Source of the DNA: Agelas oroides | Taxonomy: Eukaryota; Porifera; Demospongiae; Agelasida; Agelasidae | Direction: 5' to 3' | Length of the DNA: 64,000 nt | NCBI GenBank assembly: GCA_949130485.1 | Contig: OX422201.1 | Span: forward strand, 3,260,516 to 3,324,515 | In this document: positions 1-64,000 of the stretch, piece by piece | Layout of the letters: every line of letters starts with the position of its first letter | Numbering within the stretch: position 1 is the first letter of the stretch | Made by a program: the position numbers and the translations under genes | The notes under the pieces: generated by a model | What the model was told of the DNA's origin: nothing | The model's input: the letters and a program-made list of their open reading frames with translations, nothing else | Databases searched by the model: none

Positions 1-858
1 TCACGCTCATCTCCATGTGCACATGTGTACATTACAATGTTACTTTCAGAGTACTGGTTGTTTCAATTAAGTGGAGTACCAATTAAGTGCACAAAATAAA
101 GAGCTCTACCAGGCACCTCTAGTTTACTGTAACAGGATCTGTACCCACTTCCATAGAAAGAAGTCTTACAAACTGTCCAACCCTTCTTCTGGCTATTATA
201 TCAATCAAGTAGATCATAATTTTGGCTCCTAATTACCATAAAGTATTTCCCTACCACACTGTCAAAACAGTATACCAAATGTGTAGCAAAGTAATATAGT
301 ACCTGTAGTGCAGAATAGGATGTTAGACTACAATGTACTACAGAACACACACATAAACAAATACCTCTGGTGACAGGTTTTGCAGATGCAAAACACAGGC
401 AGGAACACTCATTACACGGCGAATAAACAAAGCCATCATTGTGGAGGGAAACTGACAGAGCGCTAGAGACCTGTGAGGAAGATATACAGTAGAGTATATA
501 TCACATAACAAGGGCCCACCCCATATTTCACTGGAGTTCATGCATGGGTCAAGAGGGGAATTTTGCCAAACATTTTAGAACAACCTGCGGAAGTGAACAA
601 AGATCATCCTGTAGCTAAGTCCCCTCAACTATGCATACGCAGGAACCAGTTAACTTCCAAGGGATATGTTAGTTCTAACCACTATACGTAGTTTGGTAGG
701 CAGGGATATGACAATGGTCAATCGAATGCCAACTGTATTGCTGTTTCTTGTTCTTAAAAAATAAACAAAGAACATGGGACAACAGTTTGGCAGGGAGAGA
801 GACTTAATGTCATAACTTAGTGAGAAAATGCAGCTACAATAAGTGTCACATACACATC
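1..858. other. no recognisable feature
   Basis: I see only AT-rich non-coding sequence, with no convincing reading frame, terminal repeat or tandem array. A poly-C run at 901-912 lies just inside the next repeat. Confidence 0.5.
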
Positions 859-2230
859 TTCTATCGTGGCGTACGGTAGTACGCCATATGTAAGGATGAC
901 CCCCCCCCCCCCAAAATAAATGGCGGCCACATTAGAAGTGCATATATGACACGCTCGAAATGTCTGCGTTAGTTTAGTCAACGGCCTCTATAAGCCATCT
1001 CAGTCATTATCGAGTGCTTCCATGAACAACAGGACTGTTAACTTTGCTGGAAAGCATCGCTGAAGTACCAGACCAGGAAGTCGCTAAAACTGGCAAATTG
1101 TCTATCTTCCGACTTTTTTTCCTCTTCCTTTCTTTCTTCTTTCTGTGTAAGCCAAGCTAGCAGATAATGACTGAAGCTATTACAATGATTCAAACGCAAA
1201 AAAACAACAACATAAACCACTAGGTATTGCACTCACCACCTATTGTTCTCGAAGGGCTCGAACTAGTCGGCAATCCTCAGGTAACCCCATGCTTATGCTT
1301 GCCGCTATACGATATTTTGTTAGATTATAATATTATTCATACTATTCATAGCAACTACGCCCCCGGCGTGAAGCTCAACTGAGCATGCGCTTCAGAGATA
1401 GCTTACCGTGTGATAAGAAGGCAGCAGCTGACATAGCAGTACGTGAAGACAGCAACAGCCCCAAGGTCAGGTGGCATAACGCAAAACATAGTGAGCGAAT
1501 CTGCCTTGTATGCTTCCAGTAGCCTCGTTCCCAGGCTCTCCCCGCTAAGGAGGGGGAGAGCCTGGTACATTTTATCACGTGCGTGACGTCAAGGGTAAAC
1601 ACGACTTAATTACGCAGGGGTGGACTCTAAGCTGGGCGCCTACGCACATTCAAGAACCAGCGTTTTAAAGACTACTACAGTCTCCTTTTCAGGTAAATGT
1701 GGCTTTAGTGTGTTACCTTCGTCTTTGCAGTCAGCGACATATAGTTGTCCACTTAGAACTAGTCGATTTCTTGAGTCAGTGGCGACAACTCGAACAACAA
1801 TGACGCTAGCTTACAACACACAACAAATCACAAAGTTTCTTGCCATTCAGCCCGTCTGGTGCCGTGTCTGACACCCTGAGAATCTACTATACCCGTCTAC
1901 CTTGCGATTTATGGCTGCTGTAGGCAACGGTTTTTGTGCCATCGTTAGCTACGTGTGTACTTGCCTCGATCACGAGCTCAGAACGACGTGGGCGGGATTC
2001 TGTGAGTGCCCACGCGCAATTAAGTCGTGTCTACCTCGCGTCTACCCTTGACGTCACGCACGTGATAAAATGTACCAGGCTCTCCCCCTCCTTAGCGGGG
2101 AGAGCCTGGGAACGAGGCTATGCTTCCAGGAGAAGTATCATACGTTATGTATTGCTAGAGCTGTTGTGCACGAAAATGTGAGGACTCCACACAATTGAGC
2201 ACATGTAAAAGTAATGTGGTGTCATTCCCA
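859..2230 (+). repeat. dispersed repeat, copy A (inverted partner at 16310-17012), split by a small transposon
   Basis: Read on the plus strand this segment matches, in inverted orientation, 16310-17012. Shared landmarks are the end TGGCGTACGGTAGTACGCCA (itself nearly palindromic), GGCGGCCACATTA, TTAACTTTGCTGGAAAGCAT, ATAATATTATTCAT and GAGCATGCG. The similarity resumes at 2121 after a 601-bp insertion (1520-2120). Around 1400-1510 and 2121-2200 both copies keep a related conceptual peptide with the pattern RWxNxKHxExIC then CFQEKY then CIAR, so the repeat probably derives from a coding sequence that I do not recognise. Confidence 0.65.
1520..2120. mobile_element. 601-bp inverted-repeat element with 9-bp target duplication (TAGCCTCG family)
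   Basis: The ends are TAGCCTCGTTCCCAGGC and its complement. The terminal inverted repeats run about 80-90 bp each (1520-1607 and 2033-2120). Each terminus folds on itself: AGGCTCTCCCC is followed by GGGGAGAGCCT. The exact 9-bp direct repeat TGCTTCCAG flanks it at 1511-1519 and 2121-2129, and the uninterrupted sequence is seen in the inverted partner repeat near 16405. The size of the duplication fits Mutator-like transposition. No transposase is encoded, so it is non-autonomous. Confidence 0.9.
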
Positions 2231-2234
2231 TCTA

Positions 2235-2306
2235 GTTTGGCTGGTTTTTGAGGGTTCCATCCCTACATGTGCTTGTTTTCGCTCAGAAAACTATTTTGTG
2301 ACTTTT
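2235..2306 (+). repeat. short direct repeat shared with 13681-13748
   Basis: GTTTGG, GGTTTTTGAGG, CATCCCTACATG and TCAGAAAACT occur in the same order and spacing at 13681-13748. It is likely a fragment of a dispersed repeat; nothing coding is visible. Confidence 0.6.
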
Positions 2307-2423
2307 TACTGCCTTGCAAACCAGTACGGATAAGGTCATACCTATGGCGTCAACCCAAGAGAATCACAGCAGAAGCCCAACAGTTATTCGCTTCACGTAC
2401 GCACGTCACCACCAACCACCAGT

Positions 2424-3028
2424 TAGCTTTGTTCCCAGGCCCCGCCCAGCTTTCTGTCGCTTACAGTACAGAAAAGTGGGAGTCGTCTGGAATATTTTAT
2501 TATGTGAGTAACGTAGAGAGTAGAGACAAGGTAGAGAGGACTTCATTGAGTGTGGGTGAATGATCAACATGCCCACACATAATTGCACAATCAACAGCAA
2601 CAGGTATCCATGTATGCTTGTTAGGCGCTCGATCTGGCAGTTTTTTCAAACAAAAGAGCACAGAGAAGGAATGACCAAAAACTGGGAAAGAGCTGCCTTG
2701 GTGTTTAACATCACCTTGAATGGCACTCTCCGAGGTATACAGTGATCAGTAAGGTAAGCAACCCTTAGTTAGCATGATGTACACTTACCATAGCTTGCTG
2801 TACTGCCTGTAGCATAGTGCCACCTAGTCCCATTCTGTTGGCCATAAAGCTTTCCCAACGAATAACGAATGAGTACATTCTGTCAATAAAGCGTGGGTGA
2901 ATTCATTTGTTCACCCACATGTAATTAAGTCCTCTCTTTCCATTTCTAACATGATACATTTTTACCAGGCTCCACCCTTTCCTTTCAATTTTTCATTTGC
3001 ACATGGGGAGAGACTGGGAACAAGGCTA
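2424..3028. mobile_element. 605-bp member of the TAGCCTCG family
   Basis: It starts TAGCTTTGTTCCCAGGC and ends GGGAACAAGGCTA. Its length is almost the same as the 1520-2120 copy, and inner inverted segments are shared (GAGAGGACTT and GTGGGTGAA near each end). The flanks ACCACCAGT (2415-2423) and ACCAGCAGT (3029-3037) match at 8 of 9 positions, as expected for an older 9-bp target duplication. Short open frames inside are not supported as genes. Confidence 0.75.
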
Positions 3029-3280
3029 ACCAGCAGTCACATCATCAAAATTAAGACAATTGTGTTCCAGCATATACTACATGCTTCCTCTTCATATTGG
3101 TTCACTGACTGTACCTGATTCCCATTGCTGCTGGAAGAGAGTGCTTTGAGAACTTTGGTTCTGCACAGCCAAGCCCATTGAGAAGTAGATCCTACAGAAA
3201 ACATTAAGCAAACAAATACAAAGCTATGCTAAGAATGCATAGTCTCAAAACTCAAACATATTAACGATGAACAATCAACA

Positions 3281-4090
3281 CCCTGACATGCAGGTCAAGG
3301 CTGGGGTGATCACTCCCATATGCCCTGTAGTCACAAATGCGACCACGGTCAAGATCTTAACAATCAACATCATGAGACATCATAAGACACCACGAGACAC
3401 CATAAGGCATCATGATGTCTTATGGTGTCTCGTGGTGACTTATGATGTCTCATGATGTCTTATGGTGTCTCGTGGTGTCTTATGATGTCTTATGGTGTCT
3501 CGTGTGTCTGATGGTGTCTCATGGTGTCTTATGGTGTCTCATGGAGTCTCATGGAGTCTTATGGTGTCTCATGTGTCTGATGGTGTCTGATGGTGTCTCA
3601 TGGTGTCTTATGGCGTCTGATGATGTCTTATGGTGCCATGAGACATCATGAGACATCATGAGACACCATCAGATCGGTAGGCAATGACAATTCTCACTAG
3701 AGGTACGTAGGTGGTACGTAACTACACATGCAAGGACATTATGCATCAGTTTATCCTGCTGGGGCAGCTACTACAACTTCATTAAACTTTTATTCACACA
3801 GTACAACGCTCCATTGGGCAAAACTATTTTCCGCCTGCTGCTGCAAGTGCCATCTTGTAGATGCTTGCATCCACACCGTGCGGGATATACCAAAAATTTG
3901 TGTGGTCAACTGCCCTACTATGGAAAATTGATGGTCAAGATCTTGACCGTAGTCGCAGTTGTGACTACAGGGCATATGGGGGTGATCACCCCTTGACCTG
4001 CATGTCAGGGTCACTCATGATGTCTTATGATGTCTTATGTGTCTTATGGTGTCTCATGATGTCTCATGATGTCTTGTGATGTCTGATGGT
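3281..4090. mobile_element. inverted-repeat element filled with an 8-20-bp satellite
   Basis: About 78 bp at 3281-3360 is repeated inverted at 3935-4013 (CCTGACATGCAGGTCAAGG, GGGTGATCAC, CATATGCCCTGTAGTCACAA). Inside lies a satellite built on ATGATGTCTTATGGTGTCTC. It changes orientation near 3410 and again near 3630, followed by unique sequence from 3675. More satellite lies just outside the right inverted repeat (4014-4090). No convincing target duplication is seen. The open frames come from the repeat and are not genes. Confidence 0.75.
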
Positions 4091-4845
4091 ATAAAGTAAA
4101 GGCCCCTAATTCGGGACACTATTAAATTTTGGCACATCGCCAGGAAGTAGCGTAATAGACCTGTACATACATACATCTCAAGGCATCGTATTTTTTTGCA
4201 TTTCAAGTTTGAAGTACGAAGTCCGCAGGATATCCAAGAATGGAGCAACTTTGTTCATGTGGTTCACATAGCAAAATTTTGGGGGGTGGTGCCTAATTCA
4301 GGCCACTCTGTGAACTGAATGATTCCACAAAATTAAGGACTGCCTGTTCTGAAGTCCAGAGGGGTTTAAATTGTTTTCTAACACTGATAAAATGTTTTGA
4401 AGAAGCAGTCAAGTATATTAACGTATACAACATAAAAGCTATTGGTCTATGATCAATAACCCAGAGACAAACTTTCTACTACACTCCAAATTCTTACAAG
4501 CACATCTACTGCACAACTACTTGCATAGTGGAAGTGTCAGTAAGCAACTGTGTAGTGTGCCTCCTATATCATGTTATTCAAATCAAGCATGCAACACAAA
4601 CTTACCACCCCATGTAATGTACACACTTACTCACATACCTACAAATTCGCATTTATCTACGTACATGCAAGGTAGTATAGAAGCCATTCTCCACAAGATG
4701 GTCAATGAAAGATGAGCACAGTTTGTGCAGCATTGGCTTCATGGAATCACCTGTTTAGGAAAAGAGAGTTTCAAACATAGCAGTAATTAGTCTCCCTGAT
4801 TTGTAATGAAAGCGAGTAAGCAGTACACTATCTACATGTTCCACG
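4091..4845. other. no recognisable feature
   Basis: Non-coding AT-rich sequence. Short open frames here have no recognisable domains or splice context. Confidence 0.4.
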
Positions 4846-4995
4846 CAATCTGAGAATTTGCGCAATCTCGAGATTGCGTTGCGCATTTCCCAGAATCCCG
4901 AGATTGCGCAGGCAGATTGTGTACACATGTGCGCAATCTGGAGATTGCGTAATTACCACATGTGCGCAATCTCAAGATCGCATGCGCAATCTACG
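4846..4995. repeat. cluster of the palindromic motif CGCAATCTCGAGATTGCG
   Basis: A perfect 18-bp palindrome lies at 4861-4878. A near-perfect variant with a central GG is at 4932-4949. Several half-sites (CGCAATCT or AGATTGCG) occur at about 4846, 4899, 4970 and 4985, and again with flanking change at 5580-5597. ACATGTGCGCAATCT is repeated at 4926 and 4966. The motif is dense here and I did not see it elsewhere in the window. Its function is unknown. Confidence 0.7.
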
Positions 4996-5599
4996 AACTT
5001 TCAACTTTTGCCTGTATGTACGCCCGACAGCGAGTAATCTACTGTGTAGCTCGCAGGATGGAAGACATCCTTGATAAGCGGCTTCTGCCTCCATTGTAGG
5101 CATATTGCGATCTGGAAGAGGGAGTAATGCTGTGTATTGATGAGCAACGGAAGAGGAGTAGGTCGTGTTCGAAGTCTGCCTGTCGATTGTAGTTGGGCAC
5201 AGTCAGCTTATATGCCACACGCTACTGGTTCAATCGAGTGTATACTATCTAATTGTGTCAGCGACAGTTGAAACGTACCTTCGCTGAAACTGTCAGCCAA
5301 CTTTTGCGTGTATTATTGCTTTATTGGTCATTTTCAGGTACACAGCGGGTACCTGTGTTTCCACCGTTGTAGCTTATTCAGACTTCACTAGCAGGTCTCC
5401 TAAATACGTCCTGAGTAAGGCAGGTTTGTTTTCAACCAAGCTAAGCCAAACTATCATTGCCTGAACTCTGCTATTTTACAAGCAATGAATCACAAGTCGC
5501 CATTTTTTAGTAGCTTCTGTTGTAACCATGAGATGGTTTCTGCACATGCACGTCGGGGTAAAAGATTGCACACTATAGTTGCGCAATCTCGAGAACGCG

Positions 5600-6389
5600 C
5601 AACTACAACCCTAGTGTTGATGCTAAAGTTGCTACAATTTCGACTGTACTGTGACTGTTTACACATGTACAAATGTTCAGCCTTGCTACACAGAACTTTG
5701 CCATACCCCAGCTATCACTTGAAGTTTGGACAGGACACACCAAGAAAAGATGGCCTATGAAAATATTTTAAATTTATCTTGCGAAATTTTACAGTCCCGA
5801 TTTACGGTAAGTAGTCCAGCTCCTCAGTCAGTGAATGTGGGAGAAGATTCATGAGCTAAGCAGTATCTTGCATGCTAAGTGTTGGCCATGTACACTTGCA
5901 CTTCACATAGATTCAGGTTAAAGGCCTAGTGTACATGAGGCAGAATGTGTCTCCTGACTAGATAAAACAGCCAAAGTGTGACATGTATGTGAACTTTAAC
6001 AGGTACAACTACATTGATCAACCAACTCTGCTCGATCTTATGATTGTGTTATCATGTTCGAAACACTGCAGCACAGAACCTCCAGTAAGGGTAGGGGCTC
6101 ATACACGCTGTGTACATGCATGAACACCTGAAACATCTTCGCAGCATATATCAGCCCTGCCCTTATGAAAGTTCTGTACTTTGAATGCAGTAACATGATC
6201 AAAATGAACAGCAGAATAAAGTTTTATCCGGGGTTGCTGCAATTACTTTTGAATGGAATTTCTGCCCACTTACATGCTGTTTATCTCACAACACATAAAC
6301 CATGAGTAAACATTATGTTGTACTTGAAATGTCGTATGGGGCCTGGAATGTGGCCATTAGACACTACCTGCTTTCGCTGTAAACTTCCA
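5600..6389. other. no recognisable feature
   Basis: No reading frame with family signature, tandem array or inverted terminal repeat was found. Confidence 0.35.
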
Positions 6390-6518
6390 AAGGGTATAGT
6401 CTGTAAACACCACAAGCTGCAGTATAGAAACAAGGGTATAGTCTGTAAACACCACAAGCTGCAGTATAGAAACAAGGGTATAGTCTGTAAACACCACAAG
6501 CTGCAGTATAGAAACAAG
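6390..6518 (+). repeat. 42-bp tandem repeat, three copies
   Basis: A 42-bp unit beginning AAGGGTATAGTCTGTAAACA starts at 6390, 6432 and 6474 with no visible mismatch. Because 42 is a multiple of three, open frames run through it on both strands; these are not evidence of genes. Confidence 0.95.
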
Positions 6519-7404
6519 TGCAATCAGTATGCATCTTTGCCATGCATGACAAATAACCATCTATGATCAAATTAACAGTGTCACATGATTTGGGCTATCA
6601 CTTGCATTTCACCTACTGGTGATCACATTTCACCTACTAAAGGCCAATTTGTGCCATTTCACCTTCTGAACATATGCAGAAAATGATACATTCACATATC
6701 CTGGTGTGTGCAGATGTGCTTTTCAGTGAAAGTCAATTTGAGCCTGTGCTTCAGTTTGTGAATCATTCAACCCCTCTGGATGACTCACTGCTCAGAACCA
6801 GCAGTACCTAAGATAAGTCATTCCTTTGAATCAGGTAGTCTAGGTGCCAGATACGTAGTTTACCAATCTTTTATACAATACATTTCAGTAAATAATTATG
6901 TGTGATTAAGTCTGAACCTTTGCCCACAACCCCATTGATTTCTATAGGGTCTTAGAAATAAGGCAAAATGAGAGTAGAAGTTAGTCTCAGAATGTCAACT
7001 CCCAGGATCTCAACTCCCAAAACGTCAACTTCACAAAATGTTAATTTTATTCATGGGTAGCATCACCTCAGTGGCAGCCTGCCTTCTCTTGAAGACATCT
7101 TTTAGCTCTAAAATGTTTGGATGGGGCTTCTATTCCATTCTCTTCAGCCAATTGTGCCAGCCTTCTAGTACGTCTTGAAATCAGCCATCTCCTCTTGCAT
7201 AACACTATCCCATGTCCCACATACATAAAATGTGAAAGTGAGCTTGATATTGTTCAAACCTTTTTGTTTATTGAACAATCTGACATGTTGCAACATTGTA
7301 GGTTATGAATACAGTGTATTTGTAGAGTCCTGTGTGGTTGGGTATATCCATGTCAGTTTTTTTCGCTCTTGCACCAACCAAATAACAACCAGATAGTTCT
7401 CAAG

Positions 7405-7450
7405 TTGGGATCAAACGTTTCGGCCACTATACAGTGGCCCTCATCAGTGT
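7405..7450 (-). ncRNA. hammerhead-ribozyme-like motif (left copy)
   Basis: Read on the minus strand: CTGATGA, then a 7-bp stem (GGCCACT with AGTGGCC), then GAAAC followed by GTT. This is the ordered core of a type I hammerhead with almost no stem III. It is identical to the right copy. There is one extra base between CTGATGA and the stem. Confidence 0.6.
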
Positions 7451-7657
7451 AATATAGGCAGTACAACTGCATGAGAATAAATACAGCAAGGGAAAAGTGG
7501 TGGGAATAAAAGGCGGGTGAAGAAATTTTTAAAAAAACAGGTGTAACAGAACAATATATAAAAAACAAGGAGAGGGAGGAGACAGTACAGGGCATACAAG
7601 GCTGGGAGACTTGAAAATGTGTAGGCGGTTTTGAAGGTGGGGGGAAGGGGTGGAGAG

Positions 7658-7885
7658 CTATGATGAAAGATGGCTGGTCTGTGTGATCAGCTGATTGTAG
7701 ACTGTTGGTAACATGCCTCTCTCTCTGTTCAAGGGTTGTGGTTGTCTGCGGATGTGCCAACTCTCCAGGGTGCATCGCTGTTGGAGGAGGGAGCTGGCAT
7801 CGATGATTTGGGCATCTGACCAATCAATTTCATGGCCAGTGTCCATAGCATGTTCAGCAAGGGCAGAGGTCATGGAGTTGGCTAA
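7658..7885 (-). pseudogene. inverted fragment: C-terminus of Penelope-like GIY-YIG region
   Basis: This minus-strand frame repeats the last 71 residues of the Penelope-like protein at 8790-9010. It includes SALAEHA, the DWSDA segment and the tail ending in HLSS and a stop. In this copy the frame stays open, whereas the plus-strand copy has a frameshift near 8865. That makes the inverted copy useful for inferring the ancestral C-terminus. It is not a separate gene: it is part of the inverted terminal copy of the element. Confidence 0.8.
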
Positions 7886-9010
7886 TTGCTGACACCTCCC
7901 TGGGAGACCGCACTGCCCTCTCCCTGCCCCAGGTTGTCACACTCCTCCAGTTCTGCCTCAATGCTACCTACTTGGCATACCAAGGACAATTTTACCAACA
8001 GTCTTTCGGCACAGCAATGGGATCTCCAGTGTCTGTCACAGTGGCGAATCTTGTCATGGAGGATGTAGAGCAGAGAGCCCTGTCTACGTATTCACACCCA
8101 CCACCCTTCTGGAAGAGATATGTGGATGACACCTGCACTGCTCTTCCTCCTGATGAGGTCCACTCCTTTCATGCCCACCTCAACACAATCGAACCATCAA
8201 TTCAGTTCACCTACGAGATGGAGGAAATGGCATTCTGCCATTCCTGGACACAGAGATCACACATCATACAGATGGATCCCTATCCACAAAAGTCTACAGG
8301 AAGCCAACCCATACTGACAAATATCTTGACTTTCAGTCTCATCACCCCAAGGTGTCAGTGGTCCGGACGTTGTACCATAGGGCGGAGCGTCTCTGCACTT
8401 TTGCTGATGACAAGACTGAGGAGGAACAACATGTCAGAGAGGCCCTGACAAACAATGGATACCCTGACCGGATCCTCACCCTTCCCCACCCAACACACCA
8501 ACAGCAGGCCAACACACTCCCGGAGGCTACCGTGGTCATCCCGTATGTGAACCTCACGTCTGAGGCGGTCAGAAGAGTGCTGGCTCCCCTCGGCATCAGG
8601 ACCTGTTTCAAACCGCACAAAACATTCAAGAATCTTCTGACTCGAGTAAAAGACCCTGTCCCACCAGAGGAGAAGGCAGGGGTGGTGTACAGGGTCCCTT
8701 GTGGTGATTGCCCCACCACTTATGTAGGCCAGACGGGAAGGACTCTGATGCACCGCCTCAAGGAACACAAACGGGCCCTGACAACAGCCAACTCCATGAC
8801 CTCTGCCCTTGCTGAACATGCTGTGGACACTGGCCATGACATTGATTGGTCAGATGCCAAATCATCGATGCCAGCTCCCTCCTCCAACAGCGATGCACCC
8901 TGGAGAGTTGGCACATCCGCAGACAACCACAACCCTTGAACAGAGAGAGAGGCATGTTACCAACAGTCTACAATCAGCTGATCACACAGACCAGCCATCT
9001 TTCATCATAG
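7886..9010 (+). pseudogene. Penelope-like reverse transcriptase (truncated) plus GIY-YIG endonuclease
   Basis: The frame begins within the reverse transcriptase, just before GTAMGSPVS and the catalytic YVDD box (about 8120-8132). The upstream part of the RT is missing because the inverted terminal copy abuts it at 7885. A frameshift near 8225 moves the reading to the frame carrying LPFLDTEIT, then YRKP, and the linker VVIPYVN. The GIY-YIG domain follows at about 8685-8860, with YRVPCGDC, TYVGQTGR and RLKEHKRAL. Another frameshift near 8865 displaces the tail, which is intact in the inverted copy. Penelope-like elements combine a telomerase-like RT with GIY-YIG for target-primed insertion. Several frame breaks make this copy dead. 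Confidence 0.9.
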
Positions 9011-9219
9011 CTCTCCACCCCTTCCCCCCACCTTCAAAACCGCCTACACATTTTCAAGTCTCCCAGCCTTGTATGCCCTGTACTGTCTCCTCCCTCTCCT
9101 TGTTTTTTATATATTGTTCTGTTACACCTGTTTTGTTTTTTTTCCAAAATTTCTTCACCCGCCTTTTATTCCCGCCACTTTTCCCTTGCTGTATTTATTC
9201 TCATGCAGTTGTACTGCCT

Positions 9220-9270
9220 ATATTACACTGATGAGGGCCACTGTATAGTGGCCGAAACGTTTGATCCCAA
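9220..9270 (+). ncRNA. hammerhead-ribozyme-like motif (right copy)
   Basis: CTGATGA at 9228-9234, stem GGCCACT / AGTGGCC, then GAAAC at 9254-9258 and GTT. It is in the 3' untranslated part of the Penelope-like element. Minimal hammerheads in the flanking repeats of Penelope-like elements have been reported (Cervera and de la Pena, 2014). Stem III is only two base pairs, so cleavage as a dimer is more plausible than as a monomer. Confidence 0.65.
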
Positions 9271-9339
9271 CTTGAGAACTATCTGGTTGTTATTTGGTTG
9301 GTGCGAGAGTGAAAAAAACTGACAATACAGTGTATTGTT

Positions 9340-10360
9340 TCAAATATAAAATTTTCAGGAGTTGACATTTTGGGACTTGATATTTTGGGAGTTGACATTT
9401 TGGGAACAACTTTACATTGCTTAAACACTTAGGTGTTTACCATGTTGAGATATAGATTCACCAACTGGTCATCCTTTGGGAGTCCAGGCTGCATGCAAAA
9501 TGAAGGCAATCCACATCAATAGCAATCAAAACAAATGAACCTTCTATGCTGGTTCTACAACGTACCCTTAGTCCTTTCACACCTTTCAACACCATCACCA
9601 ACACATGCTTCATCTGCTTTATCCAGGCAACAGCATATGTCTTGTTCACAGCAACAGACACGTACCACACCTAGATTGAATTATAGAATGTCAACCTACG
9701 GCATTCAAGTAAAATCTGTCATCAACATGGTAAGTTGGCAGCAGTACTGGACCACATCTATTCAGCTCTAAGTGCAAATTTCAACTCAACAGCTGACATT
9801 GTTTTTGTTTTTTGCTGCTTTTCAGTATCAATGACAACAGTAAACAGGTGACACCGGTATGCTACTTTCTCCCTAGTTGTGTAGCAAATCCCAATAATCC
9901 AGCAGACTAGTGGTGCAGCAGTACATAAGTCTCCTTTTGTCATTCTTATGAATTGGATGATTTTGCAAGCGTTTAGCTTATGGGTCATTCCATGTCAAAT
10001 TAACACGAAATAAAACTGACCCTCACGGATTTGGACAAAATTTGGTACTACATAGTGTCTATTGAGACATTCACCAACAGTGAGTTTAAGCTTTATATGT
10101 TGTATGGCTTCAAAGTTAGAGCCAGACAAAAAGTCAATTTTTCACTTAATTTCGGTTAACCATTAATACTTAATCAACCATAACTTCAAGCATAATTAAC
10201 TTTATGACTTACAATGTGCAACACTTGTAGCTCATAATATTCCCTTTCATTTGTTGTAATTAACAAGTATATCCCGCATAGATTATAAGGTCATCACGAG
10301 TGTACTTTATTTCAAAAACAGGTGTTTTGATTTGTATTACTAAAATCTGGTGTTGTTGGG
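9340..10360. other. no gene; weak repeats only
   Basis: Contains the TTTTGGGAGTTGACA direct repeats (9358-9405) and a stretch around 9980-10060 that looks repeat-derived (GGTCATTCCATGTCAAATTA). No coding evidence. Confidence 0.35.
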
Positions 10361-10420
10361 GGTCCTTCTCTTTAAGTGCAGTCCCAAAACCAATTTTACT
10401 GCACTTAAAGAGAAGGACTC
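10361..10420. repeat. short perfect hairpin
   Basis: About 21 bp at 10362-10382 (starting GTCCTTCTCTTTAAG) is repeated as its complement at 10398-10418, with a 15-base loop. It could be a minimal foldback insertion. No function is indicated. Confidence 0.75.
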
Positions 10421-10565
10421 AAAGACCATTAGTATGGCAAAGTGTTGCAGGCAAGCAAAGTAATCAGCTGGCACACTGTTGGGTTGTCAAACTACATTAT
10501 TGGTTTCTTTCTGCTTGGGATACCGTCAGAACTTGAAATACTTTATTAAAATAAAGTAGTACTGC

Positions 10566-11112
10566 TCAGAGCATCTTGCCTCACGCTGGAAATAAAGGAA
10601 TTTAGATGTTATGAGGCGAAAGTAGAGGAAAGTGAAAAGGCCGGCAGCAGCCGGAAGTCGAACCCAGGACACCTCTGGCTCGAGCCGCCAGTGCTTGTAT
10701 ACTTGTGTAAATCGTTCGGACAGCTTTCATGTCGTTCGGGCCACAGGTTGTTTGTTTGGCAAGCTTGCCAGCTTTCACGCTATTTGGGATGCTTGTAATC
10801 ATTCAGCCAGCTTTCAAACTGTTCGGCCCGGTTTCTAAACGGGACCACTTTGCTTTCTATAATTGAAAGCGGGGCAACCAGTTTAAAAATTGAATGACCG
10901 GTTTATAAACTGGTGGCCTGTTTACAAACTGGTCAATCGGTTCGCAACATATATACATATAGAGGATTGTGAGGGTTGGTGGTTGTCCGGTTGCCGTAGC
11001 TCAGTGGCAGAGCACTGGCGGCTCAAGCCAGAGGTGTCCTGGGTTCGACTCCCAGCGGCTGCTGGTCTTTTCACTTTCCTCTATTTTTGCCTCATAACAT
11101 CTAAATTCCTTT
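10566..11112. mobile_element. head-to-head SINE pair flanked by a 15-bp direct repeat
   Basis: About 105 bp of a tRNA-derived SINE on the minus strand (from about 10596) is mirrored by the plus-strand copy ending at 11112, sharing GAATTTAGATGTTATGAGGC, GGAAAGTGAAAAG and GTCGAACCCAGGACACCTCT. Direct repeats at 10551-10565 and 11113-11127 (ATAAAGTAGTACTGC against ATAAAGCAGTACTGC) match 14 of 15. That length fits target-primed retrotransposition. The 270 bp between the arms contains repeats of an ACTGGT or CGGTTT type. Confidence 0.7.
10965..11112 (+). mobile_element. tRNA-derived SINE
   Basis: A tRNA-like head (about 10990-11063) carries an A-box-like TAGCTCAGTGG (10997-11007) and a B-box-like GGTTCGACTCC (11042-11052). 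A shared tail follows (TTTTCACTTTCCTCTATTTT then CCTCATAACATC). The same family occurs at 25693-25840 and 52025-52162, and as a fragment at 37886-38010. The anticodon loop lacks a proper U33, so this is not a functional tRNA gene. Confidence 0.85.
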
Positions 11113-11129
11113 ATAAAGCAGTACTGCCG

Positions 11130-11654
11130 GACATACCTTGAGCTGTGGACTCTCCATGCTTGTCAGCAGCACTTGACAGAAAGATATGAATCTCTGCACA
11201 CAAACATGAAAGACAGAACATCATGAGAGTCAGCAAGTTGTTAAACAAATGAAACCTTGCTTGTTGCAACAAAACAATGAAGACAACCCAATCAACGTTC
11301 TCTATTCACCATGCTCCAATAAAATTCATGCTAAATTTTCTTCCAAAACTTGTCATACAACCCGGTATGTGTGTTACAGTCGGATTTCAAACCTCAATGT
11401 TTTCCATACCTCATTGTCCTCAACAGGATGATAGACAAACAGCAGTTTCTGACCAATTATGAACAGATCGGTCCCTAAAGAAAGAACATTCACAAACAAA
11501 CTGCATATTTAGAAACATACAAATGCAAAAGCCTGAGGTCTAATAAACAATCAGAAACGTTACCAATCTAATGTCATTCTTGGACACAGTGGAAGGCTCA
11601 GCCACTGACTAACTACCTCATCAATATTTTAGCTTCATTTCGCATCTATTTGTA
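11130..11654. other. no recognisable feature
   Basis: AT-rich sequence without a supported gene or repeat boundary. Confidence 0.35.
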
Positions 11655-13392
11655 GTAATCTGACGAAGGACCAGAGGACAGCGCTGAAGGAGCTCAGGGG
11701 ACTGGCGGATGAAGTGATTCTACCAGCGGACAAGGGGAACGCGACCGTGATGATGAGGAGATGCGACTATGACGGGAAGATGGAGGAGATGCTGGGGACG
11801 GGCACCTATGGGAAGCTGAGGGGTGACCCTACAGCAACCCAGGAGAACAGGCTGAGTCGTAAACTTCAGGGGTTAGAGAGGAATGGGGAGATCACCAGTG
11901 CCTTGTACAATAAATTGAGACTCACAGGAAGCCAACCCCCTAGGATTTATGGCCTGCCCAAGATCCACAAGCCTGATGTCCCACTCAGACCCATTGTTTC
12001 CTGCATAGGATCACCAACTTACCAACTATCCAAGCACATCACATCCCCCTAGCAGGACATACAAGTTCCCATGTCAAGAACTCTAGGCACTTTACAGAGA
12101 TGATGGGAAGTGTGCATGTGGAAAGTGATGAGATTCTAGTGAGCTTTGATGTCTCCTCCCTCTTCACCAATGTTCCCGTAGATGAGGCAATCTCCGTCAT
12201 CCGCGAGAGGCTTAGGGAAGACTAGACACTTGGAGACAGGACCATTCTCTCCCCAGAACGGGTTGCAGAGCTACTGGAGATGTGCCTGAAGTCCACCTAC
12301 TTCAGCTATGGAGGAAACTTCTATGAGCAGAAGGAAGGTGCGGCGATGGGCTCCCTGGTCTCTGCTGTGGTGGCCAACCTCTACATGGAGTTCTTCGAGG
12401 AGCTGGCACTGGAGACGGCACCGACCAGACCCAGGCTGTGGAAGAGGTATGTTGATGACACTTTCTGCATCCTCAGAAAGGGCTCAACCGAAGAACTCCT
12501 TCACCATCTCAACAGGGTCAGGCCGACCATCAAGTTCACTGTGGAGCAGGAAGACGGGACACTCCCATTCCTCGACACACTACTCAGGAGGAGAGAGGAT
12601 GGCAGCCTGGATGTCTCTGTCTACAGGAAGCCCACGCAGATGGATCGGTATCTTCACTTCGAGTCCCATCATCCGACCAACGTGAAGAGAGGTGTGGTGA
12701 GATGTCTCCACGACAGGGCCAGAGAGATCATCAGCACGCAGGACAACCTTCAGAAGGAAGTTGACCACCTTGCTAGAGTCCTCAAGCAGAACGGTTACCC
12801 TGCAAACTTTATCCGCAATGCTTCTGCCCCACCCACACAGGAAACAGCAGACACGAGCAACCGTGATGAGGAACAGGAGGAGGAGATGGGACCACTGGTG
12901 GTGATACCCTATGTGGCTGGGATGAGTGAGGACGTTAGGCGTGTTTGCAGGAAGTTCAACATCAGAGTAGTCTTTAAGTCCGGGCGGACTCTCCGCTCAA
13001 TATTGACCAAGGTCAAGGACACATTACCTCAATCCAATGTGGTATATCGTATCCCCTGCAGCTGCGGCCAGGTCTACATCAGGGAGACCAAACGGAGAAT
13101 GGAGATGAGACTGAAGGAACACTGAGATGCCTGCGAGAGGGGGATGATGGAGAAGTCAGCTGTAGTGGAGCATGCGTGGGAGAATCACCATTCGATCCAC
13201 TGGGAGGAGACCACAGTGCTGGACCGTGGCAGAGGACAGGAGCTGTTGGTGAAGGAGGCCCTGCACATCCAGATGACACCGTCAGAGGAGCGCTTCAACC
13301 GAGATGGTTGCTGGACCACTGTGATGAGGAGGCAGGGAGGGAGGAGCAATCCTCACCGACCTTTGACCTCCAATGACGTGTATCCTCAGTAG
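11655..13392 (+). pseudogene. Penelope-like reverse transcriptase-GIY-YIG, second element
   Basis: A decayed but long Penelope-like frame. An N-terminal RT part (11714-12049) carries ADKGNA and IYGLPKIHKP, typical of this family. Frame breaks lie near 12049 and 12222 (a TAG after RERLRED). The RT core follows, with LVSFDVSSLFTNVP, GAAMGS and the catalytic YVDD (about 12450), then LPFLD and YRKP. The GIY-YIG region begins at about 13040 (VVYRIPCSCG). Its second signature reads VYIRET where VYIGET is expected, so a conserved glycine is lost. A stop at 13123-13125 interrupts the domain just after RLKEH; the frame resumes as DACERG. It ends at a stop near 13392. The element is dead and 5'-truncated. 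It differs from the 7.3-9.3 kb element enough to be another lineage. Confidence 0.9.
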
Positions 13393-13434
13393 TGCATGGC
13401 TATAAATAGCAACGTTTGTTTGCACTTCTTTCAC

Positions 13435-13480
13435 TTTCGCCCTGATGACGACTGGAGCATTCAGTCGAAACGTCGGCAAG
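13435..13480 (+). ncRNA. hammerhead-ribozyme-like motif of the second Penelope-like element
   Basis: CTGATGA at 13442-13448, a 5-bp stem (GACTG / CAGTC), then GAAAC at 13467-13471 and GTC. A short stem I is possible (GCC before the core, GGC after). It has the same one-base insertion between CTGATGA and stem II as the first element, despite a different stem II sequence. Confidence 0.6.
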
Positions 13481-13877
13481 TTATTTTCCAAACTCAAGTT
13501 GGTAACAGATAACCTTCTCTTCATTTAATTATTAAGTGTTGGTTTACCAAAAATTCATGCATTTCTTTGAGGGAATGAATTGGCCATTAAGCGTGTAGAG
13601 AGTTTTGTGGTGTGCGTAGCTGGCAAAATGGTACACAATGTAGGGATGGTGTGAGTGTATTGTGGCGACATTTCTATCTTGTTTGGTTGGTTTTTGAGGA
13701 CTCTATCCCTACATGCACTTCTTTTCGTTCAGAAAACTTTGTGACTTGTTCCTGTTTGTTTGTTTCTTTGTTTGTTTGCTTTTTTCGAGGCTGACTGCAC
13801 CCCAAGTGGAAAGAAAACAGTGACTTGAATGCAGGTGGCTTGAATGCAGGTGGACAAATTAGCTTGTCCTGCCATTA

Positions 13878-15155
13878 CCGTAGTGTCCCGCAAATACGCC
13901 CCCCCTCGCGCATAAGCCTCCCCCTGCATTTTTAGCGCAAAGTCTTGTAGAGGTATTTTTATCCCGCGCATAACCCCCCTCCCCCTCCCACCATATATGG
14001 CTGTTAGCAAAATTTACTGACAACTATGTATAAATAGCAACGTGATCAGCATGTGTACCTACAAAACCAGTTCGGACAGGTTGAAATAGGTAGCTATTTG
14101 TCATCGAAAATAGCTATCAGTTTGTCTATATGCTTTGTTTTGCCAGTGAAGATGTACACGCAGGGAACAACCAAGCCTTTGCCTTCTACTTCTGACAATC
14201 TTCTGTGTCCGGTGATTTTGCAAATCATACTGCTGTGTCGTTTCTTGAGGAAGTACCAGCAGGTTCTTGCCAACTCTCGTGGAACATGGCCAACGATAAC
14301 ATCCTTCCAGATAGCAACTGCAAAGTCGTCAAATGCGTTGTCTTCTTCTATCTGGACACGAAGTTCTTCGCCTATGACTGGAGTCCATAGTGATCCATAG
14401 ACATGATGTCCCCGAACAGTGCTTTCAATCCTAAATGATGTATCATTGGTTGTTTGAGGTCTCTTGCGTTCCTCAGCCGTTTATCTACTCGTGAGTGAGA
14501 GGATCAGTTTGAAGCTCACAACGAGGTCGGGTATGGTTGGAGAGGTGCTACAAAGTATAAAGACAGCTGACTTAGTCATTTTTAATCATTTGCTATCTTC
14601 GCAGAGATGCCTACTCCTCGTCGAAACTCCTACACAGTCAGGCTCAAGGTCTCCGTGGTGGAATGGCAGCACAAGAACGAAGTCAGCATCCACAGAACTG
14701 CGAAACATTTCTTGATCGCTTGCAAGCGTGTTCACGAGTGGTGTCAAAAGTACAGTCTGCTAAAAGAACAGACCTGTGGAGCACTTGGAAAGCGTCGCCG
14801 CCTTTGCTGTGGCAAACCCCTCTCGGTCGAGCTTGATCAAAAGGTATTTGAGTTTCTGGAGGAGGAGAGAAGTGAAGGCAGACCTATATCGAATCAGCTG
14901 CTGAAAACGAAAGCAATCCAAATTGCTTTCAGTGAAGCTCTGACAGTGATCCTGAGTGACAGTACTGTACAATATGTACTCAATGTGTTGTTATTGAAAC
15001 AATGAGGTCATGCTTTACTCAATTATGTGGGCGGGGCACCGGAAGGGAGGGTGTAATCGCAAGAGAAAATGTCGCATCCCGCGTATAAGCCCCCCCTGCG
15101 CTTTTTACTAAGGCTAAGGTTGCAAAAGGGGGGGCGTAATTGCAGGACACTACGG
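13878..15155. mobile_element. pogo-like deletion derivative with TA target duplication
   Basis: The ends read CCGTAGTGTCCCGCAAATAC and, inverted at the right, CCGTAGTGTCCTGCAATTAC. Each is flanked by TA (13876-13877 and 15156-15157), the duplication of the Tc1/mariner/pogo superfamily. GC-rich repeats (GCGCATAAGCCTCCCCC type) continue inside both ends. The element retains only the DNA-binding part of a transposase (14607-15005), so it is non-autonomous. Confidence 0.9.
14607..15005 (+). pseudogene. N-terminal DNA-binding region of a pogo/CENP-B-type transposase
   Basis: A 132-residue frame begins MPTPRRNSYTVRLKVSVVEW and carries the two helix-turn-helix units of pogo/CENP-B-type proteins: the SIHRTAKHFLIACKRVHEWC segment, then GALGKRRRLCCGKPLSVE and FLEEERSEGRPISNQLL. 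The DDE catalytic domain is missing and the frame ends at a TGA shortly before the right terminal repeat. In this superfamily the N-terminal part binds the element ends. The remnant could still be translated, but I see no sign of host use. It lies wholly within the 13878-15155 element. Confidence 0.85.
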
Positions 15156-15689
15156 TAATAAGTCATTAAGCTATCACATAGTGTGGCAAATCAGCTAAGC
15201 AAAGACAATGGCTATGCATAGACATTGCCACTAAGCAAGCCTTAAGAGGCACACATATACATACATACATGTAGTGTGAAAGTTAATCTATAAGGGAATA
15301 GGGGATCAAACTTTGCCGCACAATCCAGCTTCTAACAATAAGCATAGCCATTGCATGTAGAGTGAAGCAAAGCTTAATGGCTTGCTATGGCATGTACACG
15401 CAGGCCCGTTTAGTGTTGACCGGCTTAGGCAGAAGATAGAGACACTATTATTGTGTATCTAGATCTGAATTGTGTAGGAGCTAAAACACCACACAAAGCC
15501 TTTTGAGAGATGTCAGTGGGTGTTGTAAAGAAGTGCCGTTGCCTTCAAAAGCGGTGGGGTGTGCTGTAGTGCAGCAAGCCAGTAGCTATTAAAGTGCGCA
15601 CTTCACTGAAATGTCAAAGTGACTTGTAGCTCAGTGTGGCTGTGCTGTATCGGTAGTCTGCTACCAGAAAGTTGTTAACAATGTACCTA

Positions 15690-16115
15690 CCTTGGCCTTT
15701 ATACAAGGTTCCAGAACTGCAAGTTGGGGGGTAAAGTTTGTACGGTCACTGAAGTGTCAACATTTTTGGTCATAACTTGGGTTAGCAGTGGTTAACAGTG
15801 GTTAACCCCCCCCCCCCGCATATTCTAATCTTTAGCAAATGGAAGTACCTTCATGTTAAGATACGTAGCTAGTTTGGCCACTGTAAAATCCTGTGTCACC
15901 ATAGGTCCCATTTCACGATGGCAAATATTTGGCCTCCGTGGATTATCTCTCAGACTTAGCGCTTCAACCGAAGATACTTCAATGACAACTGTATCCAGCT
16001 GCAGTGTCAAACTTCATAGTCCTTTCGGGCTTGGAAAGAAAGGTTAAAACATTGGACATATATGTGCACTTTTGTGGCTTTTCATTACTTCTTTTTTTCC
16101 ACTTGGGGTGTAAGG
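15690..16115 (+). repeat. dispersed repeat, copy 1 (partner 46430-46840)
   Basis: Runs in the same orientation as 46430-46840. Shared landmarks are GGTTAGCAGTGGTT, CACCATAGGTCCCATTTC, GATGGCAAAT, GTGTCAAACTTCA and CCACTTGGGGTGTAA. It contains a poly-C run at 15807-15818 absent from the partner. No coding function recognised. Confidence 0.8.
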
Positions 16116-16309
16116 AATGGTAAGAGAGAAGAAAGGTGGGAGGGAAAGCTGAGGGGAGGCCAAGGGGAAGATACATGGTCTGTAAAAGGGTGAAAGTATA
16201 GAATATTGTTCTTCACAAAAAAAAAGGCATTGTAAATTCAAATGCTTTCAAGTGAAAATTGGAAATCCAACCATCAAACTTCTCCACAAAAGTAGAAACT
16301 GCTGCCCTT

Positions 16310-17012
16310 GCAAACTACATGTGCTCAGTTGTGTGGGAGTCCTCACATACATTTTCATTTATAGCATCCCTAGCAATACATACCTTATAATACTTCTCCT
16401 GGAAGCATGCACATATCCCCTCTCTATGTTTTGTGTTATACCACCTGAGCTTGGCTGCTGCAGTCTTAACGTACTTTGTATCAGCTTCTGCCTTCTTTTT
16501 ACCACAGTAGGCTGTCTAAACGCATGCTCAGTTGAGCTTCCAAGGGCATACTTCCTATGAATAATATTATAATCTAACAAAATGGTGTATAGCAGCAAGC
16601 ATACTGAGGTGACGTTACCTGAGAATCACCAACTAGTTCGAGTTCTTTGAGAACAATAAGCAGTGAGTGCAATACTCAGCAATTTATGTTGTTTTTTCAT
16701 ATTTGAATCGTTGCAATAGCGTCAGCCATTATCGTGCTATGCTGGTGGAAGAAGAAAGAAAGAACATCAGAAGAGATAGACTACTTGCACATTTTAGCGG
16801 CTTGCTGGTCTGGTACTTTAGCGATGCTTTCCAGCAAAGTTAATGGTTCTGTTGCTCATGAAAGTACTCGGTAATGACTGATAAGGCTCATAGAGGTGTT
16901 GGACAAATCTAACGCAGACATTTCAAGTGTGTCATTTGTATATGCACTTTTAATGTGGCCGCCATATTCTATTTTGGGCCATCCCTACATTTGGCGTACT
17001 ACCATACGCCAT
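16310..17012 (-). repeat. dispersed repeat, copy B (inverted partner of 859-2230)
   Basis: Inverted counterpart of 859-2230. This copy lacks the 601-bp TAGCCTCG insertion: the sequence reads continuously across the equivalent site (ATGCTTCCAGGAGAAGTATT on the minus strand), so it serves as the empty site. It ends near the palindromic GGCGTACTACCATACGCC (16997-17014). Confidence 0.65.
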
Positions 17013-19183
17013 GGTTTAGAAAATAGCAAACTTGAACGTATAGCTAGTATAATTTACAGCATATTAAATCTGCGTAGTGTATGGCACTACTGCAAATAGA
17101 AATACTGACCAAACAAAACAGTAGTAGACGAAGCAAGCTACGTAGAAGTAGACAAAGCAGGAGAAGACAAACTAGTTATAAATCACTGAGATACTTCATA
17201 CAAGGTGCAACTACAAGTCACTCTTGTCTAGCTTCTTTGAACAGGAAGTTGAAAACTTGGAAGTTTATAAAGAAGTGTTTCTATACATGTCCATACACTA
17301 TCTGTAAATTCTCTATTCATGTATGCATAACGCCATATATACTGAGTACACACCCACATGCAAGAAAAACCTGCTAGCTGCTAACCCAATTCACACAAAT
17401 TTCAGCATACTGCTAGCAACAAACGCTGCAAACGACGTTACAAACTGGTGCATACAAAACCAGATTGTTAAATTTCTCAAGCTGCCTTCTGAAGTTGTGA
17501 AACAGTCTCATATGCAGTTACATGTGCACCATTTTTGCTCAAAGTATACTGTAAAATGTTCAAAATCTGGCAGTGGGATGGTCTTCATACAAGGATAATG
17601 CACATTGTCAAATGAGCATAGTCGATACTGCAAGCCTGCATGGGTGGTGTCCAGGCAACAATGACTGGGTAACTCCACCAACTGCAACTGCAAAAGACAT
17701 TCAAAACCCACTATGTATTTTGCCTTGTTTTCTCTGGAATCTAACCACAATCATCTTCCTTACTGGTGAGACCTGACCCAAACTATTGATTGTTTCCGTT
17801 TCACGATAGCTGAAACTCCTCCGCATTGTCAATGTTCACTGGGTCAAAGTATGTAGCCAGGGGAGGACACACTTGGTCAGATTAAACCACTAAGATGGAA
17901 ACCGGTGAAAGTCTCAAAGTCCCCATGGGTGAGACTGTTCGCAAATTCAAAACTTATCAGGAGGAAACCGTTCACAGATTCAAAGCATGAGGGGACATGC
18001 TAATAAATCGATGGCGTAGATTAACACTGCCTGAGGGAAAGGGTGCATTAAGTGGTTTAAAGCCTGAATAACAGGACTCTACTTGACTTAGGCCATACTT
18101 CCCTACAGGCTTTGGTTTAATTAGTGTCTTACGCATGCAGAGATGCTATTATAATAAAACAAAGATTGTATAGCTGTAGGTGTTGCTTGTAATGGTGTAG
18201 TGGCCGAGTTTCAACTGTGCAGCAGGCCACTGGCTTGGTTTTAACCACACAGTCCCATAGGGATGACTTCAAGTTGGAAAACACTCTTGTCCTCAGTTCC
18301 ACAAGCGTTTAAGCCCTTGTGTAAGGGCCCTATCCTATATATACCTAGTATCTCAAATCTCATAAAGTTCACCGTTACTCACCTGTTCGAGGTGTCTTCT
18401 GTGCACAACTAAGGAAACGATCAACCTCCCCCCTGCATAAATCATACACACAATACACCACCTGAAACATGCCACATACTGGAAATAATAATCCCCAGCT
18501 ACGTATATTTAAAGTCAGCAGCACTTATGTTCTTACCGTACGTATTCTTCTCCAAGCAGGTGGGTAAATGATAAAAATTCTAAAAAGAATGTACATAGAT
18601 AAATATTTTCTTGCCTTAGCTGCTTGAAGACTTTCTGTTTTCCTGTCACATTTCGCACCCATTTCTACAACAAAAAAGAGGGCTCCATTTATTCATACAG
18701 CTACATAATAATAAGGGATATCTTCCATTTTCCGTTACGCAGTCTACACTATGTCAAAAGTAGTTCTGAAACAATAAAGACCTGACTGTGTACCCACTAA
18801 ATAAACCAACCAATGCAGGCCTGTAGCCATCCTGGGAAGAATCTGGGGTACAAAAGTTGAACCTCTGCCAGCTTTGCACTATACTAAACCACCAAAATGA
18901 ATGTTTTGATGCACTACACAACATTTAAATGTGAATGACTTGCAGCTAAAACTCCATGGTTGATATGTCATCTCTTTCCCGTGGACAAATATGCACAAGG
19001 CTCTACTAATATGTTTAGCCTTCATATGAAATAACAAAACCTGGGGGTATGAAGTACACAGCTGAATGTTTCACCAGCAGTCATAAAACATTCAATCTGC
19101 TGTCATAGACATGAGGCAAGAAATGCTGCCAGTGGCGGATCACCGATGGAAAATAGTGTGTAAACCCCAGTATAAAGCAGGGG
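17013..19183. other. no recognisable feature
   Basis: More than 2 kb without a supported gene. Short open frames show no family motifs. A weak internal repetition (GGAAACCG, CAAATTCAAA) occurs at about 17895-17985. Confidence 0.35.
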
Positions 19184-19811
19184 ACGCTGTAAAACGCGGA
19201 ATACGGGATAACGGAATAGCAGAATAACGGAATAACTTTGCTTGAGCGGAAATGAAGATTGCCGACATTGCACGTGGAACTGCCAATCCAGTGAGGTAGC
19301 TCTGCTACCGCTCTTTGTATCTGAAGTTGCAGAGGAGCTACAAACACTGGGTCTTACGCCTTGTGGGAGACCTCGATGGTTACAGAGCTAAGCCTTGTAT
19401 GAGCTAAGAAGGGCTGCAGGCGGGCTACACTAAAAAGATTTTTGTACGTAGTTTGACTTACTGGCAAAGCGGGGTCTGTTCCCAAGGCTTGAAACTGCCT
19501 CTGTGAGCCTGACTTTATGAATGAAAGTCGTTTTGTCACTCTCAATATTCGTGCACCTAGCATGCATGGGCTGCAAGTGAGTGGAAGAGAGCTTCGCCAC
19601 CGTGGCTGGCCAGACAGCGATCTGAGCGTGGGATACGTGCAGCAGTTTCTCAGGCTGCGCGTTTACTGGCTTTATCCCTCTTGCAATCCTATTGTCCTTC
19701 CCATCAGTGCCTAGTTTTCGTATCAACAACTATGATCCACTTCTACTTGTCCCCTTCTAATACTGGATTATTCCGTTATTCCGGTATTCCGTATTCTGCG
19801 TTTTACAGTGT
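19184..19811. mobile_element. 628-bp inverted-repeat element
   Basis: The left end ACGCTGTAAAACGCGGAATA and the right end (inverted) ACACTGTAAAACGCAGAATA match over about 45 bp, including repeats of ATAACGGAATA. I could not see a target duplication, so the superfamily is open; a hAT-like identity is only a guess from the CTGTAAAAC start. Confidence 0.7.
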
Positions 19812-19841
19812 CTATAACCATATACGTATTCTCCACTCCAC

Positions 19842-20190
19842 CAGGGTTTCATACAGAGGGAGGGGGGCCTGGAATTCCTCCCCCCCCCCCCCCCCCCCCC
19901 CCACTCCCCAGTCACAACTTTTCCTCCCCAGAAATCTTGAAATTGAGTATGATTATTATATTAGCTATTTACATGTTACTGAACACAAGTATGTGTCATC
20001 AAGATGTTTGGAAATTTTGTCCCAGATTGCGTCAGAAGCAATCTGAGAGGATGTAAATTCAAAAATTTCCTGGTGGGGCATGTCCCCAGACCCCCCTAGT
20101 AGGTATGCAAGCATTTCACACGCTACTATCATCCTGCTACCATCCTCTCTTCCCCCCCCCCCCCAACTCAAAATCCTGAATGAAACCCTG
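19842..20190. mobile_element. 349-bp inverted-repeat element with 5-bp direct repeat
   Basis: The ends are CAGGGTTTCATACAG and, inverted at the right, CAGGGTTTCATTCAG. TCCAC flanks both sides (19837-19841 and 20191-20195). Long C runs (19879-19902 and 20154-20164) lie inside. It is non-coding. Confidence 0.7.
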
Positions 20191-20199
20191 TCCACCCTT

Positions 20200-22053
20200 G
20201 TTTCTATGGTAATAGGTGGGTAATATTTCCCACATACTGACAGGAAGTTGTAGTCATATATGCAGGAAGTTCTAAAGTGATGTTGTCTATAAGCTACGTA
20301 TCTTTTTTACAGTGTAGCTACATGTAAACTATTTTGCATGTTTAGTAATAACATACCTTGTGTATAGTTTACCAATAACAACAATGACCAATCAGATTGG
20401 AGAATATAACACATAATGCATGGTAGTCTGGAATTTATGGTTTACAATAATCACCCTTGTCCTCACCCTTGGGTGGTAATTGACTGTAAATCCCAGGCTA
20501 CCATACATTATCTACATCATACTAGAGGCAGGCAGACCACTAACAGGCAAGCCATTGCACCACAGGTCCACCAAATGCTACACCTGTTAGGAAGGCAAGC
20601 AGCAATATGTCCAGCCTACTCGGCCATTAAGATCAGGGCTGATACTCACCCTCAGCTCCCCACTGTCAAGCCTGTTCCCACTCACATCTTCAGTGGGGCA
20701 ATTACAATGTGAACACACTCCTTCTAGTTCCTAATCTCAGAAATAATCATGACAAATAGAGTTCAGTGAGCTACAGGAGCTACCCTATGCCACTTTAGAG
20801 CCCCAGTGGCCACCTCCTATCTAAGCACACTGAAACACAAATATCTTGATCATACAGCAGTGAGTGGTTTGCATCCATTTTGTAGAGTGTTGACCTAGCC
20901 TGGTTCTCGGCACTGAGTGGAGATTGGCACTTCGAACCCTGCTATTCATGTTGTACCCATGCAAGTGTGGTCAGGCAAGCAGAAGTGCCCAGTATACACT
21001 GCATGCAGTTAATCGCCACAAAATTATCGAGTGAAGATCATACAGTTCAGATACTGTTGAGACTGGGGAACCTGCCTGCTTTGTGGAATACGGGGTTTTC
21101 CACATTTCCTTGTACATAAACATATGTAAACGCATTTGGGACCAAACGAAGTGCCCACAACATCGTAGATGGCTGCTTTTCAGGGGTGTCCGTAAGGTGG
21201 GGTTCCACTATATATAATAAACAACAAACGACAGTAAATAATGCTACAGCTAGCACATTTTTACACTTTTACAGTCCCAGTAGCTAGTATAATACACAGA
21301 AGCAGAAGTGTGGGAAAAATGGGGGAGGCCTGGGAACCTTTATCTCGCGAGTCGCATCAGGTAGATGCAAGGTGGATGTAGTGGAGGAGGAGTTAAAATT
21401 CAAATAAAGTACTCCACAGCTAGACAGGACCACAAACATTCACAAAATCAAGAGTACTCAGCTTGACCAGTAAGAAACTCGCTCTCAAGTTTATTGGGCA
21501 TAACCAGTTGGGCACCATCCCATCCCACATCTACCTCACGTCCACATCGTGTGATAAGTTCCCAAGCCTTCCCTTTTTTTGCTCCTCTTCTGCTTCCATG
21601 TATTTTGTATCTCACACATAGAAGTTCTGAAGACCTATAATTAGAAGACACATAGATAGAATAAGCAACCTGCTTGCACTACAAGGTGGAGGCTTAGCTC
21701 ACACTGTCACTCAAACTTTAGCCTTCCTCCCAGACTCCCTCCTAAAAAACTGGGGGGAGGAGAGACTCAAGTCTGAGTTTACTTGTAAAAAGTCATCACA
21801 GAACTCAACAGCCGTTTCAGAGGAGTGACTTTGGAATGAGGCTACATGCTCAGTGGTTACAACAGATTGGGCATAGGCTCTACTTTAGTCGCATTAGGCT
21901 TTGTTACTTCCTCTGCAGCCTGTCCAACCTCACTTGGGAGGTTCTGTATAGTGGTACACACATAAACTCTAAAACAGAGCACATTTACGAAATAGAGCAG
22001 TTGACCTGCTTGCTGCTGAACTTTGTTTCTTCACATAATGAGGCTCTTAGACA
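20200..22053. other. no recognisable feature
   Basis: No supported gene, tandem repeat or bounded element. Confidence 0.35.
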
Positions 22054-22062
22054 AGCAGAGGT

Positions 22063-22117
22063 TAGCCTCGTCCCCAGGCTCATTTCCTCTACGAGAAAGA
22101 GCCTGGGTACAAGGCTA
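22063..22117. mobile_element. 55-bp minimal TAGCCTCG-family insertion with perfect 9-bp duplication
   Basis: It starts TAGCCTCGTCCCCAGGCTC and ends GAGCCTGGGTACAAGGCTA, with only about 17 bases between. AGCAGAGGT flanks it exactly on both sides (22054-22062 and 22118-22126). It is essentially a single terminal hairpin of the family. Confidence 0.9.
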
Positions 22118-22129
22118 AGCAGAGGTGAC

Positions 22130-23301
22130 TTGAAACAAAACTTGAAATGAGAAATAGCCAAGAGAGTTACAAAAATGGGTGTTATTTAACACACTGGGCT
22201 TCTATACTGTCTTATTAGTTTCACAATCCCCCACATCTCAAGTATGAAATTTCTGTTCACGTCTACATTCTATATTCACATTCATATGCTATAACTCAGA
22301 ATCAGCAGTGGAGTGATTAGAAATTGCAAAGCTGATATAAATCCAGATGTCCATGTCAGACCTCCTGGTACAAACACAATAGATATACGAAGAGTTAGTG
22401 CTACTGTACAGTTCATTATTCAAGATGAGGGTAAAAATCTTATTACTGTTGATGAGGGTAAAAATCTTATTACTGATAAGCTCCGTTATCAGACAGTCAG
22501 TAGACAGTAGTAGTTAGTAGTCAGTTGATAGGCGCATAAATTTATATGCACCAAACAAACCTGAATTTTATGTAGTGCCCTTTTGACCCATAGCGTTTTG
22601 TAACTGTTCACTCACACCATGCTAAGCTATTCCAGCACACTGCAGTCACTGCCATGCATAGGACGCCGTTTTTAAAATTACGTACGCATGTGTACACGTA
22701 GTCACGATCCCAGACAACCAACCACTGCAACCAGTCTGGGAACAAGACTAGCACAAGTGAATTCTGCAAGCACGTGCAGACAGTTTCTTCCTGAAGCAGT
22801 GGATGATGCACTAGTAGCAACACTGCTTGTCACTATGTAGATAGGGCAGTGCTAACTGCTATATTATGTATGCATGGTCCAATGTTGTACTGATTTGAGC
22901 CAGGGACAGATCCAGAGATTGAAGAAGGGGGGGAGGGGGGAGGGGTATACGGATAGAGTGGGGATTGGTGTGGTGCATATAGTGCATGGTGCCAGTACAG
23001 GACAAGAAACTGCTAAACATTACAGCAAACACCCCTTCCCTTCTTGAGGAACACTGTGTAGCCAGGGAGAGGCCTTCAATAACTAATGGACTGGACCAGT
23101 GGAATAGAGTCCTGGAATGACCTTTCACGTATTGGTCTATTTAATGCTCACTAACAACATTCACTTGGCTGTGGAACTGCATCCTGTTTAAAGATAAGAC
23201 TCGATCCATTGTACAGGTGATGCTAGAGAGCATCAAATGATTTTTAGTGCAAAAAAGGTCAGTCCATGCCTATGTTCTTTCCGCTAGTCAGTCAAGTGAT
23301 C
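22130..23301. repeat. non-genic stretch with a 27-bp tandem duplication
   Basis: Starting at 22424 and 22451, the unit GATGAGGGTAAAAATCTTAT followed by TACTGTT is present twice. ATTTATATGCA then CAAACAAACCTGAATTTTA at 22539-22570 recurs at 23472-23502. Nothing else is supported. Confidence 0.6.
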
Positions 23302-23465
23302 ATTGACAGCTCCAGAGAGACTACAATAACTTGAATCTCAGACCCTTCTAATTGGGAAGAAAGGTATGCAGTCCAGGTTGTATTGAGTAACCTTCGCCTT
23401 TCTGCCCAATTAGAAGGGTCTGAGATTCAAGTTAACCGTATTGTAGTCTCTCTGGAGCTGTCAAT
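23302..23465. repeat. 164-bp hairpin (foldback)
   Basis: About 60 bp beginning ATTGACAGCTCCAGAGAGAC is mirrored at the right end (CTCTCTGGAGCTGTCAAT), with both arms containing CTCAGACCCTTCTAATTGGG or its complement. The spacer is about 35 bp. It is probably a small non-autonomous foldback; no clear target duplication. Confidence 0.8.
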
Positions 23466-23704
23466 AAAAAAAAATTTATATGCAACAAACAAACCTGAAT
23501 TTTAACCACTGCAACACTCCTCTTCTTTTCTTCATCACGTAACTCTCTTTTCTCCCTTTCCTTTCGCAAAAACTCTTCTCTTTCAACTACTAACAAATTT
23601 CTAGAAAACATGGCCAACCGCTATGGAACATGTAGTGTAAACATCGCGATTCCCAACCCCTAATTATGCGTTGCGCTGTTCCGTATACTTCCGTGCATTT
23701 TAAC

Positions 23705-24147
23705 ATGAGGGCACCATCGGGAACCATGCAAGTGAGTATGCTTTGGTTAAAGCGAGGGTTAAAGCTCCAAGTAGGTATTAAAGCTGTTCTGAGATTGAGA
23801 CTGTCAAACGTGTGCTGGAATCCCTCCAATCTCAAGGAAATGAGCCATGGTGGGTTGTGTTTGACAGCAAGTCCATGGGTCCCAGCCAGAATGGAAACTT
23901 CCAAGTGGCACCCTGCAGCGAAGATTCTTCTGGTCAGGTGGTGATGGCATTGGCTTCTTTCTACTTTACAGCTTCAGCCAGAGAGGATCACTGGGTATGG
24001 TTTGACTACAGCTCCACTAATGTCAACCTCTTCAAGTCTACTCAAGTCTCAACACTCAACGAAGATGTCTACAGTCAAGTTCATCAAGCAGTAATTGATA
24101 AACTTGGCAATAATGCAACCACCTTCATTGGTGACCTGGATATTTGA
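23705..24147 (+). CDS. unrecognised small protein, possibly two exons
   Basis: An open frame from 23794 to the TGA at 24147 (117 codons) may be joined to a short first exon (23705-23731, MRAPSGTMQ) by a 62-bp intron with GT (23732) and AG (23792-23793) in phase 0. The conceptual protein looks like an ordinary globular sequence: VKRVLESLQSQGNEPWWVVF, VVMALASFYF, then DHWVWFDYSST, and ends FIGDLDI. It shows no signal peptide, repeats or low complexity. I do not recognise the family. The second exon lies wholly in the roughly 1-kb stretch that copy 1 of the duplication has and copy 2 lacks. It could be a recently gained or a lost gene; without homologues the call stays tentative. Confidence 0.45.
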
Positions 24148-24958
24148 AACTTGAAACTTACGGAAGTAACTGATGGGCTAGTATAGTGGACTGTATTATC
24201 ATTCATTTTGACTCTATATTAGTTGTTGAAATTAGTATAGTTATCTTGATGGTTCTTTACTGGAGTAACTTCAACTAAGAAAAAACTTCAGAATAACATC
24301 AATATAGCTATATATACAAACATATACCTGCACTGGTTTCAGGACAACCACTAATTTTTTCCTGTGCCGTCTATAGCTGAACATAATAGCATGCTGACGT
24401 CGTAATAATAGAGCTTTGAAAAACTCAGATTGGAATCCTACAACACCTGGAAGGGAGATAGTGAAACCAAACAGCATACTTATATAATTCTATTATATAT
24501 ATGTGATAACTAAGTACTTGATAACTAATAGAGATGCCATGAACGTGAACTGAGTCATGATAAACCTAATTCTTTCCAAGTGGATCATTTTTCTTGTTTC
24601 TTGGTGATGTTTCAATCTGTGTAATATTCTCACTATATCAAGTGCAACCACAATCCCATAACTTGAAACAGTACTCACAGTTCATGCAAGTTCAAGCGTG
24701 TAATCATGGCACGTACAGGTAGTCTGGACTCCAGACCCTACAGTACAGGCTTTAATCCACCTAGTTTTCTCTTTTGCGCTGGAATGTGAATAGTTTTCAT
24801 ACTACGGTAAGTACTTAATGCATTAATTTAGCATACAGTTCAGAGCAAAGAAGCATATGACAGCAACTAGTGAATGACTCTTATCTGCATATAGTACCTA
24901 GCACTACACATCAGCAAAAAGGCATTGCCTGCAAGCAAGCTACGTGTTATGCATAGTC

Positions 24959-25072
24959 TAGCCTTGTTCCCAGGCCTCCCCTGTTTTACCTTCCGTTTGC
25001 GTTCACAATAATACACGGGAGCGGAAGGCCGCAAACGGAAGGTAAAACGGGGGAGGCCTGGGAACGAGGCTA
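24959..25072. mobile_element. 114-bp foldback insertion of the TAGCCTCG family
   Basis: It starts TAGCCTTGTTCCCAGGC and ends GGGAACGAGGCTA; nearly the whole element is one hairpin (arms include TTACCTTCCGTTTGCG and its complement). The exact 9-bp repeat TGCATAGTC flanks it (24950-24958 and 25073-25081). The equivalent place in duplication copy 2 (near 51317-51330) has no insertion. Confidence 0.9.
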
Positions 25073-25692
25073 TGCATAGTCAGTGCCATGTGTTAATTTT
25101 TGGAGTTCTTGCAGAAAGAATACGAAAACTGAACATGGACCAACTGGGAAGCAAAGGGCCCTCTGTCAAACACAAAATGTAGTTCCGGCCTCCGAGCTAC
25201 GAGCTAAGAGCAACAGGAGTGCTGGGATTGCAGCAGATAGGACCCATAAGGGGACACTTCCAAACTATTTTTTTAAAAATTAGCGTCATTATGACGTTAA
25301 GTCTTGGACCCCCTCCCCCCCCCCCCCCCCCCCCCCACCTCTTAGCGTCATGGCAAAAGTCGCTGATAGTCATACCTGGACTTGAAGACAGTGGCAGATA
25401 TACATGTAGGACATTCTATATAACATCATGTGTAGCTACATGTAGACACAAGCTCAAGACCTATTATTAAAAAGGATGGTTCGAAGTTCATGCTAAAATT
25501 AGCGTCATGGCCCTAACCCCTTCCCCCCTTAGCGTCATAATGACGCTAAAATACTTTGGAAGTGTCCCCTAAGTGAAACCGATAGGAGGATGGGATAGAC
25601 AGCCAAATTTTTGAAAAGTGACTGCATTAACTATTTCATCATCAAGGATCAAAGTAGCCTTGTTTCCAGCCCTCACCCCCCAAACTTCCTGT

Positions 25693-25840
25693 GGATTGTG
25701 AGGGCTAGTTGGCTGCTGCATGGTTGTAGCTCAGTGGTATATAGAGCACTGATAGCTCAAGCTGAGAGCCCTGGGTTTGTTTGATACCTGACAACTACTA
25801 CCTTTTCACTGTCCTTTATTTCACCTCACAACATCAAGAT
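25693..25840 (+). mobile_element. tRNA-derived SINE in duplication copy 1
   Basis: GGATTGTGAGGG leader, TAGCTCAGTGG A-box-like segment, damaged B-box region, and the tail CCTTTATTTCACCTCACAAC. The same insertion is present at 52025-52162, so it predates the segmental duplication. Confidence 0.75.
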
Positions 25841-25984
25841 AGTTATAGCTATGCAGCTGAAATGTTTAAAGCAATCACAAAGTTTGTATTTTGACTTATA
25901 GTAGTGAAATGGAAGGCATTCTGGGCTGAACCTGAGTGAGTGCATGTGCAAAACATGCAGCAGCAGCCACATCATCATCAACAT

Positions 25985-26815
25985 TTTTTGTTCACAACCA
26001 CACAACACGACAAGTGCCTGCAAGCAAGTCACTGCCTTAGCATCGCTGTCCACACCCACACAACATGGCAGGTGCCTGTTAGTGGCCACTGCCTCAGCAC
26101 CACTGTCCACACCCACATGACAAGGCAGGTGCCAGTTAGTGGCCACTGCCTCAGCACCACTGTCCACACCCACACGACATGGCAGGTGCCCGTTAGCGGC
26201 CACTGTCTCAGCACCACTGTCCACACCCACACGACATGGCAGGTGCCCGTTAGCGGCCACTGTCTCAGCACCACTGTCCACACCCACACGACATGGCAGG
26301 TGCCCGTTAGCGGCCACTGCCTCAGCACCACTGTCCACACCCACACGACATGGCAGGTGCCCGTTAGCGGCCACTGCCTCAGCACCACTGTCCACACCCA
26401 CACGACATGGCAGGTGCCAGTTAGCGGCCACTGCCTCAGCACCACTGTCCACACCCACACGACATGGCAGGTGCCAGTTAGCGGCCACTGCCTCAGCACC
26501 ACTGTCCACACCCACACGACATGGCAGGTGCCAGTTAGCGGCCACTGCCTCAGCACCACTGTCCACACCCACACGACATGGCAGGTGCCAGTTAGCGGCC
26601 ACTGCCTCAGCACCACTGTCCACACCCACACGACATGGCAGGTGCCAGTTAGCGGCCACTGCCTCAGCACCACTGTCCACACCCACACGACATGGCAGGT
26701 GCCAGTTAGCGGCCACTGCCTCAGCACCACTGTCCACACCCACACGACATGGCAGGTGCCAGTTAGTGGCCACTGCCTCAGCACCACTGTCCACACCCAC
26801 ATGGCGTGGCAGCTA
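25985..26815. repeat. 57-bp minisatellite, about 13-14 copies
   Basis: The unit contains CACGACATGGCAGGTGCC, GTTAGCGGCCACTGC and CTCAGCACCACTGTCCACAC. Central units are nearly identical (26401-26760); outer units carry more changes. The 57-bp period equals 19 codons, so long frames stay open on both strands at once; these are artefacts of the period. The array is absent from duplication copy 2, which diverges at its left edge. Confidence 0.95.
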
Positions 26816-26819
26816 GTTA

Positions 26820-27000
26820 GTGGCCACTCCCATGCTCAGGCAGTGGCCGCTAGTTGGCACTTGCCATGTCTTGTGGGTATGGACAGCAATGCTCAGAGAG
26901 TGGCCGCTAGTTGGCACTTGCCATGTCTTGTGGGTATGGACAGCAATACTCATGTCAACACCCATACAACATGGCAAGTGTCAGCTAGCGGCCACTCATG
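26820..27000. repeat. minisatellite units in inverted orientation
   Basis: Two units run opposite to the main array (GCAGTGGCCGCTAGTTGGCA, CTTGCCATGTCTTGTGGGTA, repeated at a roughly 63-bp spacing), then one unit returns to the original orientation (ACAACATGGCAAGTGTCAGC). This records an inversion within the array. Confidence 0.8.
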
Positions 27001-27509
27001 CTTTCTATAAAATGAACACCAAAGACACTGCCTTCGGAAGTGGCTTGCTCGGTTGCTGTCCTTCTGGATAGCTAGCTACATAGCTACACTAAAGTCTTCT
27101 AGATCTTTGAACCAGTAGATTGCTCTCTCTTCACTTTAGACTCAAAGTAATGTATAAAAAAGCAGGGCATATTAGCGTACATATGCATGCACAATGCAGT
27201 CCCACTAGTGTCAGGCTTACTTAGGCTCTCCCTTTACAGATGAGTGAAAGAAGCTTAGACAGTGAGTGAAGAGTGAACCTACACACTACCCTGGTCACAT
27301 GGTGGCAGCATAAAAAGTACTATTACAGTCCGTTTGATAAATTCCCTTAAGTGTATGGTGCTAGCACCCACATTCAACTATACTTTTTGTACCTTGACAT
27401 CACGCATATGATAGAGTTTTCAGGCCTTACTTGCTTTTGTATATTGCAAGTGATGGGAAGCTAAGTGGGGGTGTTGGAACGAGGTCATGGCAAACAGTGA
27501 GGTACTCAC

Positions 27510-27657
27510 CACATATAAATGCAGTGCTCCTAGGTTTGTGAATGACTCCAAAAGTTGCTGCACAAATGGGCTAGACACCAGCAGTAACATGAAGAAAGCT
27601 ACCAAATATAGGAATAGCCATTGACATCTGGCAGAGAAGTTTGATCGTCTCATCTGC
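27510..27657 (-). CDS. candidate internal exon with a membrane segment
   Basis: On the minus strand a 148-nt open segment is bounded by a good acceptor (CTCTTTCAG ending at 27658) and a good donor (GTGAGT from 27509). It encodes MRRSNFSARCQW followed by a hydrophobic run LFLYLVAFFMLLLVSS and then PFVQQLLESF. It looks like one exon of a membrane protein. I could not find neighbouring exons with confidence; another weak candidate lies at about 24350-24450 on the same strand. It sits in a part of duplication copy 1 that copy 2 lacks. It could still be chance, so confidence is low. Confidence 0.25.
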
Positions 27658-27804
27658 CTGAAAGAGATTGTCAGAAAGCAAAGGCATATATGGATGAAAA
27701 AGAAACTACTTTAGAAATAGTCATGGCAAAGGGAGTATTATGAGTCATACAGAGGTCAAACTATATATTGAGTACCGTCTATCTTCCAATAAAATGATTT
27801 CAAC

Positions 27805-28107
27805 TCCCCATTGTGGTAACTTGGAGCCCGCACACCATCCAACATCACCATTTGGCTTTCACATAGACAGACTGAATTATTCCAACAGACATGCAAATAT
27901 ATATAGAAAACATACAAATGTAGCTTACATAATACTATGTACATTCCTTCCCCCTAAACAAAAGTAACTTGAACTCTACAGAGTATCAGAGTGTCTCTCT
28001 GGGGGATGATGAACTCTAGTAGGGTAACGACACTCAGTCTGTTGTCTCAGTCTAGCTGGAGTCTCCTCTAGCTTCTGCTCTGAGGTCTCTCCATGCTCAC
28101 GGTCCTG
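27805..28107 (+). mobile_element. Ty3/gypsy 3'-end fragment, plus orientation
   Basis: GGTAACTTGGAGCCCGCACA through CAGACTGAATTATTCCAACA to CTCTGAGGTCTCTCCATGCT matches, in reverse, 52505-52810 next to the integrase remnant. This places the element's 3' region and probable LTR part here, in the opposite orientation to the copy at 52.5-53.5 kb. Confidence 0.7.
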
Positions 28108-28194
28108 CATAGTCTAGCTATATGCAACTGCGACCAACTTTGTGACGGCCACTGCCATGGCTGCAATGGGCTGGGGTCGATTGACACTGTCATA

Positions 28195-30640
28195 GTAGAG
28201 TCTCAATCTCGGCATACACCAACAAAACGTTCTAGTGAGCGACTTCATCCTTGAACATCCGGATAACACTTGATGAGGGTCTGTTTCATCAGTGAACTTG
28301 TCAAGCATGACAGGCTCAAAGGGAAGCTTTAGTGCAAGCAGACTTTCAATGTTTTGATGTATTCTGTGGTTGAGGTCATCTAGGTGTTGTGATTTCATGT
28401 TGGTTTCAGATGACTGCGGTGCACCCTAACTGGCCTTAGCCTCCACATCTTCCTTTGTAAGGAGGGAATTAAGTTACTGTTTGGCCCAAATATGAGGGTA
28501 CCATATTTACGCACAGGGCACCTGTAGGTGATGTAGTGTTGGAGATTAGCTTTCAGGAAACTCAATACTCACATGCGTGTCACTGACTTGTGTATATCAC
28601 CCTGCTTACCTAGGTTTGCAGTGACAGCAAGCATCTCAGCATGGTTGCAAAGAAAGTCATGGACTGCTGGTAAGTGTAAAACTCGTCTACAGCAGTTCTT
28701 CAGCTTCCATAACTGTAGTGCAGTTTACTGCTGCGTCACGCACATGCTGTAAATTGCCTAGCTCATTGATAACTTCTGCTTCAAGGTGCTAATCACTAGT
28801 AGGAAGTCACTGTTTCTACTGACTAGCATGTTTGCATTAAAATCACCAAATGTAATTTTAGCAATTGTAGCAAACATCATTGGAATTGCCTCAAACCCTG
28901 CAGTTTCCATCAAGTGGCTTTGTATTACAAGTGGGTTTGGGCACTGCCTTGGAGTACCATGATTAAGTGATGAACCACACGTGAAGCAGTTGCATGGTTG
29001 GTGTGGGATGCAGTCCGTTGTATAGCAGGTGGTAATGGTGAGACTGCACAAGGGGGTGGCAGGATGTTGAACAATCCCACGTATAAACCAAGGTGGGAAA
29101 AATTAGGCAAAGCAGTAGTGTGTTGCGCACATGGATGCAAAGAATGTGTTATTGCATGTAGCAAAGTGATAACCAAGGAAAAATTGACACAACTTTGTGA
29201 AGATGCTGCACTTGAATGTAGCAGTGATACCATCCCTGTACCTAATTTTATTGCAACATGGTTGACATATCAACTTGAACAATGAAACTCCCGTGAGAGT
29301 ACGAACTCACAAGCAACATTGACTGCTCTGCATGGAAAGACATCAGAGCATGTTTGCCATCACAGAGTTCACATCTCTTGGACTCATCACCTGCATAATG
29401 CCTGTCTTATGCTCATTCATAGCATCCTGTTGGTATTACGTGTAATGTTTTTATTTCACATCTTTTAGATCAACAATCATACAAGATATGCTCACCTGCA
29501 CAACAAGATCGTTGCTAAGATAACACTCATGTAGGCTACCAGCTGTTATTAATTAATGCATTTCTGTGCAGGTCTCTGGAAATAATTACACAAGAACAAC
29601 TTCAAGTTTCCTGTGCAGTGAGACCTGTTAACCAGCAATCTAACTTCCTGAAGTTAGCAGAGGTTTATGATAACTTGTTGTTGATGGAAAGTTTGGTAGC
29701 CACAGTCCTCTTTACCATGTCCAGGATAAAGAATTATTCATGATGCACGTTGTTTGCCTGTTGTGTGAAAAAAAAACAACAAAAAAAAACACAACTCTAT
29801 GACTTCCGATTCTGTTGGTGGATCGACTGTGTACTACCCTGTTCCAAGAATCGTCTAACGTCACTGAGGATACCACTGGAGTTTTCTGGCAAGTGTTTAG
29901 CTGTGGAGTTCTGAACAATACAAGCAAACAGCTTTGTGTGAATCTTCTTACCTCACTCTCATTTCATAAAAGTTCTGTAATGAGAGCTGGGAGTGTGGTA
30001 GAGTTCTCTGTTGTTGAAATTTTTTGTTCACTGTTGATTGCTGACAACTTTCAAACGATTACAATGTACTGTCCTTCTCCGCTTAGGTCATTCCACTATC
30101 AAGCGTGTCAAAGTATGTTTAAGCATGCCTGTTCCATGTTGAACAATTATGGATGTCACTGCAGCTCTACAATAATTGTTTGCATAGTATTGTGTACTGT
30201 TAAATGGGAAGCTAGATCAGTTGTGTTGTATGTATTTCTGTTGAGCCACCTGTGAGGTAGATGCTTCATTGTGGGGCAAGTTTCTCTGCTAAACAGCATT
30301 GAGTGCAGCTTTAGAGAGTGGTAAGTTGATATTATTGTTAATCGTCATAAACTGTGCATTATATAGGAATTAACCCGTGGCTGGATTCTTCATGGACATG
30401 CCATTAGATCTAGCTAATGCATGATGCTACTTTTTGCATGTGCCTTTATAATTACAGTTTGAAATTGGGCCTATTCAGAATCATATAGCTTATACATATA
30501 TAGCTAACTCTTCATGAGCTCTACTTGAATTGTACATTTATGCTCCTGCAGATGTAATTACTCAATTTTTTGGTACACAAGGATAACAACTGTTTTATTT
30601 ACATGGCAGTTTGTCTGCATAGATATTCAGAATGGATAAT
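28195..30640. other. duplicated non-genic region with coding remnants
   Basis: Colinear with 53562-56180. It holds minus-strand pieces such as MKSQHLDDLNHR (28363-28398 region) seen in both copies, and the inverted Cys-rich segment at 29056-29245. Stops and frame changes differ between copies. I read it as the remnant of one or more old genes or transposons, not an active gene. Confidence 0.5.
29056..29245 (+). pseudogene. Cys-rich coding remnant, inverted relative to the other duplicate
   Basis: The plus strand reads NNPTYKPRWEK, then VVCCAHGCKE, IACSK, TKEKLTQL and LECSSDTIPVP. The same peptide is on the minus strand in duplication copy 2 (54413-54602), where it follows LICQLCRNKIG. The flanking sequence on both sides is colinear between the copies, so only this segment is flipped. 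The cysteine pattern suggests a zinc-binding domain. I do not recognise the family; a transposon origin is possible. Frame breaks around it in both copies argue against an intact gene. Confidence 0.55.
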
Positions 30641-30645
30641 TATAC

Positions 30646-31735
30646 TCAAGCAACTTGCTTTTGTGCAAACACACAATAGTAAAACTTGGCATTGTTAAAT
30701 GTAAAGTCATCTGTGCACTCCCATCTTCTTCGTTCCTTCACACACATTCCAGCTCTAGTGATACACTGGTCAAGTACCTCAGCTGTGATCATTAACATTG
30801 GGCTCTCACTACCCGCTGAAGGCTCAGACCAGGTGTCTCCTTCAGCTGGCAGACTCAATGCTAGGTAGCCTCCAGGCTTTAGAAGGGATGAAAGCTTGTT
30901 GATGGCCATTTTGAGCTCATCCACTGTGTTGCACACTGATTCCAATGCATTGGTTAGCACCACCAAGTTGAATGCCCCTGCACAAGAAAATTAACGAAGA
31001 AGTACAGTGTTTATATACACGAGTTCATGCATTGTCTCACTATATGTGTTAGGCAAATAACATCCACATATTAAGCATAGTAAGACACTATAATAATGGC
31101 TGTTCAGGAACTTTTGTAAAAAAATCAGTTGCTGTCCAAAAGCTGCCGTGTTGGAAACAGTTAAAAAAGCTACCTTCATGATCCTTCCCAAGAGGATGCT
31201 CAGACTTCAGATCACAACGCTGTATAGTAGTGATCTTTTTCCTTAGCGCTTCTGACCGCTTTTCAATAGAATCAGAGCCCCCCTCGACATCTTTCAATAT
31301 GAACCTAAATAAAATAAATGTGTTGCAGTAAGATATAATTATATGAATGTGCATGCCCTACGATTTCTATATCACTGCAATTGCATACCTCAGATATGGA
31401 CTCCAGTCATATGCTGATGGATCATTGTTTTGCCACAGCTCCACCTCCTTTAAATTTTGGGGCAGATAATCAGAGAAGACAATCGTAGACACATATGGAG
31501 TGGCTACTAGCATGTTAGCAATGCACGGTCCACCAGAGATCTCGACCATTGTGATCACATCAGTAGCACCAATATACGATTTTTCAACTGTGAGATACAT
31601 TTGAAAGAATTCGCCAAACCATTTCAAAATATGCACCTGGTTCCACTGAGGGTGGCTAAATTTAGCTTGCAGATACTTTTTAGCATCGAAATCAGAGTTG
31701 TAGCAGCTTGTGACATCCTTTCTTTGGGCGTCCAT
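30646..31735 (-). CDS. NNMT/PNMT/TEMT-family N-methyltransferase, copy 1
   Basis: Three exons on the minus strand: 31735-31389, 31304-31174 and 30977-30646, joined by introns of 84 and 196 bp with GT/AG ends. The start is the first ATG of the open exon and the stop is TGA at 30646-30648. The predicted protein is 269 residues, close to human NNMT (264). Family features: an N-terminal CYNSDFDAKKYL helix region, the SAM-binding motif I at about 64-71 (VEISGGPC, where vertebrate NNMT has an IGSGP form), an acidic motif II in VFSDYLPQN (D89), YDWSPYL at 109-115, HPLGKDHEG before motif IV, and SLLKPGGYLAL near 190-200. Enzymes of this family move a methyl group from S-adenosylmethionine to nicotinamide, catecholamines, tryptamines or thioethers in the cytosol; the substrate here cannot be told. 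It is the last gene of duplication copy 1 and appears intact. Confidence 0.9.
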
Positions 31736-31804
31736 GTTGTCAGTATCTTGTATCTTTGTTGCGTTCTTAGTAAACCTTCCAAGGTCAGACAGTAATAGCT
31801 GCTA

Positions 31805-32023
31805 CAGCGGTTTGCGTTGACCTTGCAAAATGTGAACCAAAAGGCTGTACACATGAATATAATTATGTGGTAAACTTCTTTACAGGCTGAATAGGAAGCC
31901 TGACCACATAATTATATTCATGTGCACAGCTTTTCGGTTCACAGTTAGCAAGGTCAACGCAAACAGCAGTAATTGGTTTGGGCTTCGTGAGTTCCAATTT
32001 TGCAAGGTCAACGCAAACCACTG
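31805..32023. mobile_element. 219-bp Tc1/mariner-type MITE with TA duplication
   Basis: The ends are CAGCGGTTTGCGTTGACC and GGTCAACGCAAACCACTG, flanked by TA (31803-31804 and 32024-32025). A second internal inverted repeat (CACATGAATATAATTATGTG region, 31848-31925) makes it fold further. It has inserted exactly into the terminal TA of the next element. Confidence 0.85.
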
Positions 32024-32338
32024 TAGTCTCGTCCCCAGACCTACTACGAAAACTGGGGAAGTTTACATACGGCGGTCAGTAAATTGGGTAATTGTAGGTG
32101 TTAATTACATAATACATTATCAGCTACCTGCAGCGTTTGCTTTGGCGCCCCAAAATTTGCACGCTGGCTATTTGTGATGACGCATAAAGCAATTTACTTT
32201 ACCTGAGCAATCTGATTGGTGCGACAACATGCCGATACCCTCGTACGTCCCAGTTTTACCAGTGAACGTGTCCAGACCCTATTTTTCGACAAGGCCGCAG
32301 GGCGCGCGCGAAAAATTTGGTGTCTGGGGACGAGACTA
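32024..32338. mobile_element. inverted-repeat element, TAGTCTCG subfamily, split from its left flank
   Basis: The ends are TAGTCTCGTCCCCAGAC and its complement. The 9 bp right of it, AATAGCTAC (32339-32347), match AATAGCTGC (31794-31802) at 8 of 9 positions. The latter lies left of the TA-flanked MITE, so the target duplication was separated when that MITE landed in this element's first TA. Confidence 0.8.
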
Positions 32339-32481
32339 AATAGCTACCGGCTGCGAATTTCTATCTGACGCACCCTTTTCGAACTTAGTCTCTGCACCGA
32401 AGTTTTCATGAAACAAACTGCGCATGCGTGAGTGGGTGGAGTTGTACCCATGAACCCTACAATATCAAGGTGAGCTATAGC

Positions 32482-32949
32482 TAGCCTCGTCCCCAGGCCC
32501 CAGCCGAAAAATCGGGAAAGGGGCCTGGTCACACTTGCAAACTTTCCCGTATGTGCTGAGCCAGCATATTATGTAACAATTACGTGCCTTACGTGATCAC
32601 GTGCTAGCCAGCTACCGTTGACCATGGCAATACAGAGTAGATGAACAGATCTTGTCACGGATCGACTACAGGCAAATCTTGTGTGGCAAGAGTAGTAGCC
32701 TAGCAGGTGTAAATATGCTCTAAGTTCCTGAAATTTGAGTTTTAAAAAAGTCTGCTAACCTCGTTCCCATTTTCAACTGGTCTTGGAACGAGTCTACTAC
32801 CTTCACGTGTCAAGAATGTAGTAATTGGTAATGGACGAACGTGATTCCTCTACTCCAAACGAAGACTGCTGACACAGCACATATGGGAATTTTTGCAAGT
32901 GTGACCAGGCCCTTTTCCCATTTCTGGGCGGGGCCTGGGGACGAGGCTA
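32482..32949. mobile_element. 468-bp TAGCCTCG-family element nested in another
   Basis: It starts TAGCCTCGTCCCCAGGCC and ends GGCCTGGGGACGAGGCTA. AGCTATAGC flanks it exactly (32473-32481 and 32950-32958). Inner parts also pair: GGCCTGGTCACACTTGCAAA near the left end and its complement near 32890-32912. Confidence 0.9.
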
Positions 32950-33057
32950 AGCTATAGCTACTAATAGCAAAGTTCAAATTTGCCACTGTGACTGAACTAG
33001 TGTTGTAGTTGACAAAAGCAATTGGTTGGTCAACCACTATGTCATTTTATTAATGTG

Positions 33058-33125
33058 CGAAGGGGTGGTTTCTCAGGGTCTCTGTAGCTATAGCTATAGC
33101 TACAGTGACTGAGAAACCACCCCCT
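33058..33125. repeat. short hairpin with GGGGTGGTTTCTCA arms
   Basis: AAGGGGTGGTTTCTCAG (from 33059) is mirrored by CTGAGAAACCACCCCCTT, with a loop containing TAGCTATAGCTATAGCTA. Probably a minimal inverted-repeat insertion. Confidence 0.75.
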
Positions 33126-34931
33126 TCTATGGTCACAGTAAAGACAAAGGTCTTAAAAGTTTGACCATTTGGGTACTTGATAGCTTGATTTCACTGCAAA
33201 CCGAGAGCTTGAGTGTTCGACTACAAGTCAACCTATTGACCTTGAAAGTTGCCAATCTTCATTGTCTCCATGCAGTATTTGTCCAAATACAGTGGAATAA
33301 GACCTGAAAATGTCATCACATGCGATTATTTTATGTAGCATTAGGTAGACAGACGGTAGGCACATGGAAGGTTCTGCTCGACGAACAATCTTGAGACCCT
33401 TCTGGCTTCTAAATCCTATTTCTGTTCGAAGTCTAAACGCTTGCAAGGCAGTGTCATGCATCTACTTTGTATACACTTGGAACTGATCAACACAACCCCA
33501 AGTATATATAAAATGTAATGATCGAGTACTGCCCCTTGTGTCTGTCTACCTGATGTTACATGACATCACTGCATGTGATGAGCCTTCTCCCACTGTATAT
33601 GCAGGTGCACTGTGGCTGTGTTTGAAGTTTGTATACAAGTTCAGGCTGGGAGATTTTACCACACGAGAGACAGCAATGTCTTCCTAGGAAGAGGAGGGAT
33701 GTGGAGAATCTTTGTACCTTCCTGATGGGGAGAATCTCCCAGGCCGCCCTCAAAGTGATCAAAAGATGAAGCTAATGGCATGCATTCATTTCTTTTCCAT
33801 GTGTCCACAAAAATGTCTTACTTTTGCTGATATAAACCTGCGCAAGTTCCTATTGTCACACCAAATTGCTATCCTTTTCTATTGGACTCTTGGAGACACA
33901 CATGAACAAGAAGATTGTCCCTTCCTCCTGAAGTCATTGTTTCATTAAGATGTGAACACAGGTGACTGAAGAGAGACTGAATGGTGAATCAACTGCAGAG
34001 CCATTTTATGCAAAAACTGCAACCAAGGACATTTTCTGATTTTCAAAGTCAGACAAGGATCCCATTTATTTGCCATAGTGGATACACTGCACTCCTAAAT
34101 TTTGCACGCCACCACTTCACAAAATGGGGAAGAATCTGCATGGTCAAACTGCAACCATCAAGTCACTGCCACAGCAGAATGTTGCCATGACCAATCGTGC
34201 CTTTTGTAGATGGTACTCATTCACATAGACATGATAGCAAGACAGGTTTAGCCATGCAGTACAATAATTGTGTTTCTCAGTGACAACTTGTCAGTTGTAG
34301 TGTGACAAGACTCTTCTTCTCTTTGTGAAGGGTGTAGCTGCAAGAATATGTACTAGTCTGTTGCTATTATAATCACCTTCACGAGAAGAGCATTCACGGT
34401 CAGAGATAACAATATAATCCTATATTGCTGGCATTTTTGGACGGCTGTACTACATATGCACAGGTTGGCAGGCTTAGTTGGTAGCAGAAACGCTGCGCTA
34501 TACTGCTCACGCTATGCAGCTCTATAGAGTTCAAGGGTTTAACTCCACCCATCCACGCATGCGCAGTTCGTTAGCATGAACTTCGTGCAGAGACTATGTT
34601 CGAAAAGGGTGCGTCAGATAGAAATTCGCCTACCGGCTTGCCGGGTCACGTGCTAGTTTTTTACGGCGCGCGTGTGGCTCTGCTGGCCTGCTGGCCGGGT
34701 CACTCTAAAAGTAGGAACGGGGAAATGAGAAATGGGAAATGGGAAATGAGGAAATGGGGAAATGGGAAGAAGGTACATTGCACTTCACTCAGCAAACTGC
34801 TGACATTTTACTTCTGCAGTTATCAAATGTGATGAGAAAGTCAATGTCCATGCATGCACTCAGAGATATCATCTTTGCCTGACAGTAATAGGACCAAAAG
34901 GGTATGCAATGGCAGTCTGCAAGCTAATTCT

Positions 34932-35296
34932 AGGTGATGATAGTTTCAGGCTTGCAGAAGGGAGAGAATGTTCTAAACATAAAGCCAAGCAACCTTCGAG
35001 CCTTACAGGAGACACTCTCCACATGTTTAGTCCAAGTTAGATCGCTGGAAATCCACACCCCTAAATACTTGTAATGTTCCACTGGCTGGATCACAGACCC
35101 ATTCAAATACCTCCACTTAATTTGAATGGGTCTGTGATCCAGCCAGTGGAACATTATAAGTATTTAGGGGTGTGGATTTCCAGCGATCTAACTTGGACTA
35201 AACATGTGGAGAGTGTCTCCTGTAAGGCTCGAAGGTTGCTAGGCTTTATGTTTAGAACATTCTCTCCCTTCTGCAAGCCTGAAACTATCATCACCC
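34932..35296. repeat. near-perfect palindrome formed from a LINE fragment
   Basis: About 175 bp on the left (34932-35105) are the reverse complement of 35117-35296, with one or two mismatches and an 11-bp centre (ACCTCCACTTA). Both arms encode the same LINE peptide (GVWISSDLTWTKHVES). Confidence 0.9.
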
Positions 35297-35757
35297 TCTA
35301 TAAGTCACAAGTTCTAGTACCTATTGTTGACTACGCATGTGTGGTTTGGGACCCACATTTGAAGAAAGATCAGTATTTGTTGGAGTCCGTCCAGACATTT
35401 GCACTGAGGATGGCCTCTCGATCATGGAGAGTCAATGCAGAGGAGCTCAATAGCCAATTCCAACTCCCCACACTTACCAGCAGACGCTCTTATCTCAAGC
35501 TTCTAATGACCTTTAAGTTTTTAAATGGTCTCTTGTACTGCCCCCCAGATCTTTTTGTTTTTAATGCCTCCCCCAATACTAGAGTTTCCCATTCTAGTCA
35601 ACTTGTTGTACCTTTCGCCAAAACAGCAGCTTATTTTAATTCATTTTTTGTTAGTACTACTAGACTGTGGAACAGTTTACCAGCAAATTATGTACATCAT
35701 GACTCTGTTGGACAATTTAAAAAGTGTATACAAAATACTTTCTTGTGGACTTAAGTT
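35117..35757 (+). pseudogene. C-terminal part of a CR1/Jockey-type LINE reverse transcriptase
   Basis: The frame keeps the region after the RT catalytic core: YKYLGVWISSDLTWTKHVES, LGFMFRTFSPF, DYACVVWDPHL, LESVQTFALRM, and the end FFVSTTRLWNSLP with a stop at 35752-35754. This is the conserved C-terminal tail of CR1/Jockey-clade LINEs; the LINE at 42.7-45.2 kb has the same plan. The catalytic YADD box and the endonuclease are missing, so the copy is 5'-truncated. An A/T-rich tail near 35875-35905 marks the likely 3' end. The 5' end is mirrored by an inverted copy (34932-35105). Confidence 0.85.
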
Positions 35758-36430
35758 ATTGTTATTGCACTTGTCTTAGTCCTTTTCTGCTTTTTATTTC
35801 ATGACCCCTCAGTATTAGCTTTCAGCTATTGGGGCCTGCTGTACCACTCCTTTCCTTCATGGTCAGTTTCAACATAAAAAAAATTTTATTTTAAAAATTA
35901 AAATTCTATGTAGAAGTTCTTCACTTTTGGCAGCTTGTTAGCCATTTCGTTGAATCTGTGAATTGCCCATACTCTGTTCGAACTTTATACAACATTTTGA
36001 AGCTTCTTCATGCAGTTGCTTGCGTTATTATGGATGTACACTACAGACGGTTACACGAAGAATAACTCCACATACAGCACTATCATTAGCATGACTATCA
36101 AAATAGAAGTTCACAAAATGCCTCTTTGCAGTCATTCTTCAGTGGATACTCACACCGGCTCTGTAGAGAATATAATTACTGTGTGTGAATTATAGTTTGC
36201 ATGCACTGAGTGGAGGAGGGAATGTACAACAGCTTTATACCTGAGTGAGACAATTCTATTTACTGTCGTAGATATATGCACACACTCCAGTTCTATTGTC
36301 ATGCTACTGTTAGTGCTGATTTATTCTTCCTGCTTTTCTCTCAGACCCTTTTTTTCTCGTGAGAGGGCGGGGTCTGGGCACGAGACTAGCTGGCCGGTAG
36401 TCTAGCTGGCCTGCTGCAGCGAGTCTGGGG

Positions 36431-39400
36431 CAGAGGAGGTAGTGCAGGTATACGGATTTTGTATACGTACGTTACGTCTTCCGGTGATATCCGTTATGAT
36501 AATCGGAGTTATGCGGTTGTCGTACAACGAAAGAGCTGTGCCAGACGGCAGATTTCGGCACCATCTGTTCCAAGCTGTGTTCATGCGAACGACCTATCCT
36601 TCAAGATATGTTTATTTCAGGTGGTCAAGGGTCCACAGCTGTCGAGACCGCTGCTACTGCTCCCGTCGGTATGTGAGAACGCTGTAAAAGCCGGGTCCAG
36701 CTTCAAGCCTCTGAAATTGGTGAGATTCAAGCGCCCATAGTGCATGAAGGCAGGGTGCTATCAAGACCGGACTTGCACCAGATTAAAGATCTGTTTCTGT
36801 GCTTTCTGAAAATCCTCACATGATGGGGTGACATCCCCATTAGATTTGGAGCTAATGCCCGTGAAGTTAACCATGTTTTGTGGTTTTGGTGCGCATGGGT
36901 AGCTTTGTCCAATCGTATCTCCTGAACCCTACCACCTATGGACATGAGACTCGAACAGTTGGATGCAGCAATGATTGAAGTTTATAAGGGTATGTAAAAG
37001 TATTGTGACATCCCCATCAGATATGGAGCTGTGAGCCCGTGAAATAAACCATTTTTCATGATTTTGATGCACACGGGTAAATTTGTGTGACTGTATCTCT
37101 TGAACCCTTCCCTCTACAGACACGAGACTTGCACAATTGGATACAGCAAAGATTGAAGTTTATAAAGACGTGTTCAAGCATAGTGACATCCCCATCACAA
37201 TTGAAGCTGTGAGTCCTTGAAGTAAACCATGTTTCATGGTTCTGTACGCATTGGTACTTTTATGTGACCATATCTCCTGAACCCTACTACTTAAAGACAT
37301 GGAACTTGTACCGTAGGACACAGCAAGGATTGGCATTTATAAGGATGTGTTGAAGTACCGTGACATCCACATTAGATTTGGAACTGCGAGCCAATGTGTT
37401 GGTTTTGGTACGTACGCATTGGTAATTCTGTGTGACCATATCTCCCGAACCCTACAAACTGTGGACGTGGAACTTGTGTTGTTGGACACAGCAAGGACAT
37501 GCAGAAAACTTGGCATGAACCCTAGGGAGGTGTACATTATGCCGTTGAAGTTTATAAAGACGTGTTCAAGCATAGTGACATCCCCATCACAATTGAAGCT
37601 GTGAGTCCTTGAAGTAAACCATGTTTCATGGTTCTGTACGCATTGGTAATTTTGTGTGACCATAATATCTCCTGAACCCTACAACTTAGAGACATGGATC
37701 TTGTACCGTAGGACACAGCAAGCAATTTGTATTTGTAGTATGTCTCTGAACATCCATGCATTCAATACACTGAATTGCATTTGTTTTCAGGAACACTCTA
37801 ATAAGCTAGTATGTTTCTACAAGAGTGCATTTTATTATACGTTCTCGGTTCTATGATTGGACGCAGCAAGGACTAAGGAATTTAGCCGAACCCAGGACAC
37901 CTCTGGTTTGGGCTGCCAGTGCTCTGCCACTGAGCCACAACAGCCAGATGGTTTGACTCCCGGCCCTTTCACTTTCCTCTATTTTCGCCTCATAACATCT
38001 TAAATTCCTTTATTGTGCTTAGTCTTTGCTGCGTCCAATCATAGAAACCAAGAACGCATAATAATCACCAAACATTGTTCAGTTCCATTGTTCAGTTCCA
38101 GTCAAAGCAAAATTGATAGCTATTGCATTTCAATAGTGTAGTAATACACAATGAGAGATTGATGTTTCTTACTTAAAGTACCATGATGTTTGATATGTAT
38201 TACAGGCTTGTATGCTGACGTAAATGTATGTCAGGTGACGGATGGGTCAGCCTAAGTCAGTGTATCACTAGCCTTGAGCATGTACCTATCTCGTCTAAAG
38301 TGTTCCAGTAAACAAAATGCAATTCAGTTTACATGTTCAGATGTGTACAATAACTGTTTGGGCTCATGCTATTCCACAATTCCTAAATTTTTAGCTTGTT
38401 ATGCCTAATTATGCCTAAAGGAGTACTGATTATGCTGAAATTATGCTCACGAAATATTGGTCTTTCTTCAATATACAATAGAATACAGACATCTGAATCT
38501 CCCTGGTGACAGCAACAAATAGTCACGCAAACCACACCTTTTGCAGAGGGTGTGGCTTGCGTGACTAAGTGACAAACTCCTGCAAAACTCAGACTAGATG
38601 CAAGCTGTTGATCACTGGATTTGCCGTTGGCTGAGGTGGAACTCTCGTAGTCAAGTCAGCAACTAGTGACTAACGACTTTGCAAGAGCACATGTAGCCTC
38701 TTCGTAAAAATCATTTTATTATGCTCTGAATTTTATGTATTATGCTCCGGGTTTTAAGAACTATGCTCGTTTGCTGAAGGCTACTAATTATGATGCCGGA
38801 ATAATGTACACCTCCCTAGGGTTCATGCCAAGTTTTCTGCATGTCCTTGCTGTGTCCAACAGTACAAGTTCCACGTCCACAGTTTGTAGGGTTCGGGAGA
38901 TATGGTCACACAGAATTACCAATGCGTACGTACCAAAACCAACACATTGGCTCGCAGTTCCAAATCTAATGTGGATGTCACGGTACTTCAACACATCCTT
39001 ATAAATGCCAATCCTTGCTGTGTCCTACGGTACAAGTTCCATGTCTTTAAGTAGTAGGGTTCAGGAGATATGGTCACATAAAAGTACCAATGCGTACAGA
39101 ACCATGAAACATGGTTTACTTCAAGGACTCACAGCTTCAATTGTGATGGGGATGTCACTATGCTTGAACACGTCTTTATAAACTTCAATCTTTGCTGTAT
39201 CCAATTGTGCAAGTCTCGTGTCTGTAGAGGGAAGGGTTCAAGAGATACAGTCACACAAATTTACCCGTGTGCATCAAAATCATGAAAAATGGTTTATTTC
39301 ATGGGCTCACAGCTCCATATCTGATGGGGATGTCACAATACTTTTACATACCCTTATAAACTTCAATCTTTGCTGCATCCAACGGTTCGAGTCTCATGTC

Positions 39401-39914
39401 CATAGGTGGTAGGGTTCAGGAGATACGATTGGACAAAGCTACCCATGCGCACCAAAACCACAAAACATGGTTAACTTCACGGGCATATAGCTCCAAATCT
39501 AATGGGGATGTCACCCCCATCATGTGAGGATTTTCAGAAAGCACAGAAACAGATCTTTAATCTGGTGCAAGTCCGGTCTTGATAGCACCCTGCCTTCATG
39601 CGCTATGGGCGCTTGAATCTCACCAATTTCAGAGGCTTGAAGCTGGACCCAGCTTTTACAGCGTTCTCACATACCGACGGGAGCAGTAGCAGCGGTCTCG
39701 ACAGCTGTGTGGACCCTTGACCACCTGAAATAAACATATCTTGAAGGATAGGTCGTTCGCATGAACACAGCTTGGAACAGATGGTGCCGAAATCTGCCGT
39801 CTGGCACAGCTCTTTCGTTGTACGACAACCGCATAACTCCGATTATCATAACGGATATCACCGGAAGACGTAACGTACGTATACAAAATCCGTATACCTG
39901 CACTACCTCCTCTG
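36431..39914. mobile_element. 3.5-kb foldback element with 1.1-kb inverted arms and 9-bp duplication
   Basis: Arms 36431-37541 and 38802-39914 are close to identical reverse complements, beginning CAGAGGAGGTAGTGCAGGTA at both ends. AGTCTGGGG flanks it exactly (36422-36430 and 39915-39923). The inner half of each arm consists of tandem units of about 180-190 bp, with CATCCCCAT, CCATGTTTCATGGTT, GACCATATCTCCTGAACCCT and ACAGCAAGGATTG recurring. An extra unit lies at 37545-37740. No transposase is recognisable; open frames in the outer arm (36442-36740) carry no known motif. Confidence 0.9.
37832..38062. mobile_element. inner inverted repeat holding a folded SINE piece
   Basis: Within the spacer of the foldback, TTCTATGATTGGACGCAGCA (37853) is mirrored near 38024-38048. 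Between them lies SINE sequence that reads minus (GAACCCAGGACACCTCTGG, GCTCTGCCACTGAGCCACAA) and then plus (TTTGACTCCC, TTTCACTTTCCTCTATTTTC). The GGACGCAGCAAGGAC motif resembles the arm repeat unit. Confidence 0.65.
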
Positions 39915-40691
39915 AGTCTGGGGTGTGGCTGCGCTGGCCGGCTGCAGCGACCCTGGGGTTGCGCTGAGGCAAGTTTGAACATAGATAATAGAGACTAGTA
40001 ACCGGGATTGGAAACGCGGAGCGGAAGTCGCATGTAACACAATACATTAACACACGGGCACTCCGCGTTGCACAGGAAGTGTTGAATTTTTCACCTTTTG
40101 GAGGCAGCTGCTACAAGATTCAGAGACGACCAGAGGGAGAAAGAAGACTGCTTTCCGCACTTGGGTGGTGAATGCGTTGCTGGGAGGTAAGCAAGATGAC
40201 TGTCTGGGAGGCATAATTTCGTAGTGTGCATTAATTTGGGTAGCTGTTGTTCAAATACGCGTTTAATGATGTGGTGATTGGGAGTTGAGTGTGGAATGGG
40301 CATGAATTTTGCTCTTTGTGTACCTATATTTCCCCTTGAGTAAGTCTTTCTTGGTGTTTGAGCCTTCCCTTAGATTAGTCTGAGTGTGGGCTTTGTGATG
40401 ATGCCAAGTTTGTGAGCATTCTGCTCCTCTAAGTTATACTATGCTCAAAGAAAGTGTGAATCTCTGATGTACTGTGGCTCTAGTTTTCCCTCAACTTTCT
40501 GTACCTCTCATGGGGCTGTTTAATGCCTTAATGGAAAGAATTTGGTGTTTGCATGATCTTCCACCTTTCTGTTATGGACTCAGACCATTGTGATATTTGG
40601 GGACACTTGTGATCCTGTGATATATTGGAAAGTTTATGATAATATATTATGTTTCCACGGACTCAATGTATTTGGTTTGCAATCGTACAGG

Positions 40692-41139
40692 ATGGGAAGA
40701 AAGTTCAGGCTTCACCACAAGAAGAAGCATTATCACCCAAGTTCTCTTGTAGTATCTATTCCCCTGAGTGCCATATCAGTACTGAAAGTCACCATCCCAC
40801 TGGATGCTCTGCAAGCCCCCGAAGATGACACCACCACCCTTCCAGTCTCCCTGCCACTGTTACTATACACCACTGGGATTGTCAAGTCCCTCGATTTGCT
40901 GCTGGGCAGAATACTACGAGCAGGGCTCCTTCCACAAGGTATATATAAGTATAATCTCACCTCATATCTCAAGATCACCTCTGTTGTGTTCTTTGCCTTC
41001 CATGTTCCAATGTGTGGGTGTTATATGTATTTGTATTACTGTCCTAGGGTGGATTGCGTCTAGTCCTGTGGAAGTGGGCAGCACAGAAAAGCTACTGTTT
41101 TGCAAGCTACATTTCCAGTCTCCTGAGTCTGCCCTCTAG
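40692..41139 (+). CDS. unrecognised two-exon coding candidate inside the 1.9-kb element
   Basis: Exon A (40692-40938) begins MGRKFRLHHKKKHYHPSS right after an acceptor (GTACAG ending at 40690). It is open for 82 codons and ends at a donor (AAG/GTATAT). Exon B starts after TGTCCTAG at 41048 and runs to a TAG at 41137-41139. The exon A protein has a very basic, His-rich start and then a hydrophobic, leucine-rich stretch (PVSLPLLLY, LDLLLGRILRAGLLPQG). I do not know the family. Downstream, at about 41190-41327, another open stretch reads NVQEFCKNTQALRVINCSC and GNCRG, which resembles C-terminal tails of some transposon proteins; this is impression, not a search result. Confidence 0.35.
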
Positions 41140-41214
41140 AGAAATTCTTTGGCCTACAGCGACAGCAAGGAAGAGTGAACGAGAACCCTAACGTGCAGGA
41201 GTTCTGTAAGAACA

Positions 41215-41440
41215 CTCAGGCTCTCAGGGTCATAAACTGTTCATGCCTGGGCCCTGTCAAAGGCAACTGCAGGGGAAGCAACAAGAAGGAGATGACTGCA
41301 GCTGACTTGGAGAAGGAGAACCAGCCTCTCAGGCTCTCAGGGTCATAAACTGTTCATGCCTGGGCCCTGTCAAAGGCAACTGCAGGGGAAGCAACAAGAA
41401 GGAGATGACTGCAGCTGACTTGGAGAAGGAGAACCAGCCT
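41215..41440 (+). repeat. exact 113-bp tandem duplication
   Basis: The unit starting CTCAGGCTCTCAGGGTCATA occurs at 41215-41327 and 41328-41440 with no visible difference. 113 is not a multiple of three, so the second copy shifts the frame of the LRVINCSC coding stretch. A recent event or an assembly error is possible. Confidence 0.9.
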
Positions 41441-41899
41441 CAGGAAGAGAAAAGCGACTAGGCCTACAAAGGGAAAACAGTCACAATAATTCTGTACATG
41501 TATTATTATTAACCAGTGCACTTTGATGACAACCATACAAGTCATGAGAACTATAGCCATTAGCTACATGTTGTCTTGTGTAGTTAGTTTCCGTTTTGCA
41601 ACTGCACTCTTTATCACGTCTACAAACATGGACATGATGGACAAAGCAGTAAACTTGAAAGTCAGGATAAACTAGTTGTATAGGCTTACCAGAGTCATCG
41701 CGCTGTCGTGCTTGAACCGCCATCTACCTTCCAGATCAGCTTCACAACCAACAACAGATATCTTGTTCAAGTTTATTTACGCTAAATTAGAAAGGCATTC
41801 ACTTCCGGAGCGCAACGCGGAGTGTAGTGCGAAATATCAGCGTTTCCAATCCCGGTTACTAGTCTCTATTATCTATGGTTTGAACGAGGTGCATCTGTA

Positions 41900-42654
41900 G
41901 TTCTATTACATATAGCCTAGGTTATTCCACGTTTCCCTGTCCAGAGTTATAAAGTTTACACGCGAGGAAAGCTTATAGATCCCAGTGAGGCTACCTTTGA
42001 TGCTCTCGGAATCTGGGCATGCGGTGGCGTTTAAATACAAAGGAGAGTGACCCTGAAGTTGTATGGATGTAGCGTACCAACAGTGAGAGTGGAGAAAGAT
42101 GAGTTGTCTTTTCCCCCTGATGTAACAACTCCTGCCATACACACAGCACACTGGCTTTGTAAATCATATAGGGCTGCATGTATCTGTAGTCAAACTTGCA
42201 TGAGTTCAAGTTCAGAGAAGTCACTGTAGCTATGTAGACTGCTGCGTGATGTGGTTTACGAAAGCTCAGGAAGGCTGCAGAGTCTCTGAGACAACCAAAA
42301 ATAAGCTGCGAGAGGCAATTTTTTGTACCTCAAATGCAGTTTGACAATTGTGGCATTATGCACTTTATACAGTCTGCTTTCAAATCTGAGAGTGACCTCG
42401 CCCTATGTGACAAGAAAAAGTTGCTCAGAACAGTAGACCCTCTTTTATACATGGGCATTTGTGAAAAGGTCTGGGCATGAGACTAGTGTCCATGGTGATT
42501 CTCTGGTGACATAAGCAAGATCATCAGCATAGTATATGGGAGCACCTGTCAATGTGTCACTCACTTCAGTTCTAAGACCAGAAATCACTAGCTCTTGTAA
42601 TATTATGTTTGTCGACATAGTGGCTATCAAGGAGACGATACAGGTAGAGGTTGA
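41900..42654. other. no recognisable feature; one solo terminus
   Basis: GGTCTGGGCATGAGACTA at 42470-42487 looks like a lone right end of the TAGTCTCG subfamily (a similar one is at 36371-36388). No gene supported. Confidence 0.4.
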
Positions 42655-45251
42655 CAATGATAAAGTAATATATATTTATATATAATTTTTATGCAGAGGC
42701 ATACAGGCGAAGGCAAATAGCAAACTAATGCTAATACAAAGCCTGCCTGGCAAATAGAAAGAACAAGAAGTCCAGTAGACTGTTCCACAGATGAGTACAG
42801 CTTATGAAAAATGATGCCTGATATGCAGAGGTTCTACCAAAAGGAGTAGAGAGTGGGCACGAGTGATGAAGTCTTTGATTAGGATGAGGGTGAAGAGGAA
42901 AGTGTGTGGGGGGATGATGGAACATCCGTTTATTATGTGAGCACAGACCATGACCTTGTCCTTTTGCTTCTTTTGTCTAGCTCGCAAGGTGGTCCAGTTC
43001 AGGAAGTTAATAAGGTTGTCAGGTGAGGCCAACCAGCGCTTGGTAGTCAGCCTTGCCGCAAGCCTCTGAACAGATTCCAGTCTATTGATGAGGTATGCAG
43101 CAGCAGGATCCCACACCACACTACAGTAGTCAAGGGTTGGTAGAATGAGACATTTGTAGAGATGAGCGAGCGAGACAGGATCAGCGATACCAAACAGGCG
43201 GTATAGCAAACCCAACTGTTGCCTAGCCTTGGTGCAGGTATTAGTTATGTGAGTGTTCCATTTGAGGTCACATGAGATAGTCACACCAAGGAAGCAGGTA
43301 GACTCAACAACTGGGATAACATTGTGGCAGACAAGAATATTGACAACTGGGGGTGCACGCTTGCGAGAAAACACAACTTTGGACATTTTGGCATTCAAAG
43401 AGAGTCCAGCAGCCTTCACCCAGTTTGAGACCTTGTCAACATCAGCTTGTAGAGACTCGACGTCAGAGTGTGTCGCAATAGGCCTGTACAGAACTATATC
43501 ATCAGCATACAATATCAGAGTTGAGTCACGAGATAGAGAGATGTTAGCTAGGGGATTCAGGTAAATGGAGAACAGCAGAGGGTCTAATATAGATCCCTGG
43601 GGAACTCCTGAGGTTACAGTATGGATGGTGGATGAGTGGCCATCTAGGACCACTCTCTGAGACCTATCTGAGAGATAGCTGTGGAACCAAGCCAAAAGTG
43701 GGCCTGATACTCCTATGTTGGCAAGAGTAGAGATGAGTTGACTGTGTGGGACCCTGTCAAAGGCTTTGGAAAGGTCAAAAAAGCCCGAGGCCACTGAGAG
43801 ACCATGGTCCATGTGATAATGCCAGTCATTAGTAGTGTAAAGTAGGGCCTCTTGTGTGGAGCTTCTGGGGCGAAAACCAAATTGGCGTGAAGATAGAACA
43901 TTATTGGAGAGGAGATAGTTCATGAGGCAATTGTGAATGATACGTTCTAGCACTTTAGATGGTAAGGATAACAGAGATATTGGTCTATAGTTGGAAACTG
44001 AACTGGGATTACCCTGACCTTTGAAGACAGGCGTGATGTTGGATAACTTCCACCGTAATGGGACCACACCAGTTGAAAGAGACTTGTTGAAAAGGTCTGT
44101 GAGGGAGGAATAGATGGTGGAAGCAGTATTTTGTAGCATGTGGCTAGATAGTCCATCCGGCCCAGAAGCAGTTTTAACTTTCATAGTCCTTAATACTCAT
44201 CTGATGAGCAGGTAATAGTTGACAGTCCAGAAGTAGGCAGTGAGTCAGGGTCAGGGTCAGGGTCCAAAGGTGTTACGGGAGAAAAGCAGGCAGAAAAGTG
44301 AGACACTAGCAGATTAGCTTTGCTGGCTGCAGATGTAGCAGTGGTAGTGCCGTCACTCAGTATGGAAGGAATCCTCTGTTTGTTTGGTGATAGTGAGGTG
44401 AGTAGTATAGAGATCAGAACTGCTTGGGAGACTTGATAAGGGAAGTTTGCTCTTGAGAAATCCACACTTGGCTTTACGCACAGCACTGACTGATTTATTC
44501 TGGAGTACCTGGTACTTTGACCATAGCCTTTCCGATTTTGTACTCTTGAATTGGGAGAAGGCCAGGTCACATTTACGAAAGAGTTTCAGCAAATCTGAAG
44601 TAATCCAGGGGAGTGATTTCCTCACTTTACTCACTTTGGTTGGTATGTGGCGAGATAGCACTGAGAGGAAGTGGGACTTCCAAGCCGCCCATGAGCTGTC
44701 TACGTCATCAGTGGGAGTTGGTAGATTTTCGAGATCAGCACAAATAGTGTCCCAATCTGCTCTAGAATAGTTCCAGATCCTGCGAGTGATTCTCTGAGAT
44801 GGACACATTTGGACCAGTTGAGAGATAGCGTAATTGACCTGTGGTCAGAGTAACCAAGGGGCGGGGATGTGGAACAAAATGATAACAAAGAAGAATCAGT
44901 AAGATAAACATGATCAATCAGTGAGGCCAAATTCTTGGAGAGTCTGGTAGGCTCACCTACCACTTGAGTAAAGTGAAAGGAGGAGAGCATGGTAGTCAGA
45001 TCGTTGGAAAGCTGATTATTAAGAAGTAGGTCAACGTTGAAGTCACCAAGTAGGATACATGATTTTAGAGTGATCAAAAATTGGACAGTGGGGAAACCTG
45101 GGAATGAGGTTAGAAGAGACCATTGATCAAGTCTCCTGCAGGACTTGAGAAAATCGAGAGAATATGGTGGAGTGCCACTCACACTTAAGTTCTCAACCTT
45201 CTGATTTAATGTACATCCTGAGTAACTTGATCCAGATACAAGAGACTTCAA
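42655..45251 (-). pseudogene. CR1/Jockey-type LINE (endonuclease plus reverse transcriptase), decayed
   Basis: In minus-strand order: the apurinic-endonuclease C-terminal half (ILLGDFNVDLL, SLIDHVYLTDSS, LGYSDHRS; about 45080-44820), then a linker (IWNYSRADWDTICADLEN, KSLPWITSDLLKLFRKCD), then a 460-codon RT frame (44184-42802). The RT has SGPDGL, NYRPISLLS, FGFRP, the first catalytic Asp in FDLSKAFDRVPH, GVPQGS, and the catalytic pair in LYADDIVLY. The tail continues with DYCSVVWDP and LESVQRLAARL. A frameshift near 42925 leads to the family tail FFISCTHLWNSL. Frame breaks near 44185, 44400 and 44810 and the missing 5' part of the endonuclease show it is a dead, 5'-truncated copy. An AT-rich run near 42655-42690 is the likely 3' end. 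Confidence 0.92.
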
Positions 45252-45259
45252 AGAGAAAA

Positions 45260-46429
45260 AACTAAATGAAGATGTTTAGATTCCAATCCACCCAGATAAT
45301 AAATAGGTACTTGCACACACAGCCTAGCATTTATCAAAATAATCCATCATCTGTGTATGACAGCAGAAGGTACATAAGTGTGGCTACAATGAGTGTGAGT
45401 TGCAGGTCTATTCCACAAATGATGGAGTACATCCATCGTAAATGAATGTTTAAACCTTCAGCATTGTGCCCATTTGTAGACAAATATAGACAAACATTTA
45501 GTTAAAGCCCATTATGAATTGCTACTGCTTGTGTCTGAGGACAGCTAGAATATCTGGTTGTGTGTGGGTTGAAGAAAAGTATATACCCAAATAGGTATAG
45601 CTTGCTGTTTTGACTGATGCATTTAGTTGTTGCACTTCTCACCGAGTTCATGTGGTTGCAGGAGGCTATCCAGAGCAAAGAATAGTGGGTTCTGAGAGCT
45701 CTTCTCGATCACCAGAGATCATGTCTAAAAGTATGATTACCTTGGCTCATACTACACATTTTAGTAAACATGACATTACACTTTGGAAAGGCAATTTTCA
45801 CACACATTGGAGATGCCTATATTCACTTGACACCGGTACAAATTTAATATGGACGGTGGTTGACTGTGTCGCTTCAGGTGAGCGGGCCATGGATAAACGG
45901 CACTGAGAAATGCCAGAACTTTAGCTCATGATTTCGGTATAAAGCTTAGTCCATGCATGTGTAGCCACGTTAGCTGTCCTGCCAGGTCGGTTTTAGGTCA
46001 GGGCCATGCATATTAAAACGGCACTCATAAACGCCATGAAATCCAGCTCATGATTTCAGTGTAAAGCTTAGTCCACGCATGTGTAGCCCAGGCTGGAGAA
46101 ATTGCTGCAACTTGTTGGCATATGTGATACCTAGCTATAGGGCTTATCATATACTTATGGATCATTACGCTCATGTAGCAGTAAACAGTGACAAATCCTG
46201 CTGTGTGCCATGACAAGTTATAACATTTGACATTTAAAGCAAAGCAAAAACAATTTTAAAGCCCCCTGTGAATGGTAAATGGATGTGCATGCAGGAGGAT
46301 AATTGACTTGATGTGTTATATCACTCATCAGTGACATAATATCCTGTATCAGCTTGCTCAGGCTCGCCCCCACAATGTTCTACATTTTCTAGTAGATCTA
46401 GCTTGTTAACAGTGCACCTATACCTTAAT
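45260..46429. repeat. non-genic stretch with a direct repeat of about 71 bp
   Basis: ACGGCACT then AGCTCATGATTTC and TAAAGCTTAGTCCA then GCATGTGTAGCC occur at 45897-45967 and again at 46018-46088 (121-bp spacing, about 85% alike by eye). No gene supported. Confidence 0.65.
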
Positions 46430-46840
46430 TAGTTATTGTACAAGGCTCCAGAGCTGCAAGTCATATGAAGTTTAGTGTGGTCACTGAAGAGTCAACATTT
46501 TTGATCATAACTCAGGTTAGCAGTGGTTTAAAAAAAATCATATATTCTCATTGTTAGCAAATGTAACTACCTCCATGTTAAGATAGCTAGTTTGGGCAGT
46601 ACTGTAAAATCCTGTCACCATAGGTCCCATTTCGTGATGGCAAATGTATGGCCCCATGCAATAGCTGTGGATTAGCTCTTGACCTTAGCGCTTGCACAGT
46701 AGATACTGCTGTGGTGTCAAACTTCAGTAAGTCCTCTCAGGCTGGGAAAGAAACACTAAAACTTTGGGCATGCACATGCACTTTGGTGGCTTTTCATTCA
46801 TTACTATTTTTGTTTTTATTTCCACTTGGGGTGTAATTTT
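46430..46840 (+). repeat. dispersed repeat, copy 2 (partner 15690-16115)
   Basis: Same orientation and order of landmarks as 15690-16115. A short T/A run replaces the poly-C there. Confidence 0.8.
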
Positions 46841-46849
46841 CTTTTAAGT

Positions 46850-48850
46850 TGATCTAAGCTTATCTTCAAAGTTCCGACCACCACATGAGGGGTTCTGCCA
46901 GGCCACATCTTAACTAACTTAATTATAATTATAAACTGATTATTGGATGCCAATGCCGACAGGAAACGGGGAAAATTCCCAATTTTATGGGCAGTGAACG
47001 GTTTAAGACTCCCAAAACTGACTTTCAAGGTCTGTCGACCTTGAAAGTACAGGGTTCTCTGCCACCTTAATCTATCATTGCAAAATCTGACAGCACTAGC
47101 ATGCCACTCAACCCAAAAGACTCGTGTATAAGGCACTCTCAGAGATATCCCACTCTTCCATGGCTCTATATATACCTGGTTCTTTACTACACTCTACTGG
47201 ACTCTACCCCACCCTACCATGACTCTACTTGGCTCCACCCCACTCTACCATGGCTCTACTAGACTCTGCAGGATTTTACTTGTCTCTAACCCATTCTACT
47301 GTTGTGCTACCTCGTTCTATTACACTCTATTAGACTTCTACCCTACTCTACCCAACTTCACCATGGTTCTACCCGTTTCAACCAGACATGATACCAAATG
47401 GCATGTCCTGTTGCTTGATAGTAAAAGTCCAAGCAGTGTAGCCTGTTGCTTTCCAGGTTTGTAGTTAGCCCTGCCTGATTTCCTGGGACTGACAGTATTG
47501 TCTCACTAATTTTGTATGGTTGTATGTAACTATTCAAGTGAAGCTACAGTCTAGCTGGTTACCATTACAGTTTCATCAGCCAAGGGAATAACTATTGATT
47601 GTTATTGTAACACACTTTGCCATTTGTTTATCAAACTGGTATAACTCACATGATAATACATGTAAGCTTAATCACACTGAACAGCAGTTAGTCCTAGGGC
47701 CAGACACTATAAACTTATGCATGCATAGTAGTTTGTGGGTGGTACACTCTGGCCCTTCAGCTCATATCCAGTGCACCAACACTCTGCTTGAGGTATTCTG
47801 TGTAAAGTTGTGACTGCAAGAAAATCAGATATCAAGTGATTAGTCCTGATCACTTTGCTGCTTAGTAATGTATTGAACACTAAGTAGAGATGACTGTAAC
47901 AAAATCTGTTCATGAGTGACAGTAAAGTGTCAAACAGAGTGTACGCTTGTGTACTAGGGATAGGTGTTTTGAAGCAAAAAGGAAACTGGAATGAGCTGGT
48001 GGAATAACATTCAAAATAGGCCTATTTTGTATAGTCATTTTGCACCAATCTCTTATGATTTGCATGTTAGTTCCATTTGCATATTCTGGGGTCCTAAATG
48101 GAGTAACACCATACAAGGTGCAATACTGGGTGTATGAGATATGGAGCAACATTTGTGGTGTGTTGTGTGGGTAGATGAAAGTACTACTTTGTGCCACATT
48201 TCTCATACTAAGCTAGAGTGGTCATATGTCAGAGGCACTGTATCAGAGATACAGTTCCTTGACATCTAGTGTAGTCTAGATACAACACTCCTGATGTCAC
48301 ATGCAACAGTGAAACTAGACAGATTTCTGACTTTTATCTTTATGTGTAGCTGTATTGCAAGACAAGACACTAAGAAGTTACTTTGTTGCTCAGAATGGTT
48401 TGCAGATTTAACAAATTAGTTATTGTACTTGAGCATGTCTCAAATGAGGATATACTATTGCAGTGTTGGCATGCAGTGCAATTTTGTGCACTTGGGGAGG
48501 CCTTTCATCCCTACTGTGTGAAAAGAAAAAAAAAAGGCTTTCCTTGCATCTTAGAAAATACAAGCTTTGTAAATGAACAGTGATAATTTGTGCACAATAG
48601 TGAGGTGGAGTCAGTATGTAGCTAATGTCAAATTGCCAGGCTAGAGGAAGCAACACACACCCAACCTTAACACAAACACTTTTGCATTCTCCATTTTTGC
48701 TAGGTTCTAATACTCTACAGTTGAAATAGGCACAGATTTTGGATTTGTGAGTATCTTTGGGTACAATGAAATAGTACTGCTATAGTAACAGCATCTGATG
48801 TTCACATAATATATAGTCAAGTCACTTCAAAGAATATATACAAAACAGCA
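46850..48850. other. no gene; degenerate CTCTACCATGG-type repeat at 47140-47400
   Basis: CTCTAC or CTCTAT words recur with CCATGG at roughly 10-40-bp spacing from 47150 to 47390. A short hairpin CTTTCAAGGTC / GACCTTGAAAG lies at 47021-47047. No coding evidence. Confidence 0.5.
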
Positions 48851-48855
48851 TTTAC

Positions 48856-48940
48856 CTTCTTTCTTTTAACATAGTCATTGACGTAGACTCGCTTCTCCGT
48901 AAGAGATTTGGTCTCCTTGCGGCTCATTGTAGGCACACTT
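48856..48940 (-). CDS. candidate first coding exon of an unidentified gene
   Basis: On the minus strand an acceptor (TTTATACCAG) is followed by 13 bases, then ATG at 48927, and 24 codons reading MSRKETKSLTEKRVYVNDYV and KRKK up to a donor AAG/GTAAAT at 48856. The peptide is charged and looks like a real protein start with an intron in the 5' untranslated region. I did not find the next exon, and the ATG exon alone is weak evidence. It could be a truncated duplicate. Confidence 0.3.
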
Positions 48941-49654
48941 CTGGTATAAAGGAAAACACATGGTACTGTGTTACTAGCCATATACTAAGACAGAGCAAAT
49001 AATATTATTATTCACATACTTTAGCCCTTTAAATACTAAATTATGTTTCCTGAAGGTCTTGTTTAGACTAGTCCCACCTTCTTTCACCTGTATTTCCATT
49101 TCTGCCAGGAGTTAGCCCAAGAAACTTGATGCACAGCTTCCTTCAGAAGTTCTTTGCAAGTTCATGACCCTTACCACACCCACTCATTACCGAGCGTTCA
49201 ATAGTCAGGGCCTTCCGACCAGAGAACGCTCCTCCAGACTGAAAGCTGCTTAAAAAGCCACAAATGGAGTCCCTACAAGGTGAAAGGACTGTTTTCTGCG
49301 CTCGTTTGTACAAGAAAGCAAAAGAACGGACCATCCAGCGCTGACCAGGCCTTTTCTATAGCCAGCTGCAACAGCCACCATGCACTGTCACCCAGAGTGG
49401 TGCATCCACCCACCTCCCCCTGTTCCACCCTTTCTGCTAGTGCAGAACCTATCTTCAAAACGGATTGCATCAACTGATAACATGCGGCCGAATTTCAATG
49501 ACGACTATAGTCGTCATTGGTAGTTAGGGTTAAAACAACACTGTATGCAGTCTTTCATAGCCTTCTACCCAGATCTTCGACCCAGCTCCTCATTACTTGC
49601 AGTAGATCTACTAGTGCTGGGAAAAGACCTGGTAAACTTGTCACATGTAGTGAT

Positions 49655-50256
49655 TAGCCTCGTACCCAGGCCACGTGGGAGGAGAAAGACGGCCTGGTAT
49701 CGACTGGTTGTGCATGCGTGGGTGTTTCCGCTATATTTCCGTAAAATTGTAACGTTTACGTAGATTGTCCATGTGCAATAATATACAGACAAGATATATA
49801 GTAGTATATAGTATACGTACAAAGCTGAAAAAAGAGCTACAACAAAACAATGCACACTCACGTCATTAAATTTGGCAATCGTAAGTGACCCCAACGGCGA
49901 GACTAACATGATAACGGTGTAGCTACCCCACCCTGTACCCAACTTGCTTTGTTTACGGTCAAGCATGCAAATGACAGCACCTTGTAGCGTACTGACTTAC
50001 CGAAAGTAGTTGGTAGCCGCAAGAAAGCATCTTCGCTTTCGTATACACGGCAATTATCCATGGAGTTGAAGGTAATTCAACTGGCAAACGACTGTATCTT
50101 TCGATGATACGGAAATATATCGGACGTATACGTATTGATTTTACCGACAATTTCCAAATGTAAACGGATTCCCAGGTTCTTCTGGGAACAATTGCGCATG
50201 CGCAAGCAGTTGATACCAGGCCGTCTTTCTCCTCCCACGCAGCCTGGGTACAAGGC
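49655..50256. mobile_element. about 600-bp TAGCCTCG-family element, right end damaged
   Basis: The left end TAGCCTCGTACCCAGGCC continues with GGGAGGAGAAAGACGGCCTG. The right end carries the complement up to CCTGGGTACAAGGC but lacks the final TA, and no 9-bp flanking match is seen. Terminal repeats are about 52 bp. Its length equals the intact copies at 1520 and 2424. Confidence 0.8.
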
Positions 50257-50259
50257 CTG

Positions 50260-51130
50260 GATCTCAAGTGGACATCTGGAGGCACAGCAAAATCATGGAA
50301 TATTCCAAGGTGGTCTAGCCTGGTTGTTGATAAATAGCACTGTTGCAATCTGACATGGTTTAATTATCAGCTGCTGGCATTGCAATGGTCTTTTGGTGTA
50401 TGTGGATTAAAAGTGACCTACAAAACAGTGGCCACTTTTCAGGACCGTGCTACATTTCAAGACATCCAGTTTAGTTTTCTAGGTCTTCGACACTTTAGTA
50501 GTATTGCAAGTAACAAGAGGTGGTTGAAGGCGGCTAGATATGAGGCTAGGGGTTGGTCATGCAGCCAGGATACACCTTGCCCTTCCTGCAACTCCACAGT
50601 TACCTACTTGTTGTATATTTATTACAAAACCCTAATGTTTAAGATATTTCATAGATGGTAGATACCCACTTTAACAGCTAGGCTATCTATTAGAAAAAGG
50701 CAATATCCTCACTAGAAGTAGGGGACCAAGCATGTAGGCAATGCAGGTATTTGTCCTGGGAAGCTACCATGGCTTAAGTGCTCAAACCAGAGACAAGAAG
50801 AGCAACCTGGCTTGTCTGTCTTGGATACTTAGTAAACTTGAGGAACCAGACCATGTATGATACAAATGTAGCTGTTCAACTTGTGTCATGAGAAATCCAG
50901 GTGATTTGTTCACTGTCATTTGTGTACATACACACAATGTCACTTACATGCCAGGGGTCTAAATAGCTTAGTGGTAAGGGTGTCTGACAGAAGGGTCTTG
51001 TGGTCAAATCCAATCTCTTTGTTGGCACATCAAATCATTATCCATGAGCACCTACTGCTGCTTACAGTACATAACACCAAGCTTATACATCTGATACTTA
51101 TCTCAATGAACTAAGTTTGTTTAACAACAG
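50260..51130. other. no recognisable feature
   Basis: No supported gene or bounded repeat before the second segmental duplicate begins. Confidence 0.35.
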
Positions 51131-52024
51131 TAGGGAACCAAGTGAGTATGCTTTGGTTAATTATCTACAAAGCTCCAAGTTTTAAGTTTAGTATACAGTT
51201 CAGAACAAAGAAGCATGCATAATTATGAGAGTGACTGGTGATGACTCTTATCTGCATATTGTACCTAGCACTACACATCAGCAAAAGGGCATTGGCTGCA
51301 AATAACTTTAAGTATTATTTACAGTCAGTGCCATGTGTTTTTGGAGCTCTTCCAGAAAGAGTATGAAAACTGAACATGAACCAACAGGGAAGTAAAGGGC
51401 CCTGTCAAACTCAAAATGTTTAACAGCACAGCTGCTACTTCTTGGTGTTGGCTAACTGCTGTTGTACACTGTGACCCACTTGCAATGTCTCTTTGAGTGT
51501 ACATGTTTAATGTGACTGACTTGTGAAAGTTAATTGTATATTGCATATACGTAAGTTGAACATGTGTAGTTCCCTCTGAGCTACATTTTACCTTGAACTC
51601 CTGCGAGCTAAGAGCAACAGGAGTGCTGACATTGCAGCAGATAGGACCCATAAGTGGAAGCGATAGGAAGATGGGATAGACAGCCAGATTCTTGAAACGT
51701 GACCCTATGAAGGAATATTACAACAGTATTATGCCAAACAGTTCACTCTGTAATATGGTTACATTAACTATTTCATGAAATTCATCATCAAGGATCAAAG
51801 TAGCCTTGTTTCCAGCCCTTACCCCCCCCCCCCCCAAGCTTCCTGCTGAAATGTTGGGAGGGTCTCATTATGCGAGTGATAAATAATCATGGATTAATGT
51901 CTACATACACTATCACCCAAGATGATATTGAGGCAAAAAGGAAAGTGAAAAGGTTGCAAATGTTGGGAATCAAACCCAGAGCTCAATACATCTTCTATAC
52001 ATACTGCACAGGGCGTGATATAAA

Positions 52025-52162
52025 GGATTGTGAGGGCTGGTGGCTGCTCCATGGTTGTAGCTCAGTGGTAGAGCACTGGTAGCTCAAGCCAAGAGCCATG
52101 GGTTTGATACCTGATAACTACTACCTCTTCACTGTCCTTTATTTCACCTCACAACATCAAGC
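52025..52162 (+). mobile_element. tRNA-derived SINE in duplication copy 2
   Basis: GGATTGTGAGGGCTGGTGGC leader, TAGCTCAGTGGTAGAGC A-box-like element, GGGTTTGATACC in place of a B box, and the shared tail. Orthologous to 25693-25840. Confidence 0.8.
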
Positions 52163-52479
52163 TATATGCTGATTTCCAGCTCAAATGTTTAAAGCAATCA
52201 TGAAGTTTGTATTTTTGACAACATTATACTTATAGTAGTGAAATGGAAGGCATTCTGGGCTGAACCTGAGTGAGTGCATGTGCAAAACATGCAGCAGCAG
52301 CCACCTCATGAGTATACTTTGGCTAACACTGAAGCTAAATAGGATCTTCTACCACCTACTTTGGAGCAGCTCACTCTTTAGCCCAGAGGTTAGAGAACAT
52401 CACCTGTGTAACTCGATCGATGTGCCTAGAATAGCTACCTCTTGAGACCGTGCCTCAGGGAGAGTTGTGGGAGTCGACT

Positions 52480-53555
52480 CCGAACCTGACAGAGTCCTCA
52501 CCTGAGCATGGAGAGACCTCAGAGCAGAAGCTAGAGGAGACTCCAGCTAGACTGACACAACAGACTGAGCGTTGTTACCCTACTAGAATTCATCGTCCCC
52601 CAGAGAGATACTCTGATACTCTATAGAGTTAAAGTTGTTTTTATATATTCATGTTTTTAGGGGGAAGGAATGTTCATAGTATTATGTAAGGTACACTTGT
52701 ATGTTTTCTGTATATATTTGCATGTCTGTTGGAATAATTCAGTCTGTCTAGCTATGTGGAACCCAAATGGTGACTTTGGATGGTGTGCGGGCTCCAAGTT
52801 ACCACATTGGAGTTTAGTAACCTCTTTTGACTGTTCAGTGAAACGCTTTCGAATGTGATCCTGATGACTCCTCCAAACAGTTCCATCCTGCAACTGTACT
52901 TGGCATGAAAGTGGTCCTGTCTTCTGCACAACTTCACCCGGTAACCACTTGGCTTCTGGTTGGGGAGTAAAATTGCGGGCATACACTCTGTCTCCCTCAG
53001 CAACCTCATGGTCACTGGCATGAAAATCATGAGTCATCTTCTGCTGTGACTGGCTCTGTTGTACCCTCCTCAATACACTGGGTACCATCAAGTCCAGACG
53101 TGAGCTAAGTCTACGACCCATTAAAAGCTCAGCAGGTGACAATCCAGTCGTTGTCTGTGGAGTGATTCTGTAATTAAATAGAACTCTTGCAATCCTGTCT
53201 GTGAGACTTCCAGCCTTCATCTTTTTCATTCCTCTTTTGAAAATCTGCACGGCTCTCTCCACGAGTCTGTTACTGACTGGATGATAGGGAGCAGACTTCA
53301 AATGTTTGATCTCGTTACGACTCAAAAACTCCTCGAAACTCAGCACTCACAAAGCATTGTCCATTATCCGACACCACAGTCTTGGGAATCCCAACACTGT
53401 GCAAACGTGATTCCCAGTTGCTGAATAGTAGCATTCGAGGTACCAGCTCTCACTGGATACACCTCAATCCATTTTGAGTGTGCATCTATCAGAATCAAAA
53501 ACATGTGCCCCTGGGTGGTGGACCAGGTCGATCTTCCTGACACTCAGGACACTGT
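52480..53555 (-). pseudogene. Ty3/gypsy integrase C-terminal fragment with adjoining 3' region
   Basis: Minus-strand coding from about 53500: an integrase core piece with DAHSKWIEV (first catalytic Asp), then after a frame change VSDNGQCF (second Asp) and NRLVERAVQIFKRGMK (catalytic Glu). The C-terminal chromatin-side region follows (YRITPQTTTGLSPAELLMGR, GDRVYARNF, VQLQDGTVWRSHQDHIRKR), ending near 52657. Sequence to about 52480 is the element's 3' end. RT, RNase H and protease are missing. In this class integrase inserts the cDNA into the host chromosome. The breakpoint at about 53555 coincides with the point where the two segmental duplicates become alike again. Confidence 0.85.
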
Positions 53556-53561
53556 CGTACT

Positions 53562-56180
53562 AGAGTCTCAATCTCTGCATCTACCAACAAAACATTCTAG
53601 TGAGAGACTTCATCCTCGAACATCCAGAAGACAGATAGTGTTCCACACTGGAGGGTCTGTTTCGTCAATGAACTTGTCAATATCAAGCATGTCAGGCTCA
53701 AAGGGAAGCTTTTGCAAAAGCAGACATTCAATGTTCTGTGGTTGAGGTCATCTAGGTGTTGTGATTTCATGTTGGTTTCAGATGACTTTGCGGTGCACTC
53801 TAACTGCCTTAGCCTCCACATCGTCTTTGTAAGGAGGGAATTAAGTCAGTGTTTGGCCTAAATATGAGGGTACCATATTTACGTACAGGGCACCTGTAGG
53901 TGATGTGGTGTTGGAGATTAGCTTTCAGGCAACTCACTACCTACATGCATGTCACTGACTTGTGTATATCACCCTGCTTACCTAGGTTTGCAGTGACAGT
54001 GAGTATCTCAGCATGGTTGCAAAGAAAGTCATGGACTGCTGGTAAGTGTAAAACTCAGTCTATGCAGCAGTTCTTCAGCTTCCATAATTGTAGTGCTGTT
54101 TACTGCTGGGTCAAGCACATGCTGTAAATTGCCTAAGTCACTGATGGCATTCTGCTTCAAGGTGCTAATCACTAGTAGGAGGCCACTGTCTCTACTGACC
54201 AGCTTGTTTGCATTTAAAATCACCAAATGTGCAATTGTAGCAGACATTGTCATTGGAATTGATTTTCTCCTCAAACCCTGCAGTTTCCATCAAGTGGCTT
54301 TGTATTACAAGTGGGTTTAGGCATTGCCTTGGAGTACCATGATTAAGTGATGAACCGCACGTGTGGGATGCAGTCTGTTGTACAGCAGGTGGTAATGGTG
54401 ACTGCACAAGGGCGTGGGTACAGGGATGGTATCACTGCTACATTCAAGTCCAGCATCTTCAAAAAGTTGTGTCGATTTTTCCTTGGTTGTCATTTTGCTA
54501 CATGCAATAACATGTTCTTTGCATCCATGTGCGCAACACACTACTCCTTTGCCTGATTTTTCCCACCTCGGTTTATATGTGGGATTGCTCAACACCCTGC
54601 CAATTTTATTGCGACACAGTTGACATATCAACTTCAACAATGAAACTCCCGTGAGAGTACAAACTCACAAGCTCTATGTCTCATCCATTGCTCTGGAAAG
54701 GACATCAGAGCATGTTTGCCATCACAGAGTTCACATCTCTTGGACTCATCACCTGCATAAGATGACTGTCTTCTGCTTTTGCCTGTCTTATGCTCACTCA
54801 TAGCATCCTGTTGGTATTATGTATAATGTTATTATTGAGCTATGAATGCCTGTCACTCAATTTCTAAAAAAATAGCCATACTCATTCTTCTTTACAAAAA
54901 GTAAGTATACCTATTTCTGCATAATATGCATGTTTTCACTTTATTAGATATAATATGACTTTTTTAGATCAACTCGTGTAGGCTACCAGCTGTTATTAAT
55001 TAATGCATAATTTACTACCACACAGATCTCTGGAAATGATTACTCAAGAACAACTTCAAGTTTCCTGTGCAGTGAGACCTGTTAACCAGCAATCTAACTT
55101 CCTGAAGTTAGCTAAATAGGCATGTCAGAAAATTTTTCACATGGCCTCAGTACTGCTGCATCCTATGGTAATGCTCTGCAGGGCTGAGAACTCTACAGAG
55201 CAGAGGTTTATGATAATGTGTTGATGATGGAAAGTTTGGTAGTCATAGCCCCCTTTACCATGTCCAGGATAAGGATTATTCATAATGCACATTGTTTGCC
55301 TGTTGCGCGGGGAAAAAAAAGATTATACACAACTCTATGACTTCCGATTCTGTCGGTGCAACGACTGTGTACTACCCTGTTCCAAGAATCGCCTGAGGAT
55401 ACCACTTGAGTTTTCTGGCAAGTGTTTAGCTGTGTATTTTTGAACATTACAAGCAAACAGGTTTGTGCGAATCTCCTCTTGTTCTCTTACCTCACTCTCA
55501 CTCTCATAAATGTTGTGTAATGAGAGCTGGGAGTGTGGTAGTTGAGTTCTGTGTTGTTGAAATTTTTGTTCACTGTTGACTGCTGACAACTTTAGAACGA
55601 TTACTGTCCTTCTCCACTTAGGTCATTCCACTATCAAGCATGTCAAAGTATGTTTAAGCATGCCTGTTTCCAACAGTCTGTTGGACATATGTATATATTA
55701 TGCATGTCACTGCAGCTCTACAATAATTGTATTGTGTACTCAAGATCGGTTGTGTTGTATGTGTTTCTGTTGAGTCACCTGTGAGGTAGATGCTTCATCG
55801 TGGGGCAAGTTTCTCTGCTAAACAGAATTGAGTGCAGCTTTAGAGAGTGATGTTTAGTAAGTTGATATTATTGTAAATTGTCATAAACTGTGCATTATAA
55901 TTATAGGAATTAACCCGTTGCTGGATTCTTCATGGACATGCCATTAGATCTAGCTATAATGATGTTAATTTTTTGACCTTTATAATTCCAGTTTGAAATC
56001 GGGCCTATTCAGAATCCTATAGCTTATATGTATATAGCTAACTCTTCATGAGCTCTACTTGAATTGTACATATGTTCCTGCAGATGTAATAATATAATGT
56101 ACTCAATTTTTTGGTAAACAAGGATAACAACTGTTTTATTTACATGGCAGTTTGTCTGCATAGATATTCAGAATGGATAA
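53562..56180. other. duplicated non-genic region with coding remnants (copy 2)
   Basis: Colinear with 28195-30640. Minus-strand remnants include KRCELCDGKHAL and MRHRACEFV (about 54650-54760) upstream of the Cys-rich segment, with a frame break between them. No intact gene. Confidence 0.5.
54413..54602 (-). pseudogene. Cys-rich coding remnant, orientation opposite to copy 1
   Basis: The minus strand reads LSNPTYKPRWEKSGKGVVCC, AHGCKEHVIACSK, TKEKSTQLFEDAGLECSSD, and is in frame with LICQLCRNKIG just upstream (to 54640). The plausible run of CxxC-like pairs (CQLC, CC, HGC) suggests that this orientation is the ancestral one and that copy 1 was inverted. It is not intact: a frame break separates it from CELCDGK further upstream. 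Family not recognised. Confidence 0.55.
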
Positions 56181-56186
56181 TTATAC

Positions 56187-57299
56187 TCAAGCAACTTGCT
56201 TTTGTGCAAACACACAATAGTAAAACTTGGCGTTGTTAAATGTAAAGTCATCTGTGCACTCCCATCTTCTTCGTTCCTTCACACACATCCCAGCTTTAGT
56301 GATACACTGATCAAGTACCTCAGCTGTGATCATCAGCATTGGGGCCCCACTGCCTGCAGAAGGAGACACCTGGACCTCAGTCCAGGTGTCTCCTTCAGCT
56401 GGCAGACTCAATGCTAGGTAGCCTCCAGGCTTTAGAAGGGATGAAAGCTTGTTGATGGCCATTTTGAGCTCATCCACTGTGTTGCACACTGATTCCAATG
56501 CATTGGTTAACACCACCAAGTTGAATGCCCCTGCACAAGAAAATTAATGAAGAAGTACAGTGTTGATATACACGAGTTCATGCATTTTCTCACTATATGT
56601 GTTAGGCAAATAACATCCGCATAGTAAGCATAGCAAGAAACTATAATAACGGCTGTTCAGGAACATTTGTAAAAAAAAAATCAGTTGCTGTCCAAAAGCT
56701 GCTGTGTTGCAAATAGTAAAAAGCTACCTTCATGATCCTTCCCAAGAGGATGCTCAGACTTCAGATCACAACACTGTATAGCAGTGATCTTTTTCCTTAG
56801 AGCTTCTGACCGCTTTTCAATAGAATCAGAGCCCCCCTCGACATCTTTCAATACGAACCTAAATAAAATAAATGTGTTGCAGTAAGACATAATTACTATA
56901 TGGTATATGAATGTGCATGCCCTACGATTTCTATATCACTGCAAATGCATACCTCAGATATGGACTCCAGTCATATGCTGATGGATCATTGTTTTGCCAC
57001 AGCTCCACCTCCTTTAAATTTTGGGGCAGATAATCAGAGAAGACAATCGTAGATACATATGGAGTGGCTACTAGCATGTTAGCAATGCACGGTCCACCAG
57101 AGATCTCGACCATTGTGATCGTATCAGTAGCACCGATATGCGATTTTTCAACTGTGAGATACATTTGAAAGAATTCGCCAAACCATTTCAAAATATGCCC
57201 CTGGTGCCACTGAGGGTGGCTAAATCTAGTTTGCAGATACTTTTTAGCATCGAAATCAGAGTTGTAGCAGCTTGTGACATCTGTTCTTTGGGCGTCCAT
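56187..57299 (-). CDS. NNMT/PNMT/TEMT-family N-methyltransferase, copy 2
   Basis: Exons 57299-56953, 56858-56728 and 56530-56187 on the minus strand; the first two have the same lengths as in copy 1 (347 and 131 nt). The third is 12 nt longer, giving a predicted 273 residues. It keeps VEISGGPC (SAM motif I), VFSDYLPQN, YDWSPYL, HPLGKDHEG and SLLKPGGYLAL. Differences from copy 1 are scattered substitutions (for example AQRT against AQRK, KSHIG against KSYIG) plus the 4-residue insertion TEVQVSP in place of SEP after GDTW, caused by a small hairpin. No stop or splice damage is visible, so both paralogues may be active. The role is SAM-dependent methylation of a small amine; the substrate is unknown. 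Confidence 0.9.
56362..56393. repeat. 14-bp perfect hairpin inside the third exon of the copy 2 methyltransferase
   Basis: GGAGACACCTGGAC (56362-56375), loop CTCA, GTCCAGGTGTCTCC (56380-56393). Copy 1 has only the second arm, so the other arm is a new inverted duplicate. The change is in frame. Confidence 0.9.
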
Positions 57300-57648
57300 G
57301 TTGTCAGTATCTTGTATCTTTGTTGCGTTCTTTATAGGAGAGTAAACCTTCCAAGGTTAGACAGTAGTAGACTGCCTCTGGGTCGCTGCTGCTTGCCGGG
57401 TCACGTGCTAGTTTGTTACGGCGCGCGTGTGTCCCTTTAGGGATGACCAGACCCTCGCGCTATGCTAAGTTGTCCATTCTATTCTCTGTTCCAGCTGCTG
57501 CCTCACCGCTCAACTGAGGTAAAATGACACGGAAATCCGTTTACTCTCCGTTTTACTAACGCTGCAATGATTGTATCACATATTCTCATAGTGGACGGAA
57601 ACGTTTCACATCCACGGAAGTGTATAGTATCTATGGTAGTATTGTGTG

Positions 57649-60263
57649 GGTTGTTTCTCCATGTAACCGGTCACTACATTACATCATTGTGATGTAACCC
57701 ATCAGTACATCAGTACATTACATCATTATCTGCAACTGCTGTCACTACTGTCAGTAGTGTCACCACTGTCACAGTAGTCACTACTGTCACCTCTGTCACA
57801 GTAGTCACTACTGTCACAACTGTCACAGTAGTCACTAGTGTCACACTGTCACAGTAGTCACTACTGTCCCCACTGTCACAGTAGTCACTACCGTCACCTC
57901 TGTCACAGTAGTCACTACTGTCACCTCTGTCACAGTAGTCACTACTGTCACCTCTGTCACAGTAGTCACTACTGTCACAAATGTCACAGTAGTCACTAGT
58001 GTCACACTGTCACAGTAGTCACTACTGTTCCCACTGTCACAGTAGTCACTACCGTCACCTCTGTCACAGTAGTCACTACTGTCACCTCTGTCACAGTAGT
58101 CACTACTGTCACCTGTCACAGTAGTCACTACTGTGACAACTGTCACAGTAGTCACTACTGTTACCTCTGTCACAGTAGTCACTGCTGTCACCTCTGTCAC
58201 AGTAGTCACTACTGTCACAACTGTCACAGTAGTCACTATTGTCACAGTAGTCACTACTGTCCCCACTGTCACAGTAGTCACTACTGTCACTACTGTCACA
58301 CTGTCACAGTAGTCACAGTAGTCACAACTGTCACAGTAGTCACTACTGTCACCTCTGTCACAGTAGTCACTACTGTCACCACTGTCACAGTGGTCACTAC
58401 TGTCCCCACTGTCACAGTAGTCACTACTGTCACCACTGTCACAGTAGTCACAACTGTCACAACTGTCACAGTAGTCACTATTGTCACAGTAGTCACTACT
58501 GTCCCCACTGTCACAATAGTCACTACTGTCACCTCTGTCACAGTAGTCACTACTGTCACCACTGTCACAGTAGTCACTACTGTCACCTCTGTCACAGTGG
58601 TCACTACTGTCCCCACTGTCACAGTAGTCACTACTGTCACCACTGTCACAGTAGTCACAACTTTCACAACTGTCACAGTAGTCACTATTGTCACAGTAGT
58701 CACTACTGTCCCCACTGTCACAGTAGTCACTACTGTCACAGTAGTCACTACTGTCACAGTAGTCACTACTGTCACCTCTGTCACAGTAGTCACTACTGTC
58801 ACAGTGGTCACTACTGTCACCACTGTCACAGTAGTCACAACTGTCACAACTGTCACAGTAGTCACTATTGTCACAGTAGTCACTACTGTCCCCACTGTCA
58901 CAATAGTCACTACTGTCACCTCTGTCACAGTAGTCACAACTGTCACCACTGCCACAGTAGTCACTACTGTCCCCACTGTCACAGTAGTCACTACTGTCAC
59001 CACTGTCACAGTAGTCACAACTGTCCCCGCTGTCATAACTGTCACACTGTCACAGTAGTCACTACTGTCACCACTGTCACAGTAGTCACTACTGTTACCA
59101 CTGTCACAGTAGTCACTACTGTCACCACTGTCACAGTGGTCACTACTGTCACCTCTGTCACAGTAGTCACTATACTGTCACTATACTGTCACATGCAGTA
59201 GTCACCACTGTCACAGTAGTCACTATTGTCACAGTAGTCACTACTGTCACCTCTGTCACAGTAGTCACTACTGTCACCTCTGTCACAGTAGTCACCACTG
59301 TCACAATAGTCACTATTGTCACAGTAGTCACTACTGTCACCTCTGTCACAGTAGTCACTACTGTCACCTCTGTCACAGTAGTCACTACTGTCACCTCTGT
59401 CACAGTAGTCACTACTGTCACCACTGTCACAGTAGTGACTACTGTGACAGTAGTGACAGTAGTGACTACTGTGACAGAAGTGACAGTAGTGACTACTATG
59501 ACAGTGGTGACAGTAGTGACTACTGTGACAGTGGGGACAGTAGTGACCACTGTGACAGTGGTGACAGTAGTGACTACTGTGACAGTAGTGACAGTAGTGA
59601 CAGTAGTGACAGAGGTGACAGTAGTGACTACTGTGACAGTGGTGACAGTAGTGACCACTGTGACAGTGGTGACAGTAGTGACCACTGTGACAGTGGTGAC
59701 AGTAGTGACTACTGTGACAGTAGTGACTACTGTGACAGAAGTGACAGTAGTGACTACTGTGACAGTGGTGACAGTAGTGACTACTGTGACAGTAGTGACA
59801 GTAGTGACTACTGTGACAGAAGTGACAGTAGTGACTACTATGACAGTGGTGACAGTAGTGACTACTGTGACAGTGGGGACAGTAGTGACTACTGTGGCAG
59901 TGGGGACAGTAGTGACTACTGTGACAGTGTGACACTAGTGACTACTGTGACAGTAGTGACAGAGGTGACAGTAGTGACTACTGTGACAGAGGTGACAGTA
60001 GTGACTACTGTGACAGTGGGGACGGTAGACTACTGTGACAGTGGGGACAGTAGTGACTACTGTGACAGTGTGACACTAGTGACTACTGTGACAGTTGTGA
60101 CAGTTGTGACAGTAGTGACTACTGTGACAGGTGACTACTGTGACAGTGGTGACACTACTGACAGTAGTGACAGCAGTTGCAGATAATGATGTAATGTACT
60201 GATGTACTGATGGGTTACATCACAATGATGTAATGTAGTGACCGGTTACATGGAGAAGCACCC
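57649..60263. mobile_element. 2.6-kb foldback element with satellite arms and 8-bp duplication
   Basis: Unique terminal repeats of about 85 bp (GGTTGTTTCTCC at the left, inverted GGGTGCTTCTCC at the right, then CATGTAACCGGTCACTAC and TTACATCATTGTGATGTAA) enclose a satellite built on GTCACAGTAGTCACTACT. ATTGTGTG flanks it exactly (57641-57648 and 60264-60271). The satellite runs one way from about 57730 to 59436 and the opposite way from 59437 to about 60178. The basic unit is 18-27 bp, all multiples of three, so every frame stays open as Val/Thr-rich peptide; no gene is implied. Confidence 0.92.
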
Positions 60264-60271
60264 ATTGTGTG

Positions 60272-60561
60272 TAGGATTCACGCAGAAAAAGCAGCTTATC
60301 TGGCCATCAGCCTGAGGGAGGCCAGCTGCAACTGTGCTGACTAACCTACTCCCTGAATAGCGCGGAAATTATGAACCCTTGACCACTGCCCTGGATATTC
60401 CAGACAGGACTCAATCGGATGCGGTTGAAAGCTAGAACCCGTCGCAGAGATGAGAGCTGGCAGAGGATGTTGAACATCTCGTGCGTCTGGCCTATCCCGA
60501 GGCAGCTGAAGCTATGGTGGATGTGCTGACCAAAGACTAGTTTGTAGACGCTCTACCGGAT
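60272..60561 (+). pseudogene. Ty3/gypsy gag fragment
   Basis: The plus strand reads AEKAAYLAISLRE, then after frame breaks ELAEDVEHLVRLAYPEAAEA and MVDVLTKD, a TAG (60538-60540), then FVDALPD. This pattern (an AYLAISLRG-like start, ELA..I..L.RLAYP, LTKDQFIDALPD) is the core of gag from Ty3/gypsy elements with a retrotransposon gag domain, which forms the particle shell. Several stops show decay. The fragment is bordered at the left by the foldback element's right duplication and at the right by the start of the Mutator-like element, so both have landed in or next to it. Confidence 0.75.
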
Positions 60562-60649
60562 GCGAATTTTTATCTGACGCACAGAAGTCCATGTACTCGT
60601 ACTGCGCATGCGTGTTAAGGCGGAGCTTCATGGGTGAACCTTGAACTCG

Positions 60650-61583
60650 AGACAGCCACGGGTGAAAGATCTTTTGTACATTTGGTGAAATGGCTTTTAA
60701 AAAAGCCTTTGAGAAAAAATTTAAGGTAAGTCACTATACATGTAGCTATATAAAACGCATGTCCATCTTGTAGTTGAAAGTAGAGTTGTGAAAATTTATA
60801 CGCTTGAAGTACAACATAGCTTCCTTTTCTTGTAACGTGCTTACAAGACATGAGGTTCTTACAAAATCATGCGACTACAAAACATGAGACACTTTGTTTA
60901 GACAATGTACAGAATAATATAATAGCTAGTGTTAACAGCATCATAACGGATACATTGTAACAAGCAACTGCATGCCTACATTCACTGATCATAAACTTTG
61001 TGTGACTGGTGTGAATATTCTTGTAGCAAGGAATGATGTTGGATCAGGCTTAGGTAACTATAACACAAGGTAACAGCCATCCATTAATGGTCCTAAATTG
61101 TTGGTACTTCGTTACAGCACAGTTGCAGCCCTATACAGTTCAGCAGCAAACATTGGAGGTTTCTGACTCGCAGCAGTGAGGAAGATGTGCTGTGTAGTCA
61201 AAAGGGGAAGCAAAATTCTGTTTGGTGGGTGAACAGAAGCACACTATCTCACAAACTGAATCTGTCAGCAAGGTCAGTGTATGAGCCATTTCAATAAAAG
61301 CACTTGCACTGTATCACTGTATACAGGAAACGCACACCATTTCGAACCAGCTTATGGGTGACACAACATTTCTAACATTTCTCTGAGCTGAAGTGAAGAA
61401 CTTTTGTTACTGTATTCTTGTGGCTTGTATTGTTTCATCACCACTGCAACTGGTTTGCACTCAGTATGAGTGCCGTTTACAATAATATATGACTAATTTA
61501 TAACAAGTTGAGTACATCAAGAAAGTAAAGCTAAAACATTCTCACGTACAAAGTGTTGGGTTGTAAATGGGTGTACGAATATG
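60650..61583. other. subterminal non-coding region; possible small exon at 60689-60724
   Basis: ATGGCTTTTAAAAAAGCC leads to a donor AAG/GTAAGT at about 60724 on the plus strand (MAFKKAFEKKFK). It may be a leader exon driven from the element terminus or chance. Nothing else is seen before the transposase stop. Confidence 0.25.
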
Positions 61584-64000
61584 TCAATGTCCCTGTCCAT
61601 GTTTGAAGGGGTTTGGCTGATTTAATTTGACATTCAAACTAAGGCTATGCTTCCTTTTTGTGTGGTCTTGTTTACCACGTTTTGTTTGTGTATGGCAGTC
61701 TTCAGCAGAAGCTTTGCGTTTAGGGGGTCTTCCCGAGGGTGCATATTGACTTCCTCTTGCTATGCCTTCTCGGCGCCTTGCAATAGCTGTAGGTTGTACC
61801 TTGATACGTCTGGTTCCAGCAATAGTGGTACTTGCTGGTTGATTTTCACAAAGTATGAATGTAGTAGAGACGACAGCTGTGGAGTTGCTGAGGTTACTGG
61901 TTCTGATTTCTTGACAGTGTCCGTATAGACAGTAAAAAACTTGCAAAGGCCATTAAGGTATTGTGTATCCATTTGTTCAATCCTACTATCAATATCTGAT
62001 ATGAATTCATTTCGCAACTGTATTACCCTGTCCTTGAGCTGTTTTATCTCATCATTCTCCTCCAACAATCCTACCATTATATCTAAATTGGCTGCTCCCT
62101 CATCATGATGTGAATACTCATCTTCATGTGTATCCATTTTCTCCTCACACCCACCACTAAAATCATTGGATATGTTTCCATCATTCAAACTACCATAGAA
62201 CGATTTATCACCAGCGTTTTCAACTCCCACTGCCAAAACTGCATATCCATACCTTCCCTCTGAGCTGAAATATGGTATGTAGTTTATTGATGACAAGTTA
62301 TACTTCTTAGCTACCGCAGCCTGGTGTTTACATGGCTCACCTGTTGGTTTCCCTGTCCAAGCAATAGTGCATGTACAATGCCACCTGCTCGTATCTACTT
62401 CATATTCCACTCCATCATGACTCTGAATTTTAACTATGTACACACCTTCATAATCAGATTCCCTAATTTCACTCATGTTTACTTTTGAAGCTCCTAGTCC
62501 CTTAAACCGTAAAGCAATGTATCTGTCCATTCTATTATGAGCAACAGCAAGAAGACGGCATTCATAGTAGAGTTCGAAAGTAACTGTCATGAAGTCAAAC
62601 AGCTGCACTAAATTGTATGCTTTAACTCTCTTGAATACAATGTCCTTCAATATCCGAATGCCAGACTCTGCATAATTATTGGTATTGTTTCCTCTAAGTA
62701 AGGTTTGATCTCTGAAGCATATAGCCCATTCACCACGGCGCTCCCAGTAACCTTCCAAATGTTTCTTGAAATTGTCATACTTTCGTATAGCTGCATCCTC
62801 CTTCAATCTTTGGTACATTGCTTCCAGCTTGTCAGTATTTTCAGCATAAACTAGTTTCCTTACACATTCCATTAGGTACTGTTTGTCGTCTTTGTCTATA
62901 CTATTTTTGCTGTTCCATAACCATCGCCACATACTTTGTAAAAAATGAAACACGCATAAGAACAATTTGGCAGAAGGCCATGTTTTGTTTAATCCTTCCC
63001 TTTCAGGACTGCAGTCATCCGTTAGGATGTTATCAGGGTACATTTTGCCCCCAAGTGAACAGTTTGGAAATAGTTGCTTTAGCGTAGTCATTGCTTCAAA
63101 GATGATGTTTAAACTTTCCCCTGAAGTGATCACAACCCCTAATGGCAGACCTCCAGCTGCAGATGAAGTAGACAGTATGAACATGGGGTTATTAAAATCA
63201 TCTAATGAGGATGAGGAATCTACAAACATGATTTCGCCTGCCTGCTTTACATGTTCATGCACCCTGGCCATGAGAGGAGTGCATATAGCCAGCACCAGTG
63301 GCTGATCAGATCCCACTTCGCGTTTAGAGAATCTCTTCACTACTGCCTTCCCACCAGTACTCTTATTGTCATCATTGTATATAGCAACTCGTCGTTCCAG
63401 CTCCTCATAAACATCCTTTCCATTTCTTGCTCCCAACTTAGTTTTTCGACATACATTGTAAACATCACTAACTTTAGGATTGATATTTCGATCAGCAAGA
63501 GCCTGAGGGTTGTCCATTTTTAACATGAGTGTGGTTTCATACTCTAAGTGTGCACTGGCAGGAGAATGTCCCAGTTTGAACAACTCATAATAGTTCTTTC
63601 TTGTGTCTTCTGCAATAGGTCTAAATCTCAATGCATCTGCTGCATGAACTGGATGGTTGTGGTCATGTTTGAGGTTTACCAGTACAAGGTAGTCCTTATT
63701 TAATTTGCCACTTTTGCCACTAGGAGAGATAATGGTAACATTCATCTGTGCTGGACAGTGAGTGTGCTTACTACTGTGTTCTCTGAATGTTGTTTTGAGT
63801 AACCTAGTGCTTTTACTGTGCTTGCCAGTCTGCCGTTGATTATGATGGCAGCACAAAAATAGTTTTCTAACTACATGCTTTCCACTGCCTTTCCTATTAC
63901 GTTCATATACCATTGTCTCTTTAGTTTTCTCATTGTATTCATTAACCCATTTTCTAGCCTCCTGTTCTGACTTCAGTTTTATTTTAAATTCACATGAAAA
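61584..64000 (-). CDS. MULE-type transposase with FAR1/GCM-like and SWIM zinc fingers (5' end outside the window)
   Basis: The minus-strand frame is open from the window edge: 29 codons precede the ATG at 63913, so the true start may lie outside. From that ATG: a zinc-binding N-terminal region (CC at 21-22, C53, HDHNHP at 83-88) like FAR1/WRKY-GCM1 domains; a DDE domain with D232 (FVDSSSS), ILTDDCSPEREGL near 297-308 and E416 in NTNNYAESG; and a SWIM finger with C513, C515, C528 and H530. This is the plan of Mutator-like transposases, which cut out and insert DNA and give about 9-bp target duplications. The main frame stops at 61760. The next frame (to 61584) encodes the basic tail KVQPTAIARRREGIARGS and SGRPPKRKA, which looks like the proper C-terminus, so a frameshift near 61800-61850 is likely. 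Otherwise the gene is uninterrupted for more than 740 codons: a recent insertion or a domesticated gene. Confidence 0.88.

Follow-up and report, generated by a model that had tools for sequence, protein, structure and literature searches.

How does a transposon come to consist of one short satellite that reverses direction at a single base, and which enzyme moves it? This question is raised by an element in the 64,000-nucleotide stretch of Agelas oroides DNA analysed here (the window). The element occupies positions 57649-60263 (2,615 bp) and lies between the two exact copies of an 8-bp direct repeat, ATTGTGTG, at 57641-57648 and 60264-60271 (no strand assigned), which form its target site duplication. 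End comparison places the left unique terminal inverted repeat, an L-type end beginning GGTTGTTTCTCCATGTAAC..., at 57649-57734 on the plus strand. The left satellite arm (57735-59436, plus strand) is built from the 9-bp units GTCACAGTA, GTCACTACT, GTCACCTCT and GTCACCACT with a higher-order period of 27 bp. The right arm (59438-60177, minus strand) is an inverted copy of this satellite and includes left-arm variants that are private to the window copy. The right unique terminal inverted repeat (60178-60263, minus strand) joins an R-type hexamer to L-type subterminal sequence. The terminal hexamers are GGTTGT on the left and GGGTGC on the right, and the inverted ends are identical at 108 of their first 110 bases, with mismatches at positions 3 and 6.

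The satellite has periods of 9, 18 and 27 bp according to TRF, with a strand change near 59430. Among centres tested from 59380 to 59499 in the assembled sequence, base 59437 (no strand assigned) is the best, with gapless symmetry for 236 bp on each side, and it is also the middle base of the self-complementary 15-bp satellite word CAGTAGTnACTACTG. The 76 bases around it are predicted to form a near-perfect hairpin as single-stranded DNA (-38.6 kcal/mol, z -9.9). These results agree with an earlier note, made from the sequence alone, on the exact flanking repeat, the reversal at 59437, the palindromic word centred on one base and the unequal arms (about 1.7 kb on the left and 0.74 kb on the right). 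The note's unique ends of about 85 bp correspond to the roughly 86 bp of non-satellite sequence at each end, although the identical inverted ends extend to about 110 bp. It had also stated that the element lacks coding capacity, and inspection of its open reading frames revealed only frames opened by the stop-poor repeat.

The window's own assembly (259 Mb, 141 contigs) contains many more such ends. A terminal 25-base pattern gives 55 matches with at most three mismatches, compared with 7 for a reversed-pattern control, and 31 perfect and 6 one-mismatch matches together make 37 ends. One of two satellites is present in 14 of the 19 stretches read around such ends, which, together with the control, argues that the end family is not due to chance. 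There are ten distinct two-ended copies (the window copy, L031, L032, L033, L034, L035, L037, L040, L045 and L048), with L036 left out because it is identical to L035; in the remaining stretches only a single end or a broken end was recognised. Exact 8-bp target duplications flank seven of the ten, whereas only 2, 3 and 6 of the 8 bases match in L031, L037 and L040, respectively, and these three copies speak against our preferred reading below. Eight of the ten combine one L-type end (GGTTGT/GGCTGT) with one R-type end (GGGTGC/GGGTAC), and both ends are L-type in L035 and L037.

The window element has the long inverted tandem-repeat arms, unique ends and target duplication of the foldback structural class, and the family has many dispersed copies with differing arm lengths. 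The proposal of a foldback transposon that moved in one piece is therefore well founded, given the family copies, the terminal repeats and the 8-bp duplications, and the discovery of other copies with the same ends removes one objection that had been foreseen. One family end (L060) has no 9-bp satellite within about 2.8 kb, which counts against the reading developed here. This end is one of four (GGTTGTTTCTCCATGTAACCTGTCA) that occur inside about 120 kb of C9 (4102386, 4152982, 4198138 and 4222544); by eye, it appears to sit within another inverted duplication, and it has 13-bp repeats in place of the 9-bp satellite. The L035 and L036 stretches (C1:5577161 and C1:5444056) are identical over 8,597 bp and lie 133 kb apart, so that either a segment was duplicated very recently or the assembly has duplicated it.

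The same ends are common to two satellite subfamilies. Subfamily A (the window copy, L031-L034, L038 and L039) uses the units GTCACTACT, GTCACCACT and GTCACAGTA, and its arms range from 0.8 to 3.9 kb, ends included. Subfamily B (L035, L037, L044 and L045) uses GTGTCCATG, GTGTCTGAG and GTGCCTGCA. In five A copies (L031-L034 and L038), the arms enclose a core of roughly 1.5 kb, with 92-99% identity to the L031 core. It is present in four two-ended copies measuring 5.8-7.4 kb and absent from the window copy, and L039 has about 0.3 kb between its arms without the A core. Decayed pieces in the A core are related to the OTU-CXC portion of a transposase. Several observations weigh against this assignment as a clue to the mobilising enzyme: in Pfam searches, the A-core fragments do not match OTU and match CXC only below threshold, the nearest paralogue of the core fragment, copies of the same core aside, is 43% identical, and the subfamily B cores contain a LINE without a transposase fragment. 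A search of NCBIfam returned no match. The LINE-type reverse transcriptase was recognised by eye in translations of the L035 and L045 cores. At L055 (C1:15907713-15910829), the middle of an A-core copy is swapped for a fragment with GEPGTGKTT, presumably an ATP-binding motif.

What the arms have in common is a 9-bp register, which is kept in all arm satellites measured despite their differing sequences. In 23 of 23 arms, mean self-match lies between 0.57 and 0.84 at offsets that are multiples of 9, compared with 0.20-0.30 at other offsets, and two pieces of the C3 array (L063 and L066) reach 0.64-0.89 against 0.26-0.27; these measurements represent five satellites, of which those of subfamily B and the C2 element are related. 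When 24 further arrays of 100 bp or more from the window and the 19 stretches were put to the same test, none showed this register, and three low-complexity arrays in L049 approached 0.5. A universal GTnnC anchor in fixed orientation was rejected, since it tiles both strands of subfamily A (0.78-0.93 for the reverse strand) and covers very little of L063 (0.06). A palindromic satellite word as a family-wide trait was likewise rejected. Single-strand folding is strong in subfamily A (z -4.4, compared with -0.3 for B and -0.6 for the C2 element), so the palindromic word noted earlier belongs to one satellite subfamily, not to the whole family.

Elements of the same layout with long open transposase frames are present in the genome. 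Satellite arrays are inverted around such a frame at 2532807-2534627 and 2546387-2548020 in C2, and at 13202396-13205528 and 13213891-13216312 in C3 (match coordinates). The C2 element spans 2532716-2548115 (15.4 kb), with ends GGTACATGGC... and GGTAGATGGC... and the duplication AAATATCC. In its end scan, an internal TATATATA palindrome scored highest; the second-ranked AAATATCC pair was taken because it adjoins the inverted match and leaves GG ends. The C3 element spans 13202331-13216406 (14.1 kb), with 65 identical terminal bases (GGTTAGTTCCCCATGTAAG...) and the duplication AAATTAGG. Both have GG ends, exact 8-bp duplications and inverted satellite arms, and their transposase frames of 930 and 949 amino acids include OTU and CXC parts. 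C8 and C15 exhibit the same inverted-array pattern with shorter transposase matches, and mirror arrays without a long core occur at C9, C12, C13 and C21 (coordinates only in all six cases).

The C3 end agrees with the window ends at 15 of 18 bases on the left and 14 of 18 on the right. The C2 ends agree with the window ends at only 8-10 of 18; for the window's left end the figures are 9 and 10, which chance reaches in about 8% of cases, and this weak agreement counts against our preferred reading. The C2 satellite matches subfamily B arms at up to 76% identity (E 3e-54). Two further results oppose the link to these elements: the genome yielded no transposase copy whose ends are exactly those of the window element, and around the transposase of L056/L057 (near-identical) and L065 there is no satellite for about 1 kb. 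Nor did the genome yield an intact transposase close to the core fragment. The duplication AAATATCC is identical in L034 and the C2 element, through either chance or target preference.

A homologue of the C2/C3-type transposase is predicted to have a fold like that of ISCth4, a member of the Mutator-related IS256 family, together with an OTU protease. An RNase H-like DDE transposase with a helical insertion and the C/DxxH motif, as expected for the Mutator/IS256 supergroup, is recognisable here, and the 8-9 bp duplications of that supergroup are matched by the 8 bp of seven of ten two-ended copies and of C2 and C3. MULE/Transposase_mut is not among the 19 families matched by 54 members at E 0.1, in a type of profile search that misses distant relatives. 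No Pfam model matches the catalytic domain, which argues against our assignment, and the superfamily call therefore rests on fold and residues.

It strikes us as quite improbable that a different, unseen transposase (such as a P-type enzyme, as in Galileo, or a conventional MULE) mobilises the element and that the OTU-CXC fragment is a captured gene piece. The failure to find a transposase with identical ends, the decay of the core fragment and the occurrence of the foldback design in several superfamilies, as far as the available parts of two papers indicate (PMC4079207, PMC3688188), would fit such a scenario. However, the transposase-bearing elements have the same layout and 8-bp duplications, C3 has 15 of 18 terminal bases in common with the window copy, and a related satellite is common to subfamily B and the C2 element. 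For the P type in particular, Foldseek matched a P-element structure weakly (E 1.1e-3), less well than ISCth4, and the Pfam search of the 54 members gave no THAP match.

Thus, the window element is best read as a non-autonomous, coreless foldback DNA transposon whose larger family members place a core between inverted satellite arms in a 9-bp register. The larger family probably depends on a Mutator/IS256-like enzyme. The most likely mobiliser would be the DDE transposase with an IS256/Mutator-type fold, OTU protease and CXC domain encoded by the 14-15 kb elements of the same design, which would act at GG...TGTAA (GGTTGTTTCTCC) ends and leave 8-bp duplications. The arms may be long arrays of putative transposase-binding sites in 9-bp register. 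We give this account, taken jointly with the arm joining and core loss described below, a probability of about 80%.

The window copy itself looks like a gutted relative of the larger family in the same genome. Its right arm shares more with its own left arm than with any other arm (24-mer sharing 0.57, next 0.36), and 65 of the 161 copy-private 24-mers in the right arm recur in the left. Each of the two window arms has two copies of the variant CTAGTGTCACACTGTCAC, which is present in 0 of 12 other arms. The two end types have sequence in common from position 7 to about 84. Because of the private variants and the mixed end types, we infer that a left arm and a right end probably became joined within this common sequence, and that the core disappeared when copying or joining switched across the palindromic satellite word at 59437. 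The coreless unit then transposed whole, as its target duplication shows.

Mirror symmetry might instead be kept by continuing conversion between the arms within each element, with no single rearrangement creating this copy. We regard this as unlikely, even though the window arms have private variants in common and some lineage-level sharing between arms is seen in L031 (34/305) and L038 (27/364). In the core-bearing lineages compared (L031/L032 and L033/L034/L038), an arm has 0.48-0.89 of its 24-mers in common with its same-side counterpart in a sister copy, but only 0.22-0.39 with the opposite arm of its own element. Copy-private 24-mers common to both arms number at most 7 in six relatives (none in L031, L032, L033 and L034, 7 in L038 and 2 in L039). 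Even lineage-private sharing, which in the other relatives is 4/283 (L032), 5/257 (L033), 1/223 (L034) and 2/95 (L039), stays below the 65/161 of the window at its L031 and L038 maxima. Misassembly is a known risk in tandem repeats, and the reversal could in principle be an artefact in which the assembly joined two satellite reads that are unrelated. This idea is hardly credible, since the flip is flanked by matching ends and by an exact 8-bp duplication, and short-distance direction changes also occur in other satellites, at C9, C12, C13 and C21 (known from coordinates).

Sea urchin TU and Drosophila FB are also foldback elements with short-repeat arms. TU makes 8-bp duplications and has 15-bp repeats, and the repeat period of TU and FB differs from that of the window family, a comparison drawn by description and not by sequence. 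The likeness to FB that was first suggested holds for structural class, with FB considered from description only, whereas the kinship that has support is with transposases of the Mutator/IS256 fold. Foldback elements with tandem-repeat ends are known, and most have been assigned to Mutator, according to the accessible portions of PMC4079207 and PMC3169594. As described in part of the latter, the Tm1 Mutator/Foldback elements of root-knot nematodes resemble the present family in their composite terminal repeats, in which the number of short tandem repeats varies (13-15 bp in Tm1), unequal end lengths, short asymmetric terminal motifs, lack of a clear target consensus, and combination of MITE-like and transposase-coding members (PMC3169594). 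Tm1 differs in having mostly 9-bp duplications and a 496-amino acid protein in a 2.6-kb element, whereas here there are 8-bp duplications, 14-15 kb elements, 930- and 949-amino acid frames that include OTU and CXC, and satellites in 9-bp register whose sequence varies by subfamily.

Galileo likewise has long, internally repetitive terminal repeats, and its transposase-binding sites have been demonstrated inside them, as stated in the available text of PMC3688188; by analogy, this offers the closest support for reading the arms as arrays of sites. Its transposase is of the P superfamily with a THAP domain, unlike the ISCth4-like fold with OTU and CXC found here. Tetris, to judge from the accessible part of its report (PMC4079207), is a foldback element with tandem repeats in its terminal repeats, non-autonomous copies and 8-10 bp duplications, but it has 220-bp repeats and no transposase was found for it, in contrast to the 9-bp register and candidate transposase elements in this genome. 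From the consulted sections of PMC7780238, ISCth4 of the IS256 family has in common with our elements the transposase fold, 8-bp duplications, the C/DxxH motif, and a left and a right end distinguished chiefly by their first 14 bp. As a motif, its subterminal TGTAAA resembles the TGTAAC/TGTAAG at positions 14-19 here. ISCth4 is a bacterial 1.5-kb insertion sequence, and satellite arms, OTU and CXC are not mentioned in those sections.

Foldback elements are often seen without a transposase, and the function of their arms is mostly untested in general. Here, a single genome brings together one design in three forms: copies without a core, copies with a core, and 14-15 kb elements that bear a transposase. 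Because the 9-bp register is kept while arm sequence turns over, binding assays offer a direct test of arm function. In addition, the window copy illustrates a likely way for a transposon to become a mirror-symmetric satellite, and an OTU protease within a DDE transposase is a further oddity. A broader proposal, which we hold tentatively and think somewhat more apt to be wrong than right, is that a clade of giant eukaryotic elements of the Mutator/IS256 fold has a transposase with its own OTU deubiquitinase and CXC DNA-binding domain. Their kilobase array ends would be selected only for a 9-bp register, as transposase multimers sit along the array; array and transposase would co-evolve, and palindromic arrays would repeatedly collapse to coreless mirror elements that seed new satellites. 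Foldback transposons as such are already known. In titles and the first parts of abstracts, with few subscription papers covered, we found no OTU-CXC transposase or DDE-OTU-CXC foldback family, and a term search of the available part of PMC6446971 gave no mention of OTU. These searches hint faintly that the DDE-OTU-CXC type is apparently without earlier description.

At the insertion site, the left flank (241 bases) matches 39 other places, mostly ending 1-5 bases short of the insertion, and the right flank (241 bases) matches 10 other places, starting 3 bases past the duplication. These flanks contain two different dispersed repeats (57470-57638 and 60274-60512) within a few bases of the target duplication, and they are never paired among the matches listed. 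Thus, the element lies at the seam of two repeats, and the empty site that the earlier note had hoped for was not identified. A duplicate of the left flank was rejected as an empty site because its homology stops at 57375, short of the insertion. A gene stretch is present in two copies in the window (30467-31802 and 56001-57375), which are 93% identical and have similar minus-strand open frames.

The window includes other inverted or direction-changing repeats. A second long-inverted-repeat element, at 36431-39914, has 1,118-bp ends that are 98.9% alike, an exact 9-bp duplication (AGTCTGGGG) and arms formed partly by 178-bp tandem repeats. At 3280-4090, a direction-changing 10-bp satellite (TCATGGTGTC) is located inside and beside an inverted pair of 88 bp (3280-3367 and 3928-4011, 90%). 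Finally, a 57-bp satellite at 26030-26952 changes direction at about 26820.
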